This document shows positions 1 through 64,000 of a stretch of 64,000 nt of DNA, piece after piece; within the stretch, counting starts at the first letter, position 1, and each line of letters starts with the position of its first letter. The DNA lies in assembly GCA_945860295.1 (NCBI GenBank), contig CAMAQH010000021.1:1-64000 (forward strand), written 5' to 3'. Position numbers and translations under genes: made by a program. This stretch comes from Prosthecobacter debontii. Its GTDB lineage: Bacteria; Verrucomicrobiota; Verrucomicrobiia; Verrucomicrobiales; Verrucomicrobiaceae. The notes under the pieces were generated by a model that saw nothing but the letters and a program-made list of their open reading frames with translations, searched no databases and was not told the DNA's origin.

Positions 1-1319
1 GGATCAAAGCGGCCCAACAAAAGATTCACATCGGTGATGCACAGTGGCCCGCCTTTGCCATAGCAGGCAGGCCCAGGATTCGAGCCTGCGCTGTCCGGGC
101 CGACAGACAATCCATGATGCGTCCACTGACAGATCGAGCCACCACCCGCAGCCACGGTTTCGATGGCGATGCAAGGAGCGAGCAGTTTCATGCCGGCCAC
201 GTCCTGGGAGAATCGATAACCCGGCCGAGTGTCGACGCGCGCCACGTCCGTGCTCGTGCCGCCCATGTCGAAGCTGATGATCTTCGTGATGCCCAGCCGC
301 CGTGCTGCATTCGCAGCGCCGATGGCTCCGCCTGCGGGGCCGCTGAGCAGCATGTCCTTGGGGCGAATTTCGTCCGCCGTCTTCAGACCACCAGCACTTG
401 TCATCACACGCATGTCGGGAGACACGATGTGGATGGCTTTGAGAAAGGACTGCACGGGCCCATGCAGATATGCATCTGCCACGGTGCTCTGCGTGCGCGG
501 CAGCAGCTTGGCAAAGGCGGCCGTTTCATGGGAAAGCGTGATGTGCTCAAAACCTGCCGCGCGTAGAATTTCACCGACCCGCTTTTCATGCTGCGGATGC
601 TGATGCGCATGCAGCAGTGACACGGCTGCGGTGCGAATGCCTAACGAAAGACAGCGCTGCGCTTCGGCGATGACGGCAGCTTCATCGAGCGCCTCGATCA
701 CCTCGCCCTGCACACTGAGTCGCTCGGGCACTTCAGAGGTGATTTCATGGAAGACAGTTCGTGGCTCATGCCGAAGTGCAAAGAGATCGCTGCGCCGCTG
801 ATCGCCGATGTGCAGGAAATCACCAAAGCCGCGCGTGATGAAAAGCGCGATGCGGCTGCCTTTGCGCTCCAGCAGCGCATTCGTCGCCCGAGTCGTGGCG
901 ATGCGCAGGCTCAGCGGCGGGAATGCCTGGCCGGGAGGTGTGTTCGTCAGGATGCGCGCGCCGAGCACAGGGGCTTCTTCTCCGGTGCTGAGTTCGAGTA
1001 GCGCGCCGGTTTCCCAGTTAGGTTCTTGGTTGAGTGTGATCTCTGAGGTTTCGCTGTTCCAGCTTGTGATGGTGATAGTATTGTTGTCGCCGACGGCTTG
1101 TACTTTGAAGCCAATGAGGAAGCCTGAGGGAAGAGGTGGCAGGCCGGAGACACGGGCTAGAAAGCCTATGCTACTGACGAAGCTCGCGCGCAGATGGCCG
1201 GTGGACAGTACCTTGCAGCGGCTTTCACGGCCTAGCGGATCGAGAGCATGGCAATCGGTGAATGTGCCGCCGGTGTCGGCAGCGATATGCCACGGAGGAG
1301 CTGGCGGGAGAGAGATCAT
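1..1319 (-). CDS. Hydantoinase A / 5-oxoprolinase family protein (3' part outside window)
   Basis: The first 439 codons are present and run off the left edge of the window. The N-terminus has the ADTGGTFTDC phosphate-binding signature typical of HyuA/oxoprolinase proteins. Further on there is DMGGTSTDV near residue 340, and the end of the visible part reads PGPACYGKGG followed by TDVNLLLGR, both hallmarks of the hydantoinase A domain. These ATP-dependent cytoplasmic enzymes open 5-oxoproline or hydantoin rings. Whether this is a HyuA-only protein of about 700 residues or a fused 5-oxoprolinase of about 1300 cannot be told here. The ATG at 1319 is chosen because the family motif begins only 13 residues later. 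It lies 30 bp downstream of the pseudouridine synthase gene on the same strand and could be co-transcribed with it. Confidence 0.9.
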   Translation of the reverse strand, partial: MISLPPAPPWHIAADTGGTFTDCHALDPLGRESRCKVLSTGHLRASFVSSIGFLARVSGLPPLPSGFLIGFKVQAVGDNNTITITSWNSETSEITLNQEPNWETGALLELSTGEEAPVLGARILTNTPPGQAFPPLSLRIATTRATNALLERKGSRIALFITRGFGDFLHIGDQRRSDLFALRHEPRTVFHEITSEVPERLSVQGEVIEALDEAAVIAEAQRCLSLGIRTAAVSLLHAHQHPQHEKRVGEILRAAGFEHITLSHETAAFAKLLPRTQSTVADAYLHGPVQSFLKAIHIVSPDMRVMTSAGGLKTADEIRPKDMLLSGPAGGAIGAANAARRLGITKIISFDMGGTSTDVARVDTRPGYRFSQDVAGMKLLAPCIAIETVAAGGGSICQWTHHGLSVGPDSAGSNPGPACYGKGGPLCITDVNLLLGRFD

Positions 1320-1349
1320 ACAGCGGTGAGATACGATGAGTGATCCTGA

Positions 1350-2036
1350 TCAGGATGTCTGAGGCAGCAGTCGCCATTGGCTTTCTTTAAGTCCGTCCAG
1401 CGTGTGACCCGCGAAGCTAGAACGGTGCAGTGCGGTGACTTGCCAGCCAAGACTTGCGAACATGCGGCGCACTTGATGATAGCGACCTTCGGTGATTGTG
1501 AGGGAAGCGGTTAGTAAGCTGGTGATCTCCAGCTTGGCCGGCAGGCAGGGCTTCACTTCATTGCGCAGCAGGATCTGGCCACTGGCAAAGGTGGCGACAA
1601 GGGCTGGATCGAGATCGTGATCGACCGTCACCTCGTAGGTCTTTTCTACCTCAGCACGCGGAGAGGTGAAACGCTGCACGAGCGGACCGATATCGGTGAT
1701 GAGGATGAGGCCGCTAGTCTCCTTATCGAGGCGACCGATACTGGTGACGGCGGGATTTCGTGAAAGCCATCGAGATGGCAGCAGTTCATAGATCGTCGGG
1801 CCTTCGCCATCGGCGTGGGTGCAGACATAACCATTAGGTTTGTGCAGCATGGCGAGCAGACCGTCGGGCGCTTCGAGGGGTTTGTCATCAAGCGTGACCT
1901 GATGCGGATCGACGCGCTGATCCGAGCGTGTGGCCACGACACCCTCGACAGAAACTCGACCGTCTTTGACGACACCCTGCGCCTCTCGGCGTGAGCAGTA
2001 GCCGAGAGACGAAAGGAGTTGATCGAGACGACGCAT
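1350..2036 (-). CDS. rsuA: 16S rRNA pseudouridine synthase, RsuA family
   Basis: This 228-residue protein has an N-terminal S4 RNA-binding domain (RRLDQLLSSLGYCSRREA) followed by a pseudouridine synthase domain. The catalytic motif GRLDKETSGL near residue 100 carries the essential Asp, and the EGRYHQVRRMF motif characteristic of the RsuA/RluB/RluE group is present near residue 190. The protein would isomerise a uridine in rRNA in the cytoplasm; RsuA itself modifies U516 of 16S rRNA. A TTG lies directly before the ATG at 2036, and the ATG is preferred. It sits between the exported isomerase-like gene (28 bp upstream) and the hydantoinase gene in a leftward run. The exact target uridine is inferred from similarity only. 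Confidence 0.9.
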   Translation of the reverse strand: MRRLDQLLSSLGYCSRREAQGVVKDGRVSVEGVVATRSDQRVDPHQVTLDDKPLEAPDGLLAMLHKPNGYVCTHADGEGPTIYELLPSRWLSRNPAVTSIGRLDKETSGLILITDIGPLVQRFTSPRAEVEKTYEVTVDHDLDPALVATFASGQILLRNEVKPCLPAKLEITSLLTASLTITEGRYHQVRRMFASLGWQVTALHRSSFAGHTLDGLKESQWRLLPQTS

Positions 2037-2064
2037 CAAGTTCTACACAGGTGCTCTGAGCGGA

Positions 2065-3033
2065 TTATCCAACCATTGCTTTCAATTCATCCAGTGCCTG
2101 TTTGGTGCGGGCGATTCCTTCCATCTCGGTGTGCTTGTCGCCTTCGTATTCGATGCCGATGTAGCCGTTGTAACCAGCCTTCACGACGATATCGATGAGA
2201 CGCTGAAAATCGAGTGTGATCTCGCGGCCTTCGCGTCGGTCTTCAGTGTAGAATTTGCCTGCGCCGGTGTCCCAGTCATAGGCCTTGGCGCTCATGCCCT
2301 TCTTCACCCATGGCATGAACTCACGCAGACCTTTGTAGGGGTTGTAGAGCTCACCCTTGATGCGGTCGGTGTAGAAGTTTCCGAAGTCGGGCAGGATGCC
2401 GACGCGCTTGTGATCTGCAGCCTTCATCACGCCTGTGAGCCAGAGTCCATTGCTGGAAAGTCCGCCGTGGTTTTCCACCACGACAAAGAGACCGCGCTTG
2501 TCGCCTTCGACACAAAGGCGATGCAGGCCATCGGCGGCGAGTTTCATCTGCTCTTCATCGCTAAGTTTTGGATCGCTGGCCGCATTCACACGGATGCTGT
2601 GACAGCCGAGCGTCGCGCCGGCATCGAGCCACTTGAGATGGTTCTCGATAGTCTTGGCGCGCTTGGCTTCATCGGGATCACCCAGATTACCCTCGCGGTC
2701 ACACATGATGAGCAGGCCCTTCACGCCTTCGCCTTCCTGGCGTTTCTTCATCTCGCCGATGTAGGCCGCGTCCGTTGCTTTATCGAAGAACATCTGATTC
2801 ACATATTCGACGCCTTCGATACCCAGGCTGCGCGCGGTCTTGGCAAAGTCGAGATGATCGAGCGGCTCAGCGCCGGGCTTCTTAAAGAGGCGCTTATTCA
2901 GCGACCACTCAGCGAGAGATATTTGGAAGGGTTCTTTCTTGTCTGCGGCACGGGCGACTCCTGTGAAGGAGGCGGCGAGCGCGGTGGAAGCGAGCTGGAG
3001 AAAATGACGGCGAGTGGGTGAGGGTGTGGTCAT
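2065..3033 (-). CDS. Exported sugar phosphate isomerase/epimerase-like TIM-barrel protein
   Basis: The 322-residue product begins with a Tat-type signal (TRRHFLQLASTALAASF, cleavage likely after ARA near residue 29), so it is probably exported folded. The mature part is an AP endonuclease 2 / xylose isomerase-like TIM barrel. Visible family features are the VVENHGG strand, GILPDFGNF and the terminal GYIGIEYEGD, which supply acidic and His metal ligands. Members of this broad family in Verrucomicrobia and Planctomycetes act on sugars or inositol-type substrates, but the substrate here is unknown. The gene lies between pdxH upstream and rsuA downstream on the same strand, with short gaps. Confidence 0.85.
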   Translation of the reverse strand: MTTPSPTRRHFLQLASTALAASFTGVARAADKKEPFQISLAEWSLNKRLFKKPGAEPLDHLDFAKTARSLGIEGVEYVNQMFFDKATDAAYIGEMKKRQEGEGVKGLLIMCDREGNLGDPDEAKRAKTIENHLKWLDAGATLGCHSIRVNAASDPKLSDEEQMKLAADGLHRLCVEGDKRGLFVVVENHGGLSSNGLWLTGVMKAADHKRVGILPDFGNFYTDRIKGELYNPYKGLREFMPWVKKGMSAKAYDWDTGAGKFYTEDRREGREITLDFQRLIDIVVKAGYNGYIGIEYEGDKHTEMEGIARTKQALDELKAMVG

Positions 3034-3105
3034 GGGTGCGTGGGTTACTTTGTCACGGTCTGCTGTGCAAACGCAAGCGCGCGGGCACTTTTAAAATCGA
3101 GCAGA

Positions 3106-3759
3106 TCACGGGCTGAGTCGCTCGAGCTTCCAGCCAGCGCCGTCGCGTGTGTAGCGTAGGCGATCATGCAGACGGCTAACTCTTCCCTGCCAGAATTCGA
3201 TCTCATTTGGCAGGAGCGCGTAGCCGCCCCAGTGCGGTGGACAAGGGATGTCGATGCCGGCAAAGCGCGCCTCCATTTCGGCCTGCCGCTGCTCCAGCCA
3301 TTCGCGGCCAGAGATGACCTGACTTTGCTCAGATACCCATGCGCCGATTTGATGACCGCGCGGGCGGCTGGCGAAGTAGCTTTCGGCCTCAGCTGGTGGG
3401 AGTTTGCTGATCGTGCCGCGAATGCTTACTTGATGATGTCTTTGGGTCCAAAGGAAGACGGCGGAGGCACGCGGATCGGCGGCGATCTCGTGGCCTTTGC
3501 GGCTCTCGTAGTTGGTGTAAAAGTGGAAGCCCAGCGCATCAAGCCCCTTCAGTAAAACGGTGCGCGTGGTGGGTGCGCCATCGAGTCCGAGTGTAGCCAG
3601 GGTCATGGCGTTTGGCTCGGGTAGCTGATGCGTGAGCGCATCGTGAAGCCATGCCTGGAAGAGTTCGCAGGGATCAGCCGGGGCGGTTTCCTCGACGAGA
3701 CTGTCGAGATCGTAGCTCACGCGCAGGTCGCGGAGAGTGGTGGGAGGGAAATCCATCAT
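3106..3759 (-). CDS. pdxH: Pyridoxamine 5'-phosphate oxidase
   Basis: The 217-residue length is normal for PdxH. The enzyme is an FMN-dependent cytoplasmic oxidase that converts pyridoxamine or pyridoxine 5'-phosphate to pyridoxal 5'-phosphate, the last step of vitamin B6 synthesis and salvage. The sequence shows the FMN-binding core ([27 protein letters not shown]), the [11 protein letters not shown] segment and the C-terminal [13 protein letters not shown] substrate-binding signature. Two adjacent ATGs (3759 and 3756) are possible starts. It is divergent from hpt, with a 71-bp shared upstream region in which no clear promoter was recognised. Confidence 0.96.
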
Positions 3760-3830
3760 GGTAGAAGAAGAAACGCGCGTCAGGGCATTGCGGCAATCGC
3801 GGGTTTGCGCCTTGATGCGTTCACATTGTC

Positions 3831-4373
3831 ATGGCCCCACTGACCGGAATTTTGAGCGACCTCGACCGCGTGCTGCTCAGCGCGGAGGAAATCCATGCGC
3901 GAGTCGCGGAGATGGCGGCGCAGATCGAATCGGACTACGCCGGTAAAGTCATCACCGTGGTGGTGCTCATGGACGGCGCGCTTTTTTTTGTCTCGGACCT
4001 GCTGCGCCAGATCGATCTGCCGATCCGACTCGTGACGCTCGGTGCCAGTAGCTACCAGGGCGGCACGGAGTCCAGCGGTCAGGTGAAGATTCAATGGCCC
4101 ACAGGTGCATGCTTTGCCGATGAGAACGTGCTGCTGCTCGATGACATCCTCGATACTGGCCTCACGCTCTCTGTTTTGCGAGAGAGGCTGCTAATCAAGA
4201 AACCTGCCTCACTGCGCACGGCGGTGCTGCTCGATAAAAAACGCCCGCGTAGTCACGATTACCCGCTGGACTACTGCGGCTTTGAAATCGCTGATGAGTT
4301 TGTGGTCGGCTACGGCATGGACTATCAGGGGCGTTTTCGAAACCTGCCATGCATTGGGATTTTAAAGCCATGA
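3831..4373 (+). CDS. hpt: Hypoxanthine phosphoribosyltransferase
   Basis: The 180-residue protein has the type I phosphoribosyltransferase PRPP-binding loop LLLDDILDTGLTL near residue 103 and the purine-recognition end EFVVGYGMDYQGRFRNLP, both typical of Hpt. It salvages hypoxanthine and guanine to IMP and GMP in the cytoplasm. The flexible-loop region (TLGASSYQGGTES) is also in place. Its TGA stop overlaps the ATG of the MoaD-like gene by four bases (ATGA), which indicates translational coupling of two functionally unrelated genes. Confidence 0.95.
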   Translation: MAPLTGILSDLDRVLLSAEEIHARVAEMAAQIESDYAGKVITVVVLMDGALFFVSDLLRQIDLPIRLVTLGASSYQGGTESSGQVKIQWPTGACFADENVLLLDDILDTGLTLSVLRERLLIKKPASLRTAVLLDKKRPRSHDYPLDYCGFEIADEFVVGYGMDYQGRFRNLPCIGILKP

Positions 4374-4615
4374 ACGTGCGCCTGCTTTTCTTTTCAGTCC
4401 TGCGGGACATCACAGGTTCTGAGGAGATGACTTGGACCTGCGCTGCGAATTCAAACGTGAGCCAGTTGTTGGAGCAAATCTATCAGCGCTGGCCACGCCT
4501 GAGCGAGTGGGATGGCAGTCTGTTGATTGCCGTGGATCAAATCTACGTGAAGCGTGACGCGCCACTGCATGAAGAATGTGAAGTCGCCATCATGCCTCCC
4601 GTGCAGGGCGGTTAA
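4370..4615 (+). CDS. moaD: MoaD/ThiS-family sulfur carrier (molybdopterin synthase small subunit)
   Basis: This is an 81-residue ubiquitin-fold protein that begins MNVRLLFFSVLRDITG and ends in the required double glycine (MPPVQGG). The C-terminal glycine of MoaD is adenylated and then thiocarboxylated to donate sulfur to precursor Z in molybdenum cofactor synthesis. The length and the LRDITG start match MoaD better than ThiS, but no other moa gene is visible. The ATG at 4370 overlaps the hpt stop codon; an in-frame ATG at 4349 would lie inside hpt and is not preferred. The stop codon overlaps the stop of the convergent giant protease gene by three bases. Confidence 0.85.
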   Translation: MNVRLLFFSVLRDITGSEEMTWTCAANSNVSQLLEQIYQRWPRLSEWDGSLLIAVDQIYVKRDAPLHEECEVAIMPPVQGG

Positions 4616-7600
4616 GGCGCGCTAAGCAGCCTGAACTGCCAGGGGGTGGCGGAGTCGGTCGGTATGTTGAGGCGTAGTGTCTCGCGGCCACGCTCTGCAT
4701 CGGTCGCTCTGCTTTCCACGGTATAATCCAGTCCTGCGGTGAGTCCGCTCCAGGTTGTGCCATCTCGGCTACTTTGCAGAATCACAGCGCTGTCAGACAA
4801 TCCGGTGCGGCGCGTGTAGGTGAAGTGATGGGTGGTGAGTGTGCCATCCTTGTTACTAGCACCGCTGCCAGCGATCCAGACATCTGGCGTGCCATCTGCA
4901 TCGAGATCGAGTGTGGCATCAGTTGAGGCGATGCTATTTGCGCTGATAGACGTCGAACCAACGGGCACATTTTCAAACACCAGGTTGTCCATGGCATAGG
5001 CATCGATGGTGATTTGAGCCGACACGAGGTTTTGGAAAGTGGGCGGGAAGGTAAAGGTCTGGAAGGCGCCGAGTAAGAGAGCGCCACCAAAGAGTCCATC
5101 AATCGTGAAACTAGTGCTGACGGTGGAGTTGTTATGCGTCACGCCAGTGAAAGTGATGGTTCGAGGCTGTGCAAAGGCGAAGCTGTATTCACCGAGATCA
5201 ACACTATGAAGATGGAAGACGCCCGCATCTGCGCGGCGAATACTCAACGGCGTTTGTTGGCCAAGTAGTGCGATATGAGGCGTGCCGTTATTGGGGCGGT
5301 TACCCGTATTGGCTCCGACGTGAAGGATCGAACTCGGCGTGCTGAAGAGCATTCCATCCTCCTGATAGCTGGCGATTCCACCTGTCGCGCCATCTGCTGG
5401 CGCAACAACACTGAAATCCGCGTTGAACTTGGTGAGCAGCGAAACGGCCTGGAATGTGATTTGCATCACGCGGCTAAGCTGTGGTTGGCCAGACGCATTA
5501 AAGGTAAGCGTACCTGCGATATATCCACCCACAGTAGGCGCACAGGTGACGGCAATTTGTGCGGACTGGCCAGCGTTGATGCTCACCGACGAGGCCGGAC
5601 CACTTAGTGCTGGCCGCGTAGAGTTGACGGTGACATTCACATCCTGAGTGGAATAGTTGGTCACATTGAAGCTCGTAATGGCGTTGCCATTGATCAGCAC
5701 CTGACCAAAATCAAATGTGCTGGGTGATACCGCGAGAGTCCCTGGTTCGACTGTGCTGAGTGCGCGGTTCACGGCGTCATAAAGCACGAGGCGGGAGTTG
5801 CTGGCGGTAGCGGCCATGAAGCTGGTGGTGACTGGTAAGGTCGAGAGTTCCAGTGGGGTGAAAGCGATGGCATAGATCTTGGAATTGGAGAAGGCCATTT
5901 GCCCATTCCAAGATGAGGCGACGATGCTTGCATTAAGATTCGTTAGCTGGATCAAGGATGTCGTTAAGTAGGCTTTCTGATTGTAAAAGGCACGATTGCC
6001 ATCGCCAGAAATGACGAAACTGCTGCCGAGTAATCCATTCCAATACGATGCCGTGCTGTAAGTGATGCCACCAGAATCGAGTGCGTATTTGGCGATGCCT
6101 GTGACACTGGAACTCTGCTGCACAGCGGCATAGAGGAAGGTGCCGCTGCTCGGCGTGCGGGTGATGCAGCTCGGCAGAGTGATAGTCGTGCCGACGGCGC
6201 CACCCGTTACAGAATTAATCATCTGTAAAACATTCGCCGCACTCCGCGAGACGAGCCGCCCGACGGGTCCATTGTGGATGGCTACGGCCGGCGTGCTGAG
6301 ACTCCAGTTGCCGATGATCTGTCGTGACTGCTGGCGCTGCACTGCGACGACTCGTGTGCCGCCATTGGTCAGGGTGTAAATCCGGTCATCTGCGGCATGA
6401 ACGACAAAGTCGGTGGCATCCGTCGCGGTCAGCACGGCTTGTTCGACACGAGCCGTGAGGGGATCAATCCAGAGTAGCCAGCCTTCATACGGGCTAGCGA
6501 GATCACGATGCAGGGCATAGATGAATGGCAGCGTGGGATCTGCCTCAAGCTTGATGATGTTGAGAGTGCTGAGCAGACGAAAGGTGACTGGAACGGTGAC
6601 GATGTCCGCACCTGAGGTAAGGGTGATCTGCGCCAGTTGATTGCCTGCCGTGAGGCCTGTGGGATTGAAGGACACGACGACGGTGGCGGGACCAGTGCCT
6701 GCAGCCGTGTCCACGCTGAGCCATGAGGCATTGTCAGAGAGCGTCCATGGCGTAGCGCCAGCAGTAGTCGTGATATTTAACGTCGTGGTCAGTGAAGCGG
6801 TGCTACCGAGTAGCGTGGCCATCGTCAGACTAGTCGGCGTCACGGCCACAGGTGGGATGCGGAAACTCCATGCGGAGCCTTTCACCGTACTGCCATCGAG
6901 GTTGCGTGTGTCGATGCGCCAATAATACGTCTGGCCTAACTGGAAGTTGGAGCCATTGAAGGCAAAGCTGACGCCGGGGGTGTTGCCACGATAGATACCG
7001 CCAGTGCTATTCGTGGCAGTATTCAGAGCGGTGGCATCGGTGCTCAGGAAGACATCGTAGCTGGCGGATGTCGGGATACCGGTCCAGCTAAGCGCAGTGG
7101 GCGCGGCGGCTAAGCTGCTGCCATCAGCGATCAGCGGATTGATCGTGGCGGCTGGCAAATTGGGAACGGTGAGTCGGGCAAGCCGAAGCGTGCTGTTGTT
7201 CAGATAGACGAGCGCCGTTTGATCAGCGGTAAAGGCGGCTACCGTCACAGAGACGGGCAGTGTTTGTAGCGCGGTGCCATTGGCACCATCCAGTACATTA
7301 ATGCCGCTGATGAGGCTGTGACCATAGGCTGAAGCCGCCAGTATTGTTTGCCCTGTGTAGGACTGCCGTGCGGTGAGCGTGGGGTTGAAGCGTGAGCCTT
7401 TGGTGATCACGGCATCACGATTGGCACTGTAAAACACAGGAGCCTCCAGAGGATTTTGTGAGACAGCGTCGGTGCTGAGACTGGTCTGGCTCAGCGTGTC
7501 TGAGGCGCTGCTGATACGCGCTAGCACTGAGGTGTTGCTGGTTCCCCAGCCACTCTGTGCCCATGCATAGATCGTGCTGCCATCCGGAGTGACGACGAAG

Positions 7601-10600
7601 TCACCGATGCCAGCACCGGAATTCAGAACGAAACTTTGCAGCTCGAATCCGGCGTCATATTTGAAGACATGCAGCGCGGGGCTCGTCGCAGCATCGGTGT
7701 AATAGACGAGGTCTTGCCGACCTGTTTCGATGTGGTAATGATAAGGGCTTCCAGTGCCAGCATCGAGAGCGATGGGAATGCTCTTGGTGCTGACAAGCGT
7801 GAAGGTTTCGAGATCCACCTGGGTGATGGTTTTGCCTGCAAAGCTGATGGCATACAAAAGGCGACCGTCGGTGGTGAGATCGGCATCCGTGATGTCGGTG
7901 GGTAGGAGAAGAATGTTTTCAGCCAGCAGGGTCGTGGCATTGACTGCTGCGAGCACGGACGGCTCTCCACTCAGGCCTCGAATGAGGCCCAGCATACGCG
8001 ATTGGCGATAGTCGGTGAGGAGCTGGCTGAAGTTTGCTGTGCGAACGGTGAGACTCACTGGCACGGGTAGAGTGATGCCGTTGTAGTTGATGTTCACCAC
8101 TCCCTGATAAGAGCCTGCGGCAAGCTTGCTGCTGTAGGTTAGGGTAAGTGAGTCGTCACCCGCACCACTGGATTTTGAAAGCGTGATCCAGGGAACCGTC
8201 GGGCTTGCCGTCCATGCTGGGTTTGATCCTGCGCGTGTGGTGATGGTGAGCGCGCTTTGGGCGGAGCCCGAATCGGTGAGTTGTAATGCGGTGATGGCGG
8301 TGGGTGCCACATCGAGTTCTGCGGGCGTCACGTTTAGGGTGAGTGGGATGTCGGCGGTGCCAGAGACTGGCGCATTGCTGGTCACGCGAATCGTCGCGGT
8401 ATGGGTGCCGATCTGTAGCTTGCGGGAGGCGATCTGCAAATTGGGAGTGGAGTTGCCACCTGCTGCGCTACTGCCAGAAGCAGGGCTGACGCTGACTGAT
8501 GAGGCGTCAGCAGGTAGCGCCATGTTTTGCAGGAACGAGTCCATGAGACTACCCGCGAGTGTTTCAGAAACCGGCGCGCCACTTTGTCTGGCGAACAAAA
8601 GATAATACAAGCGCACGATGCCTGAGAGGCCACTGACGCTGTGGGCATCGCTGTTCGTGCTAGAGCTATAAGTGTGGGAGACGCCGGGCTTGTCCTCGAC
8701 AATGATGAGATGGTTCACCGAGGGATCAAAAGCTCCCGACACACCTTTGAAGAAGCCCTTGTAGGTGATGCCACCCACCGTTCGGGTTAGCACAGCCCCA
8801 TTGGTGATGCCATCGCCGTCTGCGCCGAGATTGCCTCGGAGGGCGAAGCTGCTGACGCCATTCATGTCTGCTACAAAAACAAAGAGACCGTTTTGCTTGC
8901 GGGTAAAATAGCTACCGCCTGTCCCCATTATAGCGCTAGTGACTATGGCGTTGTTTGAGTAGGCCAATTCGCTGCCCGAACTTATGTCTATGATGTTGCC
9001 AGTGTCATACATGTCAAAGCCACCTTCAGTGATGGAGTTACCGGTCTCACCCTCGGTGAAGGAATAGAGATTTGGAATCAGCGCGGTGAGGGTGGCATGG
9101 TGCGTATTCACGCGCTGCAACACTTCCTGGAGTGTGCCAGCGCCGGTGCTTGTATTCGTGATGGTCGCCTGCCAATTCAGAGCTGATCCGCCATCATTAC
9201 TGATCGTTAGTGGTTGAGTGCTGGTGCGGCCTTTTTCTAAACTCAAAGTGAGCGTGCTGGGCTCGACACGTAGAGTCGGCGGAGTGATACCACGTCCTGA
9301 GACAGGCAGCACAACAGGGGAAGGCAAAGCGGGGTTTGTGCTAAAGCTTAATTTGCCCGTGAAGGAGGCTGCGGAATTGGGTGAGAAACGCACCGTCACG
9401 GTCCTTGAAGCACCAGCGGCGATCGTCGTTGGCAGTGTGATGGGCACTGTATCAAATCGGCCACTATCACTCGTTATGCCGGTGAGATTCAGCGTTGCAT
9501 TACCGTCATTGCGCAGCGAGATCGACAGCGGTGACGTGCTGCCATTGAAGGTGTCTGCGAAGCTCAGCACTGCGGGTGTGATGGCGAGCCGTGGGCGCGG
9601 CACGACGGTGATCGTCACGGGCACCACGAGACTTGGGCGCGAGGGATCATTGCTGGTGAAAATGATCTGGCCTGTGGAGGTGGCCGCTGCTGTGGAGAAA
9701 GTGCTGCTGACGGTCAGTGTTAGGGCACTGCTGCCTGCCGCTGCGGTGGTGCCCGAACTGCTACTGAGGCTGGTCATGCTGGCGATGGCTCCCGTGCGGG
9801 CCGCCGTCCATTGCAGGGGTAGGCCGCCTATGTTGGAGAGCGTCAGCGTGCTGGTCAGCGGCACGCCTGGCTCCACGCTCAGCGCGAGAGCTGTCGGCAC
9901 CACCTCGATATGTGGAGCGATGGCTCCGCGCCCGCTCAGTTGTATGACTCGATCCGGCGTGCTGCGCGCGTTGCTTTTCAGAGTGAGGCTCGCATTGTGA
10001 TCACGCGCTTCAGTTGGTGAAAAGCGCACGGTTATCGGCATGTTCGCTCTAGGGTTGAGCGTAAGCGGTAGAGTGACGCCCGTCGTCGTAAAGGCAGCTT
10101 CACTGCTGATGATTTCAGTGATGATCAGCGGCAGATTGCCTGGATTGGTGATTGTGCCAGTCAGCGTGCTAGTGGCCTGTGTGTAGGTCACTGGGAAAGC
10201 ATACACGGCAGGCCAATGCCGCAACACGGCAGCCGAAGCCACGCGGAATGTGACGGGCACATCCACCTGACTGAGGCTGAGTGCATTGCTATTGAAGCGT
10301 ACCTTTGCTGTCTGCGGGCCAGCAGGAAGACCGGCCGTATCAAGCGTGGTGGTGACGACTGAGTTGCCACCCGCTGGGGTGGTGCCAGCGGCGGCGGACA
10401 GCGTGATCCAGGATGTCGGCGTGCCTGTGACATCGAGCAAAAGATTCGTCCAGGTCAGCGCTACTTGCCCGCTGTTGGTGACGGTGAGATCGCGTGTCAC
10501 ACTTTCCCCAGGCTCTAGCTCTTCATCTAAGAGGCTTGGCGTGATCGCCAACGCTGGTGGTCGCACGACCTTTGCGATCACAGGCAAGAGGACATCTGTT

Positions 10601-13600
10601 TTACTCAGCGAAGTTTTGATTTTGAAGTGGTCATTGAAGTCACCAGTCGCATTGGAGCTGAAAAAGAAGTTCAGCGTCCTTTGAGCACCGGGTTCTAGCG
10701 TGAATGGCCAAGACACTGCTGGGAGGATCAGACGTCCGCTCGAGCTGGTGATGGAAATCACCTGAAAGGGAGCATTGCCCGTGTTTATGCAATCAAACGA
10801 AGAGGACTCCACTCGATTTGCCCATGCTTCATCAAAGCGCAGACTCGCAGGATAGAAAGCCAGCACGCCGAGGCGACTCACATTGATCGTGATCGGTACC
10901 ACCACGCGCGGTCGCGCGGCATCATTGCTCGTTAGGCTGATCTGTGCCTTATGACTGCCTGCTGGCATCAGCGCGGTATGGATCGCGACCGGCACGATCT
11001 GACTTTGACCCGGAGTGAGTGTGCCGCCTGGAATCGTGAGTGTCAGCCATGTGCCAGTGTTCTCGACTGTTGCTGCCCAGGTCAGCGGCAGATCACCGCT
11101 ATTGGTCAGCGTGATCGTGCGCGCATGTCGCGCGCCCGGAGGTGTGCTGAAAGCCATGCTCGCTGGCGTGAGCTGAAGCGTCGGACCACGGATGCCTCTA
11201 CCGTTAAAAGTGAAGTAGAGATAACGACCCGGCGCATTGGCCGCGAAGAGAACGCTGCTACTCACAGCGGCAGTCATAGTAGGACGGAACTCAAAAATCA
11301 GGCTGCGCGTTTCACCGCCGGGGATCGTCAGCGGCGTCGGACTCAGACACACAAAGGCGGCAGATAAAGACAGCTTGCTGCTGAGCACGAGATTCGCCGC
11401 GCCGATGTTTTTGATCGGCACGCTGATCTGGCGGCGCGTATTTAAAATGGTGTTGGCAAACGTCGCCACTTGCGTGAACTGCGGACGAGCAGCGGCTCTG
11501 ACCCGCAGCGTGATCGTGAGTGCCACATACGGTGTGTCGGGGTCTTGAGAAGTGATGTGCAATACGGTGGTGTGATCGCCCGGCGGCAGCAGGCCCGTGT
11601 CGAAATTGAGCCGCACCTGACCGCGTGTCTTGGCATTGAACCGGCCTGAGACGCCCGGAAGATTTGCCCAAGTCGGGCTGCTGCCAGTGGCCCCAGGAAA
11701 ATGATCCAGCGCCGCCTGCCAATCGAGCGGGCCGAGGCCCTTGTTCTCAAGGGTCACAAACAAGAAGCCTGCTTCGCCTTGGTTCAAGGTGATGAGAGGC
11801 GCGGCGGGTGACACGGCGATGTCTGGAGCCAACTGTCGAGTGCTCGTTATCGGCACGATCACTGAGGGCGCAGTCGGATCGTCACTTTCGATCACCAGCT
11901 CAGCCACAAAATCGCGCACCGGAGCTGTCGTCGCAAAACTCACCGCCACGGTTTGACTCGCGCCACGCGCTACTTGTAAGCTGGTCGGGCCGACGATGTT
12001 AAAGAACGCTGCATCACGACCCTGAAGCCGCAGGGCAGAGATATTCAGATTCAGCGTGCCAATACTGGAGATCGCGATTTCCTGCTGCGCGCTCATATTC
12101 TGCACCACTGATCCAAAGGCGAGTGTGCTCCTATTCAAAGATAGCTGCGCTGCATCCACCACATTCATCGTCACGGGCAGTGCCGTTTCGGGTTCATCAG
12201 GGACGTTCGTGCTGAAAAGAACCGTCGCCTCGTAGCTGCCAGCGGTCAGCGTTTGCGAGTTGAGATCAAGCGTCAGCGTCTGCATGGCACCTGGCGCGAG
12301 AATGCCCGCTGGTGGTGTGGCCGTCAGCCAGCTTGGCCGCTCGATGAGGCCATCGACGATCTGATTGGCCAAGCGCCGAGCGTCTCCGGTGACGTAATTT
12401 GAGTCATCGGAAATTTCATTGCCAACGAAAACCATCACGCCTGATCCGAGCGATGTCACAGCCGCATGAGCGCGACCATTTGGGTCCATGACCAGTCGCT
12501 GCGCCGTGCCACTGATCGTGGCTGAGGCACCTGCCGCGACAGCTTGCACCGTGGTCACACCGAGCGTCATCGGATGACTGCGGATGTCCGTCAGCGTCAG
12601 ATCACGAAAGCCATCAAACACCGCTGTGATGCCGGTGCTGGCGAACAATTGATTGATCATGGTGATGGACCCGGTGTTGTCCGCCTCACAGAGCACGCCA
12701 GCACCAGCGCTGACTCGGAGGCGCAGCCGGCTTATGTCAGTCGCAGTGAAGTTGGCGATAGCGTCATCGACGATCACGGTGTCCACCGTATCCAGCGCGT
12801 CCACACTCAGTGGCAGAGTCAGAGTCACCACCTGTGCGCCGCGAGCCACCAGATCACTGATCAAGACGGAGCGATCCCAGCTTGTGCTCACCGCTCCGAC
12901 GACCAAGCCGTCGAGCGTGCCCAGCGCTGCCTCCAAGGCTGGCACCTCCAACTCTTGATTGATTTTAAAAGCCGCACGCAGACCGCCATCTTGCAGCTCG
13001 GGTTGCTCGATCATAGTGGCAGCAGGCAGATGGAAAAGCCTGAGCGCCGTGCTGCTTTGCACGTGTCCATTGAGCAGTTGCAGAGTCCATCTCAACGGCC
13101 CCGTGCCACGATTCCGCATCTCCACCGTGCGACTGAGTGCACGACCCGAATACACATTCGTGGTCACCGACGCCGGCGTCAGACTGAGCTGGGGAATGCC
13201 GAGCGCAAAGTCCACATTGCTGTGGTTCGGCGGTGTCGTGACCAATGTTGGCGTGCTCGTCACATAGCCCGGAGATGCCGCCGTGATGCTGTAAACACCA
13301 TCCGTCACCGTCATCGCATAAGTGCCATCACTAGCGCTCGTGGTCGTGAAGGTGGATGGGCCGACGAGCTTGATCGTCGCGCCTTCGATCGCTGCGGCAT
13401 CACCTGCATCGGTGATGCGACCTCGGATGAGTGATGAGATGTGTAGGTAAAGCGTGACGCGGTGGGCAGTCGTCTCTGCCGGTGTTCCATAATGCAGTGT
13501 GATGATGAACTCCTCCGCATACGGAGTGGGCGTGGTGGCTTGAGATCGCACGAGAAATCCAGTCAGCGGTGCCACGCTCTCGCTCGGTGCCAGCGTGCCT

Positions 13601-15432
13601 ACATTCACGGTGCCCTGCGTGATCGTGAATCGTGAAGTGGTTGCGCTGCTCGCCAGTGTGGCCGTCACATTTTGCGCGGCATCACTGCCGCGATTCACCA
13701 CCGTGAAACGCAGCGCTAGTGTCTCACCCGGATTGTAGATGCCATCGCCATTACCACCGGGTTGCTCTTCAATCGTCGTCACACTGACGACTGGGCGCGG
13801 CCCAGCGGATTGCTCGATCAGCCGCGCCACATTGAGCCGACCGCCGGAGACGGTTGTCGCCGCGAAAGCAGGCAGCGCATCGACGGTATCCAGAAGCTGC
13901 GCTTTGATCTCTGCTGGCGTCATGTTTGGGGCGATGCTCTTCAAGAGCGCCACCGCTCCAGACACATGCGGTGTGGCCATCGAAGTGCCGCTGAAACTCG
14001 AATAGCCGCCCCCGATGATCGTGCTGTAAACCGACGAACCTGGTGCGGCTAAGTCCACACTCGTCGCTCCATAGTTTGAGAAACTGGAGCGCGCATCCCG
14101 GTCCGTGCTGGAGGCGACGGAGATGATGTTATCCAGCGGATAGCCCGCTGGATACTGCGGTGAGAGATCTGTGTTTGAACTATCATTGCCTGCCGCTGCA
14201 ATGAATAATTGATGCGCCGCACCAGCATCTGCGATGGCTGCCTGGAGCAGTGCGCTAGAGCCGCCGCCGCCCCAGGAGTTTGAGGTCAGGTCCACGCCCA
14301 GGCCTGTGGCGTAGTTCACGCACTCGATCGCGTCAGAGGTGCTGCCACCGCTCGGTCCCAGAAAGCGGATGCCGACGATGGAAACCTGCCAGCACACACC
14401 GGTCACTCCATTGAGATTGTTGCCCACACCACCGATCGTGCCTGAGCAATGCGTGCCGTGATTATTCTCATCCATCGGGTTGTTGTCGTTGGAGAAGAAG
14501 TCCCAGCCATTCACATCATCGACAAAGCTGTTGCCGTCGTCATCGACACCGTTGCCGACGATCTCATTCGGGTTCCGCCACATGTTTGCCGCCAGATCTG
14601 GATGTGTGCGGTCCACCCCCGTGTCGATCACACCCACCAGCACCTCACGTGATCCCGTGCTGATGTCCCAGGCCTCGGGCGCATCAATGTCCGCATCGGC
14701 CGTGCCGCCGGTCTGGCCTGTGTTGTGCATGCCCCAGAGCTGGGGAAAACTCGTGTCATCAGGGAACAAGGTCGGGAAGACTAGGTAGTCCCGCTCCGCT
14801 GTCGCCAACTGCGTTTGCGGTGCCTTTAGGAACGCTTTTTTAAACGCTGACATGATCGTGCTCGCACTGTCCAGCGTGCCATTTGCCATCGCGATCAGTC
14901 GCACCGGCGTCGTCTGGAGCCGATGCCGGACATAGAATCCATGGCGCTTGGCCCAGTCTGCGATTTTTGATTCGGAGACCTCAGCGGGGAATTTCACCAT
15001 CACATGATCCGCCACAGAAAACTCACGCCGCATGGGCATCTGATCATCAGCCCGCAGCCAGATTTCCTCACGGATCAGCGGATACTTAAAATCAGTGTGC
15101 CAGAGCCGCATCTCCCGCGCTGGCTCGTTGGGTCGGGCATCGAGACGGCGTTTTTCCAGCAAAGTAGCGTCCTTTAAAAGCCGCTGCTCAAAAGCACTTA
15201 AGGAAACCGGCTTCGCGGATGGTGCATGTGCCACCATCGGATCGAGTGCCGGCGTTCCCGCCTTGGGTTTTGTCGGAGCCGGGCTGACCACCTGCTCTGA
15301 TGACAGCTTGGTGACCTGCGCAGCTACCACCTTCATTTCGCCAGGTCGAGCTAACCACCAAGCCACCGTGCCTGTGATGACAATGCCAATACACAGCAGA
15401 AGTGGCCAAATGCGTGCGCTTTTAAAATTCAT
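4612..15432 (-). CDS. Giant S8 (subtilisin-like) exported protein with alternating Ig-like repeats
   Basis: A 3606-residue protein from one uninterrupted 10.8-kb frame. Residues 8-28 form a hydrophobic signal/anchor. The subtilase domain spans about 225-540 with Asp270 (GVIDTGVD), His325 (NNHGTHCSG), Asn416 (AAAGNDS) and Ser484 (SGTSMATPHVSG), so the triad is intact. A CARDB-like region (about 545-670) and a carboxypeptidase-regulatory-like domain (about 670-745) follow. After that come at least ten repeats of about 100-120 residues that alternate two types. One type carries an SNxGGxPLxW-like signature (BACON/viral-A-type-inspired Ig fold). The other carries the SFxxVxxN...N-G-A-L/I signature of ASH/choice-of-anchor-D domains. 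A Rossmann-like insert resembling DUF4350/ThuA interrupts the early repeats (about 790-1010). Beta-propeller-like stretches and one FN3-like module lie nearer the C-terminus. No LPXTG, PEP-CTERM or autotransporter barrel was recognised. The protein is probably secreted or surface-anchored through its N-terminus. Confidence 0.9.
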   Translation of the reverse strand: MNFKSARIWPLLLCIGIVITGTVAWWLARPGEMKVVAAQVTKLSSEQVVSPAPTKPKAGTPALDPMVAHAPSAKPVSLSAFEQRLLKDATLLEKRRLDARPNEPAREMRLWHTDFKYPLIREEIWLRADDQMPMRREFSVADHVMVKFPAEVSESKIADWAKRHGFYVRHRLQTTPVRLIAMANGTLDSASTIMSAFKKAFLKAPQTQLATAERDYLVFPTLFPDDTSFPQLWGMHNTGQTGGTADADIDAPEAWDISTGSREVLVGVIDTGVDRTHPDLAANMWRNPNEIVGNGVDDDGNSFVDDVNGWDFFSNDNNPMDENNHGTHCSGTIGGVGNNLNGVTGVCWQVSIVGIRFLGPSGGSTSDAIECVNYATGLGVDLTSNSWGGGGSSALLQAAIADAGAAHQLFIAAAGNDSSNTDLSPQYPAGYPLDNIISVASSTDRDARSSFSNYGATSVDLAAPGSSVYSTIIGGGYSSFSGTSMATPHVSGAVALLKSIAPNMTPAEIKAQLLDTVDALPAFAATTVSGGRLNVARLIEQSAGPRPVVSVTTIEEQPGGNGDGIYNPGETLALRFTVVNRGSDAAQNVTATLASSATTSRFTITQGTVNVGTLAPSESVAPLTGFLVRSQATTPTPYAEEFIITLHYGTPAETTAHRVTLYLHISSLIRGRITDAGDAAAIEGATIKLVGPSTFTTTSASDGTYAMTVTDGVYSITAASPGYVTSTPTLVTTPPNHSNVDFALGIPQLSLTPASVTTNVYSGRALSRTVEMRNRGTGPLRWTLQLLNGHVQSSTALRLFHLPAATMIEQPELQDGGLRAAFKINQELEVPALEAALGTLDGLVVGAVSTSWDRSVLISDLVARGAQVVTLTLPLSVDALDTVDTVIVDDAIANFTATDISRLRLRVSAGAGVLCEADNTGSITMINQLFASTGITAVFDGFRDLTLTDIRSHPMTLGVTTVQAVAAGASATISGTAQRLVMDPNGRAHAAVTSLGSGVMVFVGNEISDDSNYVTGDARRLANQIVDGLIERPSWLTATPPAGILAPGAMQTLTLDLNSQTLTAGSYEATVLFSTNVPDEPETALPVTMNVVDAAQLSLNRSTLAFGSVVQNMSAQQEIAISSIGTLNLNISALRLQGRDAAFFNIVGPTSLQVARGASQTVAVSFATTAPVRDFVAELVIESDDPTAPSVIVPITSTRQLAPDIAVSPAAPLITLNQGEAGFLFVTLENKGLGPLDWQAALDHFPGATGSSPTWANLPGVSGRFNAKTRGQVRLNFDTGLLPPGDHTTVLHITSQDPDTPYVALTITLRVRAAARPQFTQVATFANTILNTRRQISVPIKNIGAANLVLSSKLSLSAAFVCLSPTPLTIPGGETRSLIFEFRPTMTAAVSSSVLFAANAPGRYLYFTFNGRGIRGPTLQLTPASMAFSTPPGARHARTITLTNSGDLPLTWAATVENTGTWLTLTIPGGTLTPGQSQIVPVAIHTALMPAGSHKAQISLTSNDAARPRVVVPITINVSRLGVLAFYPASLRFDEAWANRVESSSFDCINTGNAPFQVISITSSSGRLILPAVSWPFTLEPGAQRTLNFFFSSNATGDFNDHFKIKTSLSKTDVLLPVIAKVVRPPALAITPSLLDEELEPGESVTRDLTVTNSGQVALTWTNLLLDVTGTPTSWITLSAAAGTTPAGGNSVVTTTLDTAGLPAGPQTAKVRFNSNALSLSQVDVPVTFRVASAAVLRHWPAVYAFPVTYTQATSTLTGTITNPGNLPLIITEIISSEAAFTTTGVTLPLTLNPRANMPITVRFSPTEARDHNASLTLKSNARSTPDRVIQLSGRGAIAPHIEVVPTALALSVEPGVPLTSTLTLSNIGGLPLQWTAARTGAIASMTSLSSSSGTTAAAGSSALTLTVSSTFSTAAATSTGQIIFTSNDPSRPSLVVPVTITVVPRPRLAITPAVLSFADTFNGSTSPLSISLRNDGNATLNLTGITSDSGRFDTVPITLPTTIAAGASRTVTVRFSPNSAASFTGKLSFSTNPALPSPVVLPVSGRGITPPTLRVEPSTLTLSLEKGRTSTQPLTISNDGGSALNWQATITNTSTGAGTLQEVLQRVNTHHATLTALIPNLYSFTEGETGNSITEGGFDMYDTGNIIDISSGSELAYSNNAIVTSAIMGTGGSYFTRKQNGLFVFVADMNGVSSFALRGNLGADGDGITNGAVLTRTVGGITYKGFFKGVSGAFDPSVNHLIIVEDKPGVSHTYSSSTNSDAHSVSGLSGIVRLYYLLFARQSGAPVSETLAGSLMDSFLQNMALPADASSVSVSPASGSSAAGGNSTPNLQIASRKLQIGTHTATIRVTSNAPVSGTADIPLTLNVTPAELDVAPTAITALQLTDSGSAQSALTITTRAGSNPAWTASPTVPWITLSKSSGAGDDSLTLTYSSKLAAGSYQGVVNINYNGITLPVPVSLTVRTANFSQLLTDYRQSRMLGLIRGLSGEPSVLAAVNATTLLAENILLLPTDITDADLTTDGRLLYAISFAGKTITQVDLETFTLVSTKSIPIALDAGTGSPYHYHIETGRQDLVYYTDAATSPALHVFKYDAGFELQSFVLNSGAGIGDFVVTPDGSTIYAWAQSGWGTSNTSVLARISSASDTLSQTSLSTDAVSQNPLEAPVFYSANRDAVITKGSRFNPTLTARQSYTGQTILAASAYGHSLISGINVLDGANGTALQTLPVSVTVAAFTADQTALVYLNNSTLRLARLTVPNLPAATINPLIADGSSLAAAPTALSWTGIPTSASYDVFLSTDATALNTATNSTGGIYRGNTPGVSFAFNGSNFQLGQTYYWRIDTRNLDGSTVKGSAWSFRIPPVAVTPTSLTMATLLGSTASLTTTLNITTTAGATPWTLSDNASWLSVDTAAGTGPATVVVSFNPTGLTAGNQLAQITLTSGADIVTVPVTFRLLSTLNIIKLEADPTLPFIYALHRDLASPYEGWLLWIDPLTARVEQAVLTATDATDFVVHAADDRIYTLTNGGTRVVAVQRQQSRQIIGNWSLSTPAVAIHNGPVGRLVSRSAANVLQMINSVTGGAVGTTITLPSCITRTPSSGTFLYAAVQQSSSVTGIAKYALDSGGITYSTASYWNGLLGSSFVISGDGNRAFYNQKAYLTTSLIQLTNLNASIVASSWNGQMAFSNSKIYAIAFTPLELSTLPVTTSFMAATASNSRLVLYDAVNRALSTVEPGTLAVSPSTFDFGQVLINGNAITSFNVTNYSTQDVNVTVNSTRPALSGPASSVSINAGQSAQIAVTCAPTVGGYIAGTLTFNASGQPQLSRVMQITFQAVSLLTKFNADFSVVAPADGATGGIASYQEDGMLFSTPSSILHVGANTGNRPNNGTPHIALLGQQTPLSIRRADAGVFHLHSVDLGEYSFAFAQPRTITFTGVTHNNSTVSTSFTIDGLFGGALLLGAFQTFTFPPTFQNLVSAQITIDAYAMDNLVFENVPVGSTSISANSIASTDATLDLDADGTPDVWIAGSGASNKDGTLTTHHFTYTRRTGLSDSAVILQSSRDGTTWSGLTAGLDYTVESRATDAERGRETLRLNIPTDSATPWQFRLLSAP

Positions 15433-15481
15433 GCGGGGGGTGCATCAGACAGTCCACCTGAAATGCCCGCTCAAAGCAATC

Positions 15482-15874
15482 TTAAAAGTTCGCCCCTTCT
15501 GGACCAGAAGTAATAGTCTCATCCTCTGGAGTTGTCGGCCGTGGAGAAAGATGATCCGCGAGTCTTCTCTGCAATCTGGCGAGTCGTTCTGGGGTAATAG
15601 AACCCATTGTGCCGACAATGGCGGATGAAGGAATGGTGGCAATCAGTCCGAGCCGAATCAGTGAATCGAGCTTTAGACCAGTCAGGGGGAAATCCGCGTC
15701 TGTCGTTAAGATCAGATCGTCAAATCCAACCACCTCATGGCTAACCTTCGAACTGATCCCACAGATCAAACGATCCTGATAGGGAGGCAAAATCGAAAGC
15801 ACGACAGCAGGACGAGACTTCAGTCGGCCATCTGACTGCTGAACACGCGAAAGGACAACATCTCCTGGGTTCAT
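15482..15874 (-). CDS. MazF/PemK-family toxin (mRNA interferase)
   Basis: The 130-residue protein starts MNPGDVVLSRV and continues GRLKSRPAVVLS, the beta-strand and arginine motif of PemK/MazF ribonucleases. A central LILTTDADF...GLKLDSLIRLG region fits the family's RNA-binding face. Such toxins cut mRNA and are held inactive by the partner antitoxin. Its ATG overlaps the antitoxin stop codon (ATGA, 15871-15874), the usual antitoxin-toxin arrangement. The C-terminal tail (about 25 residues rich in Pro, Thr and Glu) is longer than usual. The gene lies 49 bp upstream of the giant protease gene on the same strand, so read-through is possible. Confidence 0.85.
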   Translation of the reverse strand: MNPGDVVLSRVQQSDGRLKSRPAVVLSILPPYQDRLICGISSKVSHEVVGFDDLILTTDADFPLTGLKLDSLIRLGLIATIPSSAIVGTMGSITPERLARLQRRLADHLSPRPTTPEDETITSGPEGANF

Positions 15875-16077
15875 CGGCGGACATCCGCCTCCGAATACTC
15901 AATCTCGTCATCATCGTAGGCATCTGCAAAGCTAGCGGACGAAAGAGTCAGAAAGTCGCTCCGATCTGCGTCGGAATCCTCCAAGATCGTCACAAGAAGA
16001 CGAGCATGCGGTGGAATGACAATCTCCTCGTCAAACAAAACCTTCCCTTCGTCGAAACGGGCAGATACGGACTTCAT
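15871..16077 (-). CDS. Antitoxin partner of the MazF/PemK toxin (DUF104-like)
   Basis: This 68-residue protein begins MKSVSARFDEGKVLFDEE and contains IPPHARLLVTIL. That pattern (short beta-strand, then a Pro-rich turn and a VTI strand) resembles DUF104-type antitoxins rather than classical MazE. The C-terminal half is acidic (DAYDDDEIEYSEAD), as expected for the toxin-binding tail. The start at 16077 is supported by a GGAGG seven bases upstream; an in-frame ATG at 16083 would be only one base from that site. It precedes the toxin gene, with a four-base overlap. It probably binds DNA and autorepresses the pair, but no operator was identified. Confidence 0.75.
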   Translation of the reverse strand: MKSVSARFDEGKVLFDEEIVIPPHARLLVTILEDSDADRSDFLTLSSASFADAYDDDEIEYSEADVRR

Positions 16078-16486
16078 GATCATACCTCCACCGCTAGTCA
16101 ACCTAGGGGCATAGTCAACAAGGCGTCGATCAGGTTAAAGTGCGCGATACGCTGGAGTCTATTTTGGACAGAATCTCGGCTGTCATCAATCGACCCCTGA
16201 CCCCGCGCTGACCTCTGCGGCCATACGATCTCTTGAGGTGAAAATTTTCTGACCCAGTGATTGGGGTGGCTGGCTAAAAGACCCCCGTGTAGAGGATGGC
16301 GTGAGCCTTCCTGCTTGGAATCAAGAGCGCCACTACCAGTAGCTCACCCCAGAGAGAGGGCTAGGCTGGCGCATCCATCACGCATCGAGGACTGATGAAC
16401 GGTCAACGTCGAGCCCAAAAGGGTGACCCTCCACACAAACTTTCTGACAGGCTCGGCAGGTTCTGCGACAGCTTAAAAGGAGGCCC
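16078..16486. other. Gene-free stretch between ceramidase-like gene and antitoxin
   Basis: About 400 bp without a convincing reading frame. It must contain the promoter of the toxin-antitoxin pair at its left end. A small perfect palindrome AGGGTGACCCT lies at the right part, and TTTCTGAC occurs twice. No tRNA, transposase remnant or other recognisable element was found. Confidence 0.4.
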
Positions 16487-17839
16487 TCAATCCAAGCCCT
16501 TCCGCAACTCATGCACGGTGCTGGTGATGTGATCCTCGACCTTGGCGCTCCAGCGGGTGGGATGGGTGCCCCATTTCATGGCGTCGCCACCTTCGTAGCC
16601 GCCTTCTTTCCAGACGCGGAGGCTGGGGATGTAGCTGGGCACGTCGTTGGTGTAGGCGCTGACCCAGACGAGCGGGTCTTTGATCTCGGACTTCAGGCGC
16701 AGTGAGTAATCGACGACGACTTCACCGCCGAGCGTGACCCAGGTGAGCTGATCACCGAGGCGCAGGACCTGCACGGGATAGGGGTAGGTTTGCGGCAGGC
16801 TGCCATCGGCATCGAGTCGGGCTAAGACGCGACCGGCGTGGGCTTTGTCGAGTCCGGTGGCGGTCTTTTGCTTTTCTAAAAGCTGCTCACGAGTCGGAAG
16901 TGTGTCGTAGGCCAGCGGGATCTCCTGGTAGGCGGCGCGGATGTTACCGGTGAGCGGAATGAGAGTGGTGGTCAAAGCAGCCTCGACGGCGGTGGCGAGA
17001 CTTTTCCCATGAGTCTGAGCCAGCTCCATCGTGCGACGTGGATACGGATTCTGATCGCCGCTGCAGCCGTTCATGAACATGGCGGTCACGCCGGGGTGCG
17101 CGGCCTCCAACGCCTGCTGGGCATAGCCCGCGTAGTCGCCGCTGAATTTCTGATGGCCGAGCGTGGTGCAGTGGCAGGCATAGCCAAAGACGACGGCGAG
17201 TTCCTTGCCTGCGGCATCTGCCACCTTGAGCACGGGCACGGCGTGATCCACCGGACCATCGGGATTCGGGAAATTGTTCCAGCCACCGGTGCCGTTCGGC
17301 GTGCGGCGGTTCATGGCGAAGCCGCAGCGGGCTTTGCTGTAGTTCAGCGTGGCAGGCACGGCTTTCTGCAATGCTTCGCCGACAAGTCGAACGAGTGTTT
17401 CTTGAAGCCGATTCGTGTAGGTCTCCGCTTCGGCCTCACGTTTTGCGGGATCGTCGGCTCCATCGACTCGGCTGGTTCTCAGCTCCGGCCCGCTGTGGGT
17501 GTGGCTGGCATTGATGGCGAGTCGCGCTGGCTCGATGCCGAACTGCTTCTGCACCTGCTCAGCGACATACAGCCGCACGTTTCGCGGCACGCCGACGAGA
17601 TCCATCGTGATCAGGGCAAACCTGCCGCCGCTGGCATCTTCAACGACAAGCGCCTTGGCATACAGGTCCAGTTCCACGCCTTCGGACGGCTTCGTGCGGC
17701 CCGCGTAGCCTGCCATCCACATCGGTGCCTCAGGCGTGATTTTGGCACTGGCAGCGCCTGCTTTCCAAACCGGTGCCGGAGCATCAGCAGCATAGATCAG
17801 AGTGGCTAGGACGAGGCAGAAGGGCAGCAACAGTTTCAT
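16487..17839 (-). CDS. Neutral/alkaline ceramidase-like exported hydrolase
   Basis: The 450-residue protein has a signal peptide (MKLLLPFCLVLATLIYAADA) and a neutral/alkaline non-lysosomal ceramidase N-terminal-like domain (PF04734 type). Motifs visible are WKAGAASAKITP, the MAGYAGRT turn, LVVED with a following ALITMDL strand, the zinc-site INASHTHSGPE near residue 110, and GYACHCTTLG near 225. True ceramidases hydrolyse the amide bond of ceramide; in Verrucomicrobia and Planctomycetes this family is expanded and the substrates are mostly unknown. The C-terminal Ig-like ceramidase domain is not evident, so the protein is a short form. It is transcribed toward the toxin-antitoxin pair. Confidence 0.85.
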   Translation of the reverse strand: MKLLLPFCLVLATLIYAADAPAPVWKAGAASAKITPEAPMWMAGYAGRTKPSEGVELDLYAKALVVEDASGGRFALITMDLVGVPRNVRLYVAEQVQKQFGIEPARLAINASHTHSGPELRTSRVDGADDPAKREAEAETYTNRLQETLVRLVGEALQKAVPATLNYSKARCGFAMNRRTPNGTGGWNNFPNPDGPVDHAVPVLKVADAAGKELAVVFGYACHCTTLGHQKFSGDYAGYAQQALEAAHPGVTAMFMNGCSGDQNPYPRRTMELAQTHGKSLATAVEAALTTTLIPLTGNIRAAYQEIPLAYDTLPTREQLLEKQKTATGLDKAHAGRVLARLDADGSLPQTYPYPVQVLRLGDQLTWVTLGGEVVVDYSLRLKSEIKDPLVWVSAYTNDVPSYIPSLRVWKEGGYEGGDAMKWGTHPTRWSAKVEDHITSTVHELRKGLD

Positions 17840-17890
17840 AGGCGACTGCTAGGAGTCGCCAACCGCCGCTCTTTTCTTACCTGATCAAAG

Positions 17891-18685
17891 TCATTCGCCG
17901 AGCTGCTCAGGCTCAGCCTCCTGCCGCTTCTTCTGCGCCTTGTTCTTCATGCGGACGTTCAGCATCTCGACGAACACCGAGAAGGCCATGGCAAAATAGA
18001 CGAAGCCTTTTTCAAAGTGAACATGGAAACCCTCAGCGATCAGCGTGGTGCCGATGAGGAGTAGGAAGGAAAGCGCGAGCACTTTCACCGTCGGATGACG
18101 GCTGATGAAGTCACTCACCGAGCCAGCAAAGATCATCATGAAGCCGACGGCGATCATCACGGCGAGGATCATGATGCTGACCTGATCCACCATGCCCACG
18201 GCAGTGATCACCGAGTCGAGTGAGAAGACGATGTCGAGTAGGGCGATCTGAAACAGGATGGCTCCCAGCGCTGCTTTGGCTTTGCCTGTGCTGTGTGCCT
18301 CTTCCTCCTGGCCTTCGATCTTGTGGTGCAGTTCCTTCGTACTTTTCCAGAGTAGGAACAGGCCACCGAGGATGAGGATCAAATCTTTACCCGAGATGTC
18401 ATGAGCCAAGACGGTCACCAACGGATTTTTCAACTGCATGACCCATGAGATGCTCAGCAGCAGCAGGATGCGTGTGACCATCGCAAACGCGAGGCCGAGG
18501 AAGCGCGCCCGTGGCCGCTCCGCCACCGGTAGCTTGTCTACGAGGATAGAGATGAAGACGATGTTATCGATCCCCAGCACGATCTCCATCACGGTCAGCG
18601 TGAGAAGCGCGACCCAGGCTTCTGGAGAAGTGAACCAAGAGAGGTCAAAAGAAGCGGTGGCGAGAAACGGGAAAAAGTCAGTCAT
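17891..18685 (-). CDS. TerC-family integral membrane protein
   Basis: The 264-residue protein has about seven hydrophobic helices and the TerC hallmark acidic sites LGIDNIVFISIL near residue 38 and FSLDSVITAVG near residue 157. TerC proteins are linked to tellurite resistance and to manganese export and metal loading of exported proteins. An acidic/His-rich loop (HHKIEGQEEEAHST) and a charged C-terminal tail (KNKAQKKRQEAEPEQ) are visible. It follows recA on the same strand but is separated from it by a palindromic repeat that may stop transcription. Confidence 0.92.
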   Translation of the reverse strand: MTDFFPFLATASFDLSWFTSPEAWVALLTLTVMEIVLGIDNIVFISILVDKLPVAERPRARFLGLAFAMVTRILLLLSISWVMQLKNPLVTVLAHDISGKDLILILGGLFLLWKSTKELHHKIEGQEEEAHSTGKAKAALGAILFQIALLDIVFSLDSVITAVGMVDQVSIMILAVMIAVGFMMIFAGSVSDFISRHPTVKVLALSFLLLIGTTLIAEGFHVHFEKGFVYFAMAFSVFVEMLNVRMKNKAQKKRQEAEPEQLGE

Positions 18686-18747
18686 GCGGCGCGGAGATTA
18701 GCCTCTGCGGCCCAAGCCGCAACGTGAGATACATGACTAATTCTTCT

Positions 18748-18838
18748 GTTCGGAGCACCGCCTTCAGGCGATTCCCTGAAGGCTGGAATTACCGCTTACG
18801 ACGACCTTCAAAGACCGTCTAAAGCCGGTGCTCCGAAC
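18748..18838. repeat. Palindromic intergenic repeat between recA and terC
   Basis: The 91-bp element is bounded by perfect 13-bp inverted arms, GTTCGGAGCACCG at 18748-18760 and CGGTGCTCCGAAC at 18826-18838. A nested hairpin, GCCTTCAGG (18760-18768) with CCTGAAGGC (18775-18783), and a second imperfect stem (GACGACCTT/AAAGACCGTC, 18800-18819) lie inside. It looks like a REP/BIME-type mobile palindromic unit. It may also serve as the terminator of recA, although no T-run follows. Confidence 0.8.
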
Positions 18839-18879
18839 GCTGAAGAGCACGAACGCTGAAAAGCAGTGCTGACGAACGA

Positions 18880-19953
18880 TCAATCGGCTGGTGCACCACC
18901 CGCTGGTGCACCTTTCTCCGCGAGCTTGGCTTTCACGGCTTCTTCGATCTCGGTGTAGAGCGCGGTGTCGAGCTTGAGAGCTTCCTTGGCGGCATCGCGA
19001 CCTTGGGCGAGTTGGCTGCCTTTGTAGCTGATCCATGAGCCGCGCTTTTGCAGGACTTCAAACTCCATGGCCAAGTCGAGCATGGAGCCGACATTGGAGA
19101 TGCCTTCATTGTACATGATGTCGAACTCGGCTTCGGTGTAAGGCGGGGCGAGCTTGTTCTTCACCACCTTCACTTTCGTGCGGTTGCCAGTGACGGTGCC
19201 GTCGCTGCTTTTGATGGCACCGATGCGGCGAATATCGACACGCACGCTGGCGTAGAACTTGAGCGCTTTGCCACCAGGAGTCGTTTCAGGATTGCCAAAC
19301 ATGACGCCGATCTTCTCACGGATCTGATTGGTGAAGATGACGCAGGTGCGCGCTTTGCTGATGATGGCGGTGAGCTTTCTCAAAGCGGCGCTCATGAGTC
19401 GTGCCTGGGCACCGACGGTGCTGTCACCGATCTCACCTTCGAGTTCCTGACGTGTGACCAGTGCTGCCACGGAGTCGATGACGATGACATCCAGCGCATT
19501 CGAGCGCACCAGCGTTTCGCAGATGCGCAGAGCTTCTTCACCTGAACCAGGCTGGGAGACGAGCAGCTCGTCCATCTTCACGCCGAGACGGCGTGCGTAG
19601 TTCGAGTCGAGCGCGTGCTCGACGTCGATGAAGGCCGCCAAACCGCCCATTTTTTGGGCTTGTGCGATGACGGTGAGCGTCAGTGTAGTTTTACCCGAGG
19701 ACTCCGGCCCGTAGATCTCCACCACACGACCGCGAGCGAAACCGCCGACGCCGAGCGCTTGGTCGATCAAAATATTGCCCGTGGGGATGACGACGACATC
19801 CACCTTCTGATCACCGACCATGCGCAGGATGGAACCTTCTCCGTAGTCTTTGTGAATCTGTTGGATGGCGAGGTCTAGATTGCGGGCGCGAGCCTCGGCA
19901 ATCTTGTTCGTGGCTGGCTCGGAGGTGGATTCTTTGGAAGGGGATTTGGCCAT
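18880..19953 (-). CDS. recA: Recombinase RecA
   Basis: The 357-residue length is normal. Walker A is GPESSGKT at residues 82-89. The catalytic FIDVEHALD segment (aligned to E. coli Glu96), Walker [11 protein letters not shown], the L1/L2 DNA-binding region ([17 protein letters not shown]) and [14 protein letters not shown] are all present. RecA forms filaments on single-stranded DNA, promotes strand exchange and stimulates LexA self-cleavage. The C-terminal tail is Ala/Gly/Pro-rich ([11 protein letters not shown]) and less acidic than that of E. coli. A LexA-type palindrome lies 21 bp upstream of the ATG, which indicates SOS regulation. Confidence 0.99.
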
Positions 19954-19973
19954 AATCGTATAAGTGCGTTTTC

Positions 19974-19987
19974 TGTTCGGTCGAACA
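19974..19987. promoter_or_regulatory. LexA operator (SOS box) upstream of recA
   Basis: The sequence TGTTCGGTCGAACA is a perfect palindrome of the form TGTTC-N4-GAACA, the LexA-binding motif described for Verrucomicrobia. It is centred about 27 bp upstream of the recA ATG. On the recA strand, a weak -10-like TTATAC lies at 19958-19963. A -35-like TTCGAC 16 bp further upstream would fall inside the palindrome, so bound LexA would block RNA polymerase. The promoter assignment is tentative; the operator match is exact. Confidence 0.85.
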
Positions 19988-20075
19988 TCTATCTTGAGTG
20001 AGCTGCCGCGTAAAGCAGTTTTCCCAATCAGCGCGATTTAAAGCAGTTTTATTTGGCCTGCGCAAGCCCTGCTCG

Positions 20076-21059
20076 TCATTGAGTCATCCGCAGCAATGGT
20101 GCGTAGATGCCCTGCATCATCGTGATGATGCGGTAGGCCACAAAGCCGACGACGAATACATATCCGATCTTTGGCAGCCACTGCGAGGCGCGCTCGATGG
20201 CTTCATTCGCAAGCATTGTTTCCGCTGCGGTCCAGCGCGCCATTTCTTCATCGAGTCGGCCCGTCTCCTCGGCGGTGGCGATCGAGTGGATGAATTCCGT
20301 CGTGAATGCCCCCGTTTCTGCCATCGATTCGGCAAATCGCTGGCCTGCGACGATTTTTTCAGAAGCGTCTTCAGAGGCCTGGCGGATCACCGCGCTCTGA
20401 GCCGCGCGGCCAGCGATGCGTAGCGTTTCCGACATGCTCATAGCTGCCAGTAAACAAGCGTGTGAAACCTGAGTAAAACGTGCCAGCGCCCAATGTCGCC
20501 GCACTGCGCCCATGAATGGCACACGATTCAGCCAGCGGTCCACACTGGCTGATTCTACCGCACGATTCGAAAGCCAGCGCCAGGCCGCCGAGCCACCCAG
20601 AATGAGCAGCCACAGAACCACCAGCGCGATGACGATGCGGCGCAGTGGATGATTGTTTTCTTCTGGGGAAATGAAAGCTGGCAGCTCTGGCAGCAGGATG
20701 GCCATGTGAACGAGAATCAGCGGATAAATGAGTGCGCCGCGTGCCTGCCGAGCTGCGCCATCCATCGCGGCAAAATAACGCGCCAAGTGATTGAAAGAGA
20801 CCGCCATCTTGCCGCTGCGCTCACCCGCCTCGATCAAAGAAGACTCGAGTCCGCCGACCAGCACCCCGTTGTTTTTCGTGATTGATTCCGCGATGCCCTG
20901 CCCCGCCTCCAGCCCGCGCTTCATCCCCTCCAAATACACACGCTTCTCCGGTGATGGCTTCTGCCCGATCAGTAGCGAAAGCGAACGGTCCAGATGAAAA
21001 TCTGCCTCAGTGAGTTTTGCCAGCTCACGGTAAAGTGAGGCCTTGTCGCGGTGCTTCAT
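20076..21059 (-). CDS. Type II secretion / type IV pilus inner-membrane platform protein (GspF/PilC family)
   Basis: The protein is 327 residues from the preferred ATG at 21059. An upstream TTG at 21095 would add 12 residues. It carries two T2SSF domains with the usual layout: a cytoplasmic helical domain with LTEADFHLDRSLSLL and LIEAGERSGKM, a membrane helix (ALIYPLILVHMAILLPEL), a second pair of helices (IVIALVVLWLLILGG), and a second domain with FIHSIATAEETGRLDEEM, ending in a final helix (GYVFVVGFVAYRIITMM). GspF/PilC proteins form the platform that couples the ATPase to pseudopilus assembly. No other secretion or pilus gene is nearby, so it is an orphan here. Confidence 0.85.
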   Translation of the reverse strand: MKHRDKASLYRELAKLTEADFHLDRSLSLLIGQKPSPEKRVYLEGMKRGLEAGQGIAESITKNNGVLVGGLESSLIEAGERSGKMAVSFNHLARYFAAMDGAARQARGALIYPLILVHMAILLPELPAFISPEENNHPLRRIVIALVVLWLLILGGSAAWRWLSNRAVESASVDRWLNRVPFMGAVRRHWALARFTQVSHACLLAAMSMSETLRIAGRAAQSAVIRQASEDASEKIVAGQRFAESMAETGAFTTEFIHSIATAEETGRLDEEMARWTAAETMLANEAIERASQWLPKIGYVFVVGFVAYRIITMMQGIYAPLLRMTQ

Positions 21060-21135
21060 GCACTTCTTTATCCCAGTCCATGCCTGTGAGGTCAAGCTAC
21101 GTGATCAATGGCGTTACTTTTTCCCGTGCGTGGTT

Positions 21136-23121
21136 TCATCGAAAAGTGGAACCAAGGATAGATCTTGTCAGTGAGTCAGCAGAACGAGCGCCTGAGTTGT
21201 CCGTGTATCCCGATTGCTGGCTCGGCAGACTTGCCACGATGGCTTGATGTTCCGGCGGTAGCGGACCCGTCGCCATCGCCGCCTGGTAGTAATGCAGTGC
21301 TTGCTGGGGTTTCCCCGATTGGGCAAAGATAAGTCCCAAACAAAGATTGGACTCTCTAAATTGCGGGCAGAGGTCTAGCGCCATCAAGAAGGCCTTTTTC
21401 GCCTCAGGCACGCGATTTAAGCATACCAAGCTTACCCCGTGACAATGATGCAGCCTGACACTGTATAAGCCTTTGAGAAATAGAGATTCAGTGACCTGCA
21501 ATGATTTTTCATACTGGCGGTAGTTTGTCAGCATGATCGCCAAGTTCTCCGCAGCCATGGAAAAATTAGGACTCAATTCGGTGGCCTTTTGCAGACAGGA
21601 AATGATTTCTTGAGAATGATCCCCACCTTTCTGGGCCAGTGCGGTAGCCAGCCCATTGTAAGCGCGCGCGCGCAGTGGGCTTTTCGAGATCACGTCACGA
21701 TAAATGGACTCGTCGTCACGCAGGATTTCATTTCGAACGAGGGTCGCCCCGCTGAGTGCGATCACCCAGATCGCCACAGCAGCATGGAGCGCGTGCCGTC
21801 TTGTCGGACTAATGACGCACGCTTCGCTCCAGCGATTTAAAAGCACTGCGACGGCCAGAAAAATGCCCACGGAAGGCAAATAGGAACGATGCTCCGCCAT
21901 CAGATCCGGCAGAGGAATCACGCTGGAGGATGGTGCCAATGTGATGAAGAACCAGAGGATGCCGAAAAAACCCACATTCCCAGCTTTGACTGCCCAACGG
22001 CGATGCCAAAGCCAGCTGGTGAGGAGAAGTGCTAGGATACCATGGAAAGACAAAACAAATCGCATGTCTCGTATCGAGGTAATCATCTCAAAACCAGGAT
22101 CAAAGTTTTGATTCACGGGCACCGCTAGGAGCTGCAAGTAACGCAGGCAGACGCTGGCCTGAGTTAGTGCGTATTCGAACGGTGAAAAGTGGATCAACCC
22201 AATGTTCGTTATGTTCATCACACGCCAGAGACTCGCATCTCCAGACTGCGCAAATGAAGTGACCATCAACAGGGCCGGAATCACGGGTAAGAGGAGCAGC
22301 ACGGGCAGGCTTCTTTGCAAAGCCTGCCGCCAGGAGGTGCCGAGACATAACCTGTCCATCAGCATGATCATGATTGGCGCGGTGAAGCCGATCTCTTTGG
22401 AAAGCATCGCGGCGAGAACTACTACCGGGACCGACCAGCGCATAAGCCGCCCGCTCCAAAGGCCCGATGTCGTATGACCGCGAATGAAGAGGACCGCAGC
22501 CACAAGATAAAACATCGTCGCCAAGGACTCGAACCTCTGAACGACATACGTCACTGATTCTGTGGCCAGCGGATGCACCGCGAATAGCAGGGCGGCGGCG
22601 GCAGGCGCAAAGAGAGTGCCCGCCGAAGCGGTCTTTCTGCCATGCTGAATCAGCAACCAGCCCATGACAAAGACCATACAGCCATTCATCGAGTGGATCA
22701 GTATGTTCACCTGCCGGTAGCCTGCGGGATCGACGCCACCCGCGAGCCGGTTCCAGTAGAATGTGGCATAGGTCACGGGCCGCACGATGAAGTTCAGTGA
22801 GATGTCAGAATCAAGCCCCACACGTTGGGCGCTCGTGACAAACTCGATGAAATTAAGAGGATAAAGAAAATTGGCCGAGCTCTTTAGCAGAGGGTTATCC
22901 ATTAAATACTGTCGGTCATCAAGCACTACATCATGATTGATAGACGGCAGGTAAATCCCAAAGGTGGTCAAAACAATGACCAGCAGAACCAGCCAGCCAG
23001 TTCTTGGAAAAGTCTTTGCTGCTACTGACACTGGTTCTGCATTATCAGTGGATGATGAGACCAATGGGGTGTCTATCTTGCAGCAGGAACGATGGAGGCG
23101 GCGACTGGACTTGGTGGACAT
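21136..23121 (-). CDS. TMTC-like multipass membrane protein with C-terminal TPRs
   Basis: The protein is 661 residues from the ATG at 23121. A GTG at 23232 would add 37 residues of non-hydrophobic, unlikely sequence. After one N-terminal helix there is a loop with HDVVLDDRQYLMDNPLL, then RPVTYATFYWNRLAGGVDP and RQVNILIHSMNG. This is the pattern of GT-C-fold TMTC/O-mannosyltransferase-like proteins, in which the DD loop is catalytic. About ten membrane segments follow, then three to four tetratricopeptide repeats (ARAYNGLATALAQKG, PNFSMAAENLAIMLTN, QFRESNLCLGLIFAQSGKP). A role in protein glycosylation is inferred from the family. It is divergent from the VCBS gene. Confidence 0.75.
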   Translation of the reverse strand: MSTKSSRRLHRSCCKIDTPLVSSSTDNAEPVSVAAKTFPRTGWLVLLVIVLTTFGIYLPSINHDVVLDDRQYLMDNPLLKSSANFLYPLNFIEFVTSAQRVGLDSDISLNFIVRPVTYATFYWNRLAGGVDPAGYRQVNILIHSMNGCMVFVMGWLLIQHGRKTASAGTLFAPAAAALLFAVHPLATESVTYVVQRFESLATMFYLVAAVLFIRGHTTSGLWSGRLMRWSVPVVVLAAMLSKEIGFTAPIMIMLMDRLCLGTSWRQALQRSLPVLLLLPVIPALLMVTSFAQSGDASLWRVMNITNIGLIHFSPFEYALTQASVCLRYLQLLAVPVNQNFDPGFEMITSIRDMRFVLSFHGILALLLTSWLWHRRWAVKAGNVGFFGILWFFITLAPSSSVIPLPDLMAEHRSYLPSVGIFLAVAVLLNRWSEACVISPTRRHALHAAVAIWVIALSGATLVRNEILRDDESIYRDVISKSPLRARAYNGLATALAQKGGDHSQEIISCLQKATELSPNFSMAAENLAIMLTNYRQYEKSLQVTESLFLKGLYSVRLHHCHGVSLVCLNRVPEAKKAFLMALDLCPQFRESNLCLGLIFAQSGKPQQALHYYQAAMATGPLPPEHQAIVASLPSQQSGYTDNSGARSADSLTRSILGSTFR

Positions 23122-23382
23122 GGCTTTGTGTGAGTTTGCTGACGCTGCCACTCTGCGTGCCCGGCCTCGTAGCAGACAAATCTCATGCTTTGTCGTGGCG
23201 ATAACTCTGGGAGATAGTGTGAAGCACAGCACCTGTGTGGTGCCCTCCGCTACGCGGCGCGGATTCCATGAAAGCCTCCCGCTTCATGGGTGAGGTCAAG
23301 TATCGTCATTTCATGGGCAAGATTACACAATGGCTTTGTGCTCAACATTCGCCAGATCTCGCGTTAGCATCACCCCCAACCC

Positions 23383-25323
23383 ATGCGCCTTACCTTCATC
23401 TCTTCCTTAACGCTCCTTGCGTTCTTTTGCGGCCAACTCTCCGCCGCCGAAGGCCTGCACCCGATCAAGTACAACAACCCTGGACTCGTCGTCGATCTCG
23501 AAGTCGGTCTGTGGGCCTGGCCTGTGCCGTGTGATGCGGATGGCGATGGCGACTTTGATTTGATCATCTCCTGCCCCGACAAACCGCACAACGGCGTCTA
23601 TCTCTTCGAGAACACCACGGGCGATACGGCAAAAAACAAGATGTCGGTTTTTAAACCCGGCAAGTTCATCAGCAAGACCACGCCCTATGTCATGCCGAGC
23701 TATGTGAACGGTCAGATGCGCGTGCTGACTCCCGGTGCGGAGTATCCGAACTTCATCAAAACCGGCATCGATGAAAAAGTGAAACTGCCCATCGACGCCA
23801 AATGGTACAAGCCGAAAGGCAAGCAGCCAAAAGGCCCCAAGGTGCGGCATAATCAATGGCGCTACACCGACTATGATGGCGATGGCAAAACCGACCTCGT
23901 CAATGCCATTGAAGACTGGAGCTACTACGGCTGGGACGATGCCTGGAACGAAAAAGGCGAGTGGCAAAACGGCCCGTTGCACGGCTTCGTCTTCATCTTC
24001 CGCAACAACGGCACGGACGCGGAGCCGAAGTATGAAAAAGAATTCCGCGTGCGGCCCGTGGACACCTTTGGTTGCCCATCGCCTAACTTTGAGGACTTCG
24101 ACAAGGATGGCGACCTGGATCTGCTTTGCGGCGAGTTTCTCGACAAGTTCACCTACTTTGAAAACAGCGGCACGCGCACCGAACCGAAGTATGCCAAAGG
24201 CCGCCGCGTTCTCGATGCCGAGGGCAAGCACCTGCGCATGGACTTGGAGATGATCGACCCCATCGCATTCGACTGGGACAAGGACGGCGACCACGATCTC
24301 ATCTGCGGCGATGAAGATGGCCGCGTGGCCTTCATCGAAAACACCGGCAAGCTAGACGCTGAAAAATCGCCCGTGTTTGAGAAGCCGCGCTACTTCAAGC
24401 AAGAGGCGGACGAGATTAACTTTGGCGCGCTCGTCACGCTCTTCGGTTGCGACTGGGATGGCGACAAAGACACCGATGTCATCGCTGGGAACACTGCCGG
24501 ATACATCGCCTTCATCGAAAACCTCAGCGGTCCTGGCGTCGCCGAGCCGAAATTCGCCGCACCGTCGAAGCTGAAGGCTGGCGGCAAGACACTGCGCATC
24601 ATGGCCGGCAAGAATGGCAGCATCCAAGGCCCAGCCGAAGCCAAGTGGGGCTACACCACGCAGACCGTGGCCGATTGGGATGGCGATGGCGATCTCGACC
24701 TCATCGCGAACAGCATCCTCGGCAAGGTCGTGTGGTTTGAAAACACCGGCAGCAAGACCAAGCCCGAACTCGCCGCTGAAAAGCCCGTGGAAGTCGAATG
24801 GAACGGCGAACAGCCGAAGCTCGCCTGGGGCTGGCGGCGGCCCGAAGGCAAAGGCCTGCTCACCCAATGGCGCACCACTCCCGTGGCGATTGATTGGAAC
24901 AAAGACGGCCTAACCGACCTCGTCATGCTCGACCACGAAGGCTACCTTTCCTTTTTCAAACGTACGTCGAGCGGCCTCCAGCCCCCACGGCGCATCTTTG
25001 CCGACAAGGACGGAAAACTTCTCCAGCTCAACACCGGCACCGCCGGCAAAAGCGGCCGCCGCAAACTCTGCCTCATGGACTGGGATGGCGACGGCAAGCT
25101 CGACATCCTCCTCAACAGCCAGAACGCCCAGTTCCTCCGCCAAACTGGTGAGAAGGACGGCCTCATCCTCTTTGAAGAAAAAGGCAATGTCAGCGATCGT
25201 AACATCGAAGGTCACGACACCAGCCCGACGCCAATTGATTGGGACGCGAATGGTCTGCCCGATCTTCTCATCGGTGCGGAGGATGGCCGACTTTATTTTC
25301 TCAAGAACCCGAAAGCTGACTGA
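23383..25323 (+). CDS. Exported FG-GAP/VCBS-repeat protein (calcium-binding beta-propeller)
   Basis: The 646-residue protein starts with a signal peptide (MRLTFISSLTLLAFFCGQLSAA). At least seven repeats contain the calcium-loop signature DxDGDGDxDL/I, for example DADGDGDFDLI, DYDGDGKTDLV, DFDKDGDLDLL, DWDKDGDHDLI and DWDGDGDLDLI, each followed by an FENTG-like strand. Such repeats form an integrin-alpha-type seven-bladed propeller. These proteins are secreted or envelope-associated, and their ligands are usually unknown. No catalytic domain is attached. The gene is divergent from the TMTC-like gene; the 261 bp between the two starts has no recognised promoter. Confidence 0.85.
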   Translation: MRLTFISSLTLLAFFCGQLSAAEGLHPIKYNNPGLVVDLEVGLWAWPVPCDADGDGDFDLIISCPDKPHNGVYLFENTTGDTAKNKMSVFKPGKFISKTTPYVMPSYVNGQMRVLTPGAEYPNFIKTGIDEKVKLPIDAKWYKPKGKQPKGPKVRHNQWRYTDYDGDGKTDLVNAIEDWSYYGWDDAWNEKGEWQNGPLHGFVFIFRNNGTDAEPKYEKEFRVRPVDTFGCPSPNFEDFDKDGDLDLLCGEFLDKFTYFENSGTRTEPKYAKGRRVLDAEGKHLRMDLEMIDPIAFDWDKDGDHDLICGDEDGRVAFIENTGKLDAEKSPVFEKPRYFKQEADEINFGALVTLFGCDWDGDKDTDVIAGNTAGYIAFIENLSGPGVAEPKFAAPSKLKAGGKTLRIMAGKNGSIQGPAEAKWGYTTQTVADWDGDGDLDLIANSILGKVVWFENTGSKTKPELAAEKPVEVEWNGEQPKLAWGWRRPEGKGLLTQWRTTPVAIDWNKDGLTDLVMLDHEGYLSFFKRTSSGLQPPRRIFADKDGKLLQLNTGTAGKSGRRKLCLMDWDGDGKLDILLNSQNAQFLRQTGEKDGLILFEEKGNVSDRNIEGHDTSPTPIDWDANGLPDLLIGAEDGRLYFLKNPKAD

Positions 25324-25325
25324 AC

Positions 25326-25640
25326 TCTCCACACACTTCCTGAAAAGCCCGCTGATCATGGCGCCGAGGGGCCAGTTCATTTTGCCGGGAAAAAAGTCGC
25401 CGAGTGTGAAGATGACGATCGAGTAGGGCACGTTGCCATGGTAGAAGAAGAGGGCCTCGTGATCTCATTCGCCGTAGTGGCTGGTTTTGCCGCCGATGTA
25501 GGTTGTGTGTCGCGGCAGAAAGAGGCTGTCAAAGCCATATTGATCGCGCCTCATGGCCTCTAGCAAAAATTCGCCGCCGTGGTCGAATCGGTAGTTCACG
25601 CAGCGCTCGTAGAAGGTGGCGTTGATCGTGACCTTGCTGA
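25326..25640 (-). pseudogene. Remnant of a beta-lactamase-like serine hydrolase
   Basis: Read leftward from about 25640, the frame gives INATFYERCVNYRFDHGG, EFLLEAMRRDQYGF, LPRHTTYIGGKTSHYGE, a stop, then DHEALFFYHGNVPYSIV and IFTLGDF. The order (a residue pair before a KTG-like box, then two core strands ending SIVIFT) fits the C-terminal part of class-A-beta-lactamase-like serine hydrolases; GGKTSHYG would be a degenerated KTG motif. An in-frame TGA interrupts it. No N-terminal SxxK part exists, and no stop follows at the expected end, so the fragment is truncated at both sides. The family assignment is moderate; its status as debris is more certain. Confidence 0.5.
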
Positions 25641-27142
25641 TACTAGCTGCCGAAAATCTGGCCGTGGGTTCGGTGCATCTTGCGGGAAACTGGGGGTTTC
25701 ATGTGGTGCCCCATTTTGTCCGAAACATGGAATCAGGGCGTATCGGGGGCTTTTTTGTGAATTCCAATCATCTAGCGGCTTTTCTGTCGGCGGTGGTGTT
25801 CCTTTCGGCTGGGTGGCTATGCTCCGGGCATGGTGGTGCGGCTTTGAAACTCTGGCTTGGATTTATGACGGTGGCTATGGCGGTGGGGATGTCGCTCACG
25901 GTGAGGCGCGGCGTTTTGTTTGGGCTGGGCTCTGGGGTGCTGGTGTTTACGTTGCTTGGCTTGTGGGTCGTCTGGCAGACGCAGCGTCACTTCTTTTGGA
26001 GCTTGTTGGGCGGTGGCTTGGTCGTGAGTTTTCTCGCGGGAGCCGTGCTTTGGAAGCTCAATGAGGAATACCAGCGCAGTCGCATGACGAGCCACTCCAT
26101 GTCTTCGGATATCCGTCTCGGTATCTGGGAGGAGGCGATCACCCAGCATCGTCTGGCTCCCATGAACGGAGCCGGGGCACGCATGTTTTATGATGGCAGC
26201 ATTCAATACAGATCGGCTGATTTGCCGACGTGGACGCCCGAGGCGTTTTTTGCCCACAGCGAGTATCTGCAAATACTGGCGGACTATGGCTGGATTGGGT
26301 TTAGTTTGTTAGGCCTCGTCATCCTGGTTCACGTTTTGAATGGCCTGCGTTTTTTGCGTTGGTATGTGCGCGAAAAGTTCATGCTCACAGGCCGAGTGCA
26401 GAGCATGAACTTGGCTCTTAATATAGGGGAACTCGCAGCAGTTGTTGCGTCGCTGCAGCACGCAGCCTTTGAATTTCAACATCATGTTCCTGCGACAGCC
26501 TTGTGCGGTGCGATGTTGCTTGGCTTGCTCGCGAATCCTGGATTTGAAAACATGCAGCAGTCGTTGCGTAGAGCCCCAGTGGCACGCATCACCACCAAGC
26601 TGGCTCTGGCCTCAGCAGCATTGGCCTTGCTGGTCTTAGTTTGGGTGTTTGGCCGTGGCGACTATACTTTAGTGCAGGCTGAGGTGGCTCAGGCATGTAA
26701 AGATCTTGTTACGCAACGCATACAGTTAGATGAAGCTGCTCGCCTAGACTCAACAAATGGTGAGATCTTCTATCAGCGAGGACTCGCTGCACTGGATGGG
26801 GTGACCGTGCAGGATCGCAAGCCAGAGAGTCCCGTTTTGAAACAGGCAGTGGTGGATATGGATCGTGCTGTGGGTCTGAATGCACAGACCTACCTCTACC
26901 GACTAGCCTTGGCAGATGCCCTCGATGCAAAAGGCCATGCGGATGAGGCTCTTTGCTCAATCCAGAGCGCAATCACCCTGGCCTCGCTTCACGAGGAGCC
27001 GCGATTAGCTCTGGGCGTTCACTGGCACAGGCTCGCTCAATGGCAGAAAGACGAAGCAGCCTACATCTGGGCGAATCGGACCAATGCGATGAACCAGGAA
27101 GGACCTGCAAACTGGCTGAGTAGTTACCATTTGCTTCTTTAG
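25616..27142 (+). CDS. O-antigen ligase-like membrane protein, apparently 5'-truncated
   Basis: The 508-codon frame opens with GTG right after a TAG stop at 25610. It contains GRIGGFFVNSNHLAAFL, TVRRGVLFGLGSG and a large loop (HSMSSDIRLGIWEEAI, ending ILADYGWIGF), the conserved middle of Wzy_C/O-antigen ligase proteins, which join O-antigen or other glycans to lipid A or protein. In this family four to six membrane helices normally precede the NxNHxA motif. Here only one short hydrophobic stretch does, so about 150-200 N-terminal residues appear lost. About five later helices and a C-terminal TPR-like helical region (about 370-500) remain. The first codons overlap the serine-hydrolase remnant on the other strand, marking a rearrangement junction. 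It may be a pseudogene. Confidence 0.65.
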   Translation: MALIVTLLILAAENLAVGSVHLAGNWGFHVVPHFVRNMESGRIGGFFVNSNHLAAFLSAVVFLSAGWLCSGHGGAALKLWLGFMTVAMAVGMSLTVRRGVLFGLGSGVLVFTLLGLWVVWQTQRHFFWSLLGGGLVVSFLAGAVLWKLNEEYQRSRMTSHSMSSDIRLGIWEEAITQHRLAPMNGAGARMFYDGSIQYRSADLPTWTPEAFFAHSEYLQILADYGWIGFSLLGLVILVHVLNGLRFLRWYVREKFMLTGRVQSMNLALNIGELAAVVASLQHAAFEFQHHVPATALCGAMLLGLLANPGFENMQQSLRRAPVARITTKLALASAALALLVLVWVFGRGDYTLVQAEVAQACKDLVTQRIQLDEAARLDSTNGEIFYQRGLAALDGVTVQDRKPESPVLKQAVVDMDRAVGLNAQTYLYRLALADALDAKGHADEALCSIQSAITLASLHEEPRLALGVHWHRLAQWQKDEAAYIWANRTNAMNQEGPANWLSSYHLLL

Positions 27143-27472
27143 CATGTGATTCTCGTGCGAGGGCAAAAACCATGAGTTCAGACGGAATGCGGATGGTTTA
27201 TAGAAAGTCTGGGAAAATGGATTTTTAAAAAAAATTAATTTAGGATAAAAACAAGTTGCCAAAAGATTGATCGCGGCCAAGATGCGTGCCCCCGGCCCCG
27301 GTTTTCATTCGTGAAAGCTAGGCAACTCGAATCACGAAAGTGGTTCCTGACTTATCGGAGCAGTGATCCGGAAAAACACTGTGCTGACTTTGCTTTTGCA
27401 AAGTGGAAGCACTGTCTATTCCAGTTCCATGCCCAACGAGGCCAATTCAAGGAACGGATATTTTTAGACATC
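27143..27472 (+). promoter_or_regulatory. Leader and promoter region of the ribosomal cluster
   Basis: The 330 bp before rpsL hold an A/T-rich tract at 27225-27245 (UP-element-like). A weak candidate promoter follows: TTGCCA at 27256-27261, then 17 bp, then AAGATG at 27279-27284. The downstream leader of about 185 nt contains the hairpin listed separately. The -10 match is poor, so the promoter assignment is tentative. No tRNA or other gene is seen. Confidence 0.35.
27381..27412 (+). promoter_or_regulatory. Leader hairpin upstream of rpsL
   Basis: A perfect 7-bp stem, ACTTTGC (27387-27393) with GCAAAGT (27398-27404), closes a TTTT loop. Outer arms GTGCT (27381-27385) and AGCAC (27408-27412) can extend it past a small internal bulge. 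It lies 61 bp before the rpsL start. Ribosomal operons often have autoregulatory leader structures, but no resemblance to a known S7 or S12 site was recognised. Confidence 0.5.
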
Positions 27473-27883
27473 ATGCCCACCATTAATCAGCTCGTCAGAT
27501 TCGGTCGCAAAGACAAAGCGACTAAGTCCAAGTCGCCCGCTTTGGCCAAGTGCCCTCAGCGTCGTGGCGTGTGCCTCCAGGTGATGACCCGCACACCCAA
27601 GAAGCCCAACTCGGCTCTCCGTAAAGTTGCCAAAGTGCGCCTGACAAATGGCTTTGAAGTTATCGCTTACATCGGCGGTGAAGGCCACAACCTCCAGGAG
27701 CATAGCATCGTGCTAGTCCGTGGTGGTCGCGTGAAGGATTTACCCGGCGTGCGCTATCACATCGTCCGCGGGACTCTCGACTGCCTTGGAGTGGACAAGC
27801 GTCGCCGTGGTCGTTCGAAATATGGTGCTAAACGCCCGAAAAAGGGTGCTGCCGCTGCCGCACCGGCTAAAGGCAAGAAGTAA
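27473..27883 (+). CDS. rpsL: 30S ribosomal protein S12
   Basis: The 136-residue S12 starts [15 protein letters not shown] and carries the decoding-centre segments [16 protein letters not shown] and [13 protein letters not shown]. The lysine equivalent to E. coli Lys43 is present, so this is the streptomycin-sensitive type. A long in-frame upstream extension exists (from 27311), but the conserved N-terminus fixes the ATG at 27473. The C-terminal tail is extended by a Lys/Ala-rich stretch ([14 protein letters not shown]). It is the first gene of the ribosomal cluster and is followed 47 bp later by rpsG. Confidence 0.98.
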
Positions 27884-27930
27884 AACCGCTTCACTTAACT
27901 GATTCTTCTTAACCTCTCCCTCTTCGATTT

Positions 27931-28404
27931 ATGGCCCGTAGAAAACGCGTATATGACAAGCCAGTCCATAAGGACTCCCGCTATGACAGCGAACTTGTTG
28001 CTCACTTGATTGCCCGAGTCATGCAGTCAGGCAAAAAGTCTCTCGCAGAGCGTATCGTTTACGCTGCGATTGAGCAGTTGAACGAGAAGACTGAAACAGT
28101 CGATCCTTTAGAACTCTTTAACCGTGCGATCGACAATTCGAAGCCTAAAGTTGAAGTCAAGGCTCGTCGTGTCGGTGGTGCCACCTACCAGGTGCCGCTT
28201 GAAGTGAATGGCACACGTTCCGAATCCTTGGCCATGCGCTGGATTGTTGGATATGCACGCGGCCGTAAAGGTCAGCCAATGCATCGCGCACTCGCTAATG
28301 AATTGAAAGAAGCCTCCCAAGGTCAAGGTGCCGCCGTCCGCAAGCGAGATGATGTGCACAAGCAGGCTCAGGCCAACCGCGCGTTCGCACACTTCCGCTT
28401 CTAA
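27931..28404 (+). CDS. rpsG: 30S ribosomal protein S7
   Basis: This is a 157-residue S7 of normal length. It begins MARRKRVYDKPVHKDSRY and has ARVMQSGKKSLAERIVY and the VGGATYQVPLEV strand that binds the 3' major domain of 16S rRNA; the C-terminal RAFAHFRF ends the protein. S7 nucleates assembly of the 30S head and in many bacteria represses the str operon. It lies between rpsL and fusA in the classical order. Confidence 0.98.
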   Translation: MARRKRVYDKPVHKDSRYDSELVAHLIARVMQSGKKSLAERIVYAAIEQLNEKTETVDPLELFNRAIDNSKPKVEVKARRVGGATYQVPLEVNGTRSESLAMRWIVGYARGRKGQPMHRALANELKEASQGQGAAVRKRDDVHKQAQANRAFAHFRF

Positions 28405-28446
28405 TCACGGAACGCGCTCTTTTACCCATCTAATTTTTCCGCAGCA

Positions 28447-30594
28447 ATGTCCAATCCGAACTCTCCCAACCGCGAATACCCACTGGAGCGCACCCGTAAC
28501 ATCGGGATCTGCGCACACATTGACGCGGGCAAGACCACTCTGACTGAGCGTATTCTCTTCTACACAGGCATGATCCACCGGATCGGCGAAGTGCATGATG
28601 GGGCAGCTACCACAGACTGGATGGAGCAGGAAAAAGAACGCGGGATCACGATCACTTCCGCCGCCGTGACTGCACGCTGGAAGCAGATCAAGGAAGTAGG
28701 TATTTACAAGATGCGCGAAGAAGAGGACATGCGCGTCAACATCATCGACACCCCTGGGCACGTGGACTTCACGGCTGAGGTAGAGCGTTCTTTGCGTGTT
28801 CTTGATGGAGCGATCTTCGTTCTTTGTGGCGTAGCTGGTGTGCAGCCGCAGTCTGAAACTGTGTATCGCCAAGCTGAGAAGTATGGTGTGCCGCGTATCG
28901 CCTTTGTGAACAAGATGGATCGCACAGGTGCCAACTTTGAAAACGTCGTGCGTGACGTGCGTGCTAAACTTGGTGCCAATGCATGGCCAATCCTGATTCC
29001 GATTGGTGCTGAAGAACATTTGATTGGCCAGATCGACGTGGTGAATCAAAAAGCGATCATCTACAATGATGACGAAAAGTTTGGTTCCTCTTACACGGTC
29101 CGTGAACTTGAAGGTGCTGAAATCGCCACAGCGAAAGCAGCTTATGAAGGTCTCCTCGATCAAGTGTGCAGCCAGGACGAAGAACTCGGCATGCAGTTCC
29201 TCGAAGAAAAGCCAATTTCGATCCAAGAACTCAAGGCAGCACTTCGCCGCACCGTGATCTCAAACAAGATCATCCCGATGGCTGGTGGTTCTGCCTTCAA
29301 GAACAAGGGTGTTCAGTATCTGATTGATGCGGTCATCGACTATCTTCCAGGGCCTCTGGACATTGCTCCTCAGAAAGGTCACGTCGTGGACGAGCCAGAA
29401 AATCTGATCGAAGCGATTCCAAACGATAACGGCAAGTTCATCGCCCTTGGCTTCAAGCTTTGGTCTGACAAATTTGGTCGCCTCGTCTTCTTCCGCGTTT
29501 ATTCCGGCTGCGTCCGTAAGGGTGACACGATCTACAACCCTCGCACTCGTAAGTCAGAGCGTGTCGGTCGTCTAATTCAGATTCAAGCCAGCGTGCATAA
29601 GGACATCGACTGCTGTTACTCCGGTGACATCGCTGCCCTCGTCGGTGTTAAGGACGTTCGCACAGGCGACACCTTCTGCGATGAAAGTCTTGAAGTGCTC
29701 CTTGAGCCCCCAACCTTCCCTGAGCCCGTGATCTCCATGGCTGTTGAGCCAAAGACCAAGGCTGACCAAGAGAAGATGGGCAATGCACTCCAGCGCTTGT
29801 CGGAAGAAGATCCAACCTTCTTCGTCAAAACGGATGAAGAAACGGGCCAGACAATCATCGCTGGCATGGGTGAGCTTCATCTTGAAATTCTCTGCGACCG
29901 TCTCAAGCGCGAGCACAAAGTCGAAACCAACACTGGCAAGCCGCAGATCGCCTACCGCGAGACTCTCACGAGAGAAGCCGATGGCGAAGGCAAGTTGGTC
30001 AAGCAGTCTGGTGGTCGTGGTCAGTATGGACACGTAATCCTCAAGATTTTCCCAGGTGAACCTGGCAAAGGCGTCTCGGTCGAAAACAAAGTTGTCGGTG
30101 GTACCATCCCGAAAGAATTCATCAATCCCTGCAAGGCAGGTTGTATGGAAGCGGTGCTCAACGGCATCATCGCAGGTTATCCTGTGATCGACGTTCGTAT
30201 TGAGCTCTTGGATGGTTCAAGCCATGACGTTGACTCGAATGAAAACGCTTTCAAGATGGCCGCCATCTTCGCAGTCAAAGACGCGCTGAAGAAAGCCAAG
30301 TGCATTTTGCTCGAGCCAATCATGGCTGTGGAAGCCTCCACACCAGAAGATTATCAGGGAGACATCATGGGTGACCTTAACCGTCGCCGTGGTAAAATCC
30401 AAGGGATGGACACACGTGGAACCACTGCGATCCTTCGCGCTGAAGTTCCGCTGTCGGAAATGTTTGGTTATTCGACCGCGATCCGCACCCTTTCCTCTGG
30501 CCGCGCCTCCTACTCCATGCAGCCTGCGCGCTTTGAGCAGGTCCCACAGCAGATCGTCGAGCAGATCGTCGAGCAGCGCGGAACAAAGAACTAA
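28447..30594 (+). CDS. fusA: Elongation factor G
   Basis: The 715-residue translational GTPase drives tRNA-mRNA translocation and ribosome recycling. G1 [15 protein letters not shown] is near residue 22, the switch-I EKERGITI follows, G3 is IDTPGHVDF and G4 is [12 protein letters not shown]. Domain IV ([13 protein letters not shown]) and domain V ([20 protein letters not shown]) are complete. It follows rpsG directly. The tuf gene that usually comes next is absent; rpsJ follows 35 bp downstream. Confidence 0.98.
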
Positions 30595-30629
30595 ATTTTG
30601 CAGTAACCCATTTGAACCGGAACCCCGAC

Positions 30630-30938
30630 ATGAGTAATCAACGAATCAGAATCCGCCTGCGCGCCTATGACTACCGCGTGCTTGATAAGAGCACGGCAGA
30701 CATCGTGGAAACCGCCAAGCGGACAGGTGCAAAAGTAGCAGGGCCGATCCCGCTCCCGACCCGCATTGAAAAGTTTACGGTGAACCGCTCACCACACGTG
30801 GATAAGAAGTCCATGGACCAGTTCGAAATCCGCACGCACAAGCGTTTGTTGGACATCGTTGACCCCACATCCCGCACGGTGGATGAGCTGAAGAAGCTCA
30901 ATCTCCCATCTGGCGTGGACATCACGATCAAGATCTAG
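30630..30938 (+). CDS. rpsJ: 30S ribosomal protein S10
   Basis: The 102-residue protein starts [20 protein letters not shown] and has the [20 protein letters not shown] loop and the [12 protein letters not shown] strand. S10 sits in the 30S head and also acts with NusB/NusG in antitermination. An in-frame TTG at 30612 is rejected in favour of the ATG at 30630, which matches the conserved N-terminus. It is the first gene of the S10 part of the cluster. Confidence 0.97.
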
Positions 30939-30979
30939 TTTCCACCCAAAGAACTGACTTTAACAGGAGGAGAAACATT

Positions 30980-31630
30980 ATGGCTATTGGATTGATTGGC
31001 AAAAAACTCGGCATGACGAAGGTTTACACCGACAAGGGTGAAGCTATCGCAGTGACTGTCGTGGACGTGAGCAGCAATGCTCTGCTCCAAGTAAAAACGA
31101 AGTCCGGTAAGGACGGCTACAGCGCGATTCAGATTGGTTATGAAGACCAGAAAGAATCCCGCGTCACGAAGCCCCTTCTCGGCCACTTCAAAAAATTCGG
31201 CGTGAGTCCGAAGCGCATCATCAAGGAATTCCGCGTGAGTTCTGACGATCAGCTTCCAGGAGCCGATACCAAGATTGACGCCAGCCTATTCAGCAATGGT
31301 CAGTGGGTCGATGTCATCGGCACAAGCAAAGGCAAAGGTTTCCAGGGCGTCGTCAAGCGCTGGAACTTCGCCGGCCAGCCTGCCACTCATGGTCACATGA
31401 TGCATCGTCGTCCAGGTTCCATTGGTTGCCGCCTCACCCCCGGCCTCGTTTGGAAGAATCAGAAAATGCCTGGTCATGATGGTGTGGATCGAGTGACCAC
31501 ACAGAATCTAAAAATTATCCAGAGCCATCTTGAAGATGGCGTGCTCCTCATCAGCGGTTCTATTCCTGGCAACAAAGGCAGCATCGTTGTGGTGCGCCCA
31601 GCCAAGAAGAAGCTCGCTCCAGCCAAATAA
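30980..31630 (+). CDS. rplC: 50S ribosomal protein L3
   Basis: The 216-residue L3 begins MAIGLIGKKLGMTKVYTDKG. The loop reaching toward the peptidyl transferase centre (GTSKGKGFQGVVKRW, then ATHGHMMHRRPGSIG) is present. A strong ribosome-binding site AGGAGG lies nine bases before the ATG. L3 is one of the first proteins to bind 23S rRNA. It is separated by 41 bp from rpsJ and 20 bp from rplD. Confidence 0.98.
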   Translation: MAIGLIGKKLGMTKVYTDKGEAIAVTVVDVSSNALLQVKTKSGKDGYSAIQIGYEDQKESRVTKPLLGHFKKFGVSPKRIIKEFRVSSDDQLPGADTKIDASLFSNGQWVDVIGTSKGKGFQGVVKRWNFAGQPATHGHMMHRRPGSIGCRLTPGLVWKNQKMPGHDGVDRVTTQNLKIIQSHLEDGVLLISGSIPGNKGSIVVVRPAKKKLAPAK

Positions 31631-31650
31631 TCCCAGGAGGAATTTGAATT

Positions 31651-32262
31651 ATGTCAGCCACACTTCTCTCCACAGAAAGCGCCAAACAGGCCAGCCTGAA
31701 CCTCGTCGAGGGTCACCACGGCAAGCAGGCACTCAATGACGTGCTCGTCGCCTACCGCGCGAATCGTCGTCAGGGTAATGCCAACACCAAAAACCGTTCA
31801 GAAGTTTCCGGCAGCGGCTCGAAACTCTGGAATCAAAAGGGAACCGGCAACGCTCGTATGGGCAGCAAGCGCTCCCCGATCTGGTCCGGTGGTGGTGTGG
31901 TCTTTGGACCTCGCACCCGCGACTGGTCGAAGACGACCACGAAAAATGTTCGCAAACTCGCTTTCCGTGCAGCTCTGACCGCACGCATCAATGACGGTGC
32001 GATCTCAACAGTTGATTCCTTCGTGGTCGCCGATGGTAAGACCAAGTCATTCGTTAGTGTTATCGCCGGTCTGACAACCGCCAAGAAGGTTCTCGTCATC
32101 GGACAAAACTTCGATGAGCTGACCTTCCGTTCCGCACGCAACATTCATGATGTGCAGCTTGTTTCCGCTGAAGATGTGAATGCCGAAAATCTGCTTCGTT
32201 ATAAACAGATTATTGTCACGACAGACGCCCTTCCAACCCTCGCCCGGAGGACCGCTTGCTGA
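31651..32262 (+). CDS. rplD: 50S ribosomal protein L4
   Basis: The 203-residue L4 contains the extended loop that lines the exit tunnel (RSEVSGSGSKLWNQKGTG, SPIWSGGGVVFGP) and the KLAFRAALTARI helix. AGGAGG precedes the ATG. In many bacteria L4 binds the S10 leader and represses the operon; no homologous leader was identified. The gene ends one base before the rplW start, which indicates coupling. Confidence 0.97.
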   Translation: MSATLLSTESAKQASLNLVEGHHGKQALNDVLVAYRANRRQGNANTKNRSEVSGSGSKLWNQKGTGNARMGSKRSPIWSGGGVVFGPRTRDWSKTTTKNVRKLAFRAALTARINDGAISTVDSFVVADGKTKSFVSVIAGLTTAKKVLVIGQNFDELTFRSARNIHDVQLVSAEDVNAENLLRYKQIIVTTDALPTLARRTAC

Positions 32263-32263
32263 T

Positions 32264-32548
32264 ATGAAAGACCCCCATTCCGTGATCCACACGATCCGCC
32301 TTACCGAAAAGGCAACGAGACTCGGTGAAGAAAACAACGAATACGTTTTCATCGTCAATCCGAAGTCCACCAAGATCGAAATCAAGCAGGCCGTTGAAAA
32401 GCACTTCGGCAAAAAAGTTGTCGGAGTCCGCACTGCGAACTTTGACGGTAAAGCTCGTCGTCAAAAGCGCGCTGATGCCGGCCGAACCAATCATTACAAG
32501 AAGGCAATCGTGCGTCTCAAAGACGGCGAACGCATCGAACTCGTCTAA
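32264..32548 (+). CDS. rplW: 50S ribosomal protein L23
   Basis: The 94-residue L23 begins MKDPHSVIHTIRLTEKATRL and carries NEYVFIVNPKSTKIEIKQAV and VVGVRTANFDGKARR. L23 lies at the tunnel exit and docks trigger factor and SRP. The ATG at 32264 is chosen over an in-frame upstream start inside rplD because it fits the family N-terminus and has CGGAGG upstream within the end of rplD. Confidence 0.96.
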   Translation: MKDPHSVIHTIRLTEKATRLGEENNEYVFIVNPKSTKIEIKQAVEKHFGKKVVGVRTANFDGKARRQKRADAGRTNHYKKAIVRLKDGERIELV

Positions 32549-32595
32549 AGAGCAACTCCGGTTCTCAACCCTTTTAAACAGAAGGACTCATACCT

Positions 32596-33435
32596 ATGGC
32601 GCTGAAAACATTCAAGCCGAATACCCCATCGAACCGCTACAAGCAGTGGAACTCCTTCGAGGAGATCACCAAGGATACACCGCAGCGCAGTCTCACTGTT
32701 GCGCTACGCAAATCCGGCGGACGCAACAACACAGGTCGTATCACCTGCCGTCACATCGGTGGTGGTCATGAACGCCGCTATCGCTTGATCGACTTCAAGC
32801 GTGCCCGCCGTGACGACGCTGCCAAGGTCATCGCGATCGAATACGATCCGAACCGCTCTGCACGTATTGCATTGATCGAGTATAAGGAAGGCGAGCGCGC
32901 CTACATCTTGGCCCCGAACAACCTGCAAGTCGGCGCCAGCGTTATGGCTGGTGAGAAAGCAACTCCGGACCTCGGAAATGCTCTTCCACTACGCAAGATT
33001 CCTCTTGGTACAAGCATTCACAATGTTGAGCTTGTGGCCGGTCGCGGTGGTGTTGCCGCCCGTGCAGCAGGCCAGGTTGCCATTCTTTCTAACCGTGAAG
33101 GAGAATACGCTCTAGTGCGCATGCCTTCTGGCGAAATCCGCAAGATCCACTCCGAGTGCTATGCAACGATCGGCCAGGTGGGAAACACCGAGCACATGAA
33201 CGTTGTTTCCGGCAAGGCTGGACGCACACGCTGGCAGGGCACTCGCCCAACAGTGCGCGGTATGTGTATGAATCCAATCGACCATCCAAACGGTGGTGGT
33301 GAAGGTCGTTCTAAATCTGGTGGTGGTCGACAGCATCTTCTCAGCCCTTGGGGCCATGCGAAGGGTGAAAAGACACGCAATAAGAAGAAGAACACGAACA
33401 AGCTTATTGTTCAGACTCGTCACGCTAAGAAGTAA
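32596..33435 (+). CDS. rplB: 50S ribosomal protein L2
   Basis: The 279-residue L2 has the RNA-binding domain motifs [18 protein letters not shown] and [12 protein letters not shown] and the C-terminal [21 protein letters not shown]. The last contains the histidine equivalent to E. coli His229, near the peptidyl transferase centre. The basic tail ([17 protein letters not shown]) is normal. It lies between rplW and rpsS in the standard order. Confidence 0.98.
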
Positions 33436-33463
33436 TTTTTCCCCAATCTGAAATACTGACCCT

Positions 33464-33742
33464 ATGGCACGCTCACTGAAAAAAGGACCCTTCGTCCAGC
33501 AGGCACTGCTCGACAAAGTGGACAAGCTCAACGACGCCGGACTAAAGCGCCCGGTAAAGACATGGGCACGTAGTTCCATGATCACTCCCGATCTTGTCGG
33601 TCACACTTTCTTGGTTCACAACGGTAAGGATTTCGTGAGCGTCTACGCCACGGAAAACATGGTTGGACATCGCCTCGGCGAGTTTTCCCAGACACGTCTC
33701 TTCAAGAGCCACGGTGCCCACACTGTCAAAGCTGCTAAGTAA
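33464..33742 (+). CDS. rpsS: 30S ribosomal protein S19
   Basis: The 92-residue S19 starts [18 protein letters not shown] and has [18 protein letters not shown] and [19 protein letters not shown], all canonical. It binds the 30S head near the A-site finger. In nearly all bacteria rplV follows directly; here an exported coiled-coil protein gene is inserted, starting 34 bp downstream. Confidence 0.98.
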
Positions 33743-33775
33743 GTTATTTTCGACTATTTTTTGTCCTACAATTCA

Positions 33776-34570
33776 ATGATCACAAGCCTGTCCCAACGTT
33801 TCAACTCATGCGCTCTGCTGCTTTTCGCAGTGGTGATCGTGTGTGGTGACGTTCAGGCGCAGACCTCATTTGAGTTGCAGGAATTAAACACGACTCTGCA
33901 GGTGGCTGCGCAGAAGATTCAAGCATACGAGGAGCAACTCGCTGCATCTAAAGACAAGAACGCTGCGCTCACGCAGAGTGCAGCGGCTTCTAATAATGAA
34001 GCGCTCGAACTCAAGGATCGCTACGAGCGCCTTCGCGGTTTGCTTGAAGGTCTGGGCATTACCGCTCTGGAGAATGCCCCAGAACAAACGCAAGCGCGTC
34101 TGCTTTCTTCTCTTAGTGATCTGCGTATTGCAGAAACATCCCGCCTGAATCTTGCGGATAGTTTGATGGAACTCGCTGAAGCTTCTCTGCAGTTTGTCAA
34201 AACTGTTCCAACTCCTGAGCCAACGTCAGCTGATCGTCTTCAACTAGCGCTCGTCAAAGCTGAAGAGACCCTAGCCAAATCATCTTCTAAGATTGTTGAT
34301 CCAACTCAGCCCGCCGCTGATCTGCAAGATGCACGTATTGTCAGTTTGAAGAGTGAACTCGGCATTGCCGTCCTCAGTGTGGGTTCCCGTGATGGCGTGA
34401 AGCCAGGGATGCCCTTTGAAATTTTCCGCGAAGACAAACCCATCGCGAAGGTTCTTGTCACCGAAGTACGCAACTCTGTGAGTGGCGCTGTGGTGCAGGA
34501 ACTAGCAAACGTCTCTGATCCTGTCCGGGTCGGAGATAAAGGCAAAATCGATACAAACAGGTCATTCTAA
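33776..34570 (+). CDS. Exported coiled-coil protein inserted in the S10 operon
   Basis: This 264-residue protein is not a ribosomal protein. From the ATG at 33776 it has a signal peptide (RFNSCALLLFAVVIVCG, cleavage likely after VQA). A long heptad-rich coiled coil follows at about 27-95 (LQELNTTLQVAAQKIQAYEE, NNEALELKDRYERLRGL), with a second helical stretch at about 100-180. The C-terminal beta domain of about 65 residues contains VLSVGSRDGVKPGMPFEIF and PVRVGDKGKI. That pattern recalls the small beta domain found at the end of some periplasmic assembly proteins (FlgT-like) and is otherwise unassigned. It starts 34 bp after rpsS, and rplV begins four bases after its stop, so it is co-transcribed and coupled. 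No Shine-Dalgarno sequence is seen. A role at the cell envelope is inferred only from the signal peptide. Confidence 0.85.
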   Translation: MITSLSQRFNSCALLLFAVVIVCGDVQAQTSFELQELNTTLQVAAQKIQAYEEQLAASKDKNAALTQSAAASNNEALELKDRYERLRGLLEGLGITALENAPEQTQARLLSSLSDLRIAETSRLNLADSLMELAEASLQFVKTVPTPEPTSADRLQLALVKAEETLAKSSSKIVDPTQPAADLQDARIVSLKSELGIAVLSVGSRDGVKPGMPFEIFREDKPIAKVLVTEVRNSVSGAVVQELANVSDPVRVGDKGKIDTNRSF

Positions 34571-34574
34571 GTTT

Positions 34575-34970
34575 ATGGAAGTTCGTTCAATCCTTAAATA
34601 CGCTCGCATCTCTTCCCAGAAGGCGCGTCAAGTCACACGTGCTATCACTGGAATGCCAGTGTCACAGGCGCTCAGTGTGCTTGATTTCACCCCCAAGAAG
34701 GCAGCTCTTCTCGTCGGCAAAGTTCTCCGTTCCGCTGTGGCGAACGCAGAAAATAACCACGAACTCGATGCCGACGACCTGATCGTCGCCAGCGCAGTCG
34801 CTACTCCAGGGCCAACTCTCAAGCGCATTATGCCCCGCGCTCGTGGCTCAGCTGCACCGATTCTCAAGCGCATGACTCACATCACTGTGATTCTCGGTGC
34901 TAAGCCTGAAGAGGCTGCGAAGCCAGCGAAACGCATCAATAAGTCTCAGGCGAAAGTCTCGGCTGAATAA
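34575..34970 (+). CDS. rplV: 50S ribosomal protein L22
   Basis: The 131-residue L22 contains KYARISSQKARQVTRAI, the KVLRSAVANAENNH helix and the exit-tunnel hairpin with PTLKRIMPRARGSAAPI, KRMTHITVIL. A C-terminal extension of about 20 residues rich in Lys and Ala follows. It starts four bases after the stop of the inserted coiled-coil gene and precedes rpsC in the usual order. Confidence 0.97.
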   Translation: MEVRSILKYARISSQKARQVTRAITGMPVSQALSVLDFTPKKAALLVGKVLRSAVANAENNHELDADDLIVASAVATPGPTLKRIMPRARGSAAPILKRMTHITVILGAKPEEAAKPAKRINKSQAKVSAE

Positions 34971-34990
34971 TCTCCACACACCACGCATTT

Positions 34991-35782
34991 ATGGGACAGA
35001 AAGTTAATCCGATCGGCTTCCGCCTTGCAGTCTCCAAAGACTGGCGCTCCAAATGGTATGCACCTGAGAGGGAGTATGCAGAAGCTCTGCATAGCGACCT
35101 CACAATTCGCAACTACCTGAAGGAAAAGCTCATGCAAGCTGCCGTGGCGAAGATCGTCATTGAGCGCGCTTGGAACCAAGTGCGTGTGACGCTTCATACG
35201 GCTCGCCCTGGTCTGGTCATTGGCCGTAAAGGTCAAGAGATCGAAGTGATGAGCCAGAAAGTCTCCGAAATGTGTGGTGGCAAACAGGTCAAGATCGACA
35301 TCTTCGAGATCAAGCAGCCTGAACTTGACGCCCAGCTCGTCGCAGAAGGCGTCGCCGTTCAGCTTGAGCGCCGTATTTCCTTCCGCCGTGCGATGAAACG
35401 TTCCGTGCAGACCGCGATGGACATGGGTGGCGAAGGTATTCGTATCCGAGTTGCCGGTCGTCTTGGTGGTGCGGATATCGCCCGTGCTGAGCAGTATCGT
35501 CAAGGCAAAGTGCCTCTCCAGACACTGCGTATCCCGATTGACTACGGCTTTGCTGAAGCCCGCACCGTTTATGGACTGATTGGTGTTAAAGTTTGGCTCA
35601 ATCGCGGTAACGCACCTGAGAACAGCCAGCCTCGTCAAGAGCGTCGCCCTCGCCGTGATGGTGATCGTGGTGGACCACCTCGTCGTGGTGAGCGTGCTGG
35701 CGGCGGACCTCCTCAATACGGTTCCGTTCCCACCTCTGGTCCCGCACCAGCTACCGCCGCTGAAGCACCTGCTGCTCAGTAA
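34991..35782 (+). CDS. rpsC: 30S ribosomal protein S3 with extended C-terminus
   Basis: The 263-residue S3 starts MGQKVNPIGFRLAVSKDW and has the KH domain (VRVTLHTARPGLVIGRKGQE) and the C-terminal domain (RRISFRRAMKRSVQTAM, DYGFAEARTVYGLIGVKVW). S3 forms part of the mRNA entry helicase. About 60 residues beyond the conserved end are disordered and rich in Arg, Gly, Pro and Ala (RQERRPRRDGDRGGPPRRGE), longer than in most bacteria. Confidence 0.97.
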   Translation: MGQKVNPIGFRLAVSKDWRSKWYAPEREYAEALHSDLTIRNYLKEKLMQAAVAKIVIERAWNQVRVTLHTARPGLVIGRKGQEIEVMSQKVSEMCGGKQVKIDIFEIKQPELDAQLVAEGVAVQLERRISFRRAMKRSVQTAMDMGGEGIRIRVAGRLGGADIARAEQYRQGKVPLQTLRIPIDYGFAEARTVYGLIGVKVWLNRGNAPENSQPRQERRPRRDGDRGGPPRRGERAGGGPPQYGSVPTSGPAPATAAEAPAAQ

Positions 35783-35831
35783 TTTCAATTCACCCCTTTT
35801 AGTAAACCGGATCCCAACAGGAGTTTGACCC

Positions 35832-36251
35832 ATGGCCCTTCTTCCCAGTCGAGTAAAATATCGTAAAACCCAGCGCGGCAGTCGCTCGGGCATCGCCACC
35901 AGTGCCAACAAGTTGGACTTCGGTGACTTTGGACTCCAGACGCTTGATCGCGGCTGGATAAAGAACAACCAGATCGAAGCATGTCGTGTGGCGATCACTC
36001 GCTTCCTGAAGCGCAAAGGTAAGGTGTTCATCCGTATCTTCCCGCACAAGCCTTGCACAGCCCGTCCACCTGAAACTCGAATGGGTAAAGGTAAAGGCTC
36101 ACCCGAATTCTGGGTTGCCGTGGTCCTTCCAGGACATGTGCTATTTGAAATCTCTGGGGTGAATGAAGCCACTGCTCGTGACGCTTGCCGTCTTGCTGCA
36201 AATAAACTGGGTCTCCGTACCCGGTTCATCACCCGCGCGATTTCCCATTAA
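35832..36251 (+). CDS. rplP: 50S ribosomal protein L16
   Basis: The 139-residue L16 starts [20 protein letters not shown] and has [20 protein letters not shown] and [17 protein letters not shown], covering the arginine hydroxylation loop of the family. It helps place tRNA in the A site. The ribosome-binding site CAGGAG is 9 bp upstream. It follows rpsC by 49 bp. Confidence 0.97.
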
Positions 36252-36272
36252 TCCTGTACCACCGAATTTAAC

Positions 36273-36476
36273 ATGAAGATCAAAGAACTCCGTGAAATGA
36301 CCGTGGAAGAGCTAGGCGCCCGCCGCCGCGAACTCCGCCAGGAAATGCTGAACCTGCGTGTGCAGCAGCAGATCGGCCAGCTAGAGAACCCTTCCCGCAT
36401 CATGACATTGCGCCGTGAAGTGGCCCGAATTGAAACCATCGTGACCGAGCGTAGCCTTGTGGCGAAGGCTGCCTGA
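36273..36476 (+). CDS. rpmC: 50S ribosomal protein L29
   Basis: The 67-residue helical protein starts MKIKELREMTVEELGARRRE and has the QQQIGQLENPSRIMTLRREV segment. It matches L29, which sits beside L23 at the tunnel exit. It lies in the standard position between rplP and rpsQ. Confidence 0.96.
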   Translation: MKIKELREMTVEELGARRRELRQEMLNLRVQQQIGQLENPSRIMTLRREVARIETIVTERSLVAKAA

Positions 36477-36512
36477 TCCTGAACGCAACCCATTTGCCCT
36501 GATTCCCATCCC

Positions 36513-36794
36513 ATGAGCGATATAGAAACCGCGATCCCGACCCCAGCCAAAACAGCCGTGAGCAAGACACGCATTGGCAAGGTGACGTCAGACAAGATGA
36601 ACAAGACCATCGTGGTCGAGGTGGAGCGCCGTGTGCCGCATCCTAAGTTCAAGAAAATTGTCCGCAAGACATCGACCTTTTACGCTCACGATGAAAACGA
36701 ACAGGCCAAGATTGGTGACCGCGTCCTGATCTCTGAAACCCGTCCAATGAGTAAACTGAAGCGCTGGAACCTGGAGGAAGTGCTCAAGCACTAA
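36513..36794 (+). CDS. rpsQ: 30S ribosomal protein S17
   Basis: The 93-residue S17 has an OB fold with [39 protein letters not shown] and [18 protein letters not shown]. About 18 residues precede the conserved core. S17 is a primary 16S rRNA-binding protein of the 30S body. It follows rpmC by 36 bp. Confidence 0.97.
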
Positions 36795-36841
36795 CCCCCG
36801 CTAGGAACAGATCAACCCATTCAACTGAGGAAGAAAAAGCT

Positions 36842-37210
36842 ATGTTACAAATGGAGTCATCAATCCCGGTGGCAGATAACACCGGAGCCCGTCTCGCCAC
36901 TATGATTGGCGTGCTGGGAAAGAAGAATACCCGCTTCGCTTATGTTGGCGATATCATCACCGCTCACATTCGTGAGTCCACGCCGACCGCTAGCGTGAAG
37001 AAGGGTGAAGTCGTTCGTGCCGTTATTGTCCGCACCGCACATCCAATCCGCCGCAATGATGGATCGATTCTGCGTTTCGACAAAAATGCCATGGTCATCA
37101 TCGATAAAGATAACAATCCAAAAGGTACACGCATCTTCGGTCCCGTGGCTCGCGAACTGCGTGACAAGAACTTTATGAAGATCGTTTCCCTCGCCCCCGA
37201 AGTGCTATGA
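36842..37210 (+). CDS. rplN: 50S ribosomal protein L14
   Basis: The 122-residue L14 starts [20 protein letters not shown] and contains [20 protein letters not shown] and [19 protein letters not shown], all canonical. L14 makes an intersubunit bridge and is the docking site of RsfS. Its stop overlaps the rplX start (ATGA). Confidence 0.98.
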
Positions 37211-37485
37211 GCCGAGTCAAAACCCACGTAAACAAAGGCGATACAGTCGTCGTCATCTCTGGTGCCCACAAAGGTGCCCAAGGTATTATCAAGGAAGTGC
37301 AGACCTCCAAGAATCGTGTCTTGATTGAAGGTGTCCGTATGATCAAGAAGACGGTCAAGCCAAGTCAGCAGAACCAGGCTGGCGGTATCATCGAAATCGA
37401 AGGCCCCATCCATATTTCCAACGTCAAACTTGCTGAAGCCGCCGTCGCGAAGACAGCAAAGAAGAAGGTTGCGAAAAAGAAGTAG
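37207..37485 (+). CDS. rplX: 50S ribosomal protein L24
   Basis: The 92-residue L24 begins with a KOW motif ([20 protein letters not shown]) and has the [20 protein letters not shown] and [13 protein letters not shown] segments. L24 initiates 50S assembly. The C-terminus ends in a Lys/Ala tail. The start overlaps rplN by four bases. The following 84 bp before rplE hold no recognised element. Confidence 0.97.
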
Positions 37486-37569
37486 TCCACCAATATGCCG
37501 CCCCCCTTGCCCGGTTCAGCCTCACAGTTGAAACCCGTAACGGAAAGGCTGCACAGCCAACACTGAAAC

Positions 37570-38169
37570 ATGATACCCGCATTACAGACTCTATATAAAG
37601 AGAAACTTCGCGATTCGCTGAAGACTCAACTCGCACTCGATAACATCCATTGCGTGCCGAAACTTGAAAAGATCGTCATCAACTGCTCCGTCGGCTCCCA
37701 AGGTGAGCGCAAGCAAGCGATCGAAGATGCCGTCAATGAAGTGACACTCATTACTGGCCAAAAGCCAATCATCACCCAGAGTAAGAAGGCTATCGCCAAC
37801 TTCAAACTGCGCGCTGGTGAAAACGTCGGTGTGAAAATCACGCTGCGCGGTCCACGAATGTATGACTTCCTGCTCCGCCTCGTCCGCACAGCCCTCCCGC
37901 GTGTTCGTGACTTCCGTGGTGTCGCCCCTCGTGCTTTTGATGGTCGTGGCAACTACACACTTGGTGTGAGTGACCAGTCCATCTTCCCTGAGATCGAACT
38001 AGACAAGATCAAGCGCACGCTTGGTTTTGACATCACCTTCGTCACCTCCACCAACAATGACGACCATGCTCGCGAGTTGCTCCGCGCACTCGGCATGCCA
38101 TTCCGTGGTAAGATTAATACTCCTCAGAACAAGGGCGAAGGCCAAGCTGCTGAGGCCGCCGCTGCTTAA
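37570..38169 (+). CDS. rplE: 50S ribosomal protein L5
   Basis: The 199-residue L5 has IHCVPKLEKIVINCSVGSQ, TGQKPIITQSKKAIANFKLR, GVKITLRGPRMYDFLLRL and a QSIFPEIELDKIKR segment. It binds 5S rRNA and contacts the P-site tRNA. It exceeds the usual 179 residues by an Ala/Glu-rich tail. The gene for S14 (rpsN), which normally follows, is missing; rpsH starts 31 bp downstream. Confidence 0.98.
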   Translation: MIPALQTLYKEKLRDSLKTQLALDNIHCVPKLEKIVINCSVGSQGERKQAIEDAVNEVTLITGQKPIITQSKKAIANFKLRAGENVGVKITLRGPRMYDFLLRLVRTALPRVRDFRGVAPRAFDGRGNYTLGVSDQSIFPEIELDKIKRTLGFDITFVTSTNNDDHARELLRALGMPFRGKINTPQNKGEGQAAEAAAA

Positions 38170-38200
38170 CCTGAACTGAACCGTCCGACTCCCACGAGCC

Positions 38201-38590
38201 ATGACCGACCCGATCTCTGACTTTCTCACCCGCATCCGCAATGCCGCATCCGCAGGCCAGCAGGAGTGCTTCGTTCCCTTCTCCAAAATGAAGAATGAGC
38301 TCTCCCGCATCCTTCAGGAAGAAGGCTACCTGTGGAGCTACGAAATGGACACCACTGCTGCACACCCTCGCATCAAGTTAAAAATTAAATACCAGGGCAA
38401 GGCCCCGGTCGTCCGCAATCTCACACGCATCAGCAAACCAGGTTTGCGCAAGTATGTGTCTGTGGACGAGATCCCCCGTGTCCTCGGCGGTCTCGGTATT
38501 TCTATTCTGTCCACATCTCGTGGCATCATGACTGGTGCACGCGCAAAGAAAGCCAAAGTGGGCGGCGAACTTCTTGCCCAGATCTGGTAA
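38201..38590 (+). CDS. rpsH: 30S ribosomal protein S8
   Basis: The 129-residue S8 starts MTDPISDFLTRIRNAASAGQ and ends with the RNA-binding signature ISILSTSRGIMTGARAKKAK. S8 is a primary 16S rRNA binder and, in E. coli, the spc operon repressor that acts near rplE. It directly follows rplE because rpsN is absent. Confidence 0.98.
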   Translation: MTDPISDFLTRIRNAASAGQQECFVPFSKMKNELSRILQEEGYLWSYEMDTTAAHPRIKLKIKYQGKAPVVRNLTRISKPGLRKYVSVDEIPRVLGGLGISILSTSRGIMTGARAKKAKVGGELLAQIW

Positions 38591-38608
38591 TCATCGAGGA
38601 ACAACATC

Positions 38609-39148
38609 ATGTCACGCGTCGGTAAACTACCCATCTCTCTCCCTGACAAAGTCTCCGTCAAAATCGGAGCGGACCGCAGTGTCCTCGTCGAAGGTCCCAA
38701 AGGCAAACTCAACTGGGCTTTCCCTGAAGGCATCGCAGTCGTTGCTGAAGGCAAAGAAGTCCTTGTGACTCGCCTCAACGAAGACCGCCGAGTCCGTGCC
38801 ATGCACGGCACAAGTCAACGTCTCATTGGCAACATGATTGAAGGTGTCAGCAAGGGCTACATCAAGAATCTTGAAATCCACGGCGTCGGTTTCCGTGCCG
38901 CCGTCAAAGGTGACGTGATCGATCTTAACCTCGGTCAGTCTCACCCACGTCTTCATCCGATCCCAGCAGGTGTCAAAGTGACCGTCACTGAGAACACCAA
39001 GATCGCGATCGAAGGCATCGATAAACAAATCGTCGGCCAGCTCGCTGCCGACATCCGGGCCTACTATCCGCCAGAGCCATACAAGGCAAAGGGCGTCCGA
39101 TATGTGGGTGAACAGATCCGCCGCAAGGCTGGTAAGAGCGTGAAGTAA
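38609..39148 (+). CDS. rplF: 50S ribosomal protein L6
   Basis: The 179-residue L6 starts MSRVGKLPISLPDKVSVKI and carries two copies of the L6 fold. The second ends with EPYKAKGVRYVGEQIRRKAG, the family signature. It lies near the factor-binding site of the 50S subunit. It follows rpsH by 18 bp. Confidence 0.98.
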   Translation: MSRVGKLPISLPDKVSVKIGADRSVLVEGPKGKLNWAFPEGIAVVAEGKEVLVTRLNEDRRVRAMHGTSQRLIGNMIEGVSKGYIKNLEIHGVGFRAAVKGDVIDLNLGQSHPRLHPIPAGVKVTVTENTKIAIEGIDKQIVGQLAADIRAYYPPEPYKAKGVRYVGEQIRRKAGKSVK

Positions 39149-39169
39149 TATAATTGGAGGAAACTCATC

Positions 39170-39526
39170 ATGGCAGTGAAGAATCGCAAACTCAGCCGCT
39201 CGCGTATCCACGCGCGCATCCGTAAGACACTCAAGGGCACAACTGCCCGGCCACGTCTCGCGGTCTATTTCTCCAACACGAACGTTTATGCCCAAGTCAT
39301 CGATGATGAAGCAGGCAAGACCATCGTTTCCGCATCGACCAAAGAAAAAGGTTTCGGTGCAGGTAAAGCCAACATTCTGAACGCCACTAAGATTGGCGAA
39401 GTTTTGGCCGAACGTGCCCTCGCGGCAAACATCACCCAAGTCGTTTTCGACCGCGGTGGTTTCATCTATCATGGCAAAGTCAAGGCTCTCGCCGATGCCG
39501 CCCGTGAAAAGGGCCTGAAGTTCTAA
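39170..39526 (+). CDS. rplR: 50S ribosomal protein L18
   Basis: The 118-residue L18 has [40 protein letters not shown] and the C-terminal [20 protein letters not shown]. It carries 5S rRNA into the central protuberance. A GGAGG lies 11 bases before the ATG. Confidence 0.97.
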
Positions 39527-39543
39527 TCCCCACTATTTTTTTT

Positions 39544-40065
39544 ATGGCAGCAGATTTTAATCGTTCCGGCAGTGAAAGAGACAGTTCGGACTCCGTCGAA
39601 AAAGTGGTCCACATCAACCGATGCGCAAAGGTCGTAAAGGGTGGTCGTCGCTTTAGTTTCTCCGCACTCGTTGTTTCTGGTGATCGCCAGGGCAAAGTGG
39701 GTTGGGGTTTCGGTAAGGCGAACGAAGTTTCCGACGCTATCAAGAAGGCGACAGAAAATAGCCGCAAGAAGATGAACATTGTTCATCTCAACAATAATAC
39801 CATCCCGCATGAAGTCATTGGTGAGCACGGTGGCGGTGCCATCATGCTCAAGCCAGCCTCCCCTGGAACTGGAATCATTGCTGGCGGCGGTGCTCGCGCT
39901 GTCCTCGAAGCTGCTGGCGTGAAAGACGTTATCGGCAAGTCGCTGGGTTCTAGCAATCACGCCAATGTCGTCAAAGCTACACTCGCTGCTCTTGCTGCTC
40001 TCCGTCCGAAGGATGAGATCATGCGTGCTCGTGGTAAAGAACTCAAGGAGCGCAAGGCGCTCTGA
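39544..40065 (+). CDS. rpsE: 30S ribosomal protein S5
   Basis: The 173-residue S5 has the double-stranded RNA-binding domain ([39 protein letters not shown]) and the C-terminal [19 protein letters not shown] and [19 protein letters not shown]5 takes part in decoding accuracy. The small rpmD gene (L30) that usually follows is absent; a tandem heptamer repeat occupies the gap to rplO. Confidence 0.98.
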
Positions 40066-40070
40066 TTGGT

Positions 40071-40098
40071 TTCAAATTTCAAATTTCAAATTTCAAAT
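40071..40098. repeat. Four tandem copies of the heptamer TTCAAAT
   Basis: Four perfect head-to-tail copies of TTCAAAT fill the 37-bp gap between rpsE and rplO and end five bases before the rplO start codon. They stand where rpmD would normally be and leave no Shine-Dalgarno sequence for rplO. Confidence 0.9.
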
Positions 40099-40102
40099 CC
40101 CT

Positions 40103-40546
40103 ATGCAACTCCAAGATGTCAAACCCCGCCCCGGCGCCAAGAAGCGCCGCAAGCGTATCGGCTGCGGTGAAAGCTCCGGTCACGGCAAGACCTCCGGCAA
40201 AGGCCACAAAGGACAGAAAGCCCGCGCTGGAGCAGGTATCCGCCCCGGCTTCGAAGGTGGTCAGATGCCCCTTCATCGTCGCCTCCCTAAGAAAGGCTTC
40301 AGCAATGTTCAGTTCCGTGATGTGTATGAAGTGGTCAACGTTGGTTGCCTCAATGATGCCTTCGAAGACGGTGCTGTGATCAATGAAGTTTCTCTCCGTG
40401 AGAAGGGTCTTGTGAACCGCGTCTGTGATGCCATTAAAATACTAGGCACGGGTGATCTGACACGCAAATTGACTATTGAGATCAAAAGCGTCAGCGCTAC
40501 CGCCCGCGAGAAGATCGAGAAGGCCGGCGGTTCCGTTGCTGCCTGA
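40103..40546 (+). CDS. rplO: 50S ribosomal protein L15
   Basis: The 147-residue L15 starts MQLQDVKPRPGAKKRRKRIG and has SGHGKTSGKGHKGQKARAG and FEGGQMPLHRRLPKKGF. L15 is a late-assembly 50S protein. The ATG at 40103 is set by this conserved N-terminus; an in-frame extension to 39965 overlaps rpsE and is rejected. It is followed by a nested hairpin before secY. Confidence 0.97.
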   Translation: MQLQDVKPRPGAKKRRKRIGCGESSGHGKTSGKGHKGQKARAGAGIRPGFEGGQMPLHRRLPKKGFSNVQFRDVYEVVNVGCLNDAFEDGAVINEVSLREKGLVNRVCDAIKILGTGDLTRKLTIEIKSVSATAREKIEKAGGSVAA

Positions 40547-40562
40547 TCCACCCTGAAACTTT

Positions 40563-40615
40563 AAGCGGGCCAGTCTGCGTCCAACGAAGAGGTTGGCTGA
40601 AGACGCGGCCCGCTT
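40563..40615 (+). terminator. Nested hairpin between rplO and secY (attenuator or terminator candidate)
   Basis: Perfect 9-bp outer arms AAGCGGGCC (40563-40571) and GGCCCGCTT (40607-40615) enclose inner pairs GCGTC (40577-40581) with GACGC (40602-40606), and CCAAC (40581-40585) with GTTGG (40592-40596), around a GAAGAG loop. A pyrimidine-rich stretch (TTTCCTTTATC) follows. It lies 17 bp after rplO and 31 bp before secY. It could partly terminate transcription or bind a regulatory ribosomal protein. Confidence 0.55.
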
Positions 40616-40646
40616 TCCTTTATCCCCGACCAGTCTTTTTTTATCC

Positions 40647-42152
40647 ATGATTTCCGCCTTTGCTAATAGCTTCAAGGTCCCAGACCTTCGTTCACGCATT
40701 CTCTTCACGTTGGCGATGATTGTCATCGTCCGTATCGGAACCGCAATCACGCTCCCAGGTGTCGATGCCTCCGTTCTTGACGAGTGGATTAAGACACGCA
40801 CGGCTGACACTGAAGGTGCTGGTGCACAAGTCGCAGCTCTTCTCAATGTATTCAGTGGCGGTGGCTTGCAAAACTGCGCCATCTTTGCGCTTGGCATCAT
40901 GCCTTACATCAGTGCCAGCATCATGTTACAGTTGCTCACGGCTGTTGTGCCGAGCATGAGCAAAATGGCTCGTGAAGACGGTGGTCGACAAAAGATCACG
41001 CAGTTTACACGCCTTGCAACAATCGCTCTTTGCCTCTTCCAAGGTTATCTTCTCGCCCAGTCCCTTTCGAATCCCGGTCAGAACATCTTTTTGGGTGGCT
41101 TGCAGGAAGTGATCGACCGCGTCGGACGTCCGCTTATTCCAGGTTATGGTCCAGTGTTTGTCATCACCACGGTCATCACCATAACGGCAGGAACCATGCT
41201 CATGATGTGGCTGGGTGAAATGATCACCGAGCGTGGCATTGGCAATGGAGTTTCGCTTTTGATTTGTGTGAACATCGTCTCGGATCTTCCTGGAGCGCTT
41301 GTTCAGGTGTGGCAGACTTTTGTCGGTGGTGCTGTTAATGATATGAGCAAACCCTTCATGCTGGTCATGTTGCTTGCCTTCATGATCATTGTCATTGCTG
41401 GTGTCATTGCCCTCACTCAGGCGACACGACGAATCGTTATCCAATACGCTAAGCGTGTCGTCGGTCGTAAGGTCTATGGCGGTCAAACGCAGTATCTGCC
41501 TCTGAAGGTCAACTATTCGGGCGTCATGCCGATCATCTTCGCTCAGGCGATTTTGCTCTTCCCGGCCCAGATCCTCAGTTCCATGTTCCCTGACGTGCGC
41601 TGGGTGCAGGACTTTTCTGCCCTCATCGGTTCCGGCTGGGTTTATTATGTCATCTCTGCTGCTCTGATCTTCTTCTTCAGTTATTTCTGGGTCGCTACCA
41701 TGTTCCAGCCTACGCAGATTTCAGAAGACCTGAAAAAGAGTGGCGGTTACCTGCCCGGCATTCGCCCCGGCAAGCCGACGGCTGACTTCCTCGACTTCAC
41801 GATGAGCCGCCTTACCTTCGCGGGTGCGATCTTCCTCACAGGTCTTTACGTCATGCCTGCTGTTGTGAGCCGCTTCATGGGTATCGCCCCGCAGACCGCA
41901 CAGTTCTTTGGTGGCACTAGCCTGCTGATTCTTGTCGGTGTCGTGCTTGATGTCATGCGCCAGATTGAGACCCATCTGCTCCAGAGTCACTATGACGGAT
42001 TCCTGAAAAAGGGCCGTATTCGTGGTCGCTTCGATCGCATGGCTCAGACGGGTCAGGTGGCTGATGCAACTACGGTCACATGGCTTTGGGTCGGCATCGC
42101 GATCATCACCATTCTCGGAGTTGCTTGGTTCATTTCCACAGGCGGGAAGTAA
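40647..42152 (+). CDS. secY: Preprotein translocase channel subunit SecY
   Basis: The 501-residue SecY has ten membrane helices. Conserved features are FKVPDLRSRILFTLAMIVI, the plug region (LNVFSGGGLQNCAIFALGIM), MLMMWLGEMITERGIGNG, the cytoplasmic loop PLKVNYSGVMPIIFAQAI that docks SecA and ribosome, and FYVATMF-like FWVATMFQPTQISEDLKKSG. The C-terminal KKGRIRGRF tail is typical. It is longer than E. coli SecY (443 residues), mainly in periplasmic loops. It couples to map, six bp downstream; adk, often between the two, is absent. Confidence 0.98.
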   Translation: MISAFANSFKVPDLRSRILFTLAMIVIVRIGTAITLPGVDASVLDEWIKTRTADTEGAGAQVAALLNVFSGGGLQNCAIFALGIMPYISASIMLQLLTAVVPSMSKMAREDGGRQKITQFTRLATIALCLFQGYLLAQSLSNPGQNIFLGGLQEVIDRVGRPLIPGYGPVFVITTVITITAGTMLMMWLGEMITERGIGNGVSLLICVNIVSDLPGALVQVWQTFVGGAVNDMSKPFMLVMLLAFMIIVIAGVIALTQATRRIVIQYAKRVVGRKVYGGQTQYLPLKVNYSGVMPIIFAQAILLFPAQILSSMFPDVRWVQDFSALIGSGWVYYVISAALIFFFSYFWVATMFQPTQISEDLKKSGGYLPGIRPGKPTADFLDFTMSRLTFAGAIFLTGLYVMPAVVSRFMGIAPQTAQFFGGTSLLILVGVVLDVMRQIETHLLQSHYDGFLKKGRIRGRFDRMAQTGQVADATTVTWLWVGIAIITILGVAWFISTGGK

Positions 42153-42158
42153 GCCATC

Positions 42159-42983
42159 ATGGGATTGCTTTCGAACAAGATCCCGATTCGTCACGGTGCC
42201 CAACAAAACGGCATCCGTGTCGCTAACGGAATCGCGCGCGATATTTTGCTGAAGACAGCGGCTCTCGTGCATGTCGGGATCACCACAGGCGAGGTGGACC
42301 GCTACGCTGCTGCTGAGATGAAAGCGCGTCATTGCAAAAGCGCATTCCTCGGTTACCGCAAGTTTCCTGGGCATATTTGTATCTCAATCAATGAAGAAGT
42401 CGTGCATGGCATCGGTGGAGCGCGAGTTATCCAGGATGGCGACATCGTGAAGATCGATGTCGGAATTGAATTCGACGGTTGGATCGGCGACAACGCGCTT
42501 AGTGTTCCCGTAGGTAATGTGGCCAAAGAAACCTTGCATCTGCTGGCAGCGACCGAGGAATCTCTGCATGTGGCGATCCGTCATGCGCGTGATGGCTGGA
42601 TGCTCGGTGACCTCTGTGCCTCTGTTGAAGAGCACGTCATCCAGTATGGCTACACCGTCGTGCGCGAGTTTGTCGGCCACGGTGTTGGTCGTAAGCTGCA
42701 CGAGGAGCCACAGGTGCCAAACTATGGCAAAAAAGGTGAGCGTCCGCGACTCAAGTCAGGCATGACCATCGCCATCGAACCCATGGTGAACATGGGCACG
42801 GCAAAGACCCGTGTTTTAGCTGATAAGTGGACAGCGATTACTCAGGACCGTAAACCAAGTGCTCACTTTGAGCATGTCGTGCTGGTCACGGACAAGGACC
42901 CTGAAGTGCTGACCTTCCGCAAACGCATGTTCCCCAACGGCGTCAAAGATCTCACGCCACTCCCGATCAGCGCGCTGTTCTGA
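42159..42983 (+). CDS. map: Methionine aminopeptidase, type I
   Basis: The 274-residue enzyme removes the initiator methionine from nascent proteins. The five metal ligands are visible: the Asp pair in KIDVGIEFDGWIGDNA, His in FVGHGVGRKLHEEP, Glu in TIAIEPMVNMG and Glu in SAHFEHVVLVT. The substrate His of the family is in GGARVIQDGD's neighbour, EEVVHGI. It is the last gene of the rightward ribosomal cluster, and its stop is three bases from the stop of the convergent small membrane protein gene. Confidence 0.97.
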   Translation: MGLLSNKIPIRHGAQQNGIRVANGIARDILLKTAALVHVGITTGEVDRYAAAEMKARHCKSAFLGYRKFPGHICISINEEVVHGIGGARVIQDGDIVKIDVGIEFDGWIGDNALSVPVGNVAKETLHLLAATEESLHVAIRHARDGWMLGDLCASVEEHVIQYGYTVVREFVGHGVGRKLHEEPQVPNYGKKGERPRLKSGMTIAIEPMVNMGTAKTRVLADKWTAITQDRKPSAHFEHVVLVTDKDPEVLTFRKRMFPNGVKDLTPLPISALF

Positions 42984-42986
42984 TCT

Positions 42987-43244
42987 TTACTTTCGCCGCC
43001 GCTGCCAAGCATAGGTGAAGAAGTGACCCAGCCCGCTAAACTTGTAGCTTGGATCAACCCAGCGCTCGATCACATAGAAAGCGAAATAGTAAGCGCGACC
43101 GAAGCCCCAGACGCAGAGCACAAGCAAGAGTGCTGAGCGCCAGCTCCAGTTGTCGATGAGCAGTAGTCCTGCCGACATCAATCCGATCAGAAGAAACAGC
43201 CAGCCTTTCAGCCAAATGGCGCGATTGCTTTGGAGGTCTTGCAT
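42987..43244 (-). CDS. Small two-helix membrane protein, unknown function
   Basis: The 85-residue protein has two hydrophobic segments (GWLFLLIGLMSAGLLLI at about 14-30 and SALLLVLCVWGFGRAYYFAF at about 37-56), followed by a basic end (YAWQRRRK). It is not recognised as a known family. The ATG at 43244 has a GGAGG nine bases upstream on its strand. It is convergent with map and divergent from the AddB-like gene. Confidence 0.7.
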   Translation of the reverse strand: MQDLQSNRAIWLKGWLFLLIGLMSAGLLLIDNWSWRSALLLVLCVWGFGRAYYFAFYVIERWVDPSYKFSGLGHFFTYAWQRRRK

Positions 43245-43352
43245 AGAGAAGTCTAGTCACCAGACAATCTGGCGAAGCGCGTGAATCTACCCTAGACTTG
43301 TGAAGACTGTCGAGTTCTTCTGCCTGTAACTCAAGATAGCCACTCATTGATC

Positions 43353-46256
43353 ATGCCCACGTTCAAATTACATCCCTTACACACACTTCTCTGGGGCTGG
43401 GATGCACCCGTTTTGGAGCAGGCAGTGGCTTACTTGATGCGCGATTGGCAGCCTGATTCTGGCGCGCTGGATCTGGCTAAGACACTGATCATCGTGCCCA
43501 CATCTGAAGCTGGTCGTAGGCTCAAAGAAGCGCTCGCGCGTGCCGCAGACAAATGTGACCGTGGAGCCAGTGTGCCGTGGGTTTGGACACCAGAACAGGC
43601 GCTGTCGCCTTCTCAGGCTAAGCAGGCCATGGCGACTCGAATGCAGGCGCAGATGGCTTGGCAGCAGGCTTTGCAAAAAGTGCCGCTGGATCAACTCACG
43701 ACGCTTTTCCCCAAGTTGCCTGAAGAGCGCGGCTGGCTCTGGCAGGTGGAAATGGCGGAGCTTCTGGCTGAGTTAAAATCCATCCTAGGTGCGGGTGGTT
43801 TGTCGTTTGCAGAAGCTGAGCTGAAATTGCCACAAGACAGCGTGCGCTGGCGTGAGCTGGTAGTGATTGAGCGCGCTTATCTGAAGGAGTTGGAAGCGGC
43901 TGGTTTTCAAGACAGCCAAGCCTTGAAGCGCGCGGTCGCGGCCGAACCTATTTTGCCGGAAGGCATCCGTGAAGTGGTCGTATTGCCATCACCGGATCTG
44001 CCGCCGCTTCTTACGCGCTGGGTGCGGGCTTGCGCTGCTTCTGGCATACCTGTGACGGTGGCTACTCATGCGCCGAAGGAACTAAGCGCGCAATTTGATG
44101 AGATTGGTCGGCCTCTACCCGCTAGTTGGGGAGACAATGCGGATGTCCTGATCCCACTCGGAGCCGAGTCGATTCATCTTTGCCATGATGCTGCCGCACA
44201 AGCCATCAAGGCGCTGGATCTCATCCGAAGTTCTGCACCCCAAGGACGAGTAGCCGTCGGAATCGGAGATCCAGAGCCCGGCTCAGTGATGATCGAAAAA
44301 CTGCGACAAGAAGGTGCGCGCGTCTTTGAGCCGAGTGGAGTCGATGCCACACGAGTTGGCTTGTGGCATGTGTTGCAGCAGGTGCAGAGTTTGTTAGCCA
44401 GCGGATCATGGCGTGCCTTTGCTACGCTGCTACGCGTGCCAGAGGTGCGTGAAGCGCTGGCTCCAGGTGCCGGTCTGTATCTGCTCGGTGCCGCCGATGA
44501 TCTAGCTGCGAAGCACATGCCCGTGACGCTCGTTCACGCTCAAGAGCTACTGCGCAGTCATGGTGGAGTGGACTTCCCTCCACCTTCCTTGAACCAAGAA
44601 AAGCGGACGGAAGCCCACTCCATAATGCGGCAGACTAAAGCCCATCTCACAAGCGTGGTGGATGCGATGCTGGCGCTTTTGAAAGAGATGCAAAAGCAGC
44701 CGCTCGTCGAAGCGGCACGGGCGTGGCTACTGCGACTTTATGGCGAGCGGCAGTTCGATCCCAATCACCCGCAGGAACATCTGACCACCACGCTCGGCGA
44801 TTCCTGGTTGGGCATCTGCGAGCAGATTCAGGAGGAGACACAGCGCTTCGGGTTAAAGGCGACGACGGGTGAGCTGCTCGCTCTTTCGCTCCAAGCGCTT
44901 CGTGACAAACCATTGACGGAGGCGCGTGGGGAAGTCGATCTCGTGCTTCAAGGCTGGCTGGAACTGCTGTGGGAACCTGCGCCGAACCTCATCGTGGCGG
45001 GCGTGAATGAAGAGCATGTGCCGGGTATTCTCATTGCCCATCCCTTCCTGCCGGATCGTGCGCGGGAGAGCTTGGGTCTCAATTGTCAGGCCACTCGTTT
45101 CGCGCGTGATGCCTATCTGCTGCGTGCGCTGGCCGAACAACGTTTAGTTAACGGCTCGCTGCATCTGCTCTGCGGTCAGTGGAGTGATCGCGGTGATGCG
45201 CTCCGCCCTTCGCGCCTACTTTTGTTGTGTGATGACCGCGCGCTACCAGCTCGCGTTGGCCATCTTTTCCCGAAGGATGAAAGCAGCGCCGGACACAGCA
45301 TTGAGCCGTCGCGCAGCATTGCTTGGAAGCTGTGTACTAAAATCGAAGCACCAGCAGTGGAGACGATCTCGCCCTCGCGCCTGCGCTCCTATTTGAGCTG
45401 TCCGTTTCGGGACTACTTCACGAACGAACTCGGCATGGCCACCGTGGACCCGATGAAGCGTGAGCTGGCGGCGACTGAGTTTGGCACCTTGGCCCATCAT
45501 GCGTTTCATCGGCTAGCGCTGGATGAAGCGATGAAGCGCAGCACCAATCCGAGGGAAATTGAAGAATTCCTCGTTGAGGCTGCACGCACGCAGATGCACC
45601 AGCTTTATGGCAAACGACCTGCGCCGCTGATCACGATCCAGTTTGAAATGCTGACGCAGAACCTTCGCTTTGCAGCAGAGACGGAGGCGGCCCAGCGACA
45701 GGATGGCTGGCAGATTTATCTGGCTGAAGAAAGCTTCGGTAGCATCAAAGACGAAACTCCACTGCTGATCGAAGGCGCTCGTCTGCGCTGCAAGATCGAC
45801 CGCGTGGATCGTCATGAGAAGTCGGGTCATTTGCGTGTGCTGGATTTCAAGACATCTGACAAGGCCAAGTCACCACTCGATGCTCATGCCGACAAGATTG
45901 GTTCGCGCAAGAAACTCTCTGAGGCAGAGCTTTGGAAGACGTTCGAGCATAGCGACGGCCAGACCTATCTCTGGCGCGATCTCCAGCTTCCGCTCTATGC
46001 CGCCGCGTTGCGTCTGCGTGGTTTGAGCCCAGATGCCGTGGGCTACTTTGCCTTGCCAAAAAGTGTGCAGGAAACTGGCGTGCAGTTATGGGCAGATTTT
46101 AGTGATACCTGGATCGACCGAGCACTGGAATGCGCTGCGGAAATCGTTCGGCGTCAGCGCGCGGGTAAGTTCTGGCCGCCTGCTGATAAAGCTTGGCCGC
46201 AGAGCTATGACGAACTCTTCCTCGGCGACATCACGCAAACGGTGGAGCTTCTGTGA
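43353..46256 (+). CDS. AddB-like PD-(D/E)XK nuclease/inactivated helicase protein
   Basis: The protein is 967 residues from the ATG at 43353; a TTG two codons earlier is less likely. The N-terminal part resembles the degenerate helicase half of AddB (TLIIVPTSEAGRRLKEAL in the Walker-A place, VVLPSPDLPPLLTRWV). A C-terminal RecB-type nuclease starts near residue 670 with SPSRLRSYLSCPFRDYF, GTLAHHAFH near 710, CKIDRVDRH near 812 and the catalytic LDFKTSDKA near 829. AddB works with AddA to process double-strand breaks for RecA. No addA or recD is adjacent, so it may act alone or with a distant partner. Only the one cysteine in the LSCPF position of the AddB iron-sulfur site is evident. Confidence 0.8.
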   Translation: MPTFKLHPLHTLLWGWDAPVLEQAVAYLMRDWQPDSGALDLAKTLIIVPTSEAGRRLKEALARAADKCDRGASVPWVWTPEQALSPSQAKQAMATRMQAQMAWQQALQKVPLDQLTTLFPKLPEERGWLWQVEMAELLAELKSILGAGGLSFAEAELKLPQDSVRWRELVVIERAYLKELEAAGFQDSQALKRAVAAEPILPEGIREVVVLPSPDLPPLLTRWVRACAASGIPVTVATHAPKELSAQFDEIGRPLPASWGDNADVLIPLGAESIHLCHDAAAQAIKALDLIRSSAPQGRVAVGIGDPEPGSVMIEKLRQEGARVFEPSGVDATRVGLWHVLQQVQSLLASGSWRAFATLLRVPEVREALAPGAGLYLLGAADDLAAKHMPVTLVHAQELLRSHGGVDFPPPSLNQEKRTEAHSIMRQTKAHLTSVVDAMLALLKEMQKQPLVEAARAWLLRLYGERQFDPNHPQEHLTTTLGDSWLGICEQIQEETQRFGLKATTGELLALSLQALRDKPLTEARGEVDLVLQGWLELLWEPAPNLIVAGVNEEHVPGILIAHPFLPDRARESLGLNCQATRFARDAYLLRALAEQRLVNGSLHLLCGQWSDRGDALRPSRLLLLCDDRALPARVGHLFPKDESSAGHSIEPSRSIAWKLCTKIEAPAVETISPSRLRSYLSCPFRDYFTNELGMATVDPMKRELAATEFGTLAHHAFHRLALDEAMKRSTNPREIEEFLVEAARTQMHQLYGKRPAPLITIQFEMLTQNLRFAAETEAAQRQDGWQIYLAEESFGSIKDETPLLIEGARLRCKIDRVDRHEKSGHLRVLDFKTSDKAKSPLDAHADKIGSRKKLSEAELWKTFEHSDGQTYLWRDLQLPLYAAALRLRGLSPDAVGYFALPKSVQETGVQLWADFSDTWIDRALECAAEIVRRQRAGKFWPPADKAWPQSYDELFLGDITQTVELL

Positions 46257-46331
46257 ACTCTAGGCTGGCATTCGCTACGCAGTTCTTGTTCTGCCTGCGA
46301 TAGTCGCACCTAGCCGTTCGTTCGTTGTTCG

Positions 46332-46997
46332 ATGCGATCCATCTATCTTGCTCTCATTCTGGTTTCTTCCGTCGCTGCGGAGGACGCAGGCACGAGCTTA
46401 TTTCAAAACGTCTGCGCTCCATGCCACGGGCTGAGAGGTGAGGGTAAAGAGGAGGTCAAATCGCCCTCCATCGCTAATTTACCGGCTTGGTATGTGACGA
46501 CGCAGATCACTAACTTTCACGATGGCAAACGTGGCACCGACACTGCCGTCGATCCGCAGGGAGCAATGATGGCGGCGATCGCCAAGGCGCTGAAGCCAGA
46601 GCAGATCAAAGCCGTGGCGCAGCATGTGGAAAAGCTACCTCTCGTCGTGCCCGTGAAACGGGAGATCGAGGGTGCGGACGTTGCAGGCGGGCAGTTGCTT
46701 TTTTACGAGCGCTGCATGGAGTGCCACCGTTACAATGCGAGTGGTGAGATGGCCTTTGGTAGCCCGCCGCTAGTGGGTAGGCAGGGTTGGTATTTGTTGG
46801 CACAGCTCAAGAAATTCAAGAACCTGCATCGTGGGGCGGCGAAGGGTGATGAGAAGGGCGCAAAGATGGTACAGATGGTCACCCTCTTCATTGAAGACGA
46901 GCAAACGATGAAGAATGTCGTCGGCTACATCCTGACCTTGAATCCGCCAGCACCAGCAGCCGAAGATCTTTTCAAACCCGCAGTAGGTCAGCGCTGA
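46332..46997 (+). CDS. Dihaem cytochrome c (c4/c5-like)
   Basis: The 221-residue exported protein has a short signal peptide (MRSIYLALILVSSVAA) and two class-I cytochrome c domains, with CAPCH at residues 28-32 and CMECH at 128-132. Methionine ligands are likely in AMMAAIAK and KMVQMVTLF. It would carry electrons in the periplasm, by family analogy to cytochrome c4. No oxidase gene is nearby. It is followed 31 bp later by folA on the same strand. Confidence 0.9.
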   Translation: MRSIYLALILVSSVAAEDAGTSLFQNVCAPCHGLRGEGKEEVKSPSIANLPAWYVTTQITNFHDGKRGTDTAVDPQGAMMAAIAKALKPEQIKAVAQHVEKLPLVVPVKREIEGADVAGGQLLFYERCMECHRYNASGEMAFGSPPLVGRQGWYLLAQLKKFKNLHRGAAKGDEKGAKMVQMVTLFIEDEQTMKNVVGYILTLNPPAPAAEDLFKPAVGQR

Positions 46998-47028
46998 CAA
47001 AGTGTGGCGCTTGGGTTACACTCGCAGC

Positions 47029-47538
47029 ATGAGTGCCACTCTCACCCTCATCGCAGTCGTCTCGGCGGACGGGTTCATCTCCACGGGAGTCGGTGTGCCC
47101 TGGGATCTGCCAGCAGATCGCGCGCACTTCAGAGCTTACACGCAGGAAAAGTGGTTGCTGCTCGGCAGACGCACTTTTGAAGAGATGCAGGGCTGGTTTC
47201 AGCCGGGGCATCATCCGCTAGTACTCACGCATGATCTCAAGCTCGAAGTGCTGCATGGCTCCACGGTTTCAACGGTGCCGGAGGCGTTACGTCTGGCGCA
47301 AAGAGAACTCGTGTGCTGCGGTGGTGCTGAGACGTATGAGGCAGCGATGCCGCACGCGCATCGTCTCGTGATCACGCAGGTGCATCAGATTCTCGGCCGT
47401 GGATTGGCCTTTCCAGAAATCTCATCGCGTGAGTGGGAGCCAGTATCACGAAGAACCCACGGGGTGGATAGTGATCACGCATTCGCACTTGAGATCGTCA
47501 CTTATCAGCGCATCCAGCGGCTGGATCTTGCTGCGTGA
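47029..47538 (+). CDS. folA: Dihydrofolate reductase
   Basis: The 169-residue protein has the DHFR pattern: LIAVVSADGFIS near the start, VGVPWDLPADRAHFRAYT with the active-site region, WLLLGRRTFEEM (NADPH site), and VCCGGAETYEAAMPHA followed by LVITQVH. It reduces dihydrofolate to tetrahydrofolate. The ATG at 47029 is taken instead of an in-frame GTG/TTG at 47002. In classical FolA the active-site acid follows LPxD; here LPADR provides Asp. It could also belong to the broader RibD/DHFR-like group. Confidence 0.85.
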   Translation: MSATLTLIAVVSADGFISTGVGVPWDLPADRAHFRAYTQEKWLLLGRRTFEEMQGWFQPGHHPLVLTHDLKLEVLHGSTVSTVPEALRLAQRELVCCGGAETYEAAMPHAHRLVITQVHQILGRGLAFPEISSREWEPVSRRTHGVDSDHAFALEIVTYQRIQRLDLAA

Positions 47539-47550
47539 GCGGAAGCTGAG

Positions 47551-47675
47551 TTGAGAGTTTTTAGTTGAGGGTTGAGCGCCTGAAACTGAACTCCTTGAGT
47601 GAATGAAAGCAGATCATCTTTGGGGGGTGTTCACCGAAGACACACTCGGTTGATTCCCCATCTTTCAACTCTCAA
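47551..47675. terminator. Inverted repeat between convergent folA and amidase genes
   Basis: TTGAGAGTT (47551-47559) and AACTCTCAA (47667-47675) are perfect 9-bp inverted arms at the two ends of the 151-bp convergent intergenic region. They are far apart (107 bp), so folding into one hairpin is uncertain. They may be arms of a mobile repeat or parts of a bidirectional terminator. Confidence 0.35.
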
Positions 47676-47689
47676 TTAAGACTCTGGGA

Positions 47690-49162
47690 TCAGCGCCGAT
47701 TCGTCATCGCTCCGCGCAGGGCGGTGCGGTAGTTCACGATAGCGTCGGAGATGGCGCTGGAGACGGACTGACGATAGGTGTCAGAGGCGATGAGGCGGCA
47801 TTCGTTGCCGTTGGTCACGAAACCACCTTCAAAGAGAACTCCAGGGCGCTTGCAGCCGGTGAGCACACTCCACTGCGCGCGCTTAATGCCACGATCTACA
47901 AACTTGAAGCGACTGATGACCATGGCGTGCACGGCTGTGGCGAGCGCGATGTTGGCGGAGTCATGGGAGTTCCCGGTGAGACCGTTAGCGTTGTAGCCGC
48001 CGCCGCGTTCGAGGCTGGCGGAGCTGCCCTGTGGCGTCAGCGCAAAGGTTTCGATCCCAGTGGCGGTGCTGCTATCACCAGAATTAAAGTGCAGGCTGAG
48101 GAAGATGCTGCGTGGCGTGGCATTGGCGATGGCGACGCGACCGCCGAGCGTGATGAAAGTGTCTGTGCTGCGGGTGAGGATGACTTTGAAGCCTTTCTTT
48201 TGCAGCGCGTCTTTGACCGATGCGGCCATCTTTAAGGCGAAGTCTTTTTCATAACCGTAGATGCCACGAGCACCGGAATCGTGGCCGCCGTGGCCGGCAT
48301 CAATGACGATCGTATCAAACGGCTCCGCATCGGTGATGTAGGTTGGGCGCAGGACAGGGTCGATCAACTTGCAGAGATCCAGCCGGGAAAAGAGTGCGCT
48401 GCCAGCGTGCTCAGTGACGGGATAGCTGAGGATGAATTTGATGTTGTTGATCAGGATCTCTTGGCTTCCGATCTGCGCCTTGAGAATCAGGTTGTTCGAT
48501 TTCAACCAGACGTGTGAGCCATCGATTTTATAGGAACTGAAGCGATAAAACTGATGGATGCTTTCGGCGGTGATGTAGTCGCGGCCATTTAGCTTCACGA
48601 CTTTCCAGCCGGCAGACTGGGCAGAAGGAGGCAATAGAGTGGTGTGTTCTGGCCTCGGCTGTGGAGCAGCAGCCGGTACCGGTTTGATTTCTGCGGTCTG
48701 TTTGTCGTCGTCATCCGTGCCGAATTCTCCTTCGCCCTTCTTCGGCTTGCTCTCAGCTGTCTTCTTCTCCGGCTTGGCGGGCTTGGTGGCTTCTGGCTTT
48801 TTGACGGGTGGCGTGCCGGCCTTTTTCTCAGGCTTAGGAATGGTTTTCCTCGGAGTCGTATTCGACTTTGTGGTGGCCGTGCTCGACTTGGGTTTTGACG
48901 AGCTGGTCGATTTCGGTTTCGACGTGACCTTGGGTTTTGGCCCTGGCGTGGCTGGCTTGGCTTTTGGGGCTTGCTCAACCTCCTCAGGGGCAGGCGGCGG
49001 TGTTGGTGCCACTTTGGTGCCACCCCCGAAAATGCGGCGCATGAATCCAGGCTTGTCATCAGGCTTTACGACATCGGCATGGACGGTTGCGACTGCGCAA
49101 AGGGCCAAGCAAAGCATGAACGTGCTGGCGGCGCGGAAGGTGCTGGGTGAGGCAAATCTCAT
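47690..49162 (-). CDS. N-acetylmuramoyl-L-alanine amidase (Amidase_3)
   Basis: The 490-residue exported protein has a signal peptide (residues about 1-29, ending in VHA) and a low-complexity Pro/Lys/Thr-rich linker (about 50-175). An AMIN-like beta region (about 180-270) and a zinc amidase domain follow, with IDAGHGGHDSGARG near 287, YEKDFAL near 306, IFLSLHFNSGD near 359 and FEGGFVTNGNE near 447. These give the His, Glu, His zinc ligands and the catalytic Glu. It cuts the bond between muramic acid and the stem peptide, as AmiC does in cell separation. The basic linker probably binds peptidoglycan or spans the envelope. Confidence 0.92.
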   Translation of the reverse strand: MRFASPSTFRAASTFMLCLALCAVATVHADVVKPDDKPGFMRRIFGGGTKVAPTPPPAPEEVEQAPKAKPATPGPKPKVTSKPKSTSSSKPKSSTATTKSNTTPRKTIPKPEKKAGTPPVKKPEATKPAKPEKKTAESKPKKGEGEFGTDDDDKQTAEIKPVPAAAPQPRPEHTTLLPPSAQSAGWKVVKLNGRDYITAESIHQFYRFSSYKIDGSHVWLKSNNLILKAQIGSQEILINNIKFILSYPVTEHAGSALFSRLDLCKLIDPVLRPTYITDAEPFDTIVIDAGHGGHDSGARGIYGYEKDFALKMAASVKDALQKKGFKVILTRSTDTFITLGGRVAIANATPRSIFLSLHFNSGDSSTATGIETFALTPQGSSASLERGGGYNANGLTGNSHDSANIALATAVHAMVISRFKFVDRGIKRAQWSVLTGCKRPGVLFEGGFVTNGNECRLIASDTYRQSVSSAISDAIVNYRTALRGAMTNRR

Positions 49163-49304
49163 CTTCTCAGGTCCAAAGGAAACGATGTGGCGGGGGCCGA
49201 CAGAGCAACGATCCTAGTACACTTTAGGCTTTTGGCAAATTCGGAGATGACGCGGGCCACGTCACTCATTGACAGAGTGTGGGCCTCGGATGTGTTTTGA
49301 GATC

Positions 49305-51950
49305 ATGCGTTTTGTTTTTTCTGTCCTGTTTGTTGTTTCCGTTCTTTTCTCGTCGGCCCAAGAAGGGACTCAAAAGACTCGGGAAGCAGCAAAAGTGCCA
49401 GCCATGGTGCCCAGTCCCTGGGGAGATTTTGTGGAGAAGGATTTCCCCTTCTTCAGCAGCGTCTTGGACTGCCGTGACCTCGGCGAAGGTTTCCCGAAGG
49501 ACAATCTGACGCCGCGCGGCCTGATCCTGAACCTCGGCCACAATCTCTGGGCCTGCTTCGACACCGACCTCCTCCGCATCGCCTGCATCTGGGAGGGCGA
49601 GCCCGGCAAACTACCCGTCACCCCCGAAGCGCTGGCACCTGGCTCGTATCACATCGCCGGGCAGAAGACCAAAGACGGCCAGGACTTCCTGCCAAAACCC
49701 GTCGGCAAAGTATGGCTGGCGAATGGCATCTACCCCGGCTGGCAGGTCGGCGACAAACCGAGCTTCACCGATTCGCGTGAGCCGGGACCGAGCAAGGAGG
49801 AGGTGGGGCGGGGGCCTGCGGGCCAATTTCATACCGTTTCATTCAAAAGACCTGTTGGCATTGACTTGCAGTACTCAGTCAGCGGCGTGGAGATTTCTGA
49901 GTGGCTAGCGAGGGTTGGCTCGGATGGCAGACATCTAACCCGCTGGTTTAGTGTGTCGCCTCGTGACAAGCGTATCTGCGTGCTTGCGGGACGGAGTGAC
50001 GAAGGTTTGGAGGTAGTTTGCTCGAGTTCTACCAGCTTGAAGGTCAGAAGACTCAATGGGTATCAATTCGTGGATTTGCCGGCTTCGGACTCACGAACAG
50101 ATTTTGGCATTAGCATCGGAAAGCATATCCATGATGGGGAGCCAACCTCACATCCACACTCGGGAGACAGCGCTCCAATTTGGCCCCAAACCCGCACCAC
50201 CAAAGCCACCCTTTCCACCAAGTCAGACGCCTATGTCCTCGACGACATCCCGTTGCCGGTGCCGAATCCTTGGAAGCGGAATGTGCGGCTGGCGGACATC
50301 GCGTTTCTCAATGATCAGGGCGATGCGGCGGGGGTGACTTTCGATGGTGATGTGTGGCTGATCTCCGGGCTGAAGGGCGATCTGGAAAACGTGACTTGGA
50401 AGCGCTTTGCCTCGGGGCTGCATGAGCCGATGAGTATCGTGGCGAGGGAGAATGAGTTGTTCGTCTTCGACCGCAGTGGCATCTGGAAGCTGTTGGACAC
50501 AAACAGCGACCGTGAGTGCGACCGCTATGAGATGTTCTGCAATCTCTTTGCCCAGACAGCGGAGACGCGGGAGTTTCCGAACTCGATGAAGCTTGGGCCG
50601 GATGGCTCGCTGTACATTTCCAAAGGCGGCCAGGCAGGCACGACCTTCGGCAAACACAACGGCACGGTCATCAAGGTGGCTCCCGATGGGAAGAAGTTCG
50701 AGGTGATCGGTTATGGGTTAAGGCAGCCGTTCATCGGGGTGCATCCGAAGATGGGTCTCGTGACGGCGAGTGATCAGCAGGGCAATTATGTGCCTTCGAC
50801 ACCGATTCAGATCATTGAGAAAAATCAGTTTTATGGCCATGTGCCGACCATCGCGCCAAAGGAAGTCTATCCCGAGCCGATCACCGAGCCGCTGACTTGG
50901 ATTCCGCATCCGGTGAACCCGAGCGGTGCCACACAGGTGTGGCTGACGGATGCGAAGATGGGGCCGATCAATGATGAGATGATCCACATCGGCTACAACC
51001 GGCCGGAGTTGTTCCGAGTGATGATGAACACGCGCTTCAAACGTCCGCAGGCAGCGGTGATGAGCTTTGAGCGTGACCTCGACTTTGGCCCGCTGAATGC
51101 TCATGTGAATCCGGCGGATGGACAGCTCTACGTCGTCGGTTTCCAAGTCTGGGGCACGACGGCTAAGAAGCTGAGCGGCCTGGTTCGCCTGCGCTACACG
51201 GACAAGCCGCGCGTGCTGCTGAAGGAAGTAACACCAACGGATAAAGGTTTGCTGCTGCGCTTCAACACAAAGCTAGATGAAAAGATCGCCACTGATCCCG
51301 CGAGCTACAGCGCTGAGCGTTGGAACTATAAGCGCACCTTCGATTACGGCTCACCTCATTTGAAGCTGGACGGCAGCACGGGCCAGGAATGGCTAACAGC
51401 AAGTAGTGCTTATTTGAGCAAGGATGGCATGAGCGTACTCGTCGGCTTTCCAGACATGAAGGCCGGTGTACATCAGATGCGCATCGGCTGGGGATTAAAA
51501 AGCGCCGATGGTTTGAAGGCAGAGAACACCGCGTATTTCAGCCCGTGGGAGTTGCTGACGTTTGACTCGGTGAAGGAAGGTTTCGGCGGCATCACCGTCG
51601 ATCTGACCCCACGAAAGGTCGCCACCGTGGCGATGGCGAAGCCGACGCTCGATGAAGGCGCGCGGCTTTATCAGATGATCGGCTGCATGGCCTGTCACAG
51701 CACGGATGGCAGCACAGTCGGTAAAGTCGGCCCGAGCTGGAAAGGCATCTTCGGCACCGAGCGCGTTTTGGGTAAAGGCGGCAAGTCAGCCGTGGCGGAT
51801 GAAGCCTATCTGCGTGAGTCGATCACCAATCCAAGTGCGAAAGTGGTGAAGGGCTTTGAGAAATTCGACACCGGCATGCCGATCTATGCGGGCATCCTAA
51901 ATGAATCACAGATTGAGAGCTTGGTGCTCTTCATCAAGAGCCTCAGGTGA
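49305..51950 (+). CDS. Exported PQQ/sugar-dehydrogenase-like protein with a C-terminal haem c domain
   Basis: The 881-residue protein starts at the ATG at 49305 with a signal peptide (MRFVFSVLFVVSVLFSSAQ). An N-terminal beta-rich region (about 30-330, DUF6797-like) is followed by a six-bladed propeller (about 340-650) typical of membrane-bound dehydrogenase/PQQ-dependent sugar dehydrogenase-like proteins (MSIVARENELFVFDRSGIWK, SLYISKGGQAGTT). A C-terminal cytochrome c domain contains GCMACHS near residue 798 and a Met in DTGMPIYAG. These proteins are common in Verrucomicrobia and Planctomycetes and are thought to oxidise carbohydrates in the periplasm; the substrate is unknown. Confidence 0.85.
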   Translation: MRFVFSVLFVVSVLFSSAQEGTQKTREAAKVPAMVPSPWGDFVEKDFPFFSSVLDCRDLGEGFPKDNLTPRGLILNLGHNLWACFDTDLLRIACIWEGEPGKLPVTPEALAPGSYHIAGQKTKDGQDFLPKPVGKVWLANGIYPGWQVGDKPSFTDSREPGPSKEEVGRGPAGQFHTVSFKRPVGIDLQYSVSGVEISEWLARVGSDGRHLTRWFSVSPRDKRICVLAGRSDEGLEVVCSSSTSLKVRRLNGYQFVDLPASDSRTDFGISIGKHIHDGEPTSHPHSGDSAPIWPQTRTTKATLSTKSDAYVLDDIPLPVPNPWKRNVRLADIAFLNDQGDAAGVTFDGDVWLISGLKGDLENVTWKRFASGLHEPMSIVARENELFVFDRSGIWKLLDTNSDRECDRYEMFCNLFAQTAETREFPNSMKLGPDGSLYISKGGQAGTTFGKHNGTVIKVAPDGKKFEVIGYGLRQPFIGVHPKMGLVTASDQQGNYVPSTPIQIIEKNQFYGHVPTIAPKEVYPEPITEPLTWIPHPVNPSGATQVWLTDAKMGPINDEMIHIGYNRPELFRVMMNTRFKRPQAAVMSFERDLDFGPLNAHVNPADGQLYVVGFQVWGTTAKKLSGLVRLRYTDKPRVLLKEVTPTDKGLLLRFNTKLDEKIATDPASYSAERWNYKRTFDYGSPHLKLDGSTGQEWLTASSAYLSKDGMSVLVGFPDMKAGVHQMRIGWGLKSADGLKAENTAYFSPWELLTFDSVKEGFGGITVDLTPRKVATVAMAKPTLDEGARLYQMIGCMACHSTDGSTVGKVGPSWKGIFGTERVLGKGGKSAVADEAYLRESITNPSAKVVKGFEKFDTGMPIYAGILNESQIESLVLFIKSLR

Positions 51951-51967
51951 AGAGGCCCTTCTTTGCA

Positions 51968-52186
51968 TCAATCATCAAAATCATCAGGCGACAGTTCGGT
52001 CTGATTCAGGATCTTCCGCAACAGTCCAGGTCCGATCGCTTCCCCCGCGTGAACTGGCACGACCGAATACCTGCCGTCCGAGTGCTGCACCACATCGTGA
52101 CTGCCACGCACACGCACCACGATGAATCCATGCCTGTGGAGTTGCTTGAGCAATGCCTCTCCAGTGACCCGTGGAAGTTTTGGCAT
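51968..52186 (-). CDS. hicA: HicA-family toxin
   Basis: The 72-residue protein starts MPKLPRVTGEALLKQLHRHG and carries the double-stranded RNA-binding-like fold with the catalytic histidine in RVRGSHDVVQH, followed by VVPVHAGEAIGPGLLRKIL. HicA toxins cut mRNA and are neutralised by HicB. It lies 36 bp downstream of the HicB gene and 18 bp from the convergent haem protein gene. Confidence 0.85.
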   Translation of the reverse strand: MPKLPRVTGEALLKQLHRHGFIVVRVRGSHDVVQHSDGRYSVVPVHAGEAIGPGLLRKILNQTELSPDDFDD

Positions 52187-52222
52187 GAGTCTAATGGCTG
52201 AACGGGCCTCAGACCCGATGGG

Positions 52223-52441
52223 TTAAACCAACACGCGCTGCACACTGACAAATTCGGACGTGTCTGGTGTCTCGCCACTCACATCAAGGCAGACTTCGAT
52301 CGTCTCGCGTATCCGCTTCATTAGGGTGTCGTAGCTTTTCGCCTGAGTGTGGCACCCTGGTAGTTTGGGTACACTCGCGATCAGCCATCCGTCCTCATCA
52401 CGTTCGACGAGGACATGGAATTCACGGGCTGCTGTTTTCAT
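52223..52441 (-). CDS. hicB: HicB-family antitoxin
   Basis: The 72-residue protein has the HicB pattern FHVLVERDEDGWLIASVPKL, then PGCHTQAKSYDTLMKRIRE. This is an RNase-H-like fold that plugs the HicA active site. It lacks a clear C-terminal DNA-binding domain, so it belongs to the short HicB form. It is transcribed before hicA, the less common antitoxin-first order. Confidence 0.85.
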   Translation of the reverse strand: MKTAAREFHVLVERDEDGWLIASVPKLPGCHTQAKSYDTLMKRIRETIEVCLDVSGETPDTSEFVSVQRVLV

Positions 52442-52507
52442 GGTTGGAGTGTATGAGTAGGTAATCTTTGACGCAACTGTCTAATGGGCGCAGCAGCTTC
52501 GCCGTGC

Positions 52508-52894
52508 TCAATTCAACCCCATGCGGACCAGACCGGTGAATCGTGTTTTTTGATAACGCAGCCGTCGGCTTTGAGGCTCTGGCTTGGAGGGATTAAAGAG
52601 GGCGGTGTCGAAGAGTAAGGTGATACGAAAACCCTGTGCGCCATCGTCTCGGCGGAGTGGCATGGATTCGATGACGAAACCGCACACATGGACCCACTCT
52701 TCGACACTGTCAGTATGATCGAGCAGTGCATCGCGATGAAGGCGGATCTGTAGTTCGGAGCCGATCTCGAAACGATGGCGTGACCAAAAAGTGAGTCCGG
52801 CTGTGGTGACCTCACAGAGTTCGACGACGGCTAGAGCGCCCCCGCTGCGGTCGCTCGCGGAGGTTTCCTGCGGGGGCTGGCTGTTTTTTGCCAT
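52508..52894 (-). CDS. PilZ-like domain protein, unknown function
   Basis: The protein is 128 residues from the ATG at 52894; a GTG at 52921 would add nine residues. It has alternating beta-strand segments (LAVVELCEVTTAGLTFW, FEIGSELQIRLH, VHVCGFVIESMPLRR, GFRITLLFD) in the order of a PilZ beta barrel. The c-di-GMP-binding RxxxR and DxSxxG motifs are not convincing, so it may not bind the nucleotide. It is at the end of the leftward permease operon, 69 bp after oppC. Confidence 0.5.
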   Translation of the reverse strand: MAKNSQPPQETSASDRSGGALAVVELCEVTTAGLTFWSRHRFEIGSELQIRLHRDALLDHTDSVEEWVHVCGFVIESMPLRRDDGAQGFRITLLFDTALFNPSKPEPQSRRLRYQKTRFTGLVRMGLN

Positions 52895-52963
52895 GGGACA
52901 GGGAGCTTTATTTTTGGGCACGCTGACTGCGAGCTTCGGAAGAAGTCGCAGACGTGGGGAAAG

Positions 52964-53944
52964 TCAATCGGCTGACTTGGGATCGAAAGCATCACGCAGG
53001 CCATCGCCGAGAAAATTCAGGGCGAGCAGGCTGAGCGACATGAGCAGGGCAGGGAAGGCGAGCAGCCACCATTTGCTCTCGATGGGATTGATGACCTGTG
53101 CGCCGTCTTTGAGCAGGGAACCCCAGCTCGCGGCGGGGTCTTCGATGCCGAGTCCGAGGAAGCTGAGGAAGGACTCGTCGAGGATGACGGCAGGGATCGT
53201 CAGCGTGAGATAAGTGAGGATAAGGGTGCTCAAATTTGGCAGCAGATGCTTCCGCAAAATGACCCAGCCGCTCTGGCCCATGGCTCGGGAAGCCGTGACA
53301 AAAGTCAGCTCACGAAGCACGAGCACCTGACCACGAATGATGCGCGCCATGGTGAGCCACTCGACGAGCCCGAGTGAGAGGATCATGACGAGAATTTTTG
53401 AATACGGGATGAGATAGCGCGCGGCTTCTTCCAGGCTTTTCCACTCGGCCTGCTGTGCCCAGAGGCGCGCGCCATCAAGCCAGTCTTTGAAGACGCTGTC
53501 GAAAGCGGCGATGAAGATCATGATGAACAGGATGCGCGGCACGGCATAGAGCATGTCCACGGCGCGCATCATAAGCGCGTCCACCCGACCGCCGAAGTAG
53601 CCGCTGATCATGCCATACAGCGTGCCAATGATGAGTGAGATGAAGGCTCCAACGATGCCGACTCCGAGAGAGACCTGCGCGCCGGTGAGCAGTCGATAAA
53701 ACAAGTCCTGGCCGTTTTTGTCGGTGCCGAAGAGATGCAGCATGGCGCTTTCCACGCCTTTGGTTAGCGGTGGTAGGAAGGTGTCGCTGCTGGTGCTTTT
53801 CAAACTGGCAGGCAGGAAGAACGGCACGGTGAAAGCGATCACGACAATCGTGAAGAGGAACACGAGCGAGATCATCGCCGGGCGATTGCGCTGCACGATG
53901 GCCCAGCCGTTTGGGCGAGTGAGGGTTTTGAGCACATCAGGCAT
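52964..53944 (-). CDS. Peptide-type ABC transporter permease (OppC/DppC family)
   Basis: The 326-residue inner-membrane protein has an N-terminal helix (ISLVFLFTIVVIAFTVPFFL), a periplasmic segment with HLFGTDKNGQDLFYRLL, and five further helices. The EAA loop is RELTFVTASRAMGQSGWVIL and the end is ESFLSFLGLGIEDPAASWG, both diagnostic for OppC. It would pair with the OppB-like protein whose gene overlaps its start by eight bases. No substrate-binding protein or ATPase gene lies in this window, so the transporter must be completed elsewhere. Confidence 0.92.
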   Translation of the reverse strand: MPDVLKTLTRPNGWAIVQRNRPAMISLVFLFTIVVIAFTVPFFLPASLKSTSSDTFLPPLTKGVESAMLHLFGTDKNGQDLFYRLLTGAQVSLGVGIVGAFISLIIGTLYGMISGYFGGRVDALMMRAVDMLYAVPRILFIMIFIAAFDSVFKDWLDGARLWAQQAEWKSLEEAARYLIPYSKILVMILSLGLVEWLTMARIIRGQVLVLRELTFVTASRAMGQSGWVILRKHLLPNLSTLILTYLTLTIPAVILDESFLSFLGLGIEDPAASWGSLLKDGAQVINPIESKWWLLAFPALLMSLSLLALNFLGDGLRDAFDPKSAD

Positions 53945-54857
53945 AGAGTCGGATGCGCTTGTCGAGGACGCTGTAAAGCAGGTCCACGATGAAGTTAAAG
54001 ACGATGAGCAGCGAGCAGTAGATCACCACCGCGCCGCAGAGCAGGAAGGCGTCGCGATTCTGGATCGCGTTCACAAAGATGCTACCAGCGCCGGAGATGT
54101 TGAAGACGCTTTCAACGATCATCGAGCCAGTGAGCAGATGCGCGGCGAGCGGGCCGAGATAGGTCACGACTGGCAAGATGGCGACCTTCATGGCATGGCG
54201 TGTCAGCGCCTGGGTTTCGGTGAGGCCTTTGGCTTTCGCGGTGCGCAGGAAGTCGCTCTTCATCACATCGAGCAGGCTGTTGCGCATAAGCCGAGCGACG
54301 TAGGCGACATAGGGTGCGGAGAGGCAGATGGCAGGCAGGATGAGATGCGAGATGCCACCCCAGCCGCCGACGGGCAACCAGCGCAGCCACAGGGCAAACA
54401 CGGCGACGAGAAACGGTCCGGTGATGAAGGAAGGAATGGAGATGGCGATGATCGCACCGAACATGGCAGCCCAGTCGATGGGTGTGTCGCGCCGCATCGC
54501 CGCGAGACTGCCGAGCAGGACGCCAAGTATGCTGGCGATGAGGAATGCGATGCCGCCGAGCTTCAACGATGAAGGCATCTTTTGCGCCAGGATTTCCGCT
54601 ACGCTCCAGTCGCGGTATTTGAATGAGACGCGCAGATCTAGGCGTGCGAGATCGCGCAAGTAGGCAGTGTATTGCTGCCAGAGCGTGCCGTTGAGTTGAT
54701 ACTTCTCCAGCAGGGCTTCCTGTACTTTGGCGGAGCCTGCTTTCTCTTTATCAAATGGACCGCCGGGCAGTGAGCGCGTGAGTAGGAATGTCAGCGACAC
54801 TGCGAAGAAGAGCACGATGAGGCTGCTCAGGAAGCGACGCAGGAGGAAGGTGAGCAT
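53937..54857 (-). CDS. Peptide-type ABC transporter permease (OppB/DppB family)
   Basis: The 306-residue protein starts MLTFLLRRFLSSLIVLFFAV and has the OppB signature after helix 1 (LPGGPFDKEKA), KLGGIAFLIASILGVLLG, and the EAA loop DFLRTAKAKGLTETQALTRH. Six membrane segments are seen. It overlaps oppC by eight bases and begins four bases after the SprT-like gene, so all are probably one operon. Confidence 0.92.
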   Translation of the reverse strand: MLTFLLRRFLSSLIVLFFAVSLTFLLTRSLPGGPFDKEKAGSAKVQEALLEKYQLNGTLWQQYTAYLRDLARLDLRVSFKYRDWSVAEILAQKMPSSLKLGGIAFLIASILGVLLGSLAAMRRDTPIDWAAMFGAIIAISIPSFITGPFLVAVFALWLRWLPVGGWGGISHLILPAICLSAPYVAYVARLMRNSLLDVMKSDFLRTAKAKGLTETQALTRHAMKVAILPVVTYLGPLAAHLLTGSMIVESVFNISGAGSIFVNAIQNRDAFLLCGAVVIYCSLLIVFNFIVDLLYSVLDKRIRLYA

Positions 54858-54861
54858 GGCG

Positions 54862-55512
54862 TCAGCTCACTTGGCTTTTGTCCATGAGCACGAAGCGGAA
54901 GCGGCTATCGTACTGACCGCCGTTGAGCTTGTTGCAGCAGTCACTGCAAGCGGTGTAGCGGCGGAATTTGCGGACGCGGTGAGTGATGAAACCACAGTGC
55001 GCGCAGGCGTAGCTGTAGTTGCGCTTCACGGTGCTGCGCGGAAGCGGCAAAGTGTGGCGCGCGGATTCGCCGGGGATGCCGAGATCGGCGCAGGCGGTCT
55101 TCCACTCGCCGCCGTGGGGCTCAATGCGGCGGCGACCAGCGCGGTGGTAGGCGACGAGGTGGGCCAGCTCATGCCGCAGCGTGCGCTCGATCTGGCCTTC
55201 GAATTCATGCAGGCGCGGATTCAATTCGATGCGCCAGGATGGATAGGAAGCATAACCAGCGGTGCTTCGAAGACGCGGGTTCCAATTTACCTGCACCACC
55301 TTGGCCATGCCGGGCAGGTCGATCTGAATGAGTAAGGCGCGGCAGGTTTCGGTCAGGGCTTCGTCGGGCGTAAGATCCTTGGTTTTCTCTGTGCGCTTGT
55401 TGGGTTTCCCCTTTGGCAGACTTGGATCGAAAACAGGCCCATCAGCAGGCTTCCATGCGGGAGGTGCCTGGAAGTCGAAGATAAGTTGGGAGATTTTCCG
55501 CGCGAAATTCAT
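54862..55512 (-). CDS. SprT-like zinc metalloprotease
   Basis: The 216-residue protein has a SprT-like domain with the zincin motif TLRHELAHLVAYH near residue 113 and a third ligand region HGGEWKTAC. A C-terminal zinc ribbon (YACAHCGFITHRVRK, TACSDCCNKL) follows. Relatives (SprT, Spartan) are linked to DNA-protein crosslink repair, but bacterial function is unproven. It starts three bases after cysE ends and is followed by the permease genes. Confidence 0.85.
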   Translation of the reverse strand: MNFARKISQLIFDFQAPPAWKPADGPVFDPSLPKGKPNKRTEKTKDLTPDEALTETCRALLIQIDLPGMAKVVQVNWNPRLRSTAGYASYPSWRIELNPRLHEFEGQIERTLRHELAHLVAYHRAGRRRIEPHGGEWKTACADLGIPGESARHTLPLPRSTVKRNYSYACAHCGFITHRVRKFRRYTACSDCCNKLNGGQYDSRFRFVLMDKSQVS

Positions 55513-55515
55513 GTC

Positions 55516-56433
55516 TCAGTCTTCGCCAATTTTGGGGGAAATTTTCACCGGTGTTTGCTTGCGGTCGCGGATGTGGTGCTCCTGGTCGCCGAGGGCATAG
55601 ACCATGTCCGGAGCGACGCTTTCCATGAGGAATACGTTCGCGCCGATGATGCTGCGCGCGCCGATGACAGTGTCACCGCCGACAATGGTGGCTCCGGCAT
55701 AAATGGTGACGCGATCTTCGAGCGTTGGGTGGCGCTTTTTGCCCGCGAGTGCTTGCCCCGCAGCGAGTGATTTGGCAACGAGGCCGACGCCTTGATAGAG
55801 CTTCACATGCGAGCCAATCTCGCAGGTCTCACCTATGACGACGCCGGTGCCGTGGTCGATGAAGAAGTGGCTGCCGAGCTGAGCGCCGGGATGGATGTCG
55901 ATGCCGGTGCGACCATGCGCCCACTCGGTCATCATGCGCGGCAGCAGGGGCACGCCGGATTTATAAAGAAGATGAGCGCTGCGCTGAATGGCGATGGCTT
56001 CGAGTCCTGGGTAGGCGAGGATGATCTCCTCGAAGCTGCGCGCGGCGGGATCGCCATCGAAAGCGGCCTGTACATCGGTTTGCAAAAGCTGTCGGACTGC
56101 GGGCAGGCTCACCATGAAATCACAGACGAGCTTCATGGCTTGTTCGTGGTGATTGGCGCCTCCGCCATCGCTCAGGCGCAGACTGCGGCGGACTTCGATG
56201 TTTAGACGCTCGCGCATCCCGGCGACTCGCTCGTGGGTGAGCAGTTCGAGATCTTGAGAAGAGAGAGCGTCTTCTGAAAAGAAGCCTGGAAAGAGTACCT
56301 TTAGCAGATCCTCGCAGAGCACGGCGATGGCGCGCTTGGACGGCAGGTTACCGCTGTCCACATGATTGATCCCACCGACCTCACAATATGAGGCCATGAG
56401 GCTTTGAACGATCTCTTCTTGGCGGCAATCCAT
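55516..56433 (-). CDS. cysE: Serine O-acetyltransferase
   Basis: The protein is 305 residues from the ATG at 56433; a GTG at 56514 overlapping the YceH gene would add 27 residues. It has a helical N-terminal SAT domain ([20 protein letters not shown]) followed by left-handed hexapeptide repeats with [48 protein letters not shown] and the catalytic-loop His-Gly. It acetylates serine for cysteine synthesis. Its length and extended N-terminus fit the EpsC/plant-type subgroup. No cysK is adjacent. Confidence 0.92.
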
Positions 56434-56500
56434 GGTTTTGTGCTGCCAATTAAAGACAGGATGTGAGTGATGGCAAACGGCGAGGCTGTGAACAACCGAC

Positions 56501-57169
56501 TCAATCTTCCACACCCAACTTCACCTTGAGGCGAGTGAGCTGGGCTTTGAGGATCTCGATCTCCATTTCCATGCGCTGCTTCCAGGCTTGATCGTCGGCG
56601 GAGAGGGGCACAGGAGCGGAGGTGGCGGCGCGGATTTCCTCCTGTGGGGCTAGGCTGCTAGGCTCGCCCGTCAGGAGCTGTAGATACTGAACGACTCTGC
56701 GGCCGGGGCCAGCGGGGAGACAGGCAACGACAGGCCCCTCGCTATAGGTGATGAGCTTCATCAGCTCTGTCTCCACACTTTCCAGGTCGGCGAAGGGTTG
56801 CAGGCGCTCGGTGCGCAGACGCAGCTCGCCGAGGGTCTGTTCACCACGCAGGAGGAGGACGCAAAGCAGGGAGATGGCGGGCTTTTCCATGCCTGGAAAT
56901 TTGGCGCGCAGGTTGTGCCGAAATTTATTCACGCGCCCGCCAACGATGGTTACTTGAAAGGCCCAGCCGCGTGTCTTCATGCCCTCGACGGTGCGCAGCA
57001 CGGTGCTTTCTTCGAGGTTCATGATGGGATCACGATTGGTCGTCTGATTGCATGCGGCGGTGAGGGCGTTTAGCGTGAGTGGGTAGTAGTCGGGCAGGGT
57101 GATTTCTTTTTCGATGAGGCAGCCTAGGATGCGGGCTTCGAGGGCGGAGAGTAGGGCGGCGTCAGGCAT
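56501..57169 (-). CDS. YceH / DUF480 family protein
   Basis: The 222-residue protein starts [20 protein letters not shown] and has [30 protein letters not shown] and the [17 protein letters not shown] segment, all typical of the winged-helix DUF480/YceH family of unknown function. The C-terminal helix ([19 protein letters not shown]) is a coiled coil. The ATG at 57169 is chosen because the family motif starts there. It may be the first gene of the leftward cysE-sprT-permease run. Confidence 0.9.
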
Positions 57170-57215
57170 GGTCGTGGCGCAGAGACTAGCAGCAGAGAGA
57201 CGGGTCGGAAAGTTC

Positions 57216-57254
57216 GGACTGAGGCGAGCGTAGCGATGCCGAACGCCGCAGTCC
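57216..57254. repeat. Palindromic intergenic repeat upstream of yceH
   Basis: GGACTGAGGCG (57216-57226) and CGCCGCAGTCC (57244-57254) are inverted arms with one mismatch, enclosing AGCGTAGCGATGCCGAA. It resembles a short REP-like unit and differs in sequence from the one at 18748. Confidence 0.5.
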
Positions 57255-57290
57255 CCAAAAGGGCGTTGCCGCGCGCGCTGGCTAGGAAAC

Positions 57291-57542
57291 TCAGCCGCCA
57301 CGCGAGTCCATAAGTGCCATCTGCAATCCATCAGGCAACGCTGCCTTTGCATTGTGATACATGACTTCCATCACCTGCCGATCCGCCAGTGTTTTTCCGG
57401 TGATCTTCAGGCTCTTGATGTCGCACTTCGGCAGCACTTGCTCATTGAGCAGTGTTTCATATGCGATCACGCGCATGGCATCCGTCTCTGATTTCGATGG
57501 AGCAAGCGGATCAACCGCCCACGTTTTTGGAAAAGCAGCCAA
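57291..57542 (-). CDS. Short hypothetical ORF, possibly a gene remnant
   Basis: An 83-codon frame that starts only with TTG right after a stop codon and reads TWAVDPLAPSKSETDAMRV and KCDIKSLKITGKTLADRQVM. It looks like the end of a small exported protein whose signal part is missing. No family is recognised. The rest of the 57170-57658 stretch holds only the palindromic repeat. Confidence 0.35.
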   Translation of the reverse strand: MAAFPKTWAVDPLAPSKSETDAMRVIAYETLLNEQVLPKCDIKSLKITGKTLADRQVMEVMYHNAKAALPDGLQMALMDSRGG

Positions 57543-57658
57543 GTTAGAGCCCTAACATTCGAGATGAATAAAATGGCGTCGCTTCATACGAGATGGATCA
57601 CATCTTGAGGCAGCTCTGCCGTCAATAAAACAGCACACTACGAAAATCTCATCGGAAC

Positions 57659-59194
57659 TCACTTCCACTGCAAGGGCGTGCCAGCAGGCAGAAGCCGCAC
57701 GATGCGCGCGATGTCCCAGTTCGCCATTCTCAGGCCGCCGATGCTTTCCTGCGTTTTCATTCTTCCGGGGATACTTGTGCCGTGCAGACCATAGGGCAGG
57801 GGCGTTGTACTCTTGGCCTTGGCGAGATTGATCCACAAGATGCCGAGCGGATTATTCGGCCCAGCCGCCAAGTATTGCTCGGTGGCCAACACAGGCGCTG
57901 AAGCAGGCGTGACTTCCGGGGCCGCTGGCACAACAAACGAGCCAACTAACTTTGGCTTTTCGGAAGTCTTCTGTTCCTGCTTGGTCGCCAGGCGCGGGCG
58001 TGGGATCACATCCAGCACCGTCCAAGAGCCACGACCGCGCAGATCAGGGCGTGCTGAACACAAAGGCATCGCGGCCACCAATTTGAGACCTTGATAGATC
58101 TCCAGTCGTGACAAGCCAACGATGACCGCAGTCACAGGCTTGCTTGCATCAGCGGCAGGCGGAAGCCGCGCATCCAGAACTTTCTCGACCTCAAACGGGA
58201 TCACATTAGGAACTTGGAAATCGCTGCCAGCGATGGGTGTGCCTTTTATTTTCACATTCAAGCTACGCAGGAAAGTCTCGTCACAATGGAAGCGCTCCGC
58301 CACAAACTCCCAGGGCGTCCGATAGGCGAGCAGCGGCGCAGCTACGAGTTCCTCATAAGTCTGAGCCGGCAGCGCGGGCGCTTGCTTGCTCTTGCTGGAC
58401 CGCGCTGACTTCGTGGTGAGTAAAGCTCCCGTCATTTCTGGCGCGATGAATCGGAAATCCTCCGGCTTCAAAGTATAGCGAGTGAATGGCTGACCTGCCA
58501 CGCTGATGGCTTTCTGCCGAAGCGTTTCGGTGTTGGGAATATCCTCATGAGCACTGCGGTAGAGTTCTAAAGCCTTCTCAAAAACCGCGCCTGGATCGCC
58601 ATCGATGGGGCCGGTTGAGAAATACTCACGATCTAAAAACACTTGTAGCAGCACGCTCTCCGTTTCCTTGCTGATCACCAAGACCGGCGGTGGTTTTACC
58701 GCCGTCTTTAGCTTGTTCTTTTCAGATGCCTTTGGTTCTGGCTCAGGCGGCGGAACCATGGCGTAGAGTTCTTTAAGCGTTGGGATTTTAAGCACCTGCC
58801 CGATCTGGATCGTGTCCTTGGTCAGGTTGTTGAATGCCTTGAGTTGATTAACCTCCATTCCAAATTTTCTCGCGATGATGACCAGCGCGTCACCACGCTT
58901 CACCTCATAGCTGTCAGGGCGCGCGGCGGCTGGAGAAATAGAAACGCTAGGCGCACCCGGCGTGCCTGCTGAATGTGGAGTTTCAGGCAGCGCAAAACCC
59001 CAGTTTTTTTCATCTGAAGGCAGCACCCACCACTTCCACTTCACCGCCATTTCAAGGCCAGGTTCAATGCGCGGTTTGGCGGGTGGCACAGCAGGAACCG
59101 TTTGGGCAAACGCTCGGGACGAGACACCCGTCATGACGAGGGTGAGCAGGATACGCGAAGTAACAGCAAGCATGGCTGTGATAGTTACCTTCAT
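57659..59194 (-). CDS. Exported LysM protein with a catalytically dead L,D-transpeptidase (YkuD) domain
   Basis: The protein is 511 residues from the ATG at 59194, with a signal peptide (about residues 1-31, RAFA end). A LysM domain (YEVKRGDALVIIARKFG, QIGQVLKIP) lies at about 95-138, followed by a helical linker resembling the YkuD-associated peptidoglycan-binding region. A C-terminal YkuD fold runs from about 375 to the end (NNPLGILWINL, YGLHGTSIPGRM). In active enzymes the motif reads S-H-G-C-x-R; here it is ESIGGLRMANWD, so the catalytic Cys (at residue 487) is Gly and the His is Ile. The protein probably binds peptidoglycan without crosslinking it. A longer frame to 59467 overlaps a recQ remnant on the other strand and is rejected. 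Confidence 0.85.
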   Translation of the reverse strand: MKVTITAMLAVTSRILLTLVMTGVSSRAFAQTVPAVPPAKPRIEPGLEMAVKWKWWVLPSDEKNWGFALPETPHSAGTPGAPSVSISPAAARPDSYEVKRGDALVIIARKFGMEVNQLKAFNNLTKDTIQIGQVLKIPTLKELYAMVPPPEPEPKASEKNKLKTAVKPPPVLVISKETESVLLQVFLDREYFSTGPIDGDPGAVFEKALELYRSAHEDIPNTETLRQKAISVAGQPFTRYTLKPEDFRFIAPEMTGALLTTKSARSSKSKQAPALPAQTYEELVAAPLLAYRTPWEFVAERFHCDETFLRSLNVKIKGTPIAGSDFQVPNVIPFEVEKVLDARLPPAADASKPVTAVIVGLSRLEIYQGLKLVAAMPLCSARPDLRGRGSWTVLDVIPRPRLATKQEQKTSEKPKLVGSFVVPAAPEVTPASAPVLATEQYLAAGPNNPLGILWINLAKAKSTTPLPYGLHGTSIPGRMKTQESIGGLRMANWDIARIVRLLPAGTPLQWK

Positions 59195-59260
59195 CACGAA
59201 CATGCGCCAAGCGGAAATCAAGGATCGTGCGAGCCGCTCGCCTTTTCGATCTGATCCGAT

Positions 59261-59836
59261 CACCCTTTGCTCATGCAATACCTCGGTTATGATGTCTTCC
59301 GCCCGCTCTAGCGTAAGATCATGGAAGTCTCGACGGCCGGACGTAATGCCGTGGCCATTCTCCCGACTGGCTATGGCGCGCGAAGGCGTGACGCACGTGA
59401 TTTCTCCGCTCATCGCGTAGATGAAGCACCGGGTAGATGCGTTGGCCGCCAGTGGTGTGGAGGCCACTTTTTAAAATCGTCCATTCTAGGCAGCGAGGCG
59501 CAGCGGCGTCACTCCGGTCTCGAGCAGGACCATTACAAACTCCTCTACGCCGCAGTGGAGCACGTGATGATGGCGGGCTTCATCCAGGATTTGCAGCGCT
59601 GAAATGTCAGCACCATCGCCGTCGATGAAGCGCATTGTATCAGCCTGCGGGGGCATGATTTCCGTCCGGAGTATCGGCAGTGCGTGCAGTTGCGTGATCA
59701 TCTGCCTGGCGTGCCCTTCATGGTGCTCACCGCCACCGCCACGGAGCTGCTGTGGAGGCACATCATTCGCCAGCTCCAATCGACCGAATCTCACTTATAC
59801 CATCCCGTCATCCTGGACTTCCTCAGCGTCTTGTGA
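59261..59836 (+). pseudogene. recQ: Decayed RecQ helicase fragment
   Basis: Several RecQ motifs survive in order on the + strand. They are MQYLGYDVFRPL then a stop, GRNAVAILPTGYG (Walker A start), GVTHVISPLIA then a stop, RVDALAASGVEATF in another frame, GSEAQRRHSGLEQDHYKLLY, a stop where Trp is expected (59600-59602), [11 protein letters not shown] (motif II), [11 protein letters not shown] and [10 protein letters not shown] (motif III). The Walker A lysine region and everything beyond motif III are missing. Frameshifts lie near 59378 and 59465. The start of the remnant overlaps the upstream region of the YkuD-like gene. Confidence 0.85.
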
Positions 59837-59844
59837 AGGCAACT

Positions 59845-60187
59845 ATGAGCACGCATGCCTTTCATCCCACACGCTGGAGCCTCGTCGCCCGCGCCACACC
59901 AAGCTTTTTCGCCGAGCTGCTACGCAACCACAAGTTCGCCATGGTCGATACCGAAAGCGGCAAGTTACGCACCTTTTTGCTCAGCATCGGTGCCAATGGC
60001 AACAATGACTAGGCCGTCATTGCGAAACAGCTCGGCATGAAAGACGGCGCGCTGCGAGTCGCCACCCACCGCCTGCGTCACCGCTTCCGCATAATTGTTT
60101 TTTCCATCATCGCCGAGACGCTCGACGACCCGACTGAGGCGAATGTGCGGGCGAAGATTGGTGTGCTCATGGAGTCGCTGGCTCGAC
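59845..60187 (+). pseudogene. Decayed RNA polymerase sigma-70-type (ECF) factor
   Basis: In one frame the segment reads MSTHAFHPTRWSLVARA, FFAELLRNHKFAMVDTESGK, LRTFLLSIGAN, a TAG stop at 60010, then VIAKQLGMKDGALRVATHRL and RHRFRIIVFSIIAETLDDP. This matches the beginning, part of region 2, and the helix-turn-helix of region 4 of the sigma-70 proteins common in Verrucomicrobia and Planctomycetes (family start ST.xFxTTRWSLV). About half of the normal length is deleted. It begins eight bases after the recQ remnant and ends at the convergent dehydrogenase gene. Confidence 0.75.
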
Positions 60188-60188
60188 A

Positions 60189-61217
60189 CTATACCGGACG
60201 CAGCACGCTCTTCACCACCTCGCCCTTGTGCATCTTCTCGAAGGCTTCGTGCCACTCGGTCACGGGCCAGACACCGCCGATGATGGGCTTCACGTCGAAC
60301 TGACCGCTACTCATCAGCGCAATCACGCGCTCCCAGATCGGCCAGTTGTGGCTGAAGCTGCCTTGCAGCGTGATGTTCTTTTGCACGAGCTGATCGAGAT
60401 TAAAGCCAAGTGGCTGCGGTCCCCAACCAACTTTACTGATCCACCCAGCAGGGCGCACAATATCGAGAGCGATCTTGAGCGTCGCGCTGGCACCGGCGGC
60501 GTCGATGACGCCATCACAGCCGAGTCCGTCACGTTCCATGGCCCAGGGTTTGACATCACCGATGATGACTTCGCAGCCGTAGTGCTTGCGGGCGAGTTCA
60601 AGACGATGCGCGTCCTGTGGCAGGCCAACGATAGCGACTTGTGCACCACATTGCTTCGCCATCGCCGCACAGAGGATGCCGATGGTGCCAGGGCCGAGCA
60701 CGACCACGCGATCACCGGGCTCAATGCGCGCGTTCTTCACCACCGCATTGTAGGCCACGCAACAAGGCTCGGTGAGGCAGGCTTGCTCGAAAGGCAGATG
60801 ATCCGGCACATGATGCAGAATACGACTCGGCACACGCACATACTTCGTAATCGCGCCGTTCACGCCGTAGCCAAAACCTTTGCGGGTGCTGTCGAGGTTA
60901 TAGAGGCCACGGCGGGTCATCGGGTTGTCTTTGGAGATGATCGCCGCTGTTTCAGAGACGACGCGGTCACCTTCCTTCCAGCCTTCCACATCCTTGCCGA
61001 CTTCGATGATGTGTCCGCCGAATTCATGCCCAAGCACGACGGGATAATTCACTGGCCAGGAGTGATCCGCTGTCCACTGATGCAGATCAGAGCCACACAC
61101 GCCCACATTGGCTACCTCCAGCAGCACATCTTCAGAGCCGATAGTGGGCTTTTCAATTTCACGGATTTCGACGGAGCCTTTTTCAGGCGCGAAGTTAACG
61201 ACGGCGGCAGATTTCAT
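60189..61217 (-). CDS. Zinc-type alcohol/polyol dehydrogenase (MDR superfamily)
   Basis: The protein is 342 residues from the ATG at 61217. A GroES-like domain has the catalytic zinc site VGVCGSDLHQW and LGHEFGGHIIEVG. A Rossmann domain has VVVLGPGTIGILCAAMAK. It resembles threonine/sorbitol-type dehydrogenases. The four cysteines of the structural zinc lobe are absent (the loop reads SKDNPMTRRGLYNLDSTRKG), so it lacks the second zinc. The neighbouring Gfo/Idh/MocA gene suggests a sugar or polyol pathway. It is divergent from that gene. Confidence 0.88.
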   Translation of the reverse strand: MKSAAVVNFAPEKGSVEIREIEKPTIGSEDVLLEVANVGVCGSDLHQWTADHSWPVNYPVVLGHEFGGHIIEVGKDVEGWKEGDRVVSETAAIISKDNPMTRRGLYNLDSTRKGFGYGVNGAITKYVRVPSRILHHVPDHLPFEQACLTEPCCVAYNAVVKNARIEPGDRVVVLGPGTIGILCAAMAKQCGAQVAIVGLPQDAHRLELARKHYGCEVIIGDVKPWAMERDGLGCDGVIDAAGASATLKIALDIVRPAGWISKVGWGPQPLGFNLDQLVQKNITLQGSFSHNWPIWERVIALMSSGQFDVKPIIGGVWPVTEWHEAFEKMHKGEVVKSVLRPV

Positions 61218-61356
61218 GGTGATGACTTTATCATACGCGGATGTGCCCGTGCTTATCCACGACAAAGTCTGTGCGATGTGCGACACGATCTAGGCCGTTG
61301 TGATCGGAACCAGTTTAAATCGACCTGCGGAGTGCGTTATCATCCACTCGCATCTC

Positions 61357-62712
61357 ATGAAAAAGCATCTCAAGCCCACTTCCAGCCGCCGTGACTTCAT
61401 CGCCACGGGCGCTGCCGTTCTCGGATTTAATATCATCCCGCGTCATGTTCTCGGCGCACCAGGGCAGCCAGCACCATCGGAGAAGTTGAACATCGGTTGT
61501 GTGGGCATCGGTGGTCAGGGTGGTGGCGTGACGCGCGATCTCGCGACCTTTGCCAGCGTTCACATTGCCGCGCTTTGTGATGTGGAGCAGAAGCATGAGG
61601 CGACGATGGCGAAGGCTTATCCCGGCAGCCCCTTTTATAAAGACTACCGCGAGATGCTGGCAAAGGAGACAGGTCTCGACGCCGTGATGGTCGGCACGCC
61701 GGATCATTGGCACGCGCCGATCTCCATCGCTGCGATGCGGCTCGGCAAGCATGTGTATTGTGAGAAGCCGCTCGCGCATACCATTGAAGAAACACGCATC
61801 ATGGCCAAGGTCGCCGCCGAGATGAAAGTCGTCACGCAAATGGGCAACACTGGTCATGCGAGCGAAGGCCTGCGTCTGACGAAAGAATGGATCGATGCGG
61901 GTGCCATCGGCACGATCAGCGAAGTGCATGTCTGGTCGGATCGACCCGGAACATTCTGGGATTCGCAGGGCAAGCCACGGCCTACAGAGAAGCTGCCAGT
62001 GCCTGCGACACTGGACTGGAACCAATGGCAAGGCGCAGCCCCTGAGCATGATTATCACCCACTTTATGTACCCCGGAAGTGGCGCGGTTGGTTCGACTAC
62101 GGCTGCGGAGCGCTCGGTGACATGATGGTCCACAATGCCGACCCCGCATGGTATGCGCTCGATCTCGGCGCACCGACTTCTGTGGAAGCTGAGTGTTCGG
62201 AGACCAATGCGGACTCCTTCCCACTCTGGAGCATTGTCACCTGGCGCTTCGCTGCGAAAGGCAATCGTGGTCCGGTGAAACTCACTTGGCATGACGGCGG
62301 CAAGCAACCCGCGCCGCCGCCTGGATTCGATGCCGCGCGCAAGATGGGCGACAACGGCATTCTTTTCCTCGGCGACAATGGATCGATCATCGCTCCAGGC
62401 TGGTCTGGCACGCCGCGCATCGTTCCTGAAAGCCAGATGCGCAGCTTTAAACTGCCACCGCACTCCATCGCCCGCAGTCCTGGGCATCGGGAAGAATGGG
62501 TCGCTGCCTGCCTCGCGGGTAAGCCGGAGGACGCGAAAGCAAACTTCGCGTATGCCGCGCCCTACACCGAAGCGCTGCTGACAGGGGTGCTGCCGATCCG
62601 CCTCGGCAAACGCATCGAATGGGACAGCGCAGCCATGAAGGCCACCAATGCGCCTGAGGCAGACTCAATGATCCGCAAGGCTTACCGCAAAGGCTTCGAG
62701 CTGCCGACCTGA
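61357..62712 (+). CDS. Tat-exported Gfo/Idh/MocA family oxidoreductase
   Basis: The protein is 451 residues from the ATG at 61357, with a Tat signal (SRRDFIATGAAVLGF). The Rossmann motif KLNIGCVGIGGQGGG, LCDVEQKHEATMAK, VGTPDHWHAPISIAAM and HVYCEKPLAHT are the family hallmarks; EKP binds substrate. A C-terminal domain has DYGCGALGDMMVHNADPAW with the catalytic acid/His region. It would oxidise or epimerise a sugar or inositol with NAD(P). The substrate is unknown. Upstream start codons at 61300 would precede the Tat signal and are rejected. Confidence 0.9.
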   Translation: MKKHLKPTSSRRDFIATGAAVLGFNIIPRHVLGAPGQPAPSEKLNIGCVGIGGQGGGVTRDLATFASVHIAALCDVEQKHEATMAKAYPGSPFYKDYREMLAKETGLDAVMVGTPDHWHAPISIAAMRLGKHVYCEKPLAHTIEETRIMAKVAAEMKVVTQMGNTGHASEGLRLTKEWIDAGAIGTISEVHVWSDRPGTFWDSQGKPRPTEKLPVPATLDWNQWQGAAPEHDYHPLYVPRKWRGWFDYGCGALGDMMVHNADPAWYALDLGAPTSVEAECSETNADSFPLWSIVTWRFAAKGNRGPVKLTWHDGGKQPAPPPGFDAARKMGDNGILFLGDNGSIIAPGWSGTPRIVPESQMRSFKLPPHSIARSPGHREEWVAACLAGKPEDAKANFAYAAPYTEALLTGVLPIRLGKRIEWDSAAMKATNAPEADSMIRKAYRKGFELPT

Positions 62713-63424
62713 TCATCATCTGCCATTACATTACCGACACCAAGGGAGCCGATTGCAGTGAGTATAAAAGCATCAAAGGTAAATTCAATACCGCACCCGA
62801 TGCATCTGCCGCCAGTGCCTTGAGTTTCTGCGTGATGACCTGCCAGGGCTATCAGGATCGCGATCATGCGGCCGGGCACCCGATTTATCCTTCGATGGTG
62901 GCGCTCGGCGCGCGCTTCATCTTCATGACTGGCATGAAAGCGGGCGACCTCACTTTTGCCGATGGCCAGCGCATCTTCCATGAACAGGCGCCGATGGGTG
63001 AGCAGAGCTATCGCACGATTTGCTGGGGTCGTGATTTACAAATTTGGTTCACCGACGGACCCGACAATCGCTCGCCTAACAAGATGGAAGACTGGCCTGA
63101 AAAGACGATCTGGAGCGCTGAGCAGAAAGCCTGGTTCAAGCGCACGGTGAAGGAGAGTGACGCGACGTGGAAGGTGCTGATCAGCCAGCCGCCGCTCGTG
63201 GCTCCAGATCGCGGGAATAAGAATGACAACCAATCGAACGAGGGATTCATGCATGAAAGCGACGAACTCCGCGCGTGGCTCAAGGCAAATGTCCCTGACA
63301 ACTGGGCGGCTTCCTCGCCATCGAGTTGAAGCCTGGGGCAGGAGAAAGCACCATCAGCTTCCAGCTTCGCCATGTGGATGGAGAGATCGGCTACGAAGCG
63401 GAGTATAGCAGGAAGCTCAGCTAA
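62711..63424 (+). pseudogene. Decayed PhoD-type alkaline phosphatase/phosphodiesterase
   Basis: The + strand reads VMTCQGYQDRDHAAGHPIYP, SMVALGARFIFMTG, then FADGQRIFHEQAPMGEQSYR, DLQIWFTDGPDNRSPN and WKVLISQPPLVAPDRG in one frame. After a shift near 63300 it reads GGFLAIELKPGAGESTI and EIGYEAEYSRKLS up to a stop at 63422. These match PhoD-family phosphatases. The N-terminal signal, the GDxxYYD metal segment after MTG, and a block before GGFL are deleted. It follows the Gfo/Idh gene directly. Confidence 0.75.
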
Positions 63425-63442
63425 CAAATTCAGTGCATCATC

Positions 63443-64000
63443 ATGAAACTCGTTCCCCTATTCCTCTGCATCATCGCTGGCCATCTCCAAGCGAGTGATG
63501 CCAACATTCTCACTAAGCTCGGTGCCAAAGTCTCGGAGACTGCCGGAGCTGTCACGCAAGTGAGCGTGAAGTGTGATGCCTTCACTGAGGCCGACTTCCG
63601 CACGCTGGGCAGCTTTACCACGATCAAGGACCTAACTATCAGCGGTAAAACAATCACGGACGAAACACTCGCCCTGCTCACTGGACTCACGAATCTGGAA
63701 CGCCTCAGCAGCGACGGCATCCAGCTCACGGATGCTGGCTACAAGAACTTCGCAGCGTTTCAGAAGTTAAAGGCACTTTCATTTTTTCACCCTGCGTTTC
63801 GTTCGGAAAAGTTCACGGGCAGTGGTCTCGCGCATTTGAAAGCGTTGCCGAAGCTTGAGCAGCTCACTTTCGCAGGATCAACGGCTGGAGATGTCGCAAT
63901 GGAGGCGATCAGCCAACTCACGCAGCTGAAGGAGTTCCGCACTTGGCATACGGCGCAGACGCAGGCCGGAAATGCGCATCTTTTGAAGTTGCCACTCACC
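63443..64000 (+). CDS. Leucine-rich-repeat exported protein (3' part outside window)
   Basis: The first 186 codons are present and run off the right edge. The ATG at 63443 begins a signal peptide ([18 protein letters not shown]). The mature part has LRR-like repeats of about 24 residues ([55 protein letters not shown]). Such proteins are common in Verrucomicrobia and Planctomycetes and usually lack enzymatic domains. Its gene starts 18 bp after the PhoD remnant. Confidence 0.8.

Follow-up and report, generated by a model that had tools for sequence, protein, structure and literature searches.

A predicted exported protein is encoded within the S10 operon

The window, a stretch of 64,000 nucleotides from Prosthecobacter debontii, contains an S10 operon that is ordinary except at one junction. 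Between rpsS (uS19; 33464..33742, plus strand) and rplV (uL22; 34575..34970, plus strand) lies an open reading frame of 264 codons, at 33776..34570 on the plus strand, which opens with an ATG 33 nt after rpsS and is separated by 4 nt from rplV. The next gene of the operon, rpsC (uS3), follows at 34991..35782 on the same strand. To our knowledge the junction of rpsS and rplV is nearly invariant across other bacteria. The preliminary description of this DNA had placed a 264-residue protein here, with rplV starting 4 nt past its stop, and both its coordinates and this spacing were confirmed, the stop codon ending at 34570. Initiation at a TTG at 33761 instead would lengthen the protein by five residues; homologues favour the ATG. 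Two other features of the ribosomal region were observed in the window: rpsJ directly follows fusA with no tuf between them (28447-30938), and the interval between rpsE and rplO lacks rpmD, the gene for L30 (39544-40546).

The amino terminus of the protein is predicted to be a signal peptide (residues 1-28; 33776..33859, plus strand), with a hydrophobic core and, read by eye from the sequence, a signal-peptidase-I-like site between VQA and QT. A signal peptide had been proposed previously, and the prediction extends to the homologues, as 79 of 93 locus copies have a hydrophobic N-terminus (the window is counted twice in this total) and the lineage of L066 carries a lipobox-like variant at this position. 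We infer from these features that the protein is exported to the periplasm. Ribosomal proteins are cytosolic and usually basic. The protein encoded here is acidic, with a pI of 4.9, and together with its hydrophobic, export-like N-terminus this led us to reject a ribosomal protein identity.

Residues 29-170 (33860..34285, plus strand) form a predicted helical coiled-coil region, which is variable, and residues 181-260 (34316..34555, plus strand) a predicted C-terminal six-stranded barrel, the conserved core of the family. An AlphaFold2 model calculated from 38 sequences places helices at residues 12-92, 102-143 and 149-170 and the barrel at 186-258, in agreement with the long coiled coil and small C-terminal beta domain described earlier. 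Modelled alone, the barrel reached a pLDDT of 92.7 and a pTM of 0.83. The coiled coil is missing in family f7, two f9 genomes and one f69 genome. In the six sampled genomes of this kind the protein is 111-124 residues long and consists of a hydrophobic N-terminus and the barrel. The coiled coil has been lost more than once, and the constant part of the protein is the C-terminal barrel of about 75 residues.

No Pfam or NCBIfam family recognised the protein above the cut-off. The best fold matches in the PDB were to the C-terminal domain of FlgT (8z5n, Z 11.4 over 77 residues at 2.2 Å; 3w1e, Z 11.0 over 79 residues at 2.7 Å), and the N-terminal barrels of the F1-ATPase came next with Z of about 10. 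Foldseek searches with the barrel returned FlgT (E 3.3e-4) and MreC (2j5u, E 1.7e-3). FlgT scores just about one Z unit above the F1-ATPase entries, a margin at which kinship with FlgT is suggested but not proved. Because barrels of this small type are widespread, no function can be read from the fold.

The gene is conserved at one site through most of Verrucomicrobiota

A search of related genomes, proposed in the preliminary description as a check on chance insertion, recovered the protein in 35 of 37 relatives, including all 29 with completeness of 90% or more and contamination of 5% or less. The open reading frame lies between rpsS and rplV in all 58 of the closest loci (L002-L059), which range from genus to class level. 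The arrangement is shared by 59 loci of named genomes, three of them truncated by contig ends; Prosthecobacter, Brevifollis gellanilyticus, a Verrucomicrobium sp., Chthoniobacter flavus Ellin428 and a Terrimicrobiaceae MAG are among these. Deeper in the phylum, a homologue sits directly upstream of rplV in 34 of 40 regions.

We also compared the positions of rpsS and rplV across the class, where 88 genomes were usable. The gap between the two genes was 400-1000 nt in 56 genomes, which keep the gene, and 46-355 nt in 31, where the junction is without it; one genome was unclear. The same C-terminal domain is encoded in 22 of the 23 class inserts that were fetched (L100-L121 and L129). The exception, L117, belongs to genome G290 (also L241), in which the gap is given as 603 or 556 nt and no recognisable barrel domain was found in the gap or the genome; G290 was scored as lacking the gene.

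Over the whole gene dN/dS was about 0.04-0.18 in the pairs tested, although several dS values are near saturation and the ratios are rough. In the window comparisons dN was lowest in the barrel and constraint loosest in the signal peptide. Chance insertion was rejected on the strength of these ratios and of the recurrence of the gene at the same site throughout the phylum. Codon conservation in the barrel is equal to that of ribosomal-protein genes; in the coil it is lower. The rise in codon conservation at codons 201-240 was considered as a possible hidden overlapping element, but after correction for amino-acid sequence the barrel merely matches ribosomal-protein genes, and no extra element is therefore claimed.

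The open reading frame between rpsS and rplV is an old orthologous gene whose site is fixed in most of Verrucomicrobiota sensu lato. The earlier suggestion of a lineage-specific envelope component is supported in this form: a gene for a predicted exported protein, under purifying selection, at a constant position through most of the phylum. The junction it occupies is among the steadiest in bacterial genomes, and the retention of such a gene there is unexpected. No carriage of the gene was found on viral contigs. A search of open-licence papers returned no description of an exported protein encoded between rpsS and rplV. Key-term searches of two papers on PVC signature proteins (PMC2474590, PMC3444138) gave no hit for L22, S19 or rplV, and the signature proteins given there differ; a further paper (PMC5069762) has no bearing on the gene.

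The barrel defines a wider family

A profile of the barrel finds four copies in most relatives: the S10-linked gene, an adjacent pair, and a form with a transmembrane (TM) segment and linker. In the P. debontii genome the pair, each with a TM segment, a coiled coil and the same barrel, lies at 6057-7999 on the minus strand of locus L219 (G000:C14:57000-71000), and is conserved in L221, L222 and L223. The third paralogue, with a TM segment, a proline-rich linker and the barrel, is found at about 7000-7210 on the plus strand of L220 (G000:C5:21000-35000), between a menF-like gene and tlyA, and a paralogue of this third type lies at 1144-1833 on the plus strand of L097. Most genomes without the S10-linked gene still have a paralogue with TM segment, coiled coil and barrel.

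The paralogues share with the S10-linked gene the barrel and a TM segment with a coiled coil or linker. Unlike it, they lie outside the ribosomal operon, their TM segment appears by eye to be uncleaved, and they form a pure clade (27 of 27, support 0.96), although the domain is short and the deep branching order weak. The S10-linked gene belongs to a wider, and apparently undescribed, family of predicted envelope proteins. Even if its dosage had no role, the gene would define an unnamed envelope protein family and provide a marker gene for the phylum.

Losses, operon breaks and a relocation

On a midpoint-rooted tree of concatenated ribosomal proteins from 100 loci, in which families are unevenly sampled, the presence and absence of the gene requires 6 changes, compared with a mean of 23 when labels were shuffled. 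The gene is reconstructed as present at the root, and all six changes are losses. It apparently dates from the ancestor of Verrucomicrobiota and was lost or moved only a few times. Two of the losses fall in 0.9-Mb genomes of a single clade (G069 and G090; loci L123 and L124). The spacer between rpsS and rplV at these two loci is 152-317 nt long and has no recognisable open reading frame, as would be left by recent gene decay in a reduced genome.

In a clade of 11 genomes (support 1.0), and in one other genome, the S10 operon is split between rpsS and rplV and the gene remains beside rplV; in G154, for example, rpsS is about 567 kb away and the gene adjoins rplV. At the breaks seen in a deep clade of the phylum, at L079, L083, L086, L087 and related loci and at L073, the gene is the first of the rplV half. 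A different outcome was observed in genus g64 of family f20, where rplV and the sole copy of the domain lie on separate contigs in each of the six genomes in which both could be located. In the tree these copies group with the S10-linked genes and not with the paralogues. The six losses and the single relocation show that location at the ribosomal site is dispensable. The lineages in which the gene was lost, shortened or moved offer natural comparisons.

Linkage to ribosomal gene expression

The S10-linked copies lie on the same strand as their neighbours, with median gaps of 32 and 21 nt. No terminators were found on the coding strand. One promoter-like and three terminator-like sites were detected internally; they all fall on the minus strand, at about the number expected from shuffled sequence, and an internal promoter or terminator was rejected; Rfam gave no match within the window. 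Co-transcription with the ribosomal genes is likely from the spacing and strand. The preliminary description had further proposed that translation is coupled to that of rplV. The 4-nt spacing in the window fits this proposal, but it is not conserved, as between 0 and 124 nt separate the gene from rplV in different copies.

The same variable spacing bears on a SecM-type role, in which the protein would be a secretion-monitoring leader that regulates rplV translation according to its own export. A predicted exported protein encoded 4 nt upstream of the uL22 gene in the window would suit such a leader. However, no conserved C-terminal arrest motif was found, the C-termini differ between lineages, and the protein has a folded domain under selection with paralogues elsewhere, which makes this reading highly improbable. 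The operon position and the predicted exported, helical protein are also consistent with a periplasmic role at the Sec translocon, where the protein, dosed with ribosomes, would act as a holdase or spacer for proteins that have just been exported. E. coli provides a precedent in PpiD-YfgM, a periplasmic unit that is anchored by its N terminus and binds SecYEG (PMC9643414). Against this, neither sequence nor fold searches linked the protein to PpiD, YfgM or Skp, and we give such a role only a slim chance.

Coordination of the envelope with ribosome output, as also proposed previously, receives positional support from the shared strand, the short gaps, the lack of a detected coding-strand terminator and the persistence of the gene beside rplV after the operon has split; the spacing, the roughly six losses and the relocation in g64 do not favour it. 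Given these, linkage to the ribosomal site would be at most helpful. A stronger version, in which a device that arose in the verrucomicrobial ancestor ties the level of an envelope scaffold to ribosome synthesis throughout the phylum, by co-transcription and by translation coupled to rplV, is in our view unlikely.

A serious competing explanation is that an ordinary envelope gene became part of a strong operon ahead of the phylum's diversification and has remained because disruption of the operon carries a cost, with no functional tie to ribosome synthesis. The six independent losses, the variable distance to rplV and the g64 copies, which moved to another contig and yet persist there as the genome's single copy of the domain, speak for such a passenger. 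Retention of one site over the phylum, and of the place beside rplV throughout a clade in which the operon is broken just upstream, argues in the other direction. We regard this explanation as quite possible, though it is not the one we favour.

A possible envelope scaffold

The reading that we favour, at a probability of roughly 45%, is that the protein is a periplasmic coiled-coil scaffold resembling an MreC with one barrel, which organises part of the envelope, and whose amount follows ribosome production, and hence growth rate, by virtue of the gene's position in the S10 operon. The gene, its orthology, site, purifying selection, predicted barrel fold and paralogues were computed here, and prediction and comparison give good support to the envelope and family parts of the reading. 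The signal peptide would direct an acidic protein to the periplasm, the helical coiled coil may make it an oligomer or spacer, and the six-stranded barrel, of the type seen in FlgT-C, MreC and F1, may offer a contact surface. By analogy with MreC the whole could serve as a scaffold in the cell envelope, and its place in the S10 operon would make its dose proportional to ribosome production. We favour a periplasmic one-barrel scaffold because a coiled coil followed by a barrel is the plan of MreC, itself a periplasmic scaffold with a coiled coil and six-stranded barrels (PMC8804602). The dispensability of the coiled coil in f7, some f9 genomes and one f69 genome speaks against a scaffold. If dosage does matter, the gene would give a direct genetic handle on how envelope growth is matched to ribosome production.

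Comparison with known systems

The apparent likeness to MreC lies in the predicted anchor or export signal, the coiled coil and the six-stranded barrel, and raises the question of whether the protein is a true member of the elongasome, working with MreC in cell-wall elongation. The order of parts is the same, the Foldseek match noted above is to Listeria MreC, and a weak match to an NCBIfam MreC model was obtained (E 0.0023). In contrast, the window protein has one barrel where MreC (PF04085) has two, is not encoded beside mreB or mreD, and gave no match to PF04085 at E <= 10. A comparison of the barrel profile with the genome's own MreC was not significant (hhalign probability 1%), on which MreC homology by sequence was rejected. 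That true MreC is encoded elsewhere in the same genome (G000:C40), and in genus f2-g2, which keeps the S10-linked gene, MreC is absent from both genomes searched; the gene is therefore not simply an MreC partner. We consider membership of the elongasome improbable.

The C-terminal domain of FlgT (PF16538) is the best fold match, at Z 11.0-11.8, and 2 of 22 members of the family show a weak sequence match to it. The N-terminal and middle domains of FlgT are missing, and a helical coiled coil lies upstream instead. FlgH (PF02107) was found in 0 of 35 relatives (3 of 14 in the control rings), so the gene is not flagellar. The N-terminal barrel of the F1-ATPase alpha and beta subunits is the same small barrel, but belongs to a cytosolic catalytic complex, and we take the two to share the fold only. 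The closest parallel in gene arrangement is secY, likewise an envelope-related gene inside a ribosomal-protein operon, in this case the spc operon. SecY, a translocon component, occurs universally, whereas the S10-linked gene is known here from Verrucomicrobiota, the phylum searched, alone.
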